This document shows, in pieces, positions 1-42,351 of a stretch of 42,351 bases of DNA. The stretch is from the IMG/VR virus record IMGVR_UViG_3300036770_004313, positions 1-42,351 of that record. One strand, given 5' to 3'. The position numbers and the translations under genes are program-made. This DNA is from a virus. Numbering within the stretch: position 1 is the stretch's first letter; each line of letters begins with the position of its first letter. The notes under the pieces are model-generated. The model did not search any database, was not told the DNA's origin, and worked only from the letters and a program-made list of their open reading frames with translations.

Positions 1-10
1 CTGTGCCGAG

Positions 11-30
11 TTGTCGACTTTCTGTCGACT
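11..30 (+). repeat. arm-type repeat candidate, copy 1
   Basis: The element TTGTCGACTTTCTGTCGACT recurs, with small changes, at 172-190 (TTGTCGACTTCTGACGACT). In the circular form the two copies lie on either side of the tmRNA-like core, as arm-type integrase binding sites would. Binding is inference. Confidence 0.4.
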
Positions 31-64
31 CGGAACGGAATCCTCGAATTTCCGGGGAAAGAAC

Positions 65-89
65 GGTGGAGGCGGGGGGAGTTGAACCC
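65..89 (-). other. tmRNA (ssrA) 3'-end-like sequence; probable attachment core
   Basis: On the minus strand these 25 bases give GGGTTCAACTCCC (a T-loop) followed by CCCGCCTCCACC, the typical 3' end of a bacterial tmRNA. Phages commonly integrate into tRNA or tmRNA 3' ends and carry that end with them. Just upstream, the T-stem partner reads CACC rather than the GG needed to pair with the final CC, so identity to a host gene probably stops at position 89. The same broken T-stem occurs in the right-end copy. Confidence 0.65.
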
Positions 90-171
90 GGTGCTGTTTC
101 CGCGGTTTTGTGGGATTACTGGGCGAATCCACGAAATCACCGGCAACTTCCGGCAACCATCGGCGGCCTGT

Positions 172-190
172 TTGTCGACTTCTGACGACT
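172..190 (+). repeat. arm-type repeat candidate, copy 2
   Basis: This is the second, imperfect copy of the element at 11-30, about 80 bp to the right of the tmRNA-like core. Two CCGGCAAC motifs (about 140-157) lie between core and copy. The spacing suits a phage attP arm, but no binding evidence exists. Confidence 0.35.
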
Positions 191-192
191 GA

Positions 193-217
193 GGCGGGGA
201 GCCTGAATCCCCCCGCC
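193..217 (-). terminator. hairpin after the last late gene
   Basis: GGCGGGG (193-199) pairs with CCCCGCC (211-217) around an 11-nt loop. It sits directly behind the TAA (220-218) of the last minus-strand gene. There is no clear U-run, so it may work as a Rho-dependent or processing hairpin rather than a classical terminator. Confidence 0.5.
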
Positions 218-697
218 TTACGGGGTCAGCAAGCCCTTGGTCCGGAGCTTCGCCAAAAGGTCGTTCAGTGCGGCCCGGGCCTCGGTGTCGACAGTGGCCC
301 CACCCGTTGCGTCCGCGATGGCCGCCATGGCGGCGCCCACAACCTCCACCCACGCCGAACCGTCCCAGCGTTTCGTGATCCACCCGGAGTCCGGCCGGAT
401 GATGACGTAGCCGGTTTCGATGGTGCCGGTGGGGTCGGCGGTGACGACGGCCGGCCGCAACTGGATCCACGTCCCCGGCGTGCCGGCGACGGTGCAGACC
501 CATTCCCCGCCGAGGGCGTCAATGTAGTGGTCCGACAGTTCCCAAGTACCAGTGGATGGCGGCCCCTGCGTCGTGACGGCGACGCCAGCGACAAGCGTGG
601 GGAGGTGCTGGAATCCGCGGCGGTCGAGTGCCTCGAAGTTGGATTGAGCCACCACCGCGGGGGTGAGGCTCGTTTCGATGTCTGAAAGGACTCTCAT
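218..697 (-). CDS. Putative tail fibre/tail-tip associated protein
   Basis: The 159-aa protein is the last gene of the late operon, next to the tail-tip gene. It contains a GGEWVCTVAGTPGTWIQL stretch around residues 75-92. This resembles the GTPGTW motif frequent in phage tail fibre and receptor-binding proteins, and it is followed by an RPDSGWITKRWDGSAWVEV strand-rich segment. The C-terminal 30 residues look helical. The start at 697 was chosen because the upstream gene ends TGA-CC-ATG here; the longer open frame runs into that gene. A role in adsorption is inferred from position and motif. The exact family is not recognised. Confidence 0.6.
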   Translation of the reverse strand: MRVLSDIETSLTPAVVAQSNFEALDRRGFQHLPTLVAGVAVTTQGPPSTGTWELSDHYIDALGGEWVCTVAGTPGTWIQLRPAVVTADPTGTIETGYVIIRPDSGWITKRWDGSAWVEVVGAAMAAIADATGGATVDTEARAALNDLLAKLRTKGLLTP

Positions 698-699
698 GG

Positions 700-3036
700 T
701 CAGATTCGGGTGACGGGCAGGGTTGCGGGTGAAGGGCTTATCAGCGCCCCGGATCGGTGCCGGGCGCGAATGGTAAATGAGGCAGGGGAGCCGAGGGCGC
801 CCGAGAGGGTCGCAAAGGTCAGCGTGTGCGACGTGGTGCCGGCCGAGACCTCGACGGACAAGACGACGGTCGATGACCCGTTCAGGACCTCCAGCAGGAC
901 CGCGAAGGCGTCGGAGGACGTCACGGCCCAGCGGTCGAAGAGTTCGAGGGTGGGCCATGCCGCCGGGTCCCACTCGACCAGAAGGTCCGTGGAGCCCGCC
1001 CAACGCGGGGAACGGTGTTCAGAGTCCACCCGGAGGTTCAACGGGCTTGGAGGGCCAAGGGAGGCGCGGGAGACAGGCACGGAGAGCGTGGCGGCCAGCG
1101 AAAGGTCAGAGCGCCGGCCAAGGATCCCAGGTTGCGCCTTCAGGACCACGGTGGAGTCTCCGGGGGTGGTGACCTCAACGCCGGAGCGACGGCGGGGCTG
1201 GAAGATCCAGACTTGGTCCGTGGCCACCGCTCCCTCGCGCTCCGACCCGTGCCTGCCCCGGATAATGCCAAGGTCGTACTGGCCAGCGGCAACCAGCGTT
1301 GCCGAGGTCACGAGGATCCACTCGTCCCCATTCAACAGGTACACCCGGCCCGCGCTGATGTCCCCGGACGGGAACTTCCGGAGGTCGGTGTCTGGCGCGT
1401 TCAGCGTAAGCCGGACCACAGCGCCAACCGTCGGACCATCAATCGGAAGGTCGGTGTCCAGTGTGGCGCGGGCGTCAAAGTGTCCGCTGCCGTCCCCGAC
1501 CTGCTCGAAGGAGGTATCCGGAAGCTGGCGGTGCAACCACCATCGGTCATGGGCCAGCGTCGCGGGTGCGACCCAAACGGCGACCTGCGGGTTCTCCCCG
1601 GCAAGTCCTGGAGGCAGGACGGCCGCGTGTGCGGCTTCGGCAGGCTCCGCTTCCAGCGTCGTCACTGTCGGAGGGGTGAATGCGGGGGGCAGGGCGTACA
1701 CCCCATTCAACAGCGATTGGTCAGCATCGCAGACGAGGCGGATGGACTGGGCCCCGGCCGATGGAATCTCCACCGTCCGGATGCGGAGCCGCATGTTGGT
1801 GACGCCGAGGTGGGCGTAGAAGAGGCGGATGACGTCCCCGGGCTGCCGACCCACCGCCGAGGATCGGAGGCAGGACAGGGTCACGGAGCCCCGAGGGCGG
1901 CCCATGCGTTGCGCAAGGACGGCCGCGGCTCTGGACGCGACGGCCGGGTCCGTGATCCACGGACGTTCTACCACAGGGAGCCGAGTCTCGCCGGTGACCG
2001 CGATGTTGCTGGGGTCGTCCGCCTGAATCACGTCCGCCTTGTAGTACACGGATCCGTTCGTGAATCGCACCTGGACCCCGGAGGACGTGTCCGCCCACGC
2101 CCCGGGCTGGAACTCTGGCTCTTCCGTCAGGTCAGCCTCCGACAGGATCGGCGGGACCGTCGATGAGGGCAAAGCGCGCACAAGCCCCAGCTTCAGCTTC
2201 CCATCCGTGCCGGTGTGGAAGTAGGCGTCGACGTGCTCCCCGAGGCGAACCAGCAACTCCCGAAGCGTGGCCTGCGCGTTCAGGACGACGCTGATTCCGG
2301 TCTCTTCGGTTTCCAGAGCATCCCCAACCGAAATGAAGGAGGCTTGGTCAATCGCCGAGTCAGGGCGGCCGAGGCCGAAGCGGCTGGACGTGACCCACTC
2401 CCACACGACGAGCGGGAGGTTGACTCCGTCACCGATTGCCGCGGCCGGCGTGAACCACCCAGGCGCGGTAGGCCTGCGCGTCACCACCACCTCAATCGAT
2501 GGCGCGGTGTTCCTGCCCTTCCCGAAGAGAAGCTGGTCGAAGACGATGTAACAGAGGCCGGAGTAGGCCGGGTGAGCTTCGATGGTGTTGAACGCGTCCA
2601 GCACCGGGTCAACGGTCTGCGTGACGGTGCCCCAGTAGATCCGTGCGGACCCGCGCTCCTCAATGGTGATGTCCGCGAAGTCCTCGCCGTCGACACGGTC
2701 CAGCGCGCCGTCAGCACCCCACACGCGTTCATCGTCGAACCAAATCTCGTGCAGGGTCCCGACAACGCCCAGGCACACGGCCGCGCCAAAGGTCGCGTAG
2801 TACGAAGTGGTGCCGCCACCGCCGCCACCCTTGCCTCCACCACCCTTGCCGCCGCTTTCGCTGGTCTCAGTGCGGTAGCCGAGGGCTTGCGAGAGGAACG
2901 TCACCCCGACCCGCTGCGTCCCGGCAATGTACGGGATGGGTCGTGCGGTTTCGTTCGTGCTCGTCCGCAGGTCGTCGAGGCCGGCCAACTTCGGCCGCGC
3001 CTTCGGGATGTCGTTGGTGTTTCCGCCAAAGCTCAC
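700..3036 (-). CDS. Tail-tip / host-specificity protein (GTA gp15- or lambda J-like)
   Basis: The 778-aa protein is the last large gene of the tail-tip block and follows DUF2163 and NlpC/P60 genes, the order seen in gene transfer agents and GTA-like siphophages. A glycine-rich linker (about residues 62-76) is followed by a domain resembling the putative phage tail protein family Phage-tail_3. The C-terminal 300 residues are beta-rich, with fibronectin-like phrases (PPSPLNLRV...WDPAAWPTLELFD). The GTG start overlaps the NlpC stop (GTGA) and has a good GGAGGAGG ribosome-binding site. It probably forms the central tail fibre and determines host range. Placement as the tail-tip protein is firm; domain borders are estimates. 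Confidence 0.8.
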   Translation of the reverse strand: MSFGGNTNDIPKARPKLAGLDDLRTSTNETARPIPYIAGTQRVGVTFLSQALGYRTETSESGGKGGGGKGGGGGGTTSYYATFGAAVCLGVVGTLHEIWFDDERVWGADGALDRVDGEDFADITIEERGSARIYWGTVTQTVDPVLDAFNTIEAHPAYSGLCYIVFDQLLFGKGRNTAPSIEVVVTRRPTAPGWFTPAAAIGDGVNLPLVVWEWVTSSRFGLGRPDSAIDQASFISVGDALETEETGISVVLNAQATLRELLVRLGEHVDAYFHTGTDGKLKLGLVRALPSSTVPPILSEADLTEEPEFQPGAWADTSSGVQVRFTNGSVYYKADVIQADDPSNIAVTGETRLPVVERPWITDPAVASRAAAVLAQRMGRPRGSVTLSCLRSSAVGRQPGDVIRLFYAHLGVTNMRLRIRTVEIPSAGAQSIRLVCDADQSLLNGVYALPPAFTPPTVTTLEAEPAEAAHAAVLPPGLAGENPQVAVWVAPATLAHDRWWLHRQLPDTSFEQVGDGSGHFDARATLDTDLPIDGPTVGAVVRLTLNAPDTDLRKFPSGDISAGRVYLLNGDEWILVTSATLVAAGQYDLGIIRGRHGSEREGAVATDQVWIFQPRRRSGVEVTTPGDSTVVLKAQPGILGRRSDLSLAATLSVPVSRASLGPPSPLNLRVDSEHRSPRWAGSTDLLVEWDPAAWPTLELFDRWAVTSSDAFAVLLEVLNGSSTVVLSVEVSAGTTSHTLTFATLSGALGSPASFTIRARHRSGALISPSPATLPVTRI

Positions 3037-3512
3037 GATTCAACCTCCTCCATGGGCCGATACACCGCACGCAGAAGCGATGCCCACAGCGGTTCCGCGA
3101 GCTTGCGCACCTTCACCCCGTAGCGGGGCATGGCGTTGACGAACTGCCGGTTGCCGGTCCCAAGGAAGATGCCGGCATGGTGGGCAATCTGAACGCCTCG
3201 GGAGGGTGCGAAGCACAGCAGGTCGCCGGGGATGAAGAGCGTGCCCTCCACCCGCTTAAACCGTCCGCTCTCTTCCAGCCACCGGCACAGGGCGGACTCC
3301 GGAAGGTGCATCCCTCCGTCCAGTGTGTAGGGAGGTGGATCGAATGACGGCAGGACCCCGATGCGATGCAGGACGAGGCCCGCGAGTTGGACGCAGTCCA
3401 CGCCGGCGCCGCGCACCCGACCATGGTCGGCGAACGGCGTGTCCAGCCAGAGCGCAACCTCCGCCATGAGGGCCTCGATCCGTTGGTCCGTCCTGAAGTA
3501 TGGGGCTTTCAT
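3033..3512 (-). CDS. NlpC/P60-family tail peptidoglycan hydrolase
   Basis: The 159-aa protein carries the papain-like cysteine peptidase signature: Cys40 in GVDCVQLAG and His112 in AHHAGIFLG, followed by a polar segment. Its size and location between the DUF2163-type gene and the tail-tip gene match the GTA gp14 or lambda K equivalent, which cuts peptidoglycan peptide stems during DNA injection. The ATG at 3512 follows the previous stop as TGACCATG; the longer frame runs into the upstream gene. Because no other lysin was recognised, it could double as a lysis enzyme. The family call is solid; the entry role comes from the family. Confidence 0.88.
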   Translation of the reverse strand: MKAPYFRTDQRIEALMAEVALWLDTPFADHGRVRGAGVDCVQLAGLVLHRIGVLPSFDPPPYTLDGGMHLPESALCRWLEESGRFKRVEGTLFIPGDLLCFAPSRGVQIAHHAGIFLGTGNRQFVNAMPRYGVKVRKLAEPLWASLLRAVYRPMEEVES

Positions 3513-3514
3513 GG

Positions 3515-4960
3515 TCACTTCTTTCCGCCTGCTCCGGTGACCTCCACCGGCTTGATGCTGAGGTTTGTCCGGGGAACGAAGGGGGTTCCGCCGAACCGGG
3601 TGTTGCTGAACTTTGGGCATCCTCCCGCTCCGTTGGTCTTGTCGCACCCGGGCCACATGGACACCGCATCCGACACGGCCGCCGCTGCCGGTGGTCGTGC
3701 GTTCAGCGTCAGGACAACCTCACCCCCAGCTTCCTCTGTGCTGGCCAGGATGGAGAGGATCACCGTCGAAGCTCCGGACCCGAACCGGATCGTGCCGCCC
3801 GCGAAGTAGCCGGCCGCATAGGTCGACGCCACCGCCACCCTCACGGCTTGGTACCAGATGAACGCAATCGTCGCGTCCACCTGGTAGGATGTGCGGTCCA
3901 CCCCGCACGTCGTCAGGTCGTACAGCGCATAGGGGCACCGCGGCCCGAACAGGATGTGAGGGAGCCGGCTGTCGAGTGAGTCCAACCAACTCGCGAAGGT
4001 CATGGTGACGTTTCGCCCTTGGATTTGCATGGACCCTGACTCCCGGCCGGTGAACAGCACGGTGACGGTGTCAGGCGTCGCGGCCTGCGCTTGGCTGATC
4101 TCCACCCACAGGGGCCACGCGCCGGGGCGGTCGACACCCTCGCACCATGGAAGTGACGGGTCCCACATTGCCGACACCTCCACGGATTCCTGATCGGTTG
4201 TCACTGCTCTCCGGATCGTGCCGTGGGTCAGGTTCTCGGGCGCGAAGGTCTCACCGTTGCTGACGACGGGGTCGGCGAACGACGTGTAACGCCAGGACGT
4301 TTCCGTGCCTTCGATGACGCGGAAGAAGCGGTACAGGAACACGGGTTGGTCCCCGGTTACCGCGGTGACGTACTCCGTGGGGAGTTCGAGCACCTTCACC
4401 GTCACGTCCTGCAGCCCCTCGTCGATGATCGTGCCACGGATCACGTCGTCAGCCAGTCGGACGTAGAGGAGCCGGTGGACGGTCCAGCCGGTGGTCGGAG
4501 TGGACGGCAACGCGGGATCCAGCGTGAGCCGGTCAACGTCGCCGTCCTCGGTAACCGCGGTGACCTCTGCGCCGTGGGTGCCGCCATCTGGATCGGTGAA
4601 GACCAGATGCACGCACGGGTCATCGTCCCAGGTGCTCGCAAGGTCGAAGCCGGCCAAGTCCACCGATGTCCCCGATGCGGCAGCCACGACGGTCCCGATG
4701 CGGGCATGGTCAGCGAACCAGAACCCAGTCAGCCGTCCCTTGGTCGAGTCGCAGAACGCATCCCAGGCAGCAATCTCCGCCGCGCTCTGGAGCGTCATCG
4801 TAAACTGCCACGCCCGCATCGGGTGGAGTTGAAGCGGCGACAGGTCGGTAAGCCCGAAGCCGTGGAGCTTCTCCCGCACGTCGTAGGTCCACTGCCGGCT
4901 GGGGCTGTTCGCCCAGTTCGTCGCGAACGGCCACACGGGTCTGGAGAGGTAAGTGGTCAT
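3515..4960 (-). CDS. Distal tail protein, DUF2163/BR0599-type C-terminus with extra N-terminal domain
   Basis: In this 481-aa protein the C-terminal half carries the hallmarks of the phage BR0599/DUF2163 family. These are a FGPRCPYALYD segment followed by TTCGVDR, and near the end WPGCDKT..GGCPKF.N..RFGGTPFVP with conserved cysteines that could bind metal. The N-terminal about 190 residues begin with a WxxNWANSPSRQWTYD block. It resembles the start of the next gene upstream (4957-7104), so it appears to be a fused structural domain, perhaps DUF2460-like. Start and upstream stop overlap as ATGA. It is the GTA gp13 equivalent linking tail tube and tip. Confidence 0.8.
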   Translation of the reverse strand: MTTYLSRPVWPFATNWANSPSRQWTYDVREKLHGFGLTDLSPLQLHPMRAWQFTMTLQSAAEIAAWDAFCDSTKGRLTGFWFADHARIGTVVAAASGTSVDLAGFDLASTWDDDPCVHLVFTDPDGGTHGAEVTAVTEDGDVDRLTLDPALPSTPTTGWTVHRLLYVRLADDVIRGTIIDEGLQDVTVKVLELPTEYVTAVTGDQPVFLYRFFRVIEGTETSWRYTSFADPVVSNGETFAPENLTHGTIRRAVTTDQESVEVSAMWDPSLPWCEGVDRPGAWPLWVEISQAQAATPDTVTVLFTGRESGSMQIQGRNVTMTFASWLDSLDSRLPHILFGPRCPYALYDLTTCGVDRTSYQVDATIAFIWYQAVRVAVASTYAAGYFAGGTIRFGSGASTVILSILASTEEAGGEVVLTLNARPPAAAAVSDAVSMWPGCDKTNGAGGCPKFSNTRFGGTPFVPRTNLSIKPVEVTGAGGKK

Positions 4961-7104
4961 GCTTCTGGCTCTGGTGCCGGTTGGTGGAGGTAGTGGTCCC
5001 AGTGCTCATCCTCGGGCCATGGCGAGCGGTACCAGGACACGCGGGCGACCATTTCAACTCCGAGATCCCGAAGCGGCCGGCTGGTCGTATTGAACACGTC
5101 GAGCCACGTGAACAGCACGTCGCCGCCCTCGCTCGGCTCGCCGGTGACCGGATCCAAAAGGCCGCTGTGGACGGAGATTTCGCGAACCTCCTCTTCGTCC
5201 GCCATGTACGGGATCACGCCGACGGAAACGAACTCCGTGTGCGACGTGGCGCTCGCGGCGTACTCGCCGGCGGGGACGCTGGTAGGGTAGCTGAACCCAA
5301 CGTAGTAGAGCCCCGTGTCCCCAGCCCACTCGTAGTAGGGTGTGAGTCCGTTCTGACCAACCACCCCGATTTTTGCCAGGTCGTACCCGGTGTAGTAGGC
5401 GGATCGGTAAATCTGCTTCTCGCCGGTCTGACCTTCAATCGACTCGTTCCACGATCCAGTGGCAAACCACATCCGGACCTCCCCAGGCGCGTTGTAGGTC
5501 TGGCCCCACGCATAGTCTGTCACGCTCGCCGGCTCGATGACGGTCCGAATCCCGAACGGGTCGGATGAGTCGCTTGGCGGGTCGAGGTCGTAAGCGTCCT
5601 GACACTGCTCGCCAAGTCCTCCAGTCGTCAGGATGTCCGGCTTCATGTCGCCGGACGCCTGCGACCACGATCCTTCCTTCGTCGTGTTGACTGAGCGAGT
5701 GGGGCTGTAGAGACGCTTGTAGAGCTGGAGGCAGACGCGCGCGATGTCATCCCACCATGCACTCCAGTTCAGGGCGGTGATGGCGGTCGCCAAACCCGTT
5801 TCGCTGAGGGGAGCATCGTACGCCGGAGCCGTAAAACCTGATCCAGGAGTCACACCCCACTCGGACGTAAATGCCCGCGCCCGCGGTGTCACTCGCCAGT
5901 TGGCAAATACTGTTCCGGACACATTTATAAAATTTCGGAGGAATCCGGTGGTTCGCAGCGCCTGCCGCATGCTCTCCAGTATCGCCGCAACGGCAGTGTC
6001 ACCGCTGCTTGTGATGGCGCTGTCGAAGAAACCATCAGTCGGGTATGCAGGAGCCGAGTAGGGCCACGTGAACGCTGAGCCTCCGGTGTCCTCCCTGCGC
6101 TCCTGGATGACGCGCATCATGGACTCCGGCGTAAGCGCAGGAATCAAGAGCGGGGCTGTGGTGATGGTGTTCCCCTCGACCACGATGCTGGCCCGAAGCC
6201 AGAATTGTTCTCGGAACCGCATCCGGCACCGCCATCTGGCCGCAAGGTCGGGATCTTGTTGCACTTGATTTGGGTCCACTGCGGACCAAGCAGCAAGGTC
6301 CGTCGAAACCTCCATGGTTGCCGCGTCTGCAAGCTCAGGTGCAGGCGCATACTCCACCAAGGCCGTGTACATGAGCCCGAGAATCCCAGACTCCGGAAGC
6401 CTCACGCGGGAGAGAGTCAATCCGGACGGCTCCGGCCACGCGACAGTCGGCGGGGAGTACGGGTCCGCAAGACTCAGGTTGGACGCGTCAGGACCGACAA
6501 AGCGGGCGTAAGGCATGCCGGTTCTGGAGTCGTTCGCCCTGACCGAGAACTTGAACACGCCGACGGCTCCATGCACGGCTTCGTACTCGCCACCGGTGAA
6601 CCGGCCGGCGATGACAGGCCAGACGAGCGAGCCCTCGGGAACGTCGGAGGACAGAGCGTCCTCCAGCGTCAGCGTGTGCCCGGTGACGCTGGCCACGGTC
6701 GCGAGTTCGTACTCCTCCGCAAAAGGACCATCGGACTGCCGAGGGATCCACAGGACGGCACCGGCGACCGGCACCCAGGCGTCAGGGACGGCCGCGGCAA
6801 GCTCCAGCGTGGTCCCGGTAGATCCGGACGCGACCTTCAGCCCGCGTCCCCAGAACGGGGTTGCCGCCTCACCCTCGCGCAGTGCGGTGCGGAGAATCTC
6901 GTCCAACCGGGACCGTTGCTCCGTGGTGGTCGGCAGGATCGACCACGAGACTCCCACCTGCGGGACCTGACGCATGGCCCCGCGGGACTCCGCGCCGGTG
7001 ACGCCGCCTTCCACCTCCGACTGCCAAACGCGCTCCACCGTGGGCGATGTGACCCAGGTTGCGGTGAATGGGAGGAGGACCCTATCAAGGACGCGGGCGA
7101 TCAT
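4957..7104 (-). CDS. Large distal-tail / baseplate protein of unknown family
   Basis: This 715-aa protein lies directly downstream of the tape-measure gene. The first about 190 residues (LPFTATWVTSPTVERVW..., then a conserved SWSILPTTTEQRSRLDEI helix) parallel the N-terminus of the 3515-4960 product. The rest is rich in Trp, Tyr and Gly and looks beta-structured, without a motif I can name. The open frame extends far upstream, but its first 237 codons overlap the tape-measure gene. The ATG at 7104, overlapping that gene's stop as ATGA, is the credible start. Position suggests a distal tail or adsorption component; carbohydrate binding is possible but unproven. Confidence 0.65.
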   Translation of the reverse strand: MIARVLDRVLLPFTATWVTSPTVERVWQSEVEGGVTGAESRGAMRQVPQVGVSWSILPTTTEQRSRLDEILRTALREGEAATPFWGRGLKVASGSTGTTLELAAAVPDAWVPVAGAVLWIPRQSDGPFAEEYELATVASVTGHTLTLEDALSSDVPEGSLVWPVIAGRFTGGEYEAVHGAVGVFKFSVRANDSRTGMPYARFVGPDASNLSLADPYSPPTVAWPEPSGLTLSRVRLPESGILGLMYTALVEYAPAPELADAATMEVSTDLAAWSAVDPNQVQQDPDLAARWRCRMRFREQFWLRASIVVEGNTITTAPLLIPALTPESMMRVIQERREDTGGSAFTWPYSAPAYPTDGFFDSAITSSGDTAVAAILESMRQALRTTGFLRNFINVSGTVFANWRVTPRARAFTSEWGVTPGSGFTAPAYDAPLSETGLATAITALNWSAWWDDIARVCLQLYKRLYSPTRSVNTTKEGSWSQASGDMKPDILTTGGLGEQCQDAYDLDPPSDSSDPFGIRTVIEPASVTDYAWGQTYNAPGEVRMWFATGSWNESIEGQTGEKQIYRSAYYTGYDLAKIGVVGQNGLTPYYEWAGDTGLYYVGFSYPTSVPAGEYAASATSHTEFVSVGVIPYMADEEEVREISVHSGLLDPVTGEPSEGGDVLFTWLDVFNTTSRPLRDLGVEMVARVSWYRSPWPEDEHWDHYLHQPAPEPEA

Positions 7105-9578
7105 GTGGGCATGCCCGAGGACACGCGGCCCCGGCGGTTGATGCGCTGGATGGTTGCCTGCCCGTCCGGGTGCTCCATCTGCATCCGAACGGCCGTCTTC
7201 ATGTCGTCCACGAGGATCACCGTGGCGGAGGCCCCCCGGGTCCCACCTTCGGGCATCTGACGGTAGCCGCCGGAGTAACTGGCATCCGATCCGGAATTGA
7301 TGGCTTCGAGGAGCGCGGAGTGGCGCGAGGCGGCCGCCGCGTTCACGACGAACTCGCCGGGGGACAGGCGGGCCATGACCTGATCGTCCCGAGGGCCGCC
7401 AGGGCCGGAGATCCAACCGCCGTCGGCGAACCCGCCAGCCAGCGCCATGACGCCAGCGAAGGCAGCGGCACCAACGAGGGCGGCGACACCGTACGAACTG
7501 ATTGACTGCATCATTGCGTGCGGCGCTGCGGCCAGTGCCTCCTTGCCGCTCCAAAGGACGTTCGCGGCCCCGACGATGCCGCGGGTCATGACCCAGCGCA
7601 CACCCATCTCCACGATGCTCTGGATGACAGTCGTCAGGATGGTGTTGCTGATCTGCTGTAGAGCTTGCCCCCACGACCTCGTCCCCATGATGAGGCCCGT
7701 GATGCCGTCGGAGATCGAGGAGACCGCAGTGTTGAAGACGGTGGCGAAGTTGCGGGCGGTCTGTTGCGCCCAGCTTCCCCACTGGTCTTGCAGCCCGGTC
7801 AACGTCGCGGACCACTGATCCCGGAAGGATGTCGGGTCCGGCCCCAGTGACGCGAGCGCGCCAGTGCGGTTCCCGATGTCACGGTCGAAGGCGTCGGCAC
7901 GGGAGAGGAGACCTTGCCGGGCGGCGTCGTCCTTGGCGAGGGCGGCCTGTTCGCGCAGGTAGAGCGAGACCTCGCGCAAGCCGTCGATCTCCATCCGAAA
8001 CAGCGCCCGCTTCCGCTGGTACTTCTGCGCCTCGGTCATCGTCCAATCCCGGTCGATCCGCTGGCGCTCCTGCTCCAACCCGAGGATCTGTTGCTTCAAC
8101 CCGCGCTCCACCACCAGCGTGTCGGCGGTGCGGTCGACCGTGGGGCGTTGCTCGTCGCCAATCGGCTTCGGTGCGTTCGCGGCGTTCTTCGCCATCACGG
8201 CGTCAATGAGCCCGCTGAGGCGTTGCCACGCATCCGAGGTCTTGCCAGTCGACTCCGTGAAGTCGTTTTGCGCTCCGACGAGGAACCGAGCCGCTTCCGT
8301 GGACGTGTCGAAGAATCCGCCCAGGACTTCACGAGCACGCTCCGCGACGTTGGCAATATCCGCGATTGCGTTCCCGGCCGCAGTGGCGTCCTTCTCGACC
8401 CGTCCAACGGAGACCTCCGCAATGCTCTTCCCGAACAGGGTGTTGATGGCCTTGATCTGCGAATTGATGATCCAGTCGATCTTCTCCGCAGCCCAGTTGA
8501 GTGCCTCGACCATCCCGTCGGCGATTGCCTCCATCACCCCAATTGCAAGTTGCGCGATGCCTTCCAGCGCATCCACGAAGAGGTTGCTGAGGAGTTTCAG
8601 AGCACCGTTCGCGGCGGATAGGAGGCCGACCCCGAGGAATGCCCAAAGCTCAGGCTTGCCGAGGAACCGAAAGAAGCGCCCGAAGGCGGCCCGTGCGTAT
8701 TCGAGGCCGGTGTCGAAACCGGCCTGAAGCGTCAGGGAAACAATCTCCCCGAACCGGCCATCCCGCCACGACTCCACCACCACCTGGACGAACGCACCGG
8801 CCCTCTGTCCGATGCCCGCCCAGTCGATGGAGTTGAAGGACTCCATCGCAGACTTCGCGAGGTCGAAAATGGGGCGGGTGGCCTCACCGGCAGCCTGTTG
8901 AAGCGCGTCCCGGATGTTCGAGGCCAGCGTCGTAAACGAGCGTTGGCTTCGCTCGCCAGCCTCACCGAACGCGGAAAGCCGATCCGTCAGGAACTCGAAC
9001 AAGGTTCCCGCCGACTTCGCGTCGTCGATCTGCTTCTTGGTGATCCCGAGAATCCGCGCCGCCATGGCGTCCTCATTGATGTTGCCGGTGAGGAGTGCGC
9101 GGGATTCCTGGACGATCTGCTCCGACCGGATGCCGAGGCCGGCGAGGGCCTGCGACATGAGGACCACAAGGTCGATCTGCTTCTTCATCGGGATGCCGGC
9201 TTGCGAGGCGGCACCCGTGATGGCTTGGAACCCCTGCACCAGTTCCTCGAACGTGGCAGGGGACTCCTTCGCCTTGGTCTTGAGGAGTTCGATGGCCCCG
9301 GACGCGGCGGTGACGGCTTCGTCGAAGGTCTTGAACCGCTCAGGGTTCATCTGCTTCTGGACGGCCGCGATGCCAAGGACGGCCTGCTCCATCGTCGCGT
9401 TGAACTGGACGCCGGTTTTCACCATTGCCCCGAGCCCCGCGCTGAAGCCGGCGAACCCGGCGAAGGCCGCGAACCGGGTCATGATGGATGAGGCGTTGGT
9501 CGCGATGGAACGGAGCGTGGCGTTTACCTCCGCCCCGCCCGTCGCGCTCAACCGGATCTGGATTCCCTGTGTGGTCAT
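7101..9578 (-). CDS. Tail tape measure protein
   Basis: This is the longest gene of the tail module, 825 aa. The N-terminus is helical with hydrophobic stretches (about residues 35-55). Central hydrophobic segments follow around residues 310-350, then long alpha-helical parts. The C-terminal about 120 residues hold hydrophobic helices and the typical ISGPGGPRDDQVMARLSPGEF block. Length would correspond to a tail of roughly 120 nm at 1.5 angstrom per residue. A GGGAG ribosome-binding site precedes the ATG at 9578, which overlaps the chaperone frame stop. It sets tail length and is ejected on infection. No lytic-enzyme domain was recognised in it. Confidence 0.92.
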   Translation of the reverse strand: MTTQGIQIRLSATGGAEVNATLRSIATNASSIMTRFAAFAGFAGFSAGLGAMVKTGVQFNATMEQAVLGIAAVQKQMNPERFKTFDEAVTAASGAIELLKTKAKESPATFEELVQGFQAITGAASQAGIPMKKQIDLVVLMSQALAGLGIRSEQIVQESRALLTGNINEDAMAARILGITKKQIDDAKSAGTLFEFLTDRLSAFGEAGERSQRSFTTLASNIRDALQQAAGEATRPIFDLAKSAMESFNSIDWAGIGQRAGAFVQVVVESWRDGRFGEIVSLTLQAGFDTGLEYARAAFGRFFRFLGKPELWAFLGVGLLSAANGALKLLSNLFVDALEGIAQLAIGVMEAIADGMVEALNWAAEKIDWIINSQIKAINTLFGKSIAEVSVGRVEKDATAAGNAIADIANVAERAREVLGGFFDTSTEAARFLVGAQNDFTESTGKTSDAWQRLSGLIDAVMAKNAANAPKPIGDEQRPTVDRTADTLVVERGLKQQILGLEQERQRIDRDWTMTEAQKYQRKRALFRMEIDGLREVSLYLREQAALAKDDAARQGLLSRADAFDRDIGNRTGALASLGPDPTSFRDQWSATLTGLQDQWGSWAQQTARNFATVFNTAVSSISDGITGLIMGTRSWGQALQQISNTILTTVIQSIVEMGVRWVMTRGIVGAANVLWSGKEALAAAPHAMMQSISSYGVAALVGAAAFAGVMALAGGFADGGWISGPGGPRDDQVMARLSPGEFVVNAAAASRHSALLEAINSGSDASYSGGYRQMPEGGTRGASATVILVDDMKTAVRMQMEHPDGQATIQRINRRGRVSSGMPT

Positions 9579-9787
9579 CTGATTTTCTCCCTCTCCTTCA
9601 GTTCCCGCATTGCGGCCTTCACGTTGTCACCTGTGCCGTTCACTGCGACGCGTACGGCACCAATGAGCGTCTGCATGTGCCTCGCTTCTCTCCGGATGGC
9701 CGCCGACTCCATCCATCGAAGCTGAGTGTAGGTGTGATCCTCGGCCACCGGGTAGCTGAGGCCGCACAGGACCGCGACCTCGGCCAC
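9575..9787 (-). CDS. Second frame of the tail assembly chaperone (gpT-like)
   Basis: The independent reading would start at GTG 9787 (preceded by GGGAGTGG) and give 70 aa. The frame is open without a stop back to position 9890, inside the preceding chaperone gene, where a U UUU UUC heptamer sits. The natural product is therefore probably the -1 frameshift extension, giving a fusion of about 193 aa analogous to lambda gpGT. The frame ends by ATGA overlap with the tape-measure start, the standard place for this gene. It is predicted to bind the tape measure and recruit tail-tube protein. Whether the GTG is also used is unknown. Confidence 0.75.
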   Translation of the reverse strand: MAEVAVLCGLSYPVAEDHTYTQLRWMESAAIRREARHMQTLIGAVRVAVNGTGDNVKAAMRELKEREKIR

Positions 9788-9801
9788 CCACTCCCAGAGC
9801 G

Positions 9802-10155
9802 TCAGGCTGGCTTGAGGACGCGCTCCACGATCCCGGCCGGCATTGCGCCCAGGCGCGTTTGAATCGTCCGGTTGCAGTGATCGAAAAAAGGGCCGTTCAC
9901 CTCCACCACGGCGGCCCAGAGAGCGCCGAAGGAACGAGGGCTGACGTTGTTCTCCACCCAGTCCTTCGGCTTCATGGTGCAGAGGTTCGCCATCTCAACC
10001 TCTTCCGTGTAGATGGCGGACGCTTTCCGCCACTGACTGATCTTCAACTCGTGAACGCGGACGTGGGCCGTGGTGCCGTCCAGAAGGAGGACTTCAACGT
10101 CCTTCGATCCGATGGCGGTGTGGGGCTGCTGTGCGGTTTCCTGCGGTTCCTTCAT
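9802..10155 (-). CDS. Tail assembly chaperone, first frame (gpG-like)
   Basis: This 117-aa acidic/amphipathic protein lies between the tail-tube and fibre genes and the tape measure, where tail assembly chaperones sit. The sequence (DGTTAHVRVHELKISQW...) resembles small chaperones with a beta-hairpin N-terminus and helical remainder. Residues 89-91 (Pro-Phe-Phe) are encoded over the slippery heptamer at 9889-9883. The start codon has no Shine-Dalgarno sequence; the leader is A/C-rich (AACAACAACCACAGACCCAC-ATG). Family assignment rests on position plus frameshift architecture rather than on a recognised motif. Confidence 0.75.
   Translation of the reverse strand: MKEPQETAQQPHTAIGSKDVEVLLLDGTTAHVRVHELKISQWRKASAIYTEEVEMANLCTMKPKDWVENNVSPRSFGALWAAVVEVNGPFFDHCNRTIQTRLGAMPAGIVERVLKPA
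9883..9889 (-). promoter_or_regulatory. Programmed -1 ribosomal frameshift site (U UUU UUC)
   Basis: In the chaperone frame the codons are CCT TTT TTC, giving the canonical X XXY YYZ heptamer T TTT TTC. The -1 frame contains no stop from here to its end at 9575. The fusion would comprise residues 1-91 of the first frame plus 102 residues of the second. Lambda and most long-tailed phages use such a shift for gpG/gpGT. A downstream stimulatory structure was not modelled. Confidence 0.8.
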
Positions 10156-10173
10156 GTGGGTCTGTGGTTGTTG

Positions 10174-10566
10174 TTACAGGGCCGACGCGGCCCGGAAAAG
10201 ATCGTCAACGTAGTCAGAGGACCAGCCAAGGATCTGCTGCATCGCTGAAATCATACTGGACCCGCGGGAAATGGTATCCTTGTGGTTCCATCGGTTTTTG
10301 GCGATTTCACGCGGAGGCTCCGGAAGAGCGTCAATGGCTGCGGCGATTGCCTCGGCGTGACCGCGGATCATGCAGACCTCGCGGAGCGCCCATGTGGGAA
10401 CTTCCTGAGGCACTGGCACAGGCTCTGGCTCCAGCATTTTGGCGGCAACCTCGGCTTCTGTCGGCTCGGTCGAATCATCTAGCCACTCAAGACCAGCATA
10501 GGTAGATCCGCGAAGCGTCCAGCGGGCGCCGGGGCGAAGGGTTTGAAGCGCGGATTCAATGGTCAT
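10174..10566 (-). CDS. Small tail-fibre-associated phage protein (XkdW/fibre-assembly-like)
   Basis: In this 130-aa protein residues 18-42 (RGSTYAGLEWLDDSTEPTEA then EVAA) resemble the stretch shared by XkdW-like and tail-fibre assembly proteins, where an acidic W-D segment precedes PTEAEV. A Glu/Pro-rich linker (about 45-58) follows. The gene directly follows the collagen-like tail fibre gene and overlaps it as ATGA, with GGAGGTTGAGG as ribosome-binding site. A chaperone or accessory role for the fibre is inferred from position and resemblance. No catalytic motif is visible. Confidence 0.5.
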   Translation of the reverse strand: MTIESALQTLRPGARWTLRGSTYAGLEWLDDSTEPTEAEVAAKMLEPEPVPVPQEVPTWALREVCMIRGHAEAIAAAIDALPEPPREIAKNRWNHKDTISRGSSMISAMQQILGWSSDYVDDLFRAASAL

Positions 10567-11459
10567 ACCTCAACCTCCATGATTGTCATTACGCCCTGAT
10601 CTGTTCCGCCGAAAAACTCGCTAGCAACGGTTTGCAGCCACCGGAATGTGAAGCCTGACGTAGTTAATCCAGCGCGAAGCTTTACGGTTTTTGTCCCAGA
10701 CCAACTATCTATCACGAACGTGCCAAGGATTTGCAGGGCGATATTTGCCACCATGGCGGATTGGGTCAGCGTGGAGGCTACAGCATCGGCGTCCGAATCC
10801 AAAAACAGCGCGGCGGCTGGTGTTGCTGTATTTGAGTTGGAGCCCCAGAAGCTGAAAGTAACGATCAACTTTGACGACGCGGATGACGGGGTTACAGACA
10901 CGGAGAAAATCTCAGCGCCCTCTGTGTTTTGTGGAATCGTGTTGTCTAGCGGGATGGTGTTGGTTGTCGACCCGGCGGTTGTCGTTTTCGCATACCAGAC
11001 GTTTAGGACCTTTCCGGCTGATGCTGTTGGAAGCTGACTCGATGGAACCTTCCCATCGCTGCCCAAAGACGCGTACCCGTCGACAGCTCCCTTCTCGGAC
11101 TTCAGTTGGTAGACGGTGTGCGGATCGGCTGCGCCAACGTGCGCCGTCAGTGCGGCGGCAGCAGCTGTTGCGACCGCTGTATCCGCCGCGGCTTGCAGAG
11201 TGCTGACCGGCTTCGAAGCGTCCGCCGTGTTGTCGACGTTCTCAAGGCCAACCTCACTCTTGGTGTGCGTGTGGGACTCGGGTGGGAACTCGGTCGGCTT
11301 TCCGGTCACGTTCGTCCATGCGATGGACCCTGAGACGGAGCCATCCCGCCCTCTCGGCCCCGTTGGGAAGATGACCGTGCGGAACTTCCGTCGGTCACCG
11401 AGAGCGGTCTGAATGCTCCCGGTGCCGACCAGTTCGAGTTGGATTCGCCCGCTGCTCAT
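10563..11459 (-). CDS. Tail fibre protein
   Basis: This 298-aa protein has a short collagen-like stretch (PTGPRGRDGS, about residues 32-41), then an IAWTNVTGKPTEFPPESHTH segment. The classical tail-fibre shaft motif GLENVDNTADASKPVS follows (about 71-86), then Ala-rich coiled coil. The C-terminal about 150 residues form a Thr/Ser-rich beta domain, a plausible trimeric receptor-binding head. The DNA coding this head domain (about 10563-11040) is visibly lower in G+C than the surroundings, suggesting exchange. Location before the tape-measure block, rather than behind the tail tip, is unusual. Start at 11459 overlaps the upstream stop (ATGA). Confidence 0.82.
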   Translation of the reverse strand: MSSGRIQLELVGTGSIQTALGDRRKFRTVIFPTGPRGRDGSVSGSIAWTNVTGKPTEFPPESHTHTKSEVGLENVDNTADASKPVSTLQAAADTAVATAAAAALTAHVGAADPHTVYQLKSEKGAVDGYASLGSDGKVPSSQLPTASAGKVLNVWYAKTTTAGSTTNTIPLDNTIPQNTEGAEIFSVSVTPSSASSKLIVTFSFWGSNSNTATPAAALFLDSDADAVASTLTQSAMVANIALQILGTFVIDSWSGTKTVKLRAGLTTSGFTFRWLQTVASEFFGGTDQGVMTIMEVEV

Positions 11460-11803
11460 GATGCCGCGGCCCCCGCCCGCTTCTTCTGGACGATCAGGCC
11501 CATGTCATTTGTGGTGAATGGACCCCAGACGGACGGGATTGACAGGGAGACGTCCAGCACCCAAGAACCGATGTTCCATGCCGCGGTGTTCGCTCCGGTC
11601 TCGATGAGCAGAGCGGTCGCGCTACCGTCCCCGTTCACCGTGCAGGTTACCGGGATGTCGAACTTCTTCAGCCCAGTGCGCGGGTCGCATGCCGAGCATG
11701 TCCCGACGAGTCCAGTCCACGGCACGCCGTCGTCGCCTGGAGCGGGAAGCGGAACCTCCCACTCGAAGCTGTCTCCTGCCTTGGTTGTGATCGTCGGGTC
11801 CAT
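11456..11803 (-). CDS. Small beta-rich protein upstream of tail fibre (Ig-like?)
   Basis: The 115-aa protein has alternating hydrophobic strands and the phrases TTKAGDSFEWEVPLP, DIPVTCTVNGDGSATALL and GSWVLDVSLS. This resembles the small Ig-like domain proteins (BppU N-terminus-like) encoded next to tail fibres in many siphophages. It lies between the major tail protein and the fibre, overlapping the latter as ATGA, so it may anchor the fibre to the tube or decorate the tail. The assignment is a fold-level guess; no catalytic residue is seen. Confidence 0.45.
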   Translation of the reverse strand: MDPTITTKAGDSFEWEVPLPAPGDDGVPWTGLVGTCSACDPRTGLKKFDIPVTCTVNGDGSATALLIETGANTAAWNIGSWVLDVSLSIPSVWGPFTTNDMGLIVQKKRAGAAAS

Positions 11804-11815
11804 GCTCGGATCGGA

Positions 11816-12358
11816 TTACGCGTCCAGCGTGCCGCCGTTCAGGGTGCTGGTGAGCATCGTGAAGCGGAAGGGCTCGCGCACAAAATCCTCGCCGAAATCC
11901 ACTCGCCCCGGAACCTCAAGGATCCCGTAGAAGTACAGAGTGTTGACCGGGTCCGTCATGTCGTTCGCCTTTTGGACGATGCGCAGGACACCCTTCTTTT
12001 GGGTGACCGCGTGCGGCGTGTGAGTGGTGCTAGAAGAGTCCAAAGCGGCGGTGCGAAGGAGCATCTCGTAAGCGATGGGCGAAAGCTCCTGAGTGCGGAA
12101 CTCAATCACGGTCTTCGGCTTGTTCGGGATCATGTCCTTCAGTTGAAGGATGGCCCCGTCGCCGGGAGCCCAAACCTCCTTCATGGAGTGCTCAGGCGTG
12201 ATGCCGAACTCGTCGACGTCGCCGAACTCAACCCAGGCGGCGTCGGCGTCCCCGGGCTTGCTCGAACGTCCGACGGTGCCGGCAGACGGAACGGTGAAGG
12301 CGTCACCCTCGCGGGCGAAGTACACCCTCTGTCCAACAATGCGATTTGCGGTAGTCAT
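11816..12358 (-). CDS. Major tail tube protein
   Basis: This 180-aa protein has the size and mixed beta pattern of siphophage tail-tube proteins. Motifs in order are an N-terminal ANRIVGQRVYFAREG strand, VEFGDVDEFGITPEHS, a DMIPNKPKTVIEFRTQELSP block and a C-terminal PFRFTMLTSTLNGG. The gene lies between the terminator/lysis genes and the tail chaperones, where the tube gene is expected. It probably polymerises as hexameric rings around the tape measure. AGGA lies 13 nt ahead of the ATG at 12358. The family is inferred from position and composition. Confidence 0.7.
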   Translation of the reverse strand: MTTANRIVGQRVYFAREGDAFTVPSAGTVGRSSKPGDADAAWVEFGDVDEFGITPEHSMKEVWAPGDGAILQLKDMIPNKPKTVIEFRTQELSPIAYEMLLRTAALDSSSTTHTPHAVTQKKGVLRIVQKANDMTDPVNTLYFYGILEVPGRVDFGEDFVREPFRFTMLTSTLNGGTLDA

Positions 12359-12370
12359 GTGCGGTGGTTC

Positions 12371-13237
12371 CTACGTTTTGACCCTCGGAGCCTTGGGCTT
12401 GAGAATCTTGATTGTGTCTTGGGTCTCCTGATCCGTGGCCGTCAGGAGCAAAGGCTTCAGCCTCGCGTAAGCCGCGGGGTCCGAGGTCTTGAGAGCTTCG
12501 ATTGCGCCAACCATGTGCAGCGCGGCCTTCTCCTTCGCGTCGTGCGCCTCCTTGGCCACGACGCCAGCAGCGTCTTTCACCTCCGGGATGATGCGCATGA
12601 TAATCTTCCCGGGGAGTGCCAGGATGCCGGCGAAGATGGAGGTAAGCGGGGCGAACGCGGGGAAGGCGACGGACAGCAGCTTCGCGCCGATGGGCAGCAC
12701 GATGGCCAGCCCGATGCACCCGCCACCGATCCACAGCCACCGTTTGATCCCGCGCCAAGTGTCAGCCTCGGAGGCGAAGGAAAGGAAGCGGTCGTCTCGG
12801 GCGTCCTCGGCCTTGCCCTTCTCGCGCTGGATGCCGTCCATGCGCTTCTGGAGTCCGGCAACCTGCCCATCGATCCGAGCCAGAGCCTCGCGGGATGCAC
12901 GCTGCTCCTCCACGAGCGGGGAGAGCGCACCGCGCACGATGTTCTCCATTGTCACGGCGTCCTGATACCGAGGGGCACCAAGGACCGTCTCCGCACGGGT
13001 GTTCAGGTCGTACGCCAGCGACACGGCTGGCGTGCGGTTCGTCTCGGCGGCGAGAGCGCGCCCGGTTCCATGCACGAACGCGGCCGCCTTCTCGACCTGG
13101 GCGACGCGATTGCTTGCGCCAGCCTCGTCGGCACGCTGGACACGATCCAGCGCCTTGTCCGCGCTCTTCCGAGCGGAGAAGCAGCCGGCCAGCACGAGAG
13201 CCGCGGAGGCTACGGAGATGGTCAATGTCCATTTCAC
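12371..13237 (-). CDS. Lipoprotein with inner-membrane segments; candidate unimolecular spanin
   Basis: Translation from GTG 13237 (overlapping the upstream stop as GTGA) gives 288 aa. Residues 1-19 form a lipoprotein signal ending in a lipobox (LVLAGC, Cys19). Residues 20-165 are a long charged, helical periplasmic-type region. Two hydrophobic stretches (about 167-185 and 187-208) follow, then a basic helical tail. An outer-membrane lipid anchor plus a membrane segment joined by a coiled periplasmic part is the plan of u-spanins such as T1 gp11, which fuse outer and inner membranes in lysis. The neighbouring holin-like ORF supports this. The longer frame upstream overlaps that ORF and is not used. 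Alternatives are a tail or superinfection lipoprotein. Confidence 0.5.
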   Translation of the reverse strand: MKWTLTISVASAALVLAGCFSARKSADKALDRVQRADEAGASNRVAQVEKAAAFVHGTGRALAAETNRTPAVSLAYDLNTRAETVLGAPRYQDAVTMENIVRGALSPLVEEQRASREALARIDGQVAGLQKRMDGIQREKGKAEDARDDRFLSFASEADTWRGIKRWLWIGGGCIGLAIVLPIGAKLLSVAFPAFAPLTSIFAGILALPGKIIMRIIPEVKDAAGVVAKEAHDAKEKAALHMVGAIEALKTSDPAAYARLKPLLLTATDQETQDTIKILKPKAPRVKT

Positions 13238-13746
13238 TCCAGCACCCCCGCTTTCGTCATGATCGGATCGGAGGCGTCGGAAGCCGATTGCAGTCTCCGC
13301 GTGTAGACCGGAAGACCCTGACCGGCCTGCCTCACGGGTTGCCACAAGTCGACCTCCGACACCAATCCGGGACCGGCGTCTCGGCCTTTGCGGACGAGCC
13401 GGTAAATCTGGCCGTCCGATGCCCGGACGGTGGTTTGATCCTGGACCTCTTCCGGAACCGGCGTTGCGCGAGGTCCGGAGGGCGAGCACGCGGAAAGGAT
13501 CACGGCGCACAGGACGCACGCGATGAAGACGACGGCTGGCATCTGCACGCCGGTCTTCCGGTCGCCGTCCTTGCGCCCTCGCCACAGCTTCCACACGGAC
13601 AGCGCGGTTGCGATCAGGGAAAGCAACAACACCATCAGGCGCAACCACTGCTCAATCGCAGGCAGCAGGCTGGTGATGGTTCCAAGCATTCCAACGGACA
13701 GGCCAAGGCCTCCGTGGGTCAACGTGTGTTTCGCGTCTTCGTTCAC
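13234..13746 (-). CDS. Holin-like protein fused in frame to a lipoprotein (o-spanin-like) module
   Basis: This 170-aa ORF has two parts. Residues 1-60 hold two hydrophobic segments (about 13-30 and 35-53) and end in a basic KLWRGRKDGDRK tail, as in small holins. Residues 69-87 form a second signal sequence ending in a lipobox (VILSAC, Cys87), followed by an 80-residue soluble region. Met69 (13542-13540) could start a separate 102-aa lipoprotein. No stop separates the parts, so either one fused protein or two products from one frame are made. GTG 13746 overlaps the tail-terminator stop (GTGA). Lysis function is inferred from topology and adjacency to the spanin candidate. Confidence 0.5.
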   Translation of the reverse strand: MNEDAKHTLTHGGLGLSVGMLGTITSLLPAIEQWLRLMVLLLSLIATALSVWKLWRGRKDGDRKTGVQMPAVVFIACVLCAVILSACSPSGPRATPVPEEVQDQTTVRASDGQIYRLVRKGRDAGPGLVSEVDLWQPVRQAGQGLPVYTRRLQSASDASDPIMTKAGVLE

Positions 13747-14237
13747 TGCGGGTCCTTATTGGTCGGGGTGATAAAGCACTTCACTCGGAAGAAGACTGCG
13801 GCTTGCCGCGCCCCGTTGTTGAACTCTGGACCCCAGAAGCCGTCGTATCGGAACGGGGTGAACGGAGCGTCACTGTTCGGGCTGTTCGGTGCGGACACGT
13901 TCGGGCGCCCGGAGATGCCTTCGCGAATCAGCCGGATGGCCTTCTCGCACGAAACCCCGGTTCCAGCCGCGGACCGGTTCAGCTTCACGTTCTCCTCGAT
14001 GAGGACGTCGAGGATGATCTCTTCGGCGGCGAACCCGCTTCGCACTGAGTCGGTCAGCTCATCAAACCGGATCGGCATGATGATGATGCAGACACCCTTT
14101 GTCCGAAGGTACTCCTCCCGGCCGTCCACCTTCGGGTAGGTCCCGTCATCCAACAGCACGGGCACGCCGGACGAACTCACCTCGAAGATTCGGGAGATTG
14201 CGGCGAACGCGTTGGTCTGGATGTCCTCCAAGTTCAT
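13743..14237 (-). CDS. Putative tail terminator protein
   Basis: This 164-aa protein occupies the slot between head-tail connector genes and the tail tube where the tail terminator (lambda gpU / HK97 gp10 neighbour) resides. It begins with an amphipathic helix (NLEDIQTNAFAAISRIF), followed by alternating strands including GVCIIIMPIRFDELT and AEEIILDVLIEENVKLNRS, consistent with the alpha/beta terminator fold. A less conserved loop with PNVSAPNSPNS precedes the last strand. Start 14237 overlaps the preceding stop (ATGA). The function is positional inference; sequence motifs are weak. Confidence 0.55.
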   Translation of the reverse strand: MNLEDIQTNAFAAISRIFEVSSSGVPVLLDDGTYPKVDGREEYLRTKGVCIIIMPIRFDELTDSVRSGFAAEEIILDVLIEENVKLNRSAAGTGVSCEKAIRLIREGISGRPNVSAPNSPNSDAPFTPFRYDGFWGPEFNNGARQAAVFFRVKCFITPTNKDPQ

Positions 14238-14962
14238 GCGGCGATGGCTTCAGCCTTGGCGATTTTATCCCCCAAAACTCGGGCGCGAATCCGCAGGGCG
14301 TTGCGCATGGTGCGGTTGTCGTCCCCGGCCTTCGCCCAAGTCGATCGGTTGGTGGCCTGGATGTACGGAGCCGAAGAGTCCTTCAGCGCGTCGACGAAGT
14401 CGCCGGCGTAGGCGTGTGCCCTGGCCCACTGCGAAGTGGTTCCACCCATGGCGATCAGCCCGTTGGCCCATCCACCCTTGGCCTCGCCGATACGGCCGCG
14501 CATCCGCAGGGCGTATGCGTCCCATTCATCCGCTTCAGTCGTCATCCTCCCGGTCCATCGATGGACGCGAAAGCGACGGTCTCGAGCGCGGCGATGAACC
14601 TCTTTCGTGAAGGGGACAACCTCGGCTTTCGAGAGCGGCCCCTTGGTTCTACGAAGAAGCGTCTGGGCGGTTTCGTTGTCCCGCTCATTGATGGCCTTGC
14701 GCATGGCCTTCGCCCAGGCGTGGCGCCCGGTGAAGTTCCTCACGCGGAGCGGACGAACCGCGCGGCCGATGTCGCGCAGCAACGCGGCCCGACCTTGAGC
14801 GCGGGTCTTGGGCGGCGTGATCGTCATCACCGTCCGCAAAAGGGACCGCATTTCCTCGCGCATGGCGGTTGCCACGCGGCCGGGGCGGCGGTTCACCCAA
14901 CGCAGGAAGTTCGCGTTGAAATCCGGGACGTTGGTGTCAGCGGCAAACCGGAACGTCCTCAT
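14234..14962 (-). CDS. Head-tail joining / minor tail protein (HK97 gp10-like position)
   Basis: The 242-aa basic, helix-rich protein (many Arg) contains a MREEMRSLLRTVMTITPPKT segment near residue 35 and LLRDIGRAVRPLRV near 62. Such features occur in gp10-like or minor tail proteins that act at the neck. It lies between the small head-closure-type gene and the tail terminator, overlapping both as ATGA. ATG 14962 was preferred over an in-frame ATG upstream because of the ATGA coupling. No enzyme motif is seen. The call is based on order in the module. Confidence 0.5.
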   Translation of the reverse strand: MRTFRFAADTNVPDFNANFLRWVNRRPGRVATAMREEMRSLLRTVMTITPPKTRAQGRAALLRDIGRAVRPLRVRNFTGRHAWAKAMRKAINERDNETAQTLLRRTKGPLSKAEVVPFTKEVHRRARDRRFRVHRWTGRMTTEADEWDAYALRMRGRIGEAKGGWANGLIAMGGTTSQWARAHAYAGDFVDALKDSSAPYIQATNRSTWAKAGDDNRTMRNALRIRARVLGDKIAKAEAIAA

Positions 14963-15285
14963 GCCGACACCTCGCATTCCTCGAAGATGACGATTGGGTT
15001 GGCCGACTGGTTGTTGATCCGGGTGATCCGATACCGGGTGCCGGTCTCGGCATCGTAAAGGTAGTCGCCGATTGATGGGATCGACGGAAGCGACGTCCGT
15101 TCGACGTGGACGTGAGAATGGTTCGCCTCTTCGCGGGCGACTTCGTACCTGCCCCCTTGCGCCACGACAACAGGCTCTATCAAGGCGAGGAACGCAGTCC
15201 CCTCACCGTTGAGCGTGAGCGAATGCCCACGTTCAGCGAGGGAAATGCGGAACCCCTCCAGTCGAGCCTGTTGGGTGGCGGTCAT
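14959..15285 (-). CDS. Head closure / head-tail connector protein
   Basis: This 108-aa protein is mostly beta, with a IPSIGDYLYDAETGTRYRI stretch (about residues 69-87) typical of small head-tail stoppers, in which a D...TG.RY.I turn builds the SH3-like barrel. It is the second gene after the capsid gene in transcription order, which is where HK97 gp7 or SPP1 gp16-like stoppers lie. The leader AAACCTGACCC-ATG lacks a Shine-Dalgarno sequence. The role is inferred from motif and position. Confidence 0.55.
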   Translation of the reverse strand: MTATQQARLEGFRISLAERGHSLTLNGEGTAFLALIEPVVVAQGGRYEVAREEANHSHVHVERTSLPSIPSIGDYLYDAETGTRYRITRINNQSANPIVIFEECEVSA

Positions 15286-15307
15286 GGGTCAGGTTTGGCC
15301 GGAAGCG

Positions 15308-15760
15308 TTACTTCCGCTTCTTCGAGCCCTTGGCCTTCGGCTTGTCGCCATCAGCTTCGGACTCGTCATCAACGGCCTTGGTTTTGACCTCAAAGTCTTC
15401 GGTGTCCTCGCCGTCCGGTTGCTCTGCGGCAACCTCGCCCTCGACGGGCGGAGGAGTCGCGGGAGCGTCCTGGGTAGTGGGCTCAGAAGGTTCGTCCGGC
15501 GTCTGCGCCGGCGGCGTCGAGGGCGCGGAAGGAGGTTGAGCGGCAACCTCGCCCTCGACGGGAGGAGCTTCAAAGTAGTGGTATTGAATCCGGCCCCGAT
15601 CGCTCTCCCACCGCTCAACCCTCTCGTACTTGTCATGGAAGCGAATTTGCCGCGCCTCCTTGAATTGCTGCCGCTGCTCCTCAATCGAAGTCTCACCCGC
15701 GGCAAGGAGTTCCGTAATTCCGGTGCCGCGGATGTAACCGATGGTAATAGATGTCCTCAT
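15308..15760 (-). CDS. Small head-region protein with disordered acidic/Pro-rich tail
   Basis: The 150-aa protein follows the capsid gene. Residues 1-65 form an ordered part (ITIGYIRGTGITELLAAGE, then basic helix). Residues 65-150 are low-complexity: Pro, Glu, Asp and Thr-rich, ending in a basic KAKGSKKRK. The motif PPVEGEVAA occurs twice, 38 residues apart, matching a 23-bp DNA repeat. Such proteins sit at the position of decoration or connector genes in lambda-like heads, but I recognise no family. The leader AACCCACGACCCAATCGCC-ATG has no Shine-Dalgarno sequence. Confidence 0.6.
   Translation of the reverse strand: MRTSITIGYIRGTGITELLAAGETSIEEQRQQFKEARQIRFHDKYERVERWESDRGRIQYHYFEAPPVEGEVAAQPPSAPSTPPAQTPDEPSEPTTQDAPATPPPVEGEVAAEQPDGEDTEDFEVKTKAVDDESEADGDKPKAKGSKKRK
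15426..15448. repeat. 23-bp in-frame direct repeat, copy 1
   Basis: These 23 bases (GCGGCAACCTC then GCCCTCGACGGG) recur exactly at 15540-15562, 114 bp away, in the same frame of the gene at 15308-15760. They encode a repeated EGEVAA motif. This is a likely recombination or slippage hot spot in a disordered linker. Confidence 0.85.
15540..15562. repeat. 23-bp in-frame direct repeat, copy 2
   Basis: This is the second exact copy of the element at 15426-15448 within the same gene. The repeat distance is 38 codons, so deletion by recombination would keep the frame. Confidence 0.85.
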
Positions 15761-15793
15761 GGCGATTGGGTCGTGGGTTCAGTCGCCTGAGAA

Positions 15794-16714
15794 TTACGGC
15801 GTGGTGATGCGCTTCAGTGCAGCGCCCTCGCCAACGGCGTAACCGTAATTGCACTCGATTACCTCGGTGACAGTGTCGAGCGTCGCGTTCCCGAACGCCC
15901 GGTACTCCAACGACAGGCCAGTGTCCGGGTCCGTGATGACCTGGTAGTCGACCAGCGTGCGCTGAAGCAGGGGGTGAGCGCGGATCGGCGCGAAGGCTGC
16001 GAGGATGGCGGACGGATAAACCGCCATGCCGGCGATCTTCTCCGCTCCGTTCGCGGGCAACAGGGGAACCTCGTAGGGCTGGAAACCACCAACCTTCGGA
16101 AGCCGCCCCTCGGTGACAGCGCCAACCTCGCCGGAGGTCTCCCGGTTCTGCACCCGAGAGTCGCGAAGGAGGTACTCGGCGAAGGTGCCGTCGAGGACCA
16201 AGCCGCGACCAGCCATTGGCCAGTTGGCTTCGCCGCACAGACGGCGGAGCGTGAGAACGTCGTCCAGATCGAACGCCGAAGCCGCCATCGCAGCAACAGT
16301 CGTTCCGGCGTAGTTGGCGGCGGTGACCAGACTGAAGATGTCCGTCAAAACGTCGTCGGCCAGCTTCTCCGCCTCAAGCATCAGCAGCTTTTCCGCGCTG
16401 AGGTACGGCTGGCGGTTGAACTCGTCGGACGTGAATGACACGCCGCGGAACTTCCGCTTGTCCACGGTGACCGGCTTGGAGGAGATCGTCTGCGTCTGGC
16501 TCGGAACGTAGCCGGTTGCTGGATTCCAGTCCTGGCTCGCGCCGCTGGCGAGAGCGTAGTACGGCACGCGGACGATGTTGGTTCCCTCCAGAGGCGTGTT
16601 CTCGAACTTCGTCGAAAACGCCATGATCGGAAGGATGCGGTTGCGGAATGCCCGCATTGCGGACTGAAGGAGGCGGTCCCTCTTCAGACCCGCCGGGATG
16701 GTGATGCTACCCAT
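15794..16714 (-). CDS. Major capsid protein (HK97 fold)
   Basis: This 306-aa protein follows protease and scaffold genes. Landmarks are an N-terminal helix (AMRAFRNRILPIMAFSTKFE), a basic VDKRKFRGVSFTSDEFNRQP segment and the helix EKLLMLEAEKLADDVLTDI (spine-helix-like). A central APIRAHPLLQRTLVDYQVI region and C-terminal strands YRAFGNATLDTVTEVIE follow. This order suits P22/HK97-type coat proteins. It assembles icosahedral proheads with the scaffold. The ATG at 16714 has no Shine-Dalgarno sequence; the leader is CCACCACCAACACCGACACA, then CACC-ATG, remarkable for the most abundant virion protein. Confidence 0.82.
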   Translation of the reverse strand: MGSITIPAGLKRDRLLQSAMRAFRNRILPIMAFSTKFENTPLEGTNIVRVPYYALASGASQDWNPATGYVPSQTQTISSKPVTVDKRKFRGVSFTSDEFNRQPYLSAEKLLMLEAEKLADDVLTDIFSLVTAANYAGTTVAAMAASAFDLDDVLTLRRLCGEANWPMAGRGLVLDGTFAEYLLRDSRVQNRETSGEVGAVTEGRLPKVGGFQPYEVPLLPANGAEKIAGMAVYPSAILAAFAPIRAHPLLQRTLVDYQVITDPDTGLSLEYRAFGNATLDTVTEVIECNYGYAVGEGAALKRITTP

Positions 16715-16754
16715 GGTGTGTGTCGGTGTTGGTGGTGGTGGGTCTCGTGAGTGA

Positions 16755-17171
16755 TTACCGGAGAACGGCCGCCAGTTCCTTCTCGTGCTTGGCGAGGAAT
16801 TCGGCCCGAGCCTTCGGGTCGCCCTTCACCTTCTCGTACTCGGCGACGAGTTCCTCGGCCTTGGATCCGGCCGCGCCCTTCGGCTGTTCGACGCCGGTCT
16901 GGCGAATGCCGAGCTTGGCGACCTCGGCGGCCACACGGGTGTTGAGGTCCTTGCTCTCGGCGGCAAGGGTGTCGCGCTCCTTAGTGACAGCGGCCAGCTT
17001 GTCGTTGGCCTCCTTCAGGTCGGCCTCCAGCTTCGGAACGCGGGAGGCGTCGCCCTTGTGTTTCGCGAGGTCAGCCTCCAGGCCAGCGACGCGGTTCGTG
17101 GTGGTGGAGAGGTCGGCCTTGGCCTTTTCCAGCTCGGCGAGCACGTCCCCCTGATCGGCTTTTTCCTTCAT
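16755..17171 (-). CDS. Capsid scaffolding protein
   Basis: This 138-aa highly charged coiled-coil protein (heptads across residues 8-85: LAELEKAKADLSTTTNRVAG and onward) sits directly before the capsid gene and behind the protease gene, the place of lambda Nu3-like scaffolds. The C-terminal part is a basic/acidic helix (EELVAEYEKVKGDPKARAEF) likely to contact the coat. AAGGA precedes CAACACC-ATG at 17171. Scaffold function follows from composition and order. Confidence 0.78.
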   Translation of the reverse strand: MKEKADQGDVLAELEKAKADLSTTTNRVAGLEADLAKHKGDASRVPKLEADLKEANDKLAAVTKERDTLAAESKDLNTRVAAEVAKLGIRQTGVEQPKGAAGSKAEELVAEYEKVKGDPKARAEFLAKHEKELAAVLR

Positions 17172-17217
17172 GGTGTTGATTCCTTACAAATCTGCGATTT
17201 CTCCCATGCGTGCGTTG

Positions 17218-18051
17218 TCAACCTTTGCCGCGAATCAGGGACCGAAGAACACCCATGGCGAAGGCCTTGTCTCCCACGCGATCAACGAGGTTTTGAGCCT
17301 TCGCTTCGCGGCCGGTGAACGTCTGCCCGCGCATGGCGTCTCCGGGCACGTCCCCGCGGGCGTTCTTGATGGCGTTCTTGAACTCGGCGAAGGAGGCCTG
17401 CACCCGCTCTTGGAGGTGGCTTCGTTGGTCGTCCGTCAGGCTCGTGCCCGTCAGGCCCGCGGCCTTGAACGTGGCCTCCTTGTTCCGGAGTACCTCCATC
17501 TTCACCCCAGCGGCTTCGAACAGCTTCGAGTAGTCCGCCATGGCGAGGTACACTCCGATCGAGCCCACGACGGCAGAGCGCGATGCGATGACCTCGGAAG
17601 CTTGGGAACCGATCCAGTAGGCGAGGCTGGCCATGTATCCGCCAGTCCAAGCCACCACCGGCTTCGTCTTCGATGCCTGACGAACGGCGTCCGCAACCTC
17701 GGGACCTCCGGTGAGGAATCCGCCAGGGGAGTCAACGTCCAGCAGGATCCCGCGAACGTCCGGGTTGGACGCTGCGGTCTGGACCGCCTCGAGAACTCCC
17801 TCGGTGTCTTCGACTCCGTAGAACGCCTGCTCGTAAGGGTCCGGCCGGCGAGCGAGCACGCCGTAGATCGGGACGGTTGCGACGTCTCCCTTCACCTCGG
17901 CGCGCACCTTGAGCATGTCGCGGGCCTTGGTGATTCCGGGGTGCTCGACGGCCTGAATTTCAGGATGCGTCAGCAGGGCGGCCGTCAACGCGGCTTCGGT
18001 CAGGAATGGAGCGTCAGAAATCAGGCGCTCGATGAGTCGGCGGGGGATCAT
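17218..18051 (-). CDS. S49-family prohead protease (lambda C / SppA-like)
   Basis: The 277-aa protein has a ClpP/crotonase-type fold signature: DVDSPGG at 106-112, GGYMASLAYWIGS with the probable nucleophile Ser142, and ASRSAVVGSIGVY some 15 residues later, all typical of peptidase family S49 in phage heads. Known members cut scaffold and portal during prohead maturation. The start at 18051 overlaps the portal stop (ATGA); the longer frame runs through the portal gene. The neighbouring coiled-coil gene is a separate scaffold, unlike lambda, where Nu3 starts inside the protease gene. Confidence 0.9.
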   Translation of the reverse strand: MIPRRLIERLISDAPFLTEAALTAALLTHPEIQAVEHPGITKARDMLKVRAEVKGDVATVPIYGVLARRPDPYEQAFYGVEDTEGVLEAVQTAASNPDVRGILLDVDSPGGFLTGGPEVADAVRQASKTKPVVAWTGGYMASLAYWIGSQASEVIASRSAVVGSIGVYLAMADYSKLFEAAGVKMEVLRNKEATFKAAGLTGTSLTDDQRSHLQERVQASFAEFKNAIKNARGDVPGDAMRGQTFTGREAKAQNLVDRVGDKAFAMGVLRSLIRGKG

Positions 18052-19655
18052 GGTTTGGTGTCCTCTTCGTCTTCGGTCGATTGATCTTCGTGCCCCGGGT
18101 CCGTGGCCGGTTGTGGCGTCGGAGCCACTTGGTAGCCAAACCGGCCGAGAATCACCGAGACGTCGACCCCGTGGCGTTTCGCCAGTTCGGTGGCCTTCGT
18201 CAGGATCATGTCGTGCTCGGCGAAGGCTTGGTCGGTCTCCCGGATCCAGTCCTTCGCCCGGTTGCCGAAATGCTCTTGGCGGGTCATCAGCCCAGAGGCG
18301 GCGTCCTCGCGGTCCTGCATCGCCTCTCGGCCGGCATCGATCGACAGCTTCGCGGGGCGCTGGAACGTGACCTTCTGCCACCCGTCCACGGGTTGGAGCT
18401 TCCGGGTCTCGATCGCCCAAGCGACGAAGCGGACCCACACCCATCCAACGAAGGTCTCGAGCGCGGCTTGGCGCTGGTCGAACTTCCGCTGGGCTTTGCC
18501 GAGGACCGCCCGCTGGTTCGGCCCGGTCAGCTTCTGGTCGAGGAAGAACGCCGGGGGAATATCGAGGCCAGCCGCAAAGGATCCGATCAGCAGCGACAGG
18601 AACCCGTCGAACTGAGCATTCGGCCGGTTCCCCTCGACGCGCTGAAATTCCTGCCCGGGCTCCAGGATGGGAATGTCACCGCCGAGCATGTCCTTTCGGG
18701 AAAGCGTCTTCTCTCCCGGCGTCGCGTCTGCGGGAGGAGCCCCTTCAGCCGCCGCGTCTTCGCCGTCCTCGTCCGGTCCCGTCAGGTCAAAGCCTTGGGT
18801 CTCGTCCACGAAGTTGCCCTTCAGGACGCCCAGCAGGCTGGCGTTGTGCTTCACCGCCAACTTCTCGAAGCCGAGGATGTCCCGGGCGTCGCGCATGTCG
18901 TTCATGCCACGACGAAGGGCGGACAAGCCGCGGAACGGACACACCACGGACGGATCTCGAACCAGCAGCATTTGTGCGGACGGAACCCGGGTAACCTCTT
19001 CGCCGTCTCGGACTCCGTACCCGGTCACCCGGCCTTTCGAGTCCAGAAGCACGCCGTCGTTGGAGTTCTCGATGTCGTCCGCGGAGATCCTCCATCCCTC
19101 GATGAGTTGGATCTGAGGGAACCCGGCTTCAGACGTCATGAGCACGCCCATGTCCCCGTCCAGGTCCATGGCTTGGGAGATGAGCGTTTGCAGGCTCCAG
19201 AAGTCGAACTCGGCGCGGCCGCAGAAGTCGCAGGTCTTCGCCCACTCCTCGAACAGTTCCTCGGCCCGCTTGTTCCAGTCCCCATCCGACGAAGCGGCCT
19301 GGGGCCAGATGGGCGCCGAGTAGAGCGCGATCTGGTTGACCGCGTACCCGACAAAGCCGCCGTTTTCGTACAGGGACCGGGATAGGGCGGAGAGAAGCCG
19401 CCTTTCGGGGCCGGTCGCCGAGACCCGCCCGCCCATGGCGTAGTGCAGGATGGCCATGGGGGTCCGGTCCCCAGACTCCCGGAGGGCCTCGAAGTAGGAG
19501 AACCCGCCTTGCCCGATCATGGGGGTTGATGCCTCCCCGTGCCCCAAAACGCCGTGGCGAGGCGTATAAGCCCGGGAAGCAGGCTTCCGAGGGGTGGGTT
19601 TGCTGGCGGGTTTCGGGGCTTCCCCGCTCCCAAAAAGGCGTTTCCAGATACTCAC
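18048..19655 (-). CDS. Portal protein (lambda gpB family)
   Basis: This 535-aa protein sits between the gpW-like gene and the protease. Characteristic segments are LLSALSRSLYENGGFVGYAVNQI (about 93-115), QIQLIEGWRISADD, the VPSAQMLLVRDPSVVCPFRG stretch with FRGLSALRRGMNDMRDARDI, and a tunnel-type helical domain in the C-terminal third. Acidic low-complexity segments lie at about 307-325 and at the C-terminus (STEDEEDTKP). GTG 19655 overlaps the upstream stop as GTGA; extended starts upstream are shadowed by that gene. Twelve copies form the DNA channel and docking site for terminase. Confidence 0.88.
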   Translation of the reverse strand: MSIWKRLFGSGEAPKPASKPTPRKPASRAYTPRHGVLGHGEASTPMIGQGGFSYFEALRESGDRTPMAILHYAMGGRVSATGPERRLLSALSRSLYENGGFVGYAVNQIALYSAPIWPQAASSDGDWNKRAEELFEEWAKTCDFCGRAEFDFWSLQTLISQAMDLDGDMGVLMTSEAGFPQIQLIEGWRISADDIENSNDGVLLDSKGRVTGYGVRDGEEVTRVPSAQMLLVRDPSVVCPFRGLSALRRGMNDMRDARDILGFEKLAVKHNASLLGVLKGNFVDETQGFDLTGPDEDGEDAAAEGAPPADATPGEKTLSRKDMLGGDIPILEPGQEFQRVEGNRPNAQFDGFLSLLIGSFAAGLDIPPAFFLDQKLTGPNQRAVLGKAQRKFDQRQAALETFVGWVWVRFVAWAIETRKLQPVDGWQKVTFQRPAKLSIDAGREAMQDREDAASGLMTRQEHFGNRAKDWIRETDQAFAEHDMILTKATELAKRHGVDVSVILGRFGYQVAPTPQPATDPGHEDQSTEDEEDTKP

Positions 19656-19972
19656 AGAATGGCGCGGTTGAAGGTTGCCCGAAGCCGGCGGATCTGACGG
19701 GGCAGGGCGGGGTTGTTCGGATCGGGCTGGGCGTCGATCCATCGCAGGGCTTTGCCGGCCAGTTCCGTGACCTCTACGGGGGAAAGCCCCGGGGGGATCT
19801 CGAACTGGACTGAGCCGCCGGCCTCCATGGTCTGGACGACGGTCCTACCGTTGGCCACCGACGTGGTGAACTGCCCCAGCGCGATGGCCTCAACAATCGC
19901 CCGGGGCGTTGTGCTGGCCTGAGTGGCGCGGAGCTTCGCGAGCTGAATGAACGTGGTGAGGCTGAGGCCCAT
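19652..19972 (-). CDS. gpW-like head-tail joining protein
   Basis: This 106-aa protein lies between terminase large subunit and portal, the invariant slot of lambda gpW. The N-terminus is helical (LTTFIQLAKLRATQASTTPR), the middle forms a strand pair (VQTMEAGGSVQFEIPPGLSP), and the C-terminus is a basic helix (LPRQIRRLRATFNRAIL). The in-frame ATG at 19972 is preceded by a purine-rich GGGGG; a TTG at 19993 would add seven residues and overlap terminase. The role is completion of filled heads, by position. Confidence 0.65.
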   Translation of the reverse strand: MGLSLTTFIQLAKLRATQASTTPRAIVEAIALGQFTTSVANGRTVVQTMEAGGSVQFEIPPGLSPVEVTELAGKALRWIDAQPDPNNPALPRQIRRLRATFNRAIL

Positions 19973-19989
19973 CCCCCATGCGGGGCCTG

Positions 19990-21747
19990 TCAACCTTTGC
20001 GCCCGGTGTCAGCGACGCCAACCAACCCGCAGACCAACGCCATCACGAGGATCTGAAGCTCGCAGTCGAACAGGTGGTTCATCCGGTTTCTGCGGTGCCA
20101 CCGATACCGGATCCGGCCCCGGGCGTCCTTCTCCTCCACGCGTTCCTCGGCGGAAACCTGCTTCAGGTAGTCCCGGCCGATTTCGTTGGGCAGCTCCCAC
20201 TGTCCAGCCAGTCCGGTCATGTACTCCAGCAGCAGGTCCTTCACGCCTGGGTTCGACCAGCGCCAGAGACCGATCGGCTTCACGCGGCCCTGTAGCCGGG
20301 TGCCAAAGGCCGGATCCACCAAGGTCTTTTGCCACAGCCGGCGGACGATCTTCCCGAGGCGCGGATCCTTCATGGTGAAGAAGTCGGCGTCATCGCCCTT
20401 GAACGGCTTCCACCCCGTCGAAGCGCAGAAGCGGTAGACCTCTGACGCCTTGTGTCCGGAGTCCATGGCGCAGTTCGCCACCGGGACGCCGTTCTCGCGC
20501 CGGACCTCCTCCAACTCCGTCGTGCTGTTGCAACGGCCGTACGCGACCAGCCGACTCTTCCCGGCCAGACCAATGTCGCGGATCACGTACCAGTAATGTT
20601 CACCACCGGCCTCTTGCCGGTCCGCGCTCATAAATCGGCCCTTGGCCTCCGGCCACGAATCGCCAAAGGCCCATTCCCCGCGACGCTCCAGCAGGAACTC
20701 GAAGTTCTCGATCTCGCCAAGCGAGTCCTTCCACGGCTCCCCGAGGGTCTCGTTGACGAAGGTCTTCATCGGGGACAGGTCCCCGGTCTTGGCCGCGGTG
20801 CGGGCGGCAAGGAACTCCTCGACGAGCGACCGCCAGGGCACCCATGGGGGAAGCAGGGCGTTCCAGTGGAAGGACACCCGATGCCGCGGGGCTGTCGGGT
20901 TGGTCCGGACAAACTTCCCGTCACGCGCCAAGGCCTTCCGCTCTGCGGGCGTGTCGCGGATCGGGTGAGAGCAGGCGCAGCACTCGAAGCGGATGGTTTC
21001 GGCGAGGGCATCGAAGTCCCAACCGCTGGCGGGTTTGGTCGCCTCGTTCGTGTCCCACTTCATCTGCTCCCACTTCAGCGGCTGAAGCTGGCGGCACTTC
21101 GGGCACTGGATGTGGTAGACCCGCTGGTCCCCAGCCTTGTAGGCGCGATCGAGGGCGTCGTCTTCCTTGTCCGGAGTGGAGATCAGGACGCGGCGAGAGT
21201 TCCAGAAGGACCGGGTTCGCTTGAGCACGGTATCGAGTGCGCCAGGTGGGTAGTTCCTGACCTCGTCCAGGAACAGCCACCGAATGGGTTTGGACTGGAG
21301 TTTCGACGGGCTTCCGGCGCCCACGAAGTAGAACGGCATGGACGCGAACTGGAACCCGAGGACCTCGGCAACAATCGTCTGCTCTGCCACCGGCCGGCAG
21401 GCCTCGAAGGTCGGGGTGACGCGGTCGCGGACGAAGTCCTTGCTCTCGTCCTTGGCGGCCATGACCCACATGCCAGGGCCGGGGTCTTCCGAGATGGCCC
21501 AGCACGCGCAGCACAGAATGGTCTGGGTCTTCGCGCTCTGCGCCGAGCACTGCACCGCCATGTCCCGGACGTGGTTGTCGCCGAAGACCTCCATCAACTC
21601 GCGGATCCACGGCGAGTAGCTCGACCGCCATTTTCCGGGCTGCGATGACGTGTTGTCGACAACGACGTGGTCCTCGCACCACTCCCAAGGCGTGCGACGG
21701 TCAGGCGGGCGGACGGCCGCCGTGAAGGCTTTAGCGAGAGGGTTCAT
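19990..21747 (-). CDS. Terminase large subunit (lambda gpA family)
   Basis: This 585-aa protein is the DNA-packaging motor and endonuclease. Walker A-like CSAQSAKTQT (67-76, with Ala where Gly is usual) and Walker B WLFLDEVRNYP (D161/E162) mark the ATPase. Paired cysteines (C215/C218 in HIQCPKC; C256-C259 in FECCAC) form the zinc-ribbon insertion typical of GpA-type terminases. The nuclease half contains SADRQ near 375, CAMDSGH (D429) and a C-terminal NHLFDCELQ. A gpA-type enzyme suggests cos-type packaging, but no cos site was identified. The gene overlaps the small subunit by 17 bp. Confidence 0.93.
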   Translation of the reverse strand: MNPLAKAFTAAVRPPDRRTPWEWCEDHVVVDNTSSQPGKWRSSYSPWIRELMEVFGDNHVRDMAVQCSAQSAKTQTILCCACWAISEDPGPGMWVMAAKDESKDFVRDRVTPTFEACRPVAEQTIVAEVLGFQFASMPFYFVGAGSPSKLQSKPIRWLFLDEVRNYPPGALDTVLKRTRSFWNSRRVLISTPDKEDDALDRAYKAGDQRVYHIQCPKCRQLQPLKWEQMKWDTNEATKPASGWDFDALAETIRFECCACSHPIRDTPAERKALARDGKFVRTNPTAPRHRVSFHWNALLPPWVPWRSLVEEFLAARTAAKTGDLSPMKTFVNETLGEPWKDSLGEIENFEFLLERRGEWAFGDSWPEAKGRFMSADRQEAGGEHYWYVIRDIGLAGKSRLVAYGRCNSTTELEEVRRENGVPVANCAMDSGHKASEVYRFCASTGWKPFKGDDADFFTMKDPRLGKIVRRLWQKTLVDPAFGTRLQGRVKPIGLWRWSNPGVKDLLLEYMTGLAGQWELPNEIGRDYLKQVSAEERVEEKDARGRIRYRWHRRNRMNHLFDCELQILVMALVCGLVGVADTGRKG

Positions 21748-22393
21748 TCTTCCACGCGCTGAGCTTCTCCCCGATGAGGTGGAGCTGTTGGAGGATCTCG
21801 TCCTCGGCGTCCTTCAACCGGGCCTCTGCCTCCGGAACCGACACACCAACCACGGACGGTGCTGCCAGGTGGATCTGGGTGACGATCTTCCGGATGGCGG
21901 CCCCCAGCTCACCGCCCCACTTCTCAACGTCTACCGCCGGCACGTAATCGCGCCGGAGAACGGCCAGCTTCTCCTCGAGCATTTGGTTCTGAAGGAGCAG
22001 TTGCCGCGCGCGGAGCTTGGTCTGGGATTCCGGGCTTTCGTCCTCGCCGGCGATCGAGCCCTTGCCCTGGAGGAACACCCTCCAAGCGGCGATCTCGTAA
22101 CGGCCATCTGCCCTCGAACCCGGGGAGTCCCCACGCTTCAACCATCGCTGGATGGTCTTGCGATTGACCCCGAGGGCCTCCGCAAGTTCGGACTGGTCGG
22201 CGGCGTAGGTCTTGGACTCCGGTGCGTTGCCGCCTTTGATGGCCTCCAACAGGTTGACCTCGCCCGGGGAGAGCGTCTTTCCGCTCTGCACCTTCCGGGC
22301 GAGGTTTCGGTAGTTCGCCTTCAGCAGGATCCCAGCCTCGGCAGAGCCGATTGGCGGAGCGTCCTTTGGCGGGGTCTTCGGCTTCGCTGCCAT
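21731..22393 (-). CDS. Terminase small subunit (Nu1-like)
   Basis: This 220-aa protein has a winged-helix DNA-binding region at about residues 67-103 (QSELAEALGVNRKTIQRWLK then RGDSPGSRADGRYEI), as in Nu1-type small subunits. A helical oligomerisation segment follows (KLRARQLLLQNQMLEEKLAV) and then a C-terminal domain likely to contact TerL. It recognises the packaging site. It ends 17 bp inside terL, so the pair is translationally coupled. Confidence rests on the HTH plus invariant adjacency to the large subunit. Confidence 0.82.
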   Translation of the reverse strand: MAAKPKTPPKDAPPIGSAEAGILLKANYRNLARKVQSGKTLSPGEVNLLEAIKGGNAPESKTYAADQSELAEALGVNRKTIQRWLKRGDSPGSRADGRYEIAAWRVFLQGKGSIAGEDESPESQTKLRARQLLLQNQMLEEKLAVLRRDYVPAVDVEKWGGELGAAIRKIVTQIHLAAPSVVGVSVPEAEARLKDAEDEILQQLHLIGEKLSAWKNEPSR

Positions 22394-22396
22394 CCA

Positions 22397-23176
22397 CTAT
22401 GGGCGAGGCGTCAACCTTTGCAGCGGGAATGCCCTGACGGTTTCGCCGTCCAGCGTCGTGCCCATCTCCGTCCGCGGTGCGGCCGACTGCTTGAAGAAGA
22501 ACGACACGCCGGCGCGGTCGCAGGCCGACCGGATGCCACGCGCCCAGTCCAGATCCATCTTCCGGTAGCCCGGACCCGACTCCCCGCCGAAGATCACCCA
22601 ATCGATCCCGGCGAGGTCGAGGTCGTGGTGGATGGCGGCAAGCGCGGGTTCGTAGCTGACGAAGTGGACCCTGGCAGGGATCCGGCGGAGAGCATCCGCC
22701 CGCCAGCAGCCCTTCGGCTCCGAGATCGACACCCCAAGCCAGACGTTCGGGTACCCGTTGGGGCCCCAGTCCTCCGGCAGGTTGGCGAGGATCCGGTCGG
22801 CGCGTTTCGTGAGGAGCTGCCAGTGCAGATGCGGAGTTGCCCGGATGAGCGGCCAGAGCTTGGCGCGTTCCTGGGTGATTGTCGGGTGATCCTCGAACAC
22901 GTCGCACATGGACGAGCTGAAGACGAGCGGGGGCATGCCGGGGCCAGCGACGGAAGCCGTCTTGCCGGCCTTGGCCAGCGCCTCCCATCCGAGAGGCTCG
23001 CCCCAGTGCTTTTCGCCGAACGTCCGGCGCGGTTTGGTGGGGCCCCACACGTCGTGCCCGTAGCGGGCGGAAAGCGTGTCGGCGTAGCAGTTGGCGCAGC
23101 CGGGATCGATCTTCACGCAACCCCACGCGAGGTTCCAGGTGTGATTGGTCCAGGCAATGATGGTCTTTTCTCCCAT
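22397..23176 (-). CDS. DUF5131 protein (phage Gp37/Gp68 family)
   Basis: This 259-aa protein has the family start IIAWTNHTWNLAWGCVKIDP. Three cysteines in C20-X6-C27-X2-C30-Y could bind a metal or iron-sulfur cluster. MCDVFEDHP, WQLLTKRADRI, WLGVSISEP, SYEPALAAI and WVIFGGESGPG follow, all hallmarks of DUF5131. These proteins are common in actinobacterial and proteobacterial phages; their biochemical function is not established. The fold looks TIM-barrel and radical-SAM-like, which is inference. A GGAGG site precedes TGACCATG. It lies between terminase and DUF932 genes. Confidence 0.85.
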   Translation of the reverse strand: MGEKTIIAWTNHTWNLAWGCVKIDPGCANCYADTLSARYGHDVWGPTKPRRTFGEKHWGEPLGWEALAKAGKTASVAGPGMPPLVFSSSMCDVFEDHPTITQERAKLWPLIRATPHLHWQLLTKRADRILANLPEDWGPNGYPNVWLGVSISEPKGCWRADALRRIPARVHFVSYEPALAAIHHDLDLAGIDWVIFGGESGPGYRKMDLDWARGIRSACDRAGVSFFFKQSAAPRTEMGTTLDGETVRAFPLQRLTPRP

Positions 23177-23178
23177 GG

Positions 23179-23466
23179 TCAGTTTCCTCCTTTCCGCCCG
23201 GTCTCCCGGACTCGAATCCGTTCCTGAAGCTGCCTTACCTCTTCCGTTGACCGACCCCGCCAGACAGCCACACGGGCGGCGATGGTGGTGCGGGTGGCGT
23301 GGTCTCCGTTGCGCCAGAGCCAGCGCAGGCCCGGGACGCAGAAGGAGCGCAGGTAGTCGCGCCACTTCACCGAGTCCTCGCGGCTTGGGTAGGTCCCAAC
23401 GAACTTCTGCGCCGCCGAGTCGGCGATCGCCAGAGCCTCCATAAATTCCGGTGCTTTCATGGTCAT
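23179..23466 (-). CDS. Small protein of unknown function
   Basis: This 95-aa protein, mainly helical, carries the phrases KAPEFMEALAIADSAAQKFV, WRDYLRSFCVPGLRWLWRNG and a basic C-terminus. No known domain was recognised. It is coupled to the DUF5131 gene by TGACCATG. The start could be ATG 23466 or, two codons later, ATG 23460. Base composition and coupling support a real gene. Confidence 0.65.
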   Translation of the reverse strand: MTMKAPEFMEALAIADSAAQKFVGTYPSREDSVKWRDYLRSFCVPGLRWLWRNGDHATRTTIAARVAVWRGRSTEEVRQLQERIRVRETGRKGGN

Positions 23467-23513
23467 GGTTTGGTCCTGCGCGTTGTCCGGATACGCGCCC
23501 CCCGTTCTGGCCT

Positions 23514-24476
23514 TTAGTTCGCGGCCAGCGCCCATTCCTTCGCGACCTCGAAGGCCCGCTGCTTCAGCTTCGCCCCGCCGCCGTCGAGGATGTACCCGAG
23601 GTCTTCGGCGGTGCGGTTGTGGTCGACGTACTCGGTCACCGCGTTGTACGCGCCCCAGAGGGTCCCGCGGACTCCCTTGATTTCGTGACCGATACCGGTC
23701 TCGTGCAGCGCCTCAACCTTGGCGATGCGGTTGCGGGTGACCGGGTGAAGCTCTTCGATGTTCGTCGACCGGTCGCCGGTGATGACCTCGGCGAAGTACC
23801 CGCGGAGTTCCGCCGAGACCATCTTGGTCTTGGCGAACTCGCGGAAGGTGCCGGCAGTCTCGTCGAAGTAGACCCCGGCGGCGCGGAGCAGGTTCCCGGC
23901 AATCTCCATCTTCGCCTTCACGTTGCCGATGTGCTGCACCCGGACCTCGCTGGCCGTGGTGCGGAGAGCGATGGAGAGAGTGTTCTGGCAGACCACCCGG
24001 ACCGGGGTGAACCGGGCGCGGACGGGCTCGTTGGTGTCGAAGCCATTGGTGAGGAGCAGGAACTTGTTCGCTGCGTCACCCTTGATGACTTCGAACTCCC
24101 CGGGCAGGCGGGCGAGGAGCCAAACCCGCTCGCCGGCGCCGAGGACTCCGGCGACTTCGTACCGGGCCTTGTCCTTCCCGAACGCGCCATCGAAGAAGGC
24201 GAACGCGTCACGGTTCTGGAGAGGCTGGTACATACCCGCGCAGACGCCGAGAACTGCGCGGGTGTCGGTTCTTCTCAAGGCGTACCGGTTGGGGACCGAC
24301 TCGCCGTCGACCGTGCGGAGGCCGACCTTCTCGACCGTGTAATCGAGGCCTCCGTGCTTCAGGGCGTCCGCCGCCGTGAAGGCTTCGGGGAGCTGGGTTC
24401 CGAGGCGGTGCCAAGGGGTCTTGCCTGCCCAGACGATGCTATCCTTGCCGTTCGTTCTGTTGATGTTGTGAGCCAT
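23514..24476 (-). CDS. DUF932 phage/plasmid-related protein
   Basis: The 320-aa protein matches the DUF932 (TIGR03299) pattern: N-terminal WAGKTPWHRLGTQLP, then ALKHGGLDYTVEKV, a repeated beta segment ending VLGVCAGMYQPLQNRDAFAF, LARLPGEFEVI, FLLLTNGFDTNEPV, FTPVRVVCQNTLSIAL and C-terminal WGAYNAVTEYVDH. Members occur in phages and plasmids, often near replication or recombination genes; a function in DNA metabolism is only suspected. The ATG at 24476 follows a 207-bp AT-rich intergenic region with a candidate promoter, so this gene probably heads its own unit leading into the late genes. Confidence 0.87.
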   Translation of the reverse strand: MAHNINRTNGKDSIVWAGKTPWHRLGTQLPEAFTAADALKHGGLDYTVEKVGLRTVDGESVPNRYALRRTDTRAVLGVCAGMYQPLQNRDAFAFFDGAFGKDKARYEVAGVLGAGERVWLLARLPGEFEVIKGDAANKFLLLTNGFDTNEPVRARFTPVRVVCQNTLSIALRTTASEVRVQHIGNVKAKMEIAGNLLRAAGVYFDETAGTFREFAKTKMVSAELRGYFAEVITGDRSTNIEELHPVTRNRIAKVEALHETGIGHEIKGVRGTLWGAYNAVTEYVDHNRTAEDLGYILDGGGAKLKQRAFEVAKEWALAAN

Positions 24477-24683
24477 ACCGTTCAATCTTCCGTCTTGGTC
24501 GCCCACCGGCTGCAACCGGTTGCCCTGTTCTGTGTGAGCCGAACGGGGCGGGGCGACCTTTTCCGTTTCAACTCGCTGCAAGTTACTCACTCGCAACGAC
24601 ATAAGGAAAGCATCCCGGACTTTTTATCGCAACAGAATTCAGCGTGTAACTATCTACAATCCAAACACTTGCGTAGACGTTCT
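24477..24683 (-). promoter_or_regulatory. AT-rich intergenic region with candidate promoter
   Basis: This gene-free 207-bp stretch includes TTACAC (24649-24644) and TAAAAA (24626-24621) separated by 17 bp on the minus strand, each 4/6 to the sigma-70 consensus. The first base of a transcript would be near 24614, giving a 138-nt leader to the DUF932 gene. A dyad ACCGG-CTGCAA-CCGGT (about 24506-24521) lies in the leader. It is a plausible middle/late promoter because all packaging and head genes lie downstream. Confidence 0.45.
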
Positions 24684-25289
24684 TTACGCGGACAGCTTCG
24701 GTTTCGGCGTCATTTTCTGCAGGCGGATACCCACGTATCTGGCCTTGGAATGAGGAAAGGCCTCCTTCACCTCGACAGGCTCCAGCCCGTTCGCCAGTGC
24801 GTCAGATAAAGCGAACCCGACGGCCATGTCGTAAAGCCGAGTTCCCAAGCCGTTTGGGATCCGACGGCGCGAGAACTTGCAGCCACACAGCTCCAGCAAA
24901 GCATTCGGGAAATTCCCGCCCCCGACCTTCACCATGCCAATGGTCAGGAACACGGTGACCGCCTCGCCGCGGAAGTTTCGGACCAGGTGCCGCCAGTGCG
25001 TCCACGGGCTGCCGTAGGCGTCGAGGTCCACCACGTCCGCCTCCCATCCCGGCTGTTCCAGAATCCGGGCGCTGTCGATCTTCAGCCGGCCCTTCTTCGG
25101 CTTCAGGTCCACACCCCAGTAGGACCCAAGGGCGAACTCGCGGGAGAGCCTGAGCCAGAGCAAGCCGGAGCCTTGGAAGCAGTCCAGGACCCGGGGCGGA
25201 TGGTCCCGGTGGTACGTGTCGAGGAAGTGCCGGCGAAGCAGAAGCTTCGCCCCGGGGTTGTGGTTGTCGGTCTTCGTTCCAATGCTCAC
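24684..25289 (-). CDS. Trm1-like SAM-dependent methyltransferase
   Basis: In this 201-aa protein VLDCFQGSGLLWLRL (about residues 34-48) is a motif I-type SAM-binding loop, GVDLKPKKG a motif II-type strand, and VVDLDAYGSPW (about 87-97) resembles the D-x-[YF]-G-S-P active-site motif of Trm1 tRNA guanine methyltransferases. The polypeptide is shorter than cellular Trm1 and lacks its C-terminal domain. The substrate (tRNA, DNA or other) cannot be told. The GTG at 25289 overlaps the preceding stop (GTGA) with AAGGA upstream. Confidence 0.6.
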   Translation of the reverse strand: MSIGTKTDNHNPGAKLLLRRHFLDTYHRDHPPRVLDCFQGSGLLWLRLSREFALGSYWGVDLKPKKGRLKIDSARILEQPGWEADVVDLDAYGSPWTHWRHLVRNFRGEAVTVFLTIGMVKVGGGNFPNALLELCGCKFSRRRIPNGLGTRLYDMAVGFALSDALANGLEPVEVKEAFPHSKARYVGIRLQKMTPKPKLSA

Positions 25290-25588
25290 AGGGCAATCCT
25301 TCGTTGGGTTCTGGCGGCGAAATCTCGCCATTTCTCCGCGCCGTTCTTTCGTCCGCTGGCGTGGGCGTTCCCGATCTCAAGAGCCTCCCTCAGCAAGCCG
25401 GCAAGCTCGGTGTAGGTAACCCGCGGGTGTGGCGTCCACCGCATGGGAGTCACAGTGCACGCAATCTTGGTTCCGGTGACCGACTGCCAGCCGTCAGAAG
25501 TCCGGAGCAGCGGCTCAACCCATTCGCCTCCTTCATCAGGCGGAGAGTGAACCCGGCATGAGTACCACCATCCAACGACGGGAGTCAT
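25286..25588 (-). CDS. Hypothetical protein
   Basis: This 100-aa protein begins TPVVGWWYSCRVHSPPDEGG, followed by strand-like SVTGTKIACTVTPMRWTP and a helical basic C-terminus (ELAGLLREALEIGNAHASGR). No domain was recognised. It is coupled on both sides by 4-bp overlaps, which supports expression in the same unit as the Zn-ribbon protein upstream and the methyltransferase downstream. Confidence 0.65.
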   Translation of the reverse strand: MTPVVGWWYSCRVHSPPDEGGEWVEPLLRTSDGWQSVTGTKIACTVTPMRWTPHPRVTYTELAGLLREALEIGNAHASGRKNGAEKWRDFAARTQRRIAL

Positions 25589-25812
25589 CGCATGCCCTCC
25601 GGTTTACCCATCGGCTTGTCCTGGCACTCGCGACAGTAGTGCGCCGAGGCGCGATACCGACCGCGCAGCAACTGAGTTCCGCCAGCCTTCTCAAAATCGC
25701 CTTTGGTAGCCCTGACGATGTTGAGTGCCTCGGTAGACTTGCAGGTGTGCCTCACGACGATTGAAGCCTTGCACGTGTCGCAAATGATCTCGCAGCGGAT
25801 TACGTAGCTCAT
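25585..25812 (-). CDS. Small zinc-ribbon protein
   Basis: This 75-aa protein has CDTC near residue 10 and HYCREC near the C-terminus, giving a four-cysteine (plus His) knuckle pair suited to zinc. The middle is helical. The start at 25812 was chosen for its ATGA overlap with the upstream membrane-protein stop; the longer frame runs into other genes. It is one of several tiny zinc-ribbon proteins in this early region; a nucleic-acid-binding or adaptor role is possible. Confidence 0.65.
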   Translation of the reverse strand: MSYVIRCEIICDTCKASIVVRHTCKSTEALNIVRATKGDFEKAGGTQLLRGRYRASAHYCRECQDKPMGKPEGMR

Positions 25813-25970
25813 CCCTTCACCTTCTGCTTTTCGATTCCGTGGGCAAAACACACTGCCACGATGAAGAATAGCCACCACTGCCAGCGGTCGCACAGGATCA
25901 GGAAGACCGACGCCAGAAGGCTCACGATGGAAAACAGGTTCAGCGCCAACAGGGTCATTGCGTTGCTCAT
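25809..25970 (-). CDS. Small two-helix membrane protein
   Basis: The 53-aa protein has two hydrophobic segments (about residues 4-24, LLALNLFSIVSLLASVFLIL, and 29-44, QWWLFFIVAVCFAHG) joined by CDR. It ends in a basic KQKVKG tail. It overlaps the ParB-like gene stop and the Zn-ribbon gene start as ATGA. It could be a small holin-like or immunity protein, but its early-region position argues for an unknown membrane role. Confidence 0.6.
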   Translation of the reverse strand: MSNAMTLLALNLFSIVSLLASVFLILCDRWQWWLFFIVAVCFAHGIEKQKVKG

Positions 25971-26569
25971 TCGCTCGTGACGGTTGTTTCGACCTGAGTG
26001 TCCTCGCGTCCGGCGATCTTCTCGACCAGCGCGGCAATCTCGCCGAAGCGAACCGTGGGGATGCCGACCAGCACCCACGTCATCTTCGGCGGTGGCGGTT
26101 CGGTGATGTCCTTCAGCTCGGCCTTCCCCAGCTCCTCGACGATGCCGGCAATCTCCAGATCCAGCTTCCCGCGGAGGTTGTCCTCGATCAGTTCCTGGAG
26201 TGCGCGGTTGTCCATCTCCGCCAACTCGGCAATCCGGTTGTCCGCTACCAAGTGCGCCAGCTCGTCCGCTTCCGTCGCGAACTGCTGCTCGTTCACCGGC
26301 ACCGATTCCAGCCCGAGGAGCTTGGCCGCTTCGAGCCGGCCGTGACCGGACACCACGAAGCCGGACCGCTTCGAGATCACGATCGGTGCCCGCCACCCTT
26401 GGTGCTGGATGATCTTCGCCAGCATCGCGAGCTGTTGCTCAGGGTGCCGGTTCGGGTTCTTCGGGTGCGGCTTCAGGTCGCCGACGGGCGCCAGCCGATC
26501 GTGGGCGCAGTGAACCGGGATCACCGGCGCAGGGGCTCGTCCGGGTTTGGAGTTACGTGCAGGCTTCAT
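25967..26569 (-). CDS. ParB-like N-terminal domain protein
   Basis: In this 200-aa protein LKPHPKNPNRHPEQQLAML opens a ParB/Srx fold and SGHGRLEAAKLLGLESVPV (about 74-92) contains the G-x-G-R nucleotide-binding box. An HTH-type helical part and a short C-terminus follow. There is no full segregation-type DNA-binding domain. In phages such proteins usually accompany DNA methyltransferases or act as CTP- or nucleotide-binding regulators and are not plasmid partition factors. The start has an A/C-rich leader (AACCACATCCAAGACC-ATG) next to the 480-bp gene-free region. Confidence 0.8.
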   Translation of the reverse strand: MKPARNSKPGRAPAPVIPVHCAHDRLAPVGDLKPHPKNPNRHPEQQLAMLAKIIQHQGWRAPIVISKRSGFVVSGHGRLEAAKLLGLESVPVNEQQFATEADELAHLVADNRIAELAEMDNRALQELIEDNLRGKLDLEIAGIVEELGKAELKDITEPPPPKMTWVLVGIPTVRFGEIAALVEKIAGREDTQVETTVTSE

Positions 26570-26754
26570 GGTCTTGGATGTGGTTCAGTTTCATGGGACA
26601 GGGGCAAAATGTCGGTATGCAGGCGTTTTTGGGTATGCCGCCGGACCTGCCGACCGCCGCCAAAAAAAAGATTCCTTCCCCCCACCCCCCCTCGGGTCCG
26701 CTCCCACTCATGCAGGGGCAGCTAGGGCAGGGCGGGGAACGTCGGGGACGGCCT

Positions 26755-26829
26755 GTGGAGCCGCTTTGATTGTTCGAACGGGTGGACGAGGCCCAAAGCG
26801 TGACGAGGCCCGTGGTGAGGCGAATAGAG
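26755..26829. repeat. Diverged repeat unit A
   Basis: It contains GTGGAG, TTTGATTG (26765-26772) and GGCGAATAGAG (26819-26829). The same landmarks recur 181 bp to the right with identical spacing; the intervening bases are only partly conserved. Confidence 0.5.
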
Positions 26830-26935
26830 CGATTGAGAGGCTCGGCAAAGCAGGGAGCAAAACAGGGGGATTGATAGACCCCCACCCCTACCCATCCCCA
26901 TGTTTGGTGGTTCATTGGCGCGTTTGTAGACCGTC

Positions 26936-27010
26936 GTGGAGCGCGTTTGATTGCCGCGGAGGGTGATGAGTGCGGAAACCGAGTTGGACGCCTTGGCGGG
27001 GCGAATAGAG
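26936..27010. repeat. Diverged repeat unit B
   Basis: This is the counterpart of unit A, with TTTGATTG at 26946-26953 and GGCGAATAGAG at 27000-27010. It ends about 40 bp before the stop codon of the HTH protein gene. Confidence 0.5.
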
Positions 27011-27052
27011 AAGCGGCCGGTTGCATGTTCGCTTTTGGCTGGTCGTTCGAGG

Positions 27053-27445
27053 TTATGCCTTGAACGCAGCCCGGGCCTTTCGCCGGAGCTTGGAGATGGA
27101 TTGCCGGGAGATGCGCAGGCGCTTCGCGTACTCGGATTGTGTCCCTCCTGGCATCAGGTCAGGGCAGAGGAGCAACCCCAGCGCGATGGCTCTGCGCCCG
27201 ATGGCTTGGTCAACCTTCCGTTGCTTGGTGCCTCGCCCGTCGGAGTAGACCCACCGCAGGATCCGAGAGAGCGCTTCGGCGAGCTGTTGCCGTTCGCTCG
27301 GTTCGAGCGCCTCGCAGGTTTCGGCCACTTCTCGATCGCACTCTTCGAACACCTCTTCCCATGCGAACGGCGAGGAAGCCGCCGGGTTCTCCCGTTCAGA
27401 GCGGGGGATGGCGTCGCGGTCGAACTGGAGGTTGCGCTTGGGCAT
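27053..27445 (-). CDS. HTH (sigma region 4-like) regulatory protein
   Basis: This 130-aa protein has an acidic helical N-terminal half (FAWEEVFEECDREVAETCEA). The C-terminus has QSEYAKRLRISRQSISKLRR (about 104-123), an HTH of sigma-70 region 4 or homeodomain-like type, ending in basic residues. It lies at the end of the replication block right before the gene-free region, where a late-gene activator would sit in other phages. Control of late transcription is inference. The start follows TGACCATG. Confidence 0.6.
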   Translation of the reverse strand: MPKRNLQFDRDAIPRSERENPAASSPFAWEEVFEECDREVAETCEALEPSERQQLAEALSRILRWVYSDGRGTKQRKVDQAIGRRAIALGLLLCPDLMPGGTQSEYAKRLRISRQSISKLRRKARAAFKA

Positions 27446-27447
27446 GG

Positions 27448-28194
27448 TCAGGTTGCGCGTCTGAGCTTCGGCCGGTAGTCGGGCACTCCGGACATGTCGA
27501 TGGTGCTGGCCTGCTCCAGCCGGCTGGCAACCCGATGGTCGAACTTCTCGCACCACACAGCCCTTGGGATGTTGGTGGTGATCGCCAGCCATTTCCGCTC
27601 GCACGCCTCCAGCGTCGACCGAAGGCGCTCGGTCGGCTCCCCGCTCTTGAATCGGTCCACCTCGGACCCGACGTCGTCGAGGATCACGATCTTGGCCGTT
27701 CGGATTTCCTCCTCGAAGTCGCCCCAAGCCAATGGTCCCAAGCCGACGACCTTGGACCATGTCGCGAACCGGATGCTCGGCGGCGTCGAGTAGTACCTGG
27801 CGCGCCAGAGTTCCACGTTGTGGGATCGCAGGAACTCGCTGGCCTTCCGCGCGGCGTGCGACTTGCCACACCCTGGAGCCCCAGCAATGGCGATCCATCG
27901 GCCCACGCCGGCCTTGTTGCTGGCTGCTGCCTTCGTCCATGCCTCGATCCACTTGGCCATCTCGTGAACTTTCGGGTGGTGGATTTCATCGAGCCCGAGG
28001 ACCTGCGCCCGGAACTCTGCCGAGAACCTAGTCCCAAGGAGTGCGCCCAGACTCGGCAAGGGCACGCTCTTCTTCGGCAGTTCTGAGGGCCTGCTCTCGG
28101 ACGGCGTCCCCTCCCATGATGTGGCGGTTGCGCTGTTCGGAGGCGGAAGGCTGGCCATTGCGGCCGCCACCGCTGCTGAGGTTGAGTTGTCCAT
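27448..28194 (-). CDS. AAA+ helicase loader (DnaC-like)
   Basis: This 248-aa protein has Walker A GAPGCGKS (105-112), Walker B KIVILDDVGSE (168-178), a sensor-1-like LAITTNIPR segment and an arginine-finger region (DHRVASRLEQ). The N-terminal about 55 residues are low-complexity and encoded inside the end of the initiator gene in another frame (overlap 28028-28194). ATG 28194 has GGAGAG upstream; later in-frame starts (ATG 28158) remain possible. It likely delivers the host replicative helicase to the phage origin, as lambda P or DnaC does. Confidence 0.85.
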   Translation of the reverse strand: MDNSTSAAVAAAMASLPPPNSATATSWEGTPSESRPSELPKKSVPLPSLGALLGTRFSAEFRAQVLGLDEIHHPKVHEMAKWIEAWTKAAASNKAGVGRWIAIAGAPGCGKSHAARKASEFLRSHNVELWRARYYSTPPSIRFATWSKVVGLGPLAWGDFEEEIRTAKIVILDDVGSEVDRFKSGEPTERLRSTLEACERKWLAITTNIPRAVWCEKFDHRVASRLEQASTIDMSGVPDYRPKLRRAT

Positions 28195-28867
28195 TGGCTC
28201 GCTCTCTCCATCGGGCCGCCCATCCCGCAAGGGCGTGCGGCCAGCTCTTCATTGGGTTTCTGCCGACCTTCCATCCGTTGGCGCCGTAGTAGCCGACGAA
28301 TGCGTCCACCTCGTTCGGAGGTAGGCCGACTTTCGCCGCCTCCAAGTCGAGTTCTTCACGGGTTGGCGGGGTGAACTTTGGCACCTTGGTGCCAGTGTTG
28401 TGGTTGGGTACGGTTGGGTTGGGTTGGGTTGGGTTGGGTAGCTCCGAACGTTCGGTGTTCGTTCGCGTAACGGGAACTGAACGTGTGCCGCTCTGTTCCT
28501 TCTCCGCTTCCTTCTCCGCTTTCTGACGTTCTCGAAACGCTCGCATTCTCGCCTTTGCCTGCGCTCGCTCTTCCACCAATCGGCCGGCGTACTCATGCCA
28601 GTCGTGGACTTGCCCGTCCTCGTCGAGCCATCCGGTCTCCATGAGGGCGCGGTGGAATTGCTCGGCATCGCCCGGGAAGCATGCAGCAGCCGAAATCTCT
28701 GCGGGGCCGAACGCGGACAGGTCGCCCGTGGGCGCGTAGTCCAAGGTCCAGAGCCAGAGAAACGTCAGGTGCCCGGCAGCTTGCGCGGGATGGATACGGA
28801 GCCGTCCAGCGAGCCGAAGAAGCTTCGGGTGTCTCGGGAGGGTCTGATGGAGTTCGATCCAGGCCAT
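28028..28867 (-). CDS. Replication initiator protein (O-like, winged-helix)
   Basis: This 279-aa protein has an N-terminal winged-helix-type module (WIELHQTLPRHPKLLRLAGR; about 1-95), as in phage replisome organizers. A basic linker is followed by an Asn-Pro-Thr-Gln repeat (PNPTQPNPTVPN). A C-terminal helical domain carries the GWKVGRNPMKSWPHALAGW motif typical of initiator or DnaT-like C-termini. The linker repeat is encoded by a (GGGTT)n tract, possibly the origin. It overlaps the loader gene by 167 bp and stands immediately 5' of it, like lambda O/P. Confidence 0.72.
   Translation of the reverse strand: MAWIELHQTLPRHPKLLRLAGRLRIHPAQAAGHLTFLWLWTLDYAPTGDLSAFGPAEISAAACFPGDAEQFHRALMETGWLDEDGQVHDWHEYAGRLVEERAQAKARMRAFRERQKAEKEAEKEQSGTRSVPVTRTNTERSELPNPTQPNPTVPNHNTGTKVPKFTPPTREELDLEAAKVGLPPNEVDAFVGYYGANGWKVGRNPMKSWPHALAGWAARWRERANGQLNLSSGGGRNGQPSASEQRNRHIMGGDAVREQALRTAEEERALAESGRTPWD
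28412..28439 (+). repeat. (GGGTT)n tandem repeat with G-quadruplex potential; origin candidate
   Basis: The plus strand reads five GGGTT units in a row within the initiator gene, preceded by a partial unit (TTGGGTAC). Four or more GGG runs with 2-nt loops satisfy the G-quadruplex pattern. In lambda the origin iterons lie within gene O, so this tract may mark the replication origin; this is inference. Confidence 0.6.
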
Positions 28868-28870
28868 AGG

Positions 28871-29080
28871 TCAGGGGGCTTGTTCACCCGGCGTTGCCCC
28901 GGCCGGGATGGGGGAAAGGGTTGGTTGGGTGGCGATGTTCCCGAAACGTGCTTCGGGGACATCCTTTTCAACGCGGCAGGCGTAGCTGTTTGCGTCAGCC
29001 CAGAAGCCGGACGATTGGGACAGCGGGTGAAGGCAGAGGCGCCAGTCCTGGACGTGGTGGATGCAGCCGATGCAGGTCAC
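28871..29080 (-). CDS. Small Cys-rich protein
   Basis: This 69-aa protein begins with CIGCIHH followed by CLHP and a later CRVE, giving a possible metal site. The remainder is Pro/Ala-rich. The GTG at 29080 overlaps the methyltransferase stop (GTGA), and its stop is followed closely by the initiator gene start (TGACCTATG). No family was recognised; such small zinc-binding proteins recur in this region. Confidence 0.55.
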   Translation of the reverse strand: MTCIGCIHHVQDWRLCLHPLSQSSGFWADANSYACRVEKDVPEARFGNIATQPTLSPIPAGATPGEQAP

Positions 29081-30318
29081 GCCGCCCTCCTCATGATCTG
29101 CGCTACGTCGGCGCTTTGTGTCAGGTGCGCGGCTATAAGGGCGCGGGAGAAACCACAGGGCACGGCGTTCCCGATCTGCTTCACGATCTCGGTCTTGGTG
29201 CCGGTGAATTGGTACTCCTTCGGGAATCCCTGGGCCCCGGCCAGCTCATGAGGCTGGAACATGCGGAACAGAACCTTGCCGCCCTTGGCCTCGATCAGGG
29301 CGAACCGATCGTTGCAGGTGACGGTAGGCAAAGGTTCCGTCACTGGGCGCGCTTGGCCGTTGCCGTAGTATTCGATCACAAGGGCGATGGCCCCCGAGGT
29401 TGAAATGGTCGGCATCGGCTCCGTGGCTGGCTTCAACGTGCCGCCGCTTTGCTGTGGCAAGACGTACGCGACACCCATTGCCCCACCCTTGGCGCATGTG
29501 ATCGTCGGAAGCGGCTCCTTCGCGTCGACGGTTCGACCTCCATGCTCCATGGCCACAATGAACGGCTGGCCTCCGTACTTTTCTAGACCCTCTCGAATGC
29601 GCGCCATGGTCTTTGCGGCAAGCGGTCGCTTCCGCTCGTTGATCGGTGTGGCAGGGATGTTCCAATCGATGATTTGATCGGCCCCTCGCCATAGCGGGCG
29701 CCCAAACAGGTCGCGCTCCCGTGTGTGGGTTGGTTCCGGCCAGACAATGCGGCGACGGCCGCGGACTGCCTGAATGAATAGCCGGGTGCGTGATGTGGGG
29801 TCGCCGTAGTCCGAGGCTCGGAGTGTCCTATAGTCGACCGTGTAACCGATCGATCGGAGAGTATTGAGCCATGCGGTGAACGTCTCACCCTTGCGGCTCT
29901 GAATGGGCTTGCCGTTGGTGCCAAGCGGACCCCACTCAACGAACTCAGGGACGTTCTCCACGTAGACGGACGACGGTCGCAAGGCTTCGGCCCATCTGGT
30001 CACGCACCATGCGGTCGCTCTGGATTGGTCCTGCATCGGCCGGCCTCCTCGAGCGCGGGAGTGGTGGGTGCATTCCGGAGAACCCCACAGGACGTCCAGC
30101 TCACCCTCCTTGAACAGGGACCGCGGGTTCAGGCTGTCGATGGAGGCGCACAGGTGGCGGGCTCCAGGGTGATTGGCAGAGTGGGTCTCGACGGCCCGCT
30201 CCCAGTGGTTGACCGCGGTCAGGTCAACTCCGTACCCGAGCGCCATGCAGGCCTGTACGGCTCCCGTGGACGTTCCGCCCGCGCCACAGAAGAGGTCGGC
30301 AATGCGGATGGTGCTCAC
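29077..30318 (-). CDS. DNA (cytosine-5-)-methyltransferase
   Basis: The 413-aa enzyme has motif I DLFCGAGG (8-15), motif IV GSPECTHHS with catalytic Cys83 (the PC dipeptide is EC, as in a phage-typical subclass), motif VI YVENVPEF (119-126), motif VIII SRTRLFIQ and motif X IGNAVPCGFS. The target-recognition region contains three repeats of a P-x-PT-I-T/S type segment (about 285-355). It probably methylates phage DNA against host restriction. No partner endonuclease of a restriction system is beside it. The GTG start has a GGAGGTG site and overlaps the previous stop. Confidence 0.9.
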   Translation of the reverse strand: MSTIRIADLFCGAGGTSTGAVQACMALGYGVDLTAVNHWERAVETHSANHPGARHLCASIDSLNPRSLFKEGELDVLWGSPECTHHSRARGGRPMQDQSRATAWCVTRWAEALRPSSVYVENVPEFVEWGPLGTNGKPIQSRKGETFTAWLNTLRSIGYTVDYRTLRASDYGDPTSRTRLFIQAVRGRRRIVWPEPTHTRERDLFGRPLWRGADQIIDWNIPATPINERKRPLAAKTMARIREGLEKYGGQPFIVAMEHGGRTVDAKEPLPTITCAKGGAMGVAYVLPQQSGGTLKPATEPMPTISTSGAIALVIEYYGNGQARPVTEPLPTVTCNDRFALIEAKGGKVLFRMFQPHELAGAQGFPKEYQFTGTKTEIVKQIGNAVPCGFSRALIAAHLTQSADVAQIMRRAA

Positions 30319-30536
30319 CGCGCACCTCCGACCAGCGAAAGCTCCGGATCCACGGCGACGCAGCGGACGACAAGTTTCCCGTGCCAGAGCGTGGCGCGGC
30401 GCTCGAACGCGAATGAACACTTCGGGCACTGGAACCGGTAGGGTGGAAACTCCGCCCCGATCGGCCCCTTCCATCGGTCCAGAGGGGCCGAAGCCGCGCA
30501 CCGTCCGCAGGTGATGGATGGTTCGATGGTGGTCAT
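30315..30536 (-). CDS. Small zinc-ribbon protein
   Basis: The 73-aa protein has CGRC near residue 10 and CPKC near 36, the classic two-knuckle zinc ribbon, with a strand-rich remainder (TLWHGKLVVRCVAVDP). The start at 30536 was chosen for its ATGA overlap; the upstream extension overlaps another gene. It probably binds nucleic acid or a protein partner. The function is unknown. Confidence 0.68.
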   Translation of the reverse strand: MTTIEPSITCGRCAASAPLDRWKGPIGAEFPPYRFQCPKCSFAFERRATLWHGKLVVRCVAVDPELSLVGGAR

Positions 30537-30913
30537 AGTTCGTTGGCTGGGATCCTGTATCCGTGCTCGTTGTGCCAATCGGTTCGGTCCTTTTTGAAGT
30601 TCTCGATCGGGTACTGCACCCAATCGCCAAAATCGTCCGGATCATTCGCGACCCGTTTGACCCGGGTGTTGTGCTTGATTGCCTCGGCCATGAGGCACCA
30701 AGGGCACACGCCGCCGACTGCGTGTCGGTCCTTCTCTGGCACTCCCATCAGCTTCTCCAAGTCGGGTTTGTACTCCTCGTTGTTCAGGCAGTACGGGCAG
30801 ACGCGTGCTGGATTCCGAAAGCACGCTCCCTCGTGCCTGGCTGCCGCGGGGCGCTGGAAGAATCCCTTCGAGCAGTGTTCGCAGTAGTAGCGGGTTACGG
30901 TCTTGGTTCTCAC
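30533..30913 (-). CDS. Zinc-finger protein with three CxxC pairs
   Basis: In this 126-aa protein residues 11-31 (CEHCSKGFFQRPAAARHEGAC) look like a C2H2/C2HC finger. CPYC follows near 39 and CPWC near 70. The C-terminus is aromatic and acidic (DDFGDWVQYPIENF). Multiple knuckles suggest a nucleic-acid-binding regulator or adaptor. GTGA coupling links it to the preceding basic protein. No family name can be given. Confidence 0.65.
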   Translation of the reverse strand: MRTKTVTRYYCEHCSKGFFQRPAAARHEGACFRNPARVCPYCLNNEEYKPDLEKLMGVPEKDRHAVGGVCPWCLMAEAIKHNTRVKRVANDPDDFGDWVQYPIENFKKDRTDWHNEHGYRIPANEL

Positions 30914-31113
30914 GCCTTCCCCTTTCCTTTGACGAACCGGATGGCTCCCTTGGCCATCGCCGCCTCGACGATCGCCTTGGCGCTCTCGCGGATTCCCGCG
31001 ACCTCTCTGGCGCGTGCCGATTCCTCGCGGGTGATCCGCTGGGGCTTCTGGGCGAACTCCCGCTTTGCTGCGCGCTTCGGGACCATGCTGGTAACTGGTG
31101 GTTGGTTTCTCAT
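30910..31113 (-). CDS. Small basic protein
   Basis: This 67-aa, Lys/Arg-rich protein is helical in its middle (REESARAREVAGIRESAKAI) and ends FVKGKGKA. It follows the SSB gene by TGACCC-ATG. Composition suggests nucleic-acid binding, but no motif is present. Confidence 0.6.
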   Translation of the reverse strand: MRNQPPVTSMVPKRAAKREFAQKPQRITREESARAREVAGIRESAKAIVEAAMAKGAIRFVKGKGKA

Positions 31114-31116
31114 GGG

Positions 31117-31569
31117 TCAGAAAGGAACGTCGTCGTCATCTCTTGGAGCCTCGACGGCCGGAAGTTGCGGTTGCGTCGGTTCCGCCTGAGGCCTTGGCGT
31201 ACTCGGGCGAGGCGCGGGTGCAGGCCTGCCGGTTGACTGTCCTTGCGGAGGTCCTCCGACGAACTGCCACTCCTCGACGACAACCTTGGTCTTGGTCTCC
31301 TTGCGCCCGTCCTTCTCGTAAATCTCCGCGCTGATGCGCCCCTCGCAGTAGACGCAGCGGCCCTTCTTCAGGTTCTGGGCGAACGCCTCCCCGCGCTTGC
31401 CCCAGATGGTGAGGCCGATGAAATCGACCTCTTCCTTCCACTGGTCGCCCACCTTCACGCGGCGGTTGATGGCGATCCCGGCGTTGCACACGGCGGTACC
31501 GTTGGCGGTGTACCTGAGTTCAGGGTCCCGGGTCAGGTTCCCGGCGATTTGGACGCGGTTGAGGTTCAT
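31117..31569 (-). CDS. ssb: Single-stranded DNA-binding protein
   Basis: This 150-aa protein has an N-terminal OB-fold (MNLNRVQIAGNLTRDPELRY, TIWGKRGEAFAQNLKKG, VYCEGRI, KTKVVVEEWQF) followed by a Pro/Gln-rich linker. The canonical acidic tip DDDDVPF recruits partners such as replication and recombination proteins. It sits amid RecT, RecE and nuclease genes, fitting a phage recombination/replication role. Start 31569 overlaps the upstream nuclease stop (ATGA). Confidence 0.95.
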   Translation of the reverse strand: MNLNRVQIAGNLTRDPELRYTANGTAVCNAGIAINRRVKVGDQWKEEVDFIGLTIWGKRGEAFAQNLKKGRCVYCEGRISAEIYEKDGRKETKTKVVVEEWQFVGGPPQGQSTGRPAPAPRPSTPRPQAEPTQPQLPAVEAPRDDDDVPF

Positions 31570-31895
31570 GACAGTTGAAGGGCGCGGAGCCTGACGTGCT
31601 TCACCAGGCGTTCGATTGTTGGGGTGGTGATCATGTCGCCGGTGATCCGGAAGACGGTCCAGCCGGCGAGCGCGGCCTCGTTGTACTTCTCGCAGTCCTT
31701 GGAGTAGCCGGAGCCGCGGGTGTGGCGGCCGCCGGTCCAGACGCCGCCCTCGATCTCGAAGGCGATGCGGGTGGTCTCGTGGGCGAAGTCGAAGCGCCAG
31801 CGGCGGGTCGGCAGAACCTTGACCTCCGGCTTCAGCTCGGGGCCTCCAAGCGCCTTCCAGAACAGGGAGAACTTCTTTTCGAGATGAGAGGCCAT
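31566..31895 (-). CDS. PD-(D/E)XK-type endonuclease
   Basis: The 109-aa protein shows the restriction-endonuclease-like core: RFDFA with Asp36, then FEIEGG with Glu47/Glu49, followed by GGRHTRGSGYSKDCEKYNEAAL and a final strand FRITGDMI. Close relatives occur in many phages as small nucleases in recombination or resolution clusters. The specific substrate (for example branched DNA) is not known. It is coupled to SSB by ATGA overlap and preceded by TGACCATG. Confidence 0.8.
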   Translation of the reverse strand: MASHLEKKFSLFWKALGGPELKPEVKVLPTRRWRFDFAHETTRIAFEIEGGVWTGGRHTRGSGYSKDCEKYNEAALAGWTVFRITGDMITTPTIERLVKHVRLRALQLS

Positions 31896-31897
31896 GG

Positions 31898-32131
31898 TCA
31901 GGTTCCCCAGTGCTGAAGTTCAAAGCGCCGCCCCATCCGGATGCCGTCCGCCTCGTCGTCAGGCGATTGCCCGAGGGCGGCCTCGCGATCGAACTCGACG
32001 GGCTTCGCGGGATCCGGGATGCGTCCGGTGCCGAGGCACTCAGGGCACTCCTTCAGCCGCATCTCCGTCGGATGGCTGTGGTCCATCGCGAACCCGTTTC
32101 GGCAGCGCTGGCAGCGGGTGAAGGCGGTCAC
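31898..32131 (-). CDS. Small DnaJ-type zinc-finger protein
   Basis: This 77-aa protein holds CQRC (about 7-10) and CPECLGTGRI (about 29-38), a DnaJ-like CxxCxGxG knuckle. The C-terminus is acidic then basic. GTG 32131 overlaps the preceding stop. It is presumably a zinc-binding adaptor; no enzyme domain is seen. Confidence 0.65.
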   Translation of the reverse strand: MTAFTRCQRCRNGFAMDHSHPTEMRLKECPECLGTGRIPDPAKPVEFDREAALGQSPDDEADGIRMGRRFELQHWGT

Positions 32132-32562
32132 GCTTCCCCCTTCTCTTTGTGATACTCCGCGACGTGCGCCTGCGCCTGCGGGTAGGTAGTCGGGACCAGC
32201 AGATGGCGCTCTGCCAGCTTGTCGCCTGCGGCTTCGATGCGCTTCGCTCGATCCTCCGCCTGGCGGATGTCGCCAATGCCTGAGGGCAGCTTCACGGTGC
32301 CATGGAGCCAGTTGGCCCAGAGGGCGCCGGGGTCTTGGACGACGGCTCTATACCTCGACAACTCATCCGTCAGCGCCACGTTCGCCGTGCGCATCGCGTT
32401 GATTTCAACCGTCAGCTTCGCCACCTCACCGCGAAGACATTGCCACGTCTGATGCGTCCGGCCGTCCGGCTTGGACGTGAGCACCAACGTCTGGCAGGCG
32501 TAGACGCTGCCGTATTTGTATGGGGTGGTAAATCGTTCACCGCAGAATGGGCATGGGTTCAC
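32128..32562 (-). CDS. Zinc-ribbon plus coiled-coil protein
   Basis: From GTG 32562 (GTGA overlap with the exonuclease stop) the protein has 144 aa. CPFCGERF opens a zinc knuckle with CQT and QCLR downstream. A coiled-coil helix follows (RGEVAKLTVEINAMRTANVA), then an Ala/Glu/Lys-rich tail. The longer frame upstream is noncoding overlap. The function is unknown, perhaps a single-strand-binding or recombination accessory. Confidence 0.6.
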   Translation of the reverse strand: MNPCPFCGERFTTPYKYGSVYACQTLVLTSKPDGRTHQTWQCLRGEVAKLTVEINAMRTANVALTDELSRYRAVVQDPGALWANWLHGTVKLPSGIGDIRQAEDRAKRIEAAGDKLAERHLLVPTTYPQAQAHVAEYHKEKGEA

Positions 32563-33455
32563 AAAAACCCCTTTCTCATCCACCGCGGCACGTCCCACTC
32601 CGCGGCTTCTTCTGTGTACCCGGGCCACTGGTTTGCGCGGACGCACCGGATGTATGTGTCCAAAGCTGCTTGGTACGCCTCGCGTCCAGCTTGGATGAGC
32701 GCGTCCGTCATCCGGTGGACCTTCACCAGCCCTACCGTTCTCTCGTACGCGATGAACCGGAAGCCCGTGAACATGTGGCTTCCAAGTAGGTCCCACGCAT
32801 CCATGTAGAACGCCGCCTGTAGGTGATAGCCCATGTCCCACGCGTGCTTCTGGAAGCCCTCCGGCGACGCATCCGCGCACGTCTTCAGGTCGCCCATGTC
32901 ATCCCCTTGCGGGACGAGGTCGAGGCGGGCCTTGCAGGGGAACGGCCCAGTCTCGTGCTGGTGATGCCAGAAGAGGGTAACCTCCGTGTCTGCGCCTTCG
33001 AGCAAGTCGCGGGCCTCGCGGTTGGCCAGCACGCGCTCGGATGCGCGCTCGATCTCGTCGAGGTCGGCCCGCTCAACCACGATGAACCCGGCATCCTCCT
33101 GAATCTGCTGCCACTGCTTGCAATACTTCCTGCGCCAGTTCCACGGCTCGACGTCACCTGGCTTCGGGTCACGGAGTCCGCCCTTGTAGTCGGCCGGGAC
33201 GATGTAGGTTTCCGGAACAACGCTGATTGCCGGGAACGGTTTGGCGGGTTCGAGGATCCGGTGGTGTACCAGCGTGCCCAGCACCATCTCCCATGTGGGC
33301 GGGGTCGGGTGCTGTAGCCGGTGAAGCAGGTGCGCCGGGGTCTTCCCGTGCAGCTCGCGAAGCTGCGACGCTGAGGCGGCCCAGCGGATGCCGTGGTAGC
33401 GGCCGGGGAGCCAATCGCGGTGGACGCCCTCGTCTATCGTGGGGATCTGGATCAT
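32559..33455 (-). CDS. RecE/YqaJ-like exonuclease (PD-(D/E)XK)
   Basis: This 298-aa protein has GTLVHHRILEP (60-70, with the conserved His), KARLDLVPQ (Asp179), MGDLKTCADASPEGF (Asp189 and Lys191 of the DxK core) and YHLQAAFYMDAW with the helix Gln213. Together these are the signature of RecE or Cas4-like phage exonucleases. It should resect double-stranded ends to single strands for the RecT-type annealer encoded upstream at 35650-36762. Start 33455 overlaps the MazG-like stop (ATGA). Confidence 0.87.
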   Translation of the reverse strand: MIQIPTIDEGVHRDWLPGRYHGIRWAASASQLRELHGKTPAHLLHRLQHPTPPTWEMVLGTLVHHRILEPAKPFPAISVVPETYIVPADYKGGLRDPKPGDVEPWNWRRKYCKQWQQIQEDAGFIVVERADLDEIERASERVLANREARDLLEGADTEVTLFWHHQHETGPFPCKARLDLVPQGDDMGDLKTCADASPEGFQKHAWDMGYHLQAAFYMDAWDLLGSHMFTGFRFIAYERTVGLVKVHRMTDALIQAGREAYQAALDTYIRCVRANQWPGYTEEAAEWDVPRWMRKGFL

Positions 33456-33865
33456 GCCGCCTTCCCTCCATGCCGAAAGCCGCGCTCCGCGTTGGCTTTG
33501 ATCTCCTCAACGATCGCCTCTGCCAGCGGAAGCTCGAACCGCTCGGCGAGGTCCATGCACCGGACGATGGTTCCGGCCAACTCCCGGACGAGCGTGTCCT
33601 TGGTCTTGGCGTCGGACCAAGTGGCGCGGTCGTGCTTCCTGACGGCTTCGATAGCCTCCGAGACCTCGGTCCCGACAAGCCCGAGGCACCCGATCGCGAC
33701 CATGGGAACAACTCCCGGAAGGCGGCTTTCCATGATCGTGTTTCGGTCGTCCCACCAGCCGTTCAGCGTGTTCACGTCGAACGCGGCGCGCTGGGCGATA
33801 TGGAAGAACAGGACAAAGTCAAACTGGGTGTTGTCGTCCGTGCAGATGAGCGGCTTGGCGTTCAC
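33452..33865 (-). CDS. MazG-like nucleotide pyrophosphohydrolase
   Basis: This 137-aa protein contains EVSEAIEAVRKH (metal-binding E-x3-E type helix), then LVRELAGTIVRCMDLAERFE with the E...D helix, and the typical end NAERGFRHGGKAA. These features match the all-alpha NTP pyrophosphohydrolase fold of phage MazG proteins, which hydrolyse nucleotides and may modulate starvation signalling. The real start is GTG 33865 (GTGA overlap). The extended frame is shadow sequence. Confidence 0.78.
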   Translation of the reverse strand: MNAKPLICTDDNTQFDFVLFFHIAQRAAFDVNTLNGWWDDRNTIMESRLPGVVPMVAIGCLGLVGTEVSEAIEAVRKHDRATWSDAKTKDTLVRELAGTIVRCMDLAERFELPLAEAIVEEIKANAERGFRHGGKAA

Positions 33866-34605
33866 TCGCCACCGCCTTCCACCTTCTCCTCGTTGTCCTT
33901 CACGATGGATTCCAGCCCCACCTTGAAGCCCTCGAAGGCGTCCTTGCCGAGGTTGTCCACGATCCACTCCTTGGACCGGCGGGCAGCCTTGCGAATGGCG
34001 TCGGCGCGCAGCTTCGTGGAGGGCTGCTCGCTGTCGAGGCGCTCGGAGATGGACTTGGCACCGACCTGAATCCGGAGGGCCGTGTACCAGCGGCCGTTGT
34101 GCCGGCCGATGACGATGATGCCGCGATCGTTGCCGGCTGGAGCGAAGATCGGGAGTTCGTCGCGCAGCTCGAAGGCGCTTTCCGCGATTAGGAGGTCCTG
34201 CTGGAAGTCGTCGCCCGTCATGGGCTCGTCCAGAACCGGGGCCGCGTCCTGCGGAGCGTCCTCGAGGTAGAAGAACTTCCGGCGGGCCTTGGCGTCGTAG
34301 ACCACGACACAGCGGGCCTCGCGCATCTCAAACCCGGCCTGCAATTTGGTGCCCAAGCTGTCGATCCGGGTCTTCGCCTCCTCGGCGCGCAACTTGAACG
34401 AGGCCTTCACCGTGTTGAACTCGGTCTCGACTGCCCGGGCCGCGGCGATGGCCTGCCCAAGGTCGTTGCCGAACACGAGCTTCTCGGCGTCGCTGAAGTT
34501 GTGGCGGACGAACTTCACCTCGACCTTCGGTGTAATCCGAGGGACCGGCTTCGCGGCCTTCGTGGTTTCGCCTTCTGCGGGGATGTACTCTTCGGTGTGT
34601 TTCAT
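33862..34605 (-). CDS. Unknown early-region protein
   Basis: This 247-aa protein has a basic N-terminus, then FSDAEKLVFGNDLGQAIAAA and a coiled-coil helix (EFNTVKASFKLRAEEAKTRI). A strand-rich middle (CVVVYDAKARRKFFYLEDAP) and an acidic C-terminus follow. No known domain was recognised. It lies between the coiled-coil gene and MazG-like gene in the recombination operon. The leader before ATG 34605 matches the one before the RecT gene (ATGGGTCTTCTG...TGGTTTCGG read on plus), suggesting common control. Confidence 0.65.
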   Translation of the reverse strand: MKHTEEYIPAEGETTKAAKPVPRITPKVEVKFVRHNFSDAEKLVFGNDLGQAIAAARAVETEFNTVKASFKLRAEEAKTRIDSLGTKLQAGFEMREARCVVVYDAKARRKFFYLEDAPQDAAPVLDEPMTGDDFQQDLLIAESAFELRDELPIFAPAGNDRGIIVIGRHNGRWYTALRIQVGAKSISERLDSEQPSTKLRADAIRKAARRSKEWIVDNLGKDAFEGFKVGLESIVKDNEEKVEGGGE

Positions 34606-34637
34606 GATGGGTCTTCTGCTGATGGTTTCGGTTTGGA

Positions 34638-35465
34638 CTACGTTCTGACGACTGCCTTGACCTCCTGCTTGATCACGAGGCCGGGGATATCGCGCTCGCC
34701 CTGGCGAATGCGTGTAATGATGTCGTTTCGGCGGACGACGAGGTCGACCAGCTCCGGCCGCGCGGCGTGCAGGGCCTTGATGTCGACAACCTCGAACACC
34801 CAAACGTTGGAGACGGAGGTTCCCGCGGCCTTTGGTGCGACAGGGGCGGGCGTCCGGAGGACTTGAGCTTGCGACAACTTTGCCGCATCGGCCTCCTTGT
34901 GCTTCTGCGCCTCCACGGACGACGCCTTTTCCTGCGCCTCCTTGGCTTCCTGCTGGGCCTTGGCGCGGGTCTCTGGATCGGTGGCCTCGCGGGCCTTCCG
35001 GTCAGCCTCGGCCTTGGCCGCCTCCGCCTCCCGGGCCTGCCTGTCCAGTTCGGCCTTCTTCGCCGCGGCTTCTTCCTGCTGCCGCTTCAGCTCCGCCTGC
35101 CGCTTCTCCTCGGCCTCGCGGGCAATGCGCTGCTGTTCGGTGACCCACGTCAGATGGATCGCGGAGAGTCGCTTCTTCGCCAGCTCCAAGGGCTCAACGA
35201 ACGTCTTGGCCGCCTCGTCGATCTTCCGTCCCAAGGCCAACGCTGGGGCCTTCACGATCTGCCGCCCGTCCTCGGTGACCTTCAGAAGCTGATTGATCTC
35301 GCGCAGGGCGTTGACCACTTCGCCTTCGGTGTCGGCGTCCGTGATGACGTCGGGGCAGAAGTCAGCGGTGTCGATCACCGCGTTGCGTCGGCTGTATGTG
35401 TCCTCGGCAATCTCGACCTTCACCAGGTCGAATCCGCTGACGGCAATGGGATTGGCGGCGCTCAC
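34638..35465 (-). CDS. Coiled-coil phage protein of the recombination operon
   Basis: This 275-aa protein has an N-terminal globular part ending with VKAPALALGRKIDEAAKTFV. A long Ala/Glu/Lys coiled coil follows (about 105-200), then a C-terminal beta-alpha part with NVWVFEVVDIKALH and RPELVDLVVRRNDIITRI. The pattern is common in phages with RecT/RecE systems, but its function is not established. GTG 35465 has a good GGGGAGGTG site and overlaps the preceding stop. Confidence 0.7.
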   Translation of the reverse strand: MSAANPIAVSGFDLVKVEIAEDTYSRRNAVIDTADFCPDVITDADTEGEVVNALREINQLLKVTEDGRQIVKAPALALGRKIDEAAKTFVEPLELAKKRLSAIHLTWVTEQQRIAREAEEKRQAELKRQQEEAAAKKAELDRQAREAEAAKAEADRKAREATDPETRAKAQQEAKEAQEKASSVEAQKHKEADAAKLSQAQVLRTPAPVAPKAAGTSVSNVWVFEVVDIKALHAARPELVDLVVRRNDIITRIRQGERDIPGLVIKQEVKAVVRT

Positions 35466-35653
35466 GCTGCACCTCCCCGCTTCTGGATGTTGCGACGGCG
35501 GCGAGCATCTCGGACCTGTGTCCGGTATGATTTGCGCTCCGGGAACCTGACGGACCTAGACTCGGTGCGCGGAGCGAGCGCGAACAGTTGCGGAACCTTG
35601 AAAAGCTCGCCACCCATCGCGAGCGCCATCGTTGCGGCAATAGCTGGATTCAC
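35462..35653 (-). CDS. Small basic hypothetical protein
   Basis: This 63-aa protein starts with a hydrophobic MNPAIAATMALAMGG and has a very basic C-terminus (RTQVRDARRRRNIQKRGG). GTG 35653 overlaps the RecT stop and its own stop overlaps the next GTG, so it is coupled on both sides. No family was recognised. Confidence 0.55.
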   Translation of the reverse strand: MNPAIAATMALAMGGELFKVPQLFALAPRTESRSVRFPERKSYRTQVRDARRRRNIQKRGGAA

Positions 35654-36762
35654 TGGGCACCGCCTTCCTTGAGCCGCTTGGCCTGCTTGACGAAGTTGTC
35701 GAGCGACCGCAACAGCCGGTCGCACATGGGTTCGGCCAGCTCGCCGAATGAGGTCTCGACGACATCCTGCCCGCGGCTGTCCAAGAACTTGACCAGACCG
35801 TCGAAGTCCACACCTGCCGCCAGAAACGCCTTCTGAATCTTCTCCCGCTTCGCATCCAGCTCCGTCTGTGGCGGTGCGCCAGTGGTCGATTGGGGCGCGG
35901 GATCCGCCTGAACGGGTGCAGGGAAGGGGACGGTGCCAGACGCGTCCGTAGGGGCAGCCTGAGGCGCGGGAGCGGGTGCCTGTGTTGGTGCCGGCGTTGG
36001 ATCTGGAGCGGTAAACTTCGGAGCTTTGGCCGGGAGTTGCGGGCGCTGCGTTGCAGCCTCAATCTGCCCCTCTTCGCCAGCCTCACCTTCGGGCATGATG
36101 TTGCCCGTCATCTGCTCGTAGCACCGCTTCAGGAATTTGCGGGTGGCCTTGCCGAGGAGTTGGTCGGCTCCGCTGAAGTCATCGCTCTTGACCGGGATGG
36201 ATGCCTTCAGCGTCTGCGGTTTCCCGTCGTGGAACCACGTACCTTCGCACTCGATAATGACGCCCCCCGGCTTGTTTCCCGGGACGCCCAGGCTGACCTT
36301 GAAGTCGGTGATGTGCTTCAACCCGCGGATGAGGAACTCGAAGCCTTCCTTCGTGCAGTAGGTCCGGCCGCTGATGATGTTCCATTGATTGCCGACCAAC
36401 TGGAGCCCGCGCAGCCCGGCCTCGATCGCGCAGTCTTTTACCACGTCGTACGGGTACGGCTGGTTATACTCCCCGGTCTTCCGGTTCTTGGTCTTCGGGT
36501 CCTTATCGGTCCGGAACCCGATCGCGCTGTCTTGGAGCGCAATGATGCGGGCCTTGATTGCCGGATCATCAAACAGCCGGCGAAGGCTCTCCATGCTCTC
36601 CGCCACCTGAAGGGCAGCGATGATGTTGCCCGACGATCCGGAGCCGAACGCGGCCATTGCCGCTTCGTTCGCCTGCTGGATCGCCAGGGCGGTGTCCTCA
36701 CTCACCGGGGCCATCCCGGTCTGAACCGGGCCTCTTCTTCTCGTCAATTCCTGTGTACTCAT
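35650..36762 (-). CDS. RecT-type single-strand annealing protein
   Basis: This 370-aa protein has a conserved core at about residues 45-230 (DCAIEAGLRGLQLVGNQWNI, YCTKEGFEFLIRGLK, then KATRKFLKRCYEQMTG), resembling RecT/ERF-like annealers. A long Pro/Ala/Gln-rich linker (about 235-305) leads to a C-terminal helical domain. It pairs with the RecE-type exonuclease for end joining and recombination. ATG 36762 lacks a Shine-Dalgarno sequence; the leader ends CAGAAGACCC-ATG and recurs upstream of 34605. Confidence 0.78.
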   Translation of the reverse strand: MSTQELTRRRGPVQTGMAPVSEDTALAIQQANEAAMAAFGSGSSGNIIAALQVAESMESLRRLFDDPAIKARIIALQDSAIGFRTDKDPKTKNRKTGEYNQPYPYDVVKDCAIEAGLRGLQLVGNQWNIISGRTYCTKEGFEFLIRGLKHITDFKVSLGVPGNKPGGVIIECEGTWFHDGKPQTLKASIPVKSDDFSGADQLLGKATRKFLKRCYEQMTGNIMPEGEAGEEGQIEAATQRPQLPAKAPKFTAPDPTPAPTQAPAPAPQAAPTDASGTVPFPAPVQADPAPQSTTGAPPQTELDAKREKIQKAFLAAGVDFDGLVKFLDSRGQDVVETSFGELAEPMCDRLLRSLDNFVKQAKRLKEGGAQ

Positions 36763-36791
36763 GGGTCTTCTGTTGTGGTTTCGGAACGAAA

Positions 36792-36938
36792 TCAGTGCAT
36801 GCGGCGGACCGTGCCGTGGAACGCCATCCAGTGGCGCAGGCGGGTGCCGCGTTGGTTCTTGGTCTTGGGTGCCGTCGCGCTCAGGCGCAGGCCCGCGGCG
36901 AGGCACATGAAGGCGGCGATGAGGAGTGCGGTGGTCAT
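36792..36938 (-). CDS. Short membrane-type protein (48 aa)
   Basis: ATG 36938 gives MTTALLIAAFMCLAAGLRLS, a hydrophobic segment, then a basic tail ending VRRMH. The leader (AACCCAAACCTGAA-ATG) is of the A/C-rich type seen at other unit-leading genes of this phage. It lies 30 bp upstream of the RecT start. Its small size makes this tentative; a leader peptide or small inner-membrane protein is possible. Confidence 0.4.
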   Translation of the reverse strand: MTTALLIAAFMCLAAGLRLSATAPKTKNQRGTRLRHWMAFHGTVRRMH

Positions 36939-37163
36939 TTCAGGTTTGGGTTAAAGAATTCCCCCCGCGCCCGAACCCAATCCCGATGCACGACAGGTGC
37001 AGCGGTCCGTTCTGCCACGAGCGCGGGGGAAAGCTGGCGCGAGCACCGTGGAGATCCGCGCAACCATGCCGCCCAATTGAGGGGTGGGCCGAGCCGCGCG
37101 GCTTCGGGGCTGTGATGTTACTCCTCGGACCCGCTTGCTTCTCCGCCGAGGACTCGCATTGAG
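36939..37163 (-). other. Gene-free leader with a 9-bp long-range inverted repeat
   Basis: CCCCCGCGC (36962-36970) and GCGCGGGGG (37021-37029) are perfect partners 50 nt apart. Inside lies the small hairpin GCAC-GACAG-GTGC (about 36988-37000). The element lies between the tRNA-like gene and the RecT unit, on the transcribed strand. It may be a structured 5' leader or small RNA. A tRNA fold could not be completed (no matching T-stem). Confidence 0.4.
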
Positions 37164-37235
37164 TGGTTGCGGGGCCGGGATTCGAACCCGGTGAGGTGGG
37201 CGTATGAAACCGACCTGCGTCCAACGCTCCCCGCC
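37164..37235 (-). tRNA. Degenerate initiator-type tRNA-Met (CAU) gene
   Basis: The 72-nt sequence folds with acceptor GGCGGGG/CCCCGCA (pairs 2-7 intact, position 1 unpaired with A72, as in initiator tRNA) and an encoded CCA end. The T-arm CCGGG-TTCGAAT-CCCGG is perfect. The anticodon arm TCGGT-TTCATAC-GCCCA carries CAU (37206-37204) after U33 and before A37. The 3' half matches bacterial tRNA-fMet closely. Oddities are a short D-arm (GCGT-TGG-ACGC), a C-C mismatch and a T-G pair in the anticodon stem. Function is uncertain; it may be a relic or a modified initiator. Confidence 0.6.
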
Positions 37236-37358
37236 AAAGAAATGCCGCCGACCCGCCCTCTGCGACGCACCCGTTGGTCAGCTCAATCGGGCCGGCAGAC
37301 AATCCGGCAACCACCCATGTCTTTGTGCATCGCCCTCTCGGGCCGGCGGCAAAAGTGT

Positions 37359-37586
37359 TCACGCGAAGAAGCCTTTCCCCGTGGACTGAATCCAGCGGTC
37401 GAGTTCCTCGCGGAAGAAGACGAGTTCCCGCCCGATCTTGCGGTGGGGAATGGCGCTCTGGCGCACCCGGTACCGGAACGTGCGTTCGGGCATGGGCTGG
37501 CCGTCCTCGCGCAACAGCTTCCCCAGGTAGGCCCGGGTCGAGGCGGCGGACATCGGCGTCAAAACCAGCTTGGGGTTCTGAGTCAC
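37359..37586 (-). CDS. Excisionase-like / MerR-type HTH protein
   Basis: This 75-aa protein has MSAASTRAYLGKLLREDGQP followed by ERTFRYRVRQSAIPHRKIGR and ELVFFREELDRWI. The last blocks match the HTH_17 excisionase pattern, in which a P-H-R-K-I-G-R turn and a W-I end form the wing. It may direct excision with the integrase or regulate early genes. GTG 37586 overlaps the preceding stop. Between it and the tRNA-like gene (37236-37358) I see no feature. Confidence 0.7.
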   Translation of the reverse strand: MTQNPKLVLTPMSAASTRAYLGKLLREDGQPMPERTFRYRVRQSAIPHRKIGRELVFFREELDRWIQSTGKGFFA

Positions 37587-37783
37587 AAGCCGCTCCTTTC
37601 CATCTGGCGCAGGCGAAGCCCGCGCTCCTTCACCAACTCGTTCCACAGATCGGTGCAGCGGGCCTCTGCCAAGAGGCGTGCCCGTTGCTGCCTTCCAGCC
37701 TCCCGGGCGAACCAAAGAGCCATGACCCATCCGAGCAGGGCCACAAAGGCGACGGAGGCGATGGACAGGATCAAAGCGTTCAC
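37583..37783 (-). CDS. Small membrane protein
   Basis: This 66-aa protein has one hydrophobic segment (about residues 3-24, ALILSIASVAFVALLGWVMA), then a basic amphipathic tail (REAGRQQRARLLAEARCTDL). GTG 37783 overlaps the preceding stop as GTGA. Topology suggests a single-pass inner-membrane protein with cytosolic tail; the function is unknown. Confidence 0.6.
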   Translation of the reverse strand: MNALILSIASVAFVALLGWVMALWFAREAGRQQRARLLAEARCTDLWNELVKERGLRLRQMERSGL

Positions 37784-37980
37784 AAGCCCCTCCTCTCGGC
37801 GTTGCGGGCGTCGTCGAAAGAGTTCGCCGCCAGCTTCATCAGCTTCGGCTGGACGTCCTCGAAGCCGGGGCGGTGGGCGGCAACAGCGAAGTCCACGGCC
37901 TGCAACGCGAAGTGAACCGCTGTGGGGTTCACGAAGAGCGTGATGGGCTTCTCTTCGGGTTCGGGTTGGATGGTGGCCAT
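37780..37980 (-). CDS. Hypothetical early protein
   Basis: This 66-aa protein has a Pro/Glu N-terminus (MATIQPEPEEKPITLFVNPT) and a helical remainder (AVHFALQAVDFAVAAHRPGF). No motif was recognised. The leader is extremely C-rich (AACCCCCACCCAAACCCTCA, then ACC) with no Shine-Dalgarno sequence. It is the second gene behind the RHH regulator. Confidence 0.55.
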   Translation of the reverse strand: MATIQPEPEEKPITLFVNPTAVHFALQAVDFAVAAHRPGFEDVQPKLMKLAANSFDDARNAERRGL

Positions 37981-38018
37981 ACGGCGGGGGAGGTTGAGGG
38001 TTTGGGTGGGGGTTGGGC

Positions 38019-38207
38019 TTACGCGGCAGGGACAGACGTAGGCTTGGCGGCTTTTCGTCTCCTGATAGGCGCCTTGAACCCACCTCGCTCAAGGCCCGCT
38101 CTCGCAAAGCGGCGTAGAATGTCCGACTTGGAGAGCTGCTCGCGGCTTGCGAGTTCAGCAATCGCTCTATCCATTTCCTTAGTGATTTGGAAGCTGATCG
38201 TCTGCAC
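38019..38207 (-). CDS. Ribbon-helix-helix regulator, early-operon leader
   Basis: This 62-aa protein has VQTISFQITKEMDRAIAELA (ribbon strand and helix A) and LSKSDILRRFARAGLERGGF (helix B), a standard CopG/Arc-like fold, with a basic C-terminus. The frame could start at TTG 38243, but GTG 38207 leaves the AT-rich operator outside the gene and starts just before the ribbon. The gene is the first of the leftward early operon and divergent from a second RHH protein, so a Cro-like role is inferred. Confidence 0.72.
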   Translation of the reverse strand: MQTISFQITKEMDRAIAELASREQLSKSDILRRFARAGLERGGFKAPIRRRKAAKPTSVPAA

Positions 38208-38291
38208 GGAAGAAGTCTTAATATCACTCAATGCGGACTTCAATATGTTTTTTGGCTTTTCTTAATAAGACTTAACAGGCGTCATCTGCCC
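38208..38291. promoter_or_regulatory. AT-rich divergent promoter/operator of the RHH switch
   Basis: Between the two RHH genes the G+C content drops sharply. AAGTCTTA (38213-38220) and TAAGACTT (38266-38273) form an inverted pair 45 bp apart, one beside each start region. AT-rich boxes (CATATT on minus near 38250, TTAATA on plus near 38262) could be -10 elements. Paired short operators fit dimeric RHH repressors. Confidence 0.55.
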
Positions 38292-38552
38292 ATGAACACG
38301 AAGGCAGACAAATCAAGGAAGACGAACCCCGTAGGGCGAGCCACGAAGAACGTGTCCTTCAACTCGCCGCTGGAGCTGAAGCTTGCGCTGGAAGGTTACG
38401 CTGAATCGCAAGGCAAATCCCTTGGCGAAGTGCTTCGCCAGTTCGCGGCTGAGGGCTTGATTGCAAACGGGATTCGAGTGGACGAGGCGGTTGAAAAAGC
38501 CGCTGTTACAGCGGCAAAGGAAAAGGCCAAGAAGATTCTCGGTCGCTCATAG
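38292..38552 (+). CDS. Ribbon-helix-helix regulator, divergent partner
   Basis: This 86-aa protein has a basic N-terminus (KADKSRKTNPVGRATKN), then VSFNSPLELKLALEGYAESQ and GKSLGEVLRQFAAEGLI, giving strand, helix, helix as in RHH repressors. A Lys/Ala helix ends the protein. It is transcribed opposite to all early genes. It may be the lysogeny-side repressor, as RHH proteins Mnt/Arc are in P22, but no CI-type repressor is present for comparison. No strong Shine-Dalgarno sequence precedes the ATG (CATCTGCCC-ATG). Confidence 0.7.
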   Translation: MNTKADKSRKTNPVGRATKNVSFNSPLELKLALEGYAESQGKSLGEVLRQFAAEGLIANGIRVDEAVEKAAVTAAKEKAKKILGRS

Positions 38553-38703
38553 CGTCCGCTTGCCATCGCAGGGCAGTAGCCAGGGCAGTCAATGCCGCGG
38601 CGTAGTTCCTCACCTCGTCGGCCGTAAGGTCCTGGCTGATTTCCAACGCCTCACGCATCACAACGTCATGGTCAATTTGGGTGTTTGATCCATCGGGATT
38701 CAT
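38506..38703 (-). CDS. Small protein antisense to the plus RHH gene end
   Basis: This 65-aa protein has SNTQIDHDVVMREALEISQD, LTADEVRNYAAALTALATAL and a Pro-rich end. Its residue pattern is natural, and the frame overlaps the last 47 bp of the convergent RHH gene. The start at 38703 is weakly supported. If transcribed, it would run antisense into the switch. A role cannot be given. Confidence 0.45.
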   Translation of the reverse strand: MNPDGSNTQIDHDVVMREALEISQDLTADEVRNYAAALTALATALRWQADAMSDRESSWPFPLPL

Positions 38704-38758
38704 GCCGTCAACGCTGCCACTTTGGCAGGGACATCCGTTGTCCCTCCCCTCTGTGAGT

Positions 38759-38786
38759 TGTTCACACGGTGTTCACAGTGTGGACA
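38759..38786 (+). promoter_or_regulatory. Operator-like repeats upstream of the lysogenic membrane gene
   Basis: TGTTCACAC (38759-38767), TGTTCACAG (38770-38778) and the near-inverted GTGTGGACA (38778-38786) form a cluster of three related half-sites just before the plus-strand gene at 38818. This is a likely regulator binding region. A clear sigma-70 promoter was not resolved. Confidence 0.45.
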
Positions 38787-38817
38787 TTGACCGATGGACG
38801 CTGGTACAGATTCCACC

Positions 38818-39720
38818 ATGTCAGCCCATCATGAAGTGTCGTTCACAACCAAGAACACCGCCTCACTCGTCGCGGGTATCCTGTCCACGCTGTTTGGCAT
38901 CGTCGCCTTGCTGGTCACCTGGATCCCGTACTTGGGCGTCTTCGGTCTTCCAGCCGCCGGCATCGGAATCATCCTCGCCCTGTTTGGTTGCATCGCCGCG
39001 CTCATGAAGGGGAAGGGATGGGGCCTGCCGATGCTTGGTGGAGCGATCTGCCTGACCGCGTTCTTGTTGTTCGTCGCGTCGACCTCGGGCGCCAATGCCG
39101 TCATCAAGGAAGTGGCCAAGGCCAACCAGCAGCAAGCCGCGGCCGAGGAGCCCGCACAACAGACCGCGCCATCCGAACCCACGCCAAAGGTTGAAGCCGC
39201 GTCAGAACCGAAGGCCGAGACAAAGGTGGAAGCGGTTCAGAAGCCGGCCCAATTCGAGCCCATCGAAGGAGCCTTCGGAATCAAGCTCGGGGACAAGTTC
39301 GACGTCGCATCAGCCGAGACCATCGGAAAGCTGACGGACGGTACTCCACTATACGCGTTCACGCCCGCCAACCCCTTCCGGTCCTTCACCCGGTACAGCG
39401 TTCAGGTCACGCCCGTGTCGCATCGCGTGTGCGCTGTCTGGGCGGATGGAAAGTTCAATGAGTCGGATGAGGCCAAAAAGGAGCGGGATCTTGTGCTCAA
39501 GCTTCTGGTCGGGAAGTACGGTCCAGAGGCGAAGAACAGGATCACCTTCAGCGACGTGAAAAGGATCCAGTCCGGCGATCGATACGTGATGCTGAGCACA
39601 CCCGTGGTATTCGGTGGTGGGAAGCTCGAAGTTCGATACGTGGATGAGGCCCTTGAAAAGCAGGCGGAGAAGGAGCGGCTTGATGCTGAAGTCAAAAAGG
39701 TCAACGCGTCTGGGCTGTGA
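38818..39720 (+). CDS. Membrane protein with DUF4190-like segment; possible lysogenic conversion factor
   Basis: This 300-aa protein has three hydrophobic helices in residues 15-95 (SLVAGILSTLFGIVALLVTW, then GVFGLPAAGIGIILALFGCI and GAICLTAFLLFVAST), resembling DUF4190. A Glu/Ala/Pro-rich linker (about 105-155) and a soluble alpha/beta domain follow (EGAFGIKLGDKF..., VWADGKFNE). The start may be ATG 38794 instead (8 residues longer). It is the only large plus-strand gene, placed beside the lysogeny switch, and so is likely expressed in the prophage; superinfection exclusion is a hypothesis. Confidence 0.7.
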   Translation: MSAHHEVSFTTKNTASLVAGILSTLFGIVALLVTWIPYLGVFGLPAAGIGIILALFGCIAALMKGKGWGLPMLGGAICLTAFLLFVASTSGANAVIKEVAKANQQQAAAEEPAQQTAPSEPTPKVEAASEPKAETKVEAVQKPAQFEPIEGAFGIKLGDKFDVASAETIGKLTDGTPLYAFTPANPFRSFTRYSVQVTPVSHRVCAVWADGKFNESDEAKKERDLVLKLLVGKYGPEAKNRITFSDVKRIQSGDRYVMLSTPVVFGGGKLEVRYVDEALEKQAEKERLDAEVKKVNASGL

Positions 39721-39749
39721 ATCCCATCACGCCCATTCAGAAATGAAAA

Positions 39750-39776
39750 CGCCCGCGGCCGTGTGGCTCGCGGGCG
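39750..39776 (-). terminator. Rho-independent terminator of the right-end minus operon
   Basis: CGCCCGCG (39750-39757) and CGCGGGCG (39769-39776) form a perfect 8-bp stem with an 11-nt loop. On the minus strand GTTTTCATTT follows directly. It lies between convergent gene ends (39720 plus, 39796 minus) and would stop transcription coming from the right. Confidence 0.8.
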
Positions 39777-39795
39777 GTGGTTGCTGCGCGGTTCG

Positions 39796-40017
39796 CTACG
39801 TCTTGCTTTCCCCAAGCTCCGCGTCGGCTGCGGCGTTGAGTTTTGCCGTCACCCACTCCGACAGTCCGCGGCCGGGGGCTTTGCGGGATGCGAGGACCCA
39901 TCGGCCCTTGGTCTCCCTCGTCGCTCGCACGGTCAGGACGTGCGTGGCTGGCTCGTCGCCGATCTGGCGCGCCTTGTTGCCGACCTTGAAATCGCCGTTC
40001 TTTCGGTGGTTTGTCAT
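39796..40017 (-). CDS. Small hypothetical protein (DNA-binding-like)
   Basis: This 73-aa protein has GDFKVGNKARQIGDEPATHV, then LTVRATRETKGRWVLASRKA and LSEWVTAKLNAAADAELGES. Strand plus helices and a basic middle resemble small phage regulators (RHH-like), without a named family. It is coupled by ATGA to the HTH gene before it and is the last gene before the terminator. Confidence 0.5.
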   Translation of the reverse strand: MTNHRKNGDFKVGNKARQIGDEPATHVLTVRATRETKGRWVLASRKAPGRGLSEWVTAKLNAAADAELGESKT

Positions 40018-40286
40018 CGAGCAATCCTTTCGATCGCCGCGTGGTACTTCGGGGCCGGCCGATCCTCGCCCGCCAGCCATCGGCGCAAGGTGCGGTCAGA
40101 GACTCTGATCTCCGCGGCAACCTCGCGCACGCTGAGACCGTTGTCGGCTCCAAGTCCGGAGGCCCCCTTGCGCTTGCGGAGAGCCTTGGCAATTCGCGCA
40201 AATGCTTTTGGGGGCTCTGGATGGACCCGCTTGCCCTTGCGTGCGCTCTGCATTGCCGCGAGCGCGGCGGCCTTGGCTGGTGTCAT
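40014..40286 (-). CDS. HTH regulatory protein
   Basis: In this 90-aa protein residues 50-75 (LSVREVAAEIRVSDRTLRRW) form a helix-turn-helix, followed by LAGEDRPAPKYHAAIERIAR. The N-terminus is Ala/Lys-rich. It is a probable transcriptional regulator of the integrase-side operon. A strong hairpin (40288-40315) lies immediately before the ATG at 40286, suggesting autoregulation or translational control. Confidence 0.65.
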   Translation of the reverse strand: MTPAKAAALAAMQSARKGKRVHPEPPKAFARIAKALRKRKGASGLGADNGLSVREVAAEIRVSDRTLRRWLAGEDRPAPKYHAAIERIAR

Positions 40287-40287
40287 G

Positions 40288-40315
40288 GTGTGAGTGCCGT
40301 CTGGCACCTCCACAC
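40288..40315 (-). promoter_or_regulatory. Hairpin directly before the HTH gene start
   Basis: GTGTG-A-GTGCC (40288-40298) pairs with GGCAC-CTC-CACAC (40303-40315) around a 4-nt loop GTCT. The structure ends one base before the start codon on the minus strand, so it could sequester the initiation region or act as a DNA dyad for the HTH protein. Confidence 0.55.
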
Positions 40316-40345
40316 TCCCCGCCAATGGCAGAGAGTGGGAAGAGG

Positions 40346-40549
40346 TCAGGCAACACGCACCAGTCCGCCGCCTCCGGTGATTTCACCGACCGGACCGGCC
40401 AGCGTTTCTTTTGCGGATTCAACGGTGTGGAATTCGCCGCAGCCTTGGCACGCGAAATGGCCGACGTCGTATGTGACCTTGCGGTTTCCAGAGTGGTACT
40501 TGTTGCAGCGCAACTTGCTCATCGCCTGCTTGATCTCGTTGGCTTTCAT
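40346..40549 (-). CDS. Small zinc-binding protein
   Basis: This 67-aa protein has MKANEIKQAMSKLRCNKYHS, then FACQGCGEF with a CxxC knuckle and an earlier Cys/His for metal coordination. The Gly-rich end is GEITGGGGLVRV. The leader has the tandem ACCACTTAC repeats (40562-40579) and no Shine-Dalgarno sequence. The function is unknown. Confidence 0.58.
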   Translation of the reverse strand: MKANEIKQAMSKLRCNKYHSGNRKVTYDVGHFACQGCGEFHTVESAKETLAGPVGEITGGGGLVRVA

Positions 40550-40561
40550 GGAGTGTTCGGC

Positions 40562-40579
40562 GTAAGTGGTGTAAGTGGT
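40562..40579. repeat. Tandem GTAAGTGGT repeat in a leader
   Basis: Two perfect 9-bp copies in tandem lie in the leader of the 40346-40549 gene (A/C-rich on the transcribed strand). It may be a slippage-prone spacer or a binding site. Confidence 0.6.
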
Positions 40580-40591
40580 GTTTGGGGTCAG

Positions 40592-40978
40592 TTACCAGCG
40601 GTAGTGCTGGCCGTTGCTGGCGACGAAGAGGTCAGTTTCATCCACCCCGCCGTCGATCATTTCGCCCTCGATCTCCTCCCGCACGCTGACGGGGATGTCC
40701 TGCGCGTCAATGTCGCGCCAAGCGTGACCTTGGCCGCTGCGGTCAATCTGGACCTGACGCCCGCCGATCAGGGATTCGCTTTCGGTGCTCTCAGGCTTGG
40801 CCACGGTAGATTCGGTCCAGTCGATCACATATCCGGCGATCTCCGTGTCAGAAATAACCTGGGCGAGCGCTGCCGGGTTGTTCGTGCGGCGCTTGCTGGC
40901 AATCAGGTTTCCATCCGCGTCCTGTGCGATAATCTCGCCCTTGCTGTTATGGCCGATGGTGGCTGTTTTGGTGCTCAT
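40592..40978 (-). CDS. Hypothetical protein, first of the integrase-side operon
   Basis: This 128-aa protein has TKTATIGHNSKGEIIAQDAD, VISDTEIAGYVIDWTESTVA and a very acidic C-terminal half (EEIEGEMIDGGVDETDLFVA). Acidic phage early proteins can mimic DNA or inhibit host nucleases, but nothing here proves that. ATG 40978 lies 60 bp downstream of a strong -10 box (41043-41038). Confidence 0.55.
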   Translation of the reverse strand: MSTKTATIGHNSKGEIIAQDADGNLIASKRRTNNPAALAQVISDTEIAGYVIDWTESTVAKPESTESESLIGGRQVQIDRSGQGHAWRDIDAQDIPVSVREEIEGEMIDGGVDETDLFVASNGQHYRW

Positions 40979-41037
40979 GTTGCTGCTTTCGATTTGCGTG
41001 CCGGTTCCGCCGGCTCGGTTGTCGTGTTGACGGTGTG

Positions 41038-41066
41038 ACAATGCCCCGGTTCCGTGCGTATGTCAA
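41038..41066 (-). promoter_or_regulatory. Strong sigma-70-type promoter
   Basis: On the minus strand, TTGACA (41066-41061) and CATTGT (41043-41038) are separated by exactly 17 bp. It drives the operon 40978 to 39796. The -35 box is a perfect consensus and the -10 is 3/6. Confidence 0.75.
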
Positions 41067-41075
41067 CACATACGC
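41056..41075. promoter_or_regulatory. Operator dyad over the -35 box
   Basis: GCGTATG (41056-41062) and CATACGC (41069-41075) are perfect inverted 7-bp arms around TCAACA. The dyad covers the consensus -35 hexamer and touches the integrase stop codon, so a repressor bound here would block the promoter. Confidence 0.7.
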
Positions 41076-42253
41076 TAAAGAATTCCGCGCACCGTGCCGA
41101 ACCACGCCTCCGCCTGCTCCCTCCCCGCTACGGCCCGGTAGTGCCGGAAGATCATGCCGGGGCTGTTCCCCATCTCCAGCGCAACCTTCGCCTCGTCCTC
41201 GACGATGGCCATTCGATAGGTACCGAACGAGTGCCGGAGCCCGTTGTGGACCCACTTCACGCCAGCCTTCTTCGACAACGCCGTCAGCGGCTTCTGGAGC
41301 CCGTACCAGTCGCAGACCCGGCCGGTGCTCCGGATCGGTTCCAGCCATGACGACAGGGCACGGAGGACCGGCACAAACCGCCTCTGCCTGGTCTTCGAGT
41401 TCTCGGCCCGGACGTTGACGTGGGTCGGTTGGACGTCTTCCCAGTTCAACCGCTGGATCTCCGCCGTACGCAATCCGGCGAATGCCCCGAGGGCAAGGAA
41501 AGCCACCATGCGGGGATCTTGCGCGGCGCCGAGGAGGTCCTGCAGCTCCTTCGGGGTGAAGATCCGGACGTGGGCAATGGTGCGGGCCAGCTCGATGCCG
41601 GACAGGTCCAGAAACCCCTTGGGCAGGTACCCGCGGCGTTCCGACCAGTGAACGAGGGAGGAAACCGAGCCAACGAAGTTCCGCTGGGTCCGCGGGGATA
41701 CGTGGAGGCTCCGCACCCATGTCTCCACCTGGCGGGCGGTGACCAGCGACAGGGGGACCCGGAATGCGCCGGCAAACCGATCCAACCGCTTCCGGAGGTC
41801 GTCGACGTGCGCCTTCGACCGTCCGGCCTGCTCCTTGGCCGCCACGAACTCCTTCACCACCTCGGCGACGGGTGGGGCGTCCGCGGGCGTTCGGTCACCC
41901 CATGCGCGGCATGCCTCGAGAACTTGGCCGCCCGACAACCTTCGCCCCTCTGACAGTTCGGCGGCCGCCGTGTCGATCGGCTCGTCACCGAGGATCTGGC
42001 GGGCGCGTTGGTAGGCGATCAAGGCGTCCCCGGTCAGCGTCAGGGAGGTGGAGCCCAGGCGCGAGATGCCCCGGGCAATCTGGCGGGCGTGTGCGCGAGC
42101 CTTCGAGGGATCGGCAAAAGCCTTGCGGCATCGTTTCTCGCCTTCGTACCAGACGACGGTGTGGAGATGGCCGTTCGTCCGCTCCACCCGGTAGATGGCG
42201 ATCGAAACCGACCCGTCTTTGATGACCTCCCACGGCTTGCCCATGGGGTGCAT
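41075..42253 (-). CDS. int: Tyrosine-family integrase
   Basis: In the C-terminal catalytic domain of this 392-aa protein, Arg262 lies in GLRTAEIQRLNWEDV, Lys287 in ENSKTRQRRFVP, Arg340 in HNGLRHSFGTY and nucleophile Tyr372 in FRHYRA. The HxxR His position is Asn337 and the usual GHS His is Asn363 (GNSP), a variant typical of a verrucomicrobial-type group. An N-terminal SAM-like core-binding domain spans about 125-210, and an N-terminal arm-binding part precedes it. ATG 42253 (or 42244) lies right at the 97-bp repeat, beside the tmRNA-like core that it should recombine. Confidence 0.93.
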   Translation of the reverse strand: MHPMGKPWEVIKDGSVSIAIYRVERTNGHLHTVVWYEGEKRCRKAFADPSKARAHARQIARGISRLGSTSLTLTGDALIAYQRARQILGDEPIDTAAAELSEGRRLSGGQVLEACRAWGDRTPADAPPVAEVVKEFVAAKEQAGRSKAHVDDLRKRLDRFAGAFRVPLSLVTARQVETWVRSLHVSPRTQRNFVGSVSSLVHWSERRGYLPKGFLDLSGIELARTIAHVRIFTPKELQDLLGAAQDPRMVAFLALGAFAGLRTAEIQRLNWEDVQPTHVNVRAENSKTRQRRFVPVLRALSSWLEPIRSTGRVCDWYGLQKPLTALSKKAGVKWVHNGLRHSFGTYRMAIVEDEAKVALEMGNSPGMIFRHYRAVAGREQAEAWFGTVRGIL

Positions 42254-42254
42254 T

Positions 42255-42351
42255 CTGTGCCGAGTTGTCGACTTTCTGTCGACTCGGAACGGAATCCTCG
42301 AATTTCCGGGGAAAGAACGGTGGAGGCGGGGGGAGTTGAACCCGGTGCTGT
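42255..42351. repeat. 97-bp terminal direct repeat, right copy
   Basis: Identical to 1-97. It lies just upstream of the integrase start on the minus strand, with the tmRNA-like core at 42319-42343. As in the left copy, the T-stem preceding GGGTTC cannot pair fully, which argues that this is phage attP sequence and not a restored host gene end. Confidence 0.95.

Follow-up and report, generated by a model that had tools for sequence, protein, structure and literature searches.

Introduction

The systems closest to the element described here are the bacterial initiator tRNAs, the tRNA-Met genes of cultured bacteriophages and the delta-N tRNA-Pyl. Bacterial tRNA-fMet carries the CAU anticodon with U33 and A37, an open or weak 1:72 end, a canonical T-arm, and usually A73 and an encoded CCA; one published account (PMC5143459) states that initiator genes often encode CCA. 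The compact phage tRNAs considered below share these features, and in them G18G19 lies as far from U33, and A37 as far from the T-loop, as in tRNA-fMet. They differ in length (72 nt against 75–77 nt in the host), in the non-canonical geometry of the D-arm (4 bp and a 3-nt loop, with a 1-nt linker) and in an extended anticodon stem that often lacks the three consecutive G:C pairs. Phage-borne CAU tRNAs are also found in cultured phages, e.g., Xanthomonas PB119 and Pseudomonas Milchi, but the tRNA-Met genes checked fit our covariance model of the compact tRNAs only with insertions in the D-arm (40.9–55.4 bits). In the literature searched there was almost nothing on phages that supply their own initiator tRNA, and a phage initiator tRNA with an altered D-arm was not described there, which is weak evidence as this literature lay mostly outside subscription journals.

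The delta-N tRNA-Pyl, in which the D-loop is shortened and U8 is mostly absent, is active in E. coli (PMC11467909), so a shortened D-loop and a missing U8 are compatible with translation. It shares with the compact tRNAs the short-loop compact D-arm, the reduced linker between the acceptor stem and the D-arm and the irregular anticodon stem, whereas the anticodon is CUA in tRNA-Pyl and CAU in the compact family. Pairing with pyrrolysine was considered for this architecture and rejected because of the CAU anticodon and because PylS/PylRS above the curated cut-off was found in none of the eight genomes carrying the compact family (and in one of 14 control genomes).

Here we analyse a tRNA gene in a viral sequence of 42,351 nt (IMG/VR record IMGVR_UViG_3300036770_004313), the whole of which is referred to as the window.

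Results

ARAGORN calls a tRNA-Met(cat) at 37164–37235 of the window on the minus strand, to which all the coordinates of its parts given below also refer. The minimum-energy fold of the 72-mer is a full cloverleaf. The acceptor stem has 6 bp; positions 1–7 of its 5' strand lie at 37229–37235, with G1 (37235) unpaired opposite A72 (37168), and the 3' side (37164–37174) consists of CCCCGC, A72, the discriminator A73 and the encoded CCA. A single linker base, A8 (37228), leads into the mini D-arm (37217–37227), where GCGU and ACGC enclose a UGG loop (37221–37223). The extended anticodon arm (37194–37216), AGGUCGGU-UUCAUAC-GCCCACCU, carries U33, the anticodon CAU (37204–37206) and A37 in its loop and has a C.C mismatch at 28:42 and a U.G at 31:39 in its stem; two bases separate it from the T-arm (37175–37191), CCGGG-UUCGAAU-CCCGG. 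These assignments follow the fold, together with the family alignment for the acceptor 5' strand and the anticodon arm and with the D-stem covariation of the family for the D-arm. An earlier, sequence-only reading had noticed the unpaired 1-72 position, the CCA, the perfect T-arm, the CAU with U33/A37 and the imperfect anticodon stem, all of which are present in the fold. It had also described the D-arm as truncated; the arm is indeed short, but it is a clean hairpin of 4 bp with a 3-nt loop and not a ragged one.

The folding energy (z = −1.78, with 10 of 200 shuffles equally stable) is unremarkable and not diagnostic alone, and the Rfam tRNA model (RF00005) leaves the gene unmatched even at E = 10, i.e., below the gathering cut-off. 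As neither singles out the window tRNA, homology was needed. In a leave-one-out covariance model, built from the family with the window copy excluded, the gene scores 79.7 bits (E 8.5e-21) and is thus significant by homology, which together with the ARAGORN call makes the tRNA-like gene proposed at this place a real one; covariance scoring, previously suggested as a check, failed with the Rfam model and succeeded with that of the family. The sequence pattern of the window tRNA had no matches across 100 shuffles of the window.

The starting point for assembling the family was a terminase search. It turned up a related phage (G017), whose counterpart of the window tRNA at c31812–31883 differs in its stems and agrees in geometry, and viral contigs were then scanned for the spacing pattern. 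Besides ordinary initiator tRNAs, the first scan yielded a separate group with the acceptor start about 3–4 nt later; together with a sharper pattern it gave at least 35 distinct 72-nt members, normal-length genes being set aside. The 35 gapless members that were aligned come from viral contigs and Verrucomicrobiota genomes. Two pattern hits (L135 and L146) were dropped because a normal acceptor start fits both, and an exact 17-mer match (L002) was rejected as there is no tRNA there. In blastn searches of cultured phages the matches were to the T-arms of longer tRNA-Met genes and to other short stretches. Since the relatives were fetched via CAU patterns, CAU, U33/A37 and some D-arm bases are imposed by the search; the pattern fixed G10 and C25, restricted positions 13 and 22 and left two D-stem pairs free.

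The common architecture comprises a 1-nt acceptor/D linker, a 4-bp D-stem, a 3-nt YGG D-loop, an extended anticodon stem (6 bp in the consensus) and a normal T-arm, with CCA encoded in 23 of the 35 members. Both free D-stem pairs are present in 34 of 34 sequences and occur as ten different combinations, against some 34% expected for random partners. All four stems covary: 91% of the helix cells are paired in the alignment, compared with 70% after shuffling and 39–51% after sliding, and there are 178 double-change cells as against 58 in the shuffled set. Judged by this alignment, the short D-arm is conserved as a feature of the family and covaries strongly among diverse phages, and the conservation of such a family in many uncultured phages argues that the odd shape is kept by selection. 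The gene is dispensable at a terminase identity of about 72%, as the terminase-closest relative of the window phage (G001) does not carry it. ARAGORN misses eight of the 35 members, and nine loci carrying other compact members are also unmatched by the Rfam tRNA model. At E 1e-13 our model matched in 9 of 388 Verrucomicrobiota genomes, some of these matches having a slightly longer D-loop. It matched in none of 296 genomes from a sample centred on Bacteroidota and in one of 398 from a sample centred on Pseudomonadota; this last match, although above the threshold, is a 75-nt normal initiator and was rejected as a family member.

Several variants were encountered. A second short-D-arm CAU form of 71 nt (L043, L066, L069, L073, L077, L109 and L120) scores 46–66 bits with the model, and two further 71-nt variants (L333:1501–1571 and L326:1501–1571) have a single G where the D-loop otherwise has GG (GGAATGTTCC). 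The anticodon is CAU in 42 of 46 compact tRNAs, these loci having themselves been fetched with CAU patterns, and two tRNA-like sequences of compact D-arm geometry (L200:3985–4056 and L215:5448–5519) have the anticodon TGC, so the compact shape may extend beyond CAU. In a prophage group of eight members, found in viral contigs and Verrucomicrobiota genomes (L061:4039–4110, L100, L165, L172, L190, L264, L281 and L314), 31:39 is never paired (C.U, U.C, A.C, C.A or C.C), which gives a 9-nt anticodon loop; position 38 is C, and all eight are missed by ARAGORN. The contig L061 also encodes a tRNA methyltransferase (13070–13789; PHROG 4752, 5.4e-75). Elsewhere the compact tRNA lies in frame within a protein ORF (L171:6251–7375, a 302-aa ORF in L216, L235:3698–4798, L244:8006–9136, L233:8906–9196 and L180:3694–4068), and the peptide encoded across it is like GAHTPASAGSTPAPAT; the L171 and L244 ORFs resemble each other, and the likely starts of these two are upstream of the tRNA.

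In ordinary tRNAs the GG of the D-loop contacts positions 55 and 56 of the T-loop, and the mini D-loop of the window type retains this GG. In the scans of viral contigs, AG at this place was accompanied by a T-loop UGC in 35 distinct sequences and by UUC in one, so that 35 of the 36 sequences with A18 have G55. GG with UUC gave at least 147 distinct matches (viral and genome scans taken together), and GG with UGC gave none in the scan of the whole collection. Among the compact members proper, six have AG with UGC and one AG with UUC. The predicted 18:55 contact thus covaries, A18.G55 taking the place of G18.U55. This speaks for continued docking of the mini D-loop on the T-loop, where it apparently makes both the 18:55 and the 19:56 contacts.

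The 1:72 position is mismatched in 21 of the 35 members, weak in 12 and G-C in two; a strong Watson–Crick pair is therefore lacking in 33 of them, as it is in the window copy (G1.A72). The commonest state, C1.A72, is also that of the Verrucomicrobiota host tRNA-fMet genes, the elongator-type CAU genes of the hosts being mostly G1-C72, and the initiator-like character suspected from the window alone thereby finds support at the family level. The other hallmark, G29-G30-G31:C39-C40-C41, is complete in only four of the 35 members; the window copy has G29-C41, G30-C40 and U31.G39, and the fMet genes looked at in hosts depart from the hallmark as well (A29-U41). With an open or weak 1:72 but so few complete sets of three G:C pairs, the family is by its acceptor-end sequence initiator-type, and one classical hallmark fails.

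The gene sits between tightly spaced genes of a prophage cassette and is the single tRNA gene that ARAGORN finds in the window phage. Its upstream neighbour (37359–37730, minus strand) has an excisionase-like HTH_17 domain in the C-terminal 76 aa (PHROG 1840, excisionase, 9.4e-6; the Pfam match, 24.8 bits, is just under the cut-off), and the downstream one (35650–36762, minus strand) encodes a 370-aa protein with no family match in PHROG and Pfam profile searches. This protein and exonuclease VIII had no relatives in the viral contigs, so the local synteny could not be traced; the genome position of the compact tRNA varies between phages. A tyrosine integrase (41075–42253, minus strand; PHROG 1, integrase, 8.1e-20; Pfam PF00589) lies beside a 97-bp terminal direct repeat (1–97 and 42255–42351), within which the minus-strand segments 66–89, attP-like, and 42320–42343 correspond to the 3' end of ssrA. 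The sequence GGGTTCAACTCCCCCCGCCTCCAC of this repeat is the ssrA 3' end in seven of seven Verrucomicrobiota matches, and the tmRNA gene of the host is the probable integration site of the phage. From these matches and from five compact genome matches, all in Verrucomicrobiota, we infer that the host is a member of this phylum. An SD-like motif precedes 10 of 39 assumed starts in the window versus 19% of internal control codons, so the earlier remark that many leaders are devoid of Shine–Dalgarno sequences holds roughly; the sequence-only reading had made it the premise for suggesting that a special initiator tRNA could favour phage translation.

Discussion

In our judgement the gene at 37164–37235 (minus strand) is probably a phage-encoded initiator-type tRNA that functions in a compact form maintained by selection. 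An elongator tRNA for Met or for Ile (AUA, with lysidine), supplied for codon compensation, would present the same anticodon, as CAU is common to fMet, elongator Met and Ile2, and some members do adjoin other tRNA-like sequences in their contigs. The absence of a strong 1:72 pair in 33 of 35 members, where G1-C72 prevails in the elongator-type CAU genes of the hosts, and the occurrence as a single gene in temperate phages such as the window phage nevertheless make such a function unlikely. A tRNA-shaped RNA that does not take part in translation but acts as a decoy or a regulator, for example as a tRNase bait or a processing signal of the operon mRNA, would agree with the location between tightly spaced cassette genes, or within ORFs in several contigs, and with the C.C mismatch in the anticodon stem of the window copy. 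A regulator, however, has no need of an open 1:72 end, the positions in the genomes vary among phages, and the CCA, U33, A37, T-arm and elbow contacts are all retained; we hold this to be quite unlikely.

The short D-arm, the imperfect anticodon stem and the poor Rfam score could also be taken for signs of decay in an initiator tRNA once captured from the host, a relic such as the sequence-only reading had considered. This is contradicted by the covariation at the family level, 35 sequences combining identical D-arm geometry with compensatory changes, and the relatives inspected showed no decay, so a relic appears very improbable. The 3' ends of tRNAs are often found in temperate phages, and with an excisionase-like gene as neighbour the element might be thought a tRNA fragment left at an old attachment site; yet the attP-like role is filled by the ssrA-like terminal repeat that adjoins the integrase, and the element itself is a complete tRNA whose D-arm does not resemble the host's. 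We give this last explanation hardly any credence.

A compact initiator-type tRNA would be charged by the host MetRS, recognised by the host formylase through the open 1:72 end and admitted to the P site at AUG starts, and the phage would thereby have its own initiator supply during infection. Host nucleases that cleave the anticodon loop of tRNA-fMet may moreover act poorly on the compact tRNA, given its altered D-arm and the differences in its anticodon loop (32, 38, 39 and 31:39). There is a precedent for phage tRNAs that evade tRNases (PMC10264068), which, along with the changes at 32, 38 and 39, suggests that the compact tRNA may resist such enzymes. Tentatively, and with considerable doubt, one may go further and propose that a dedicated initiator tRNA of compact form is common to uncultured phages, temperate phages of Verrucomicrobiota among them. 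Its D-arm would be minimal, its 18:55 elbow contact could be exchanged (G.U to A.G), and one prophage group would maintain the mismatch at 31:39. Such a tRNA would initiate viral translation when defence nucleases cut the host tRNA-fMet.

The tRNA content of phages is undercounted, since the Rfam tRNA model misses this class and ARAGORN a part of it. The compact family offers a natural example of a near-minimum D-arm that would still make the elbow, and of natural covariation in the 18:55 tertiary contact. Its members probably have a role in viral protein synthesis, and they provide a testable case of phages that may bring their own initiator tRNA.
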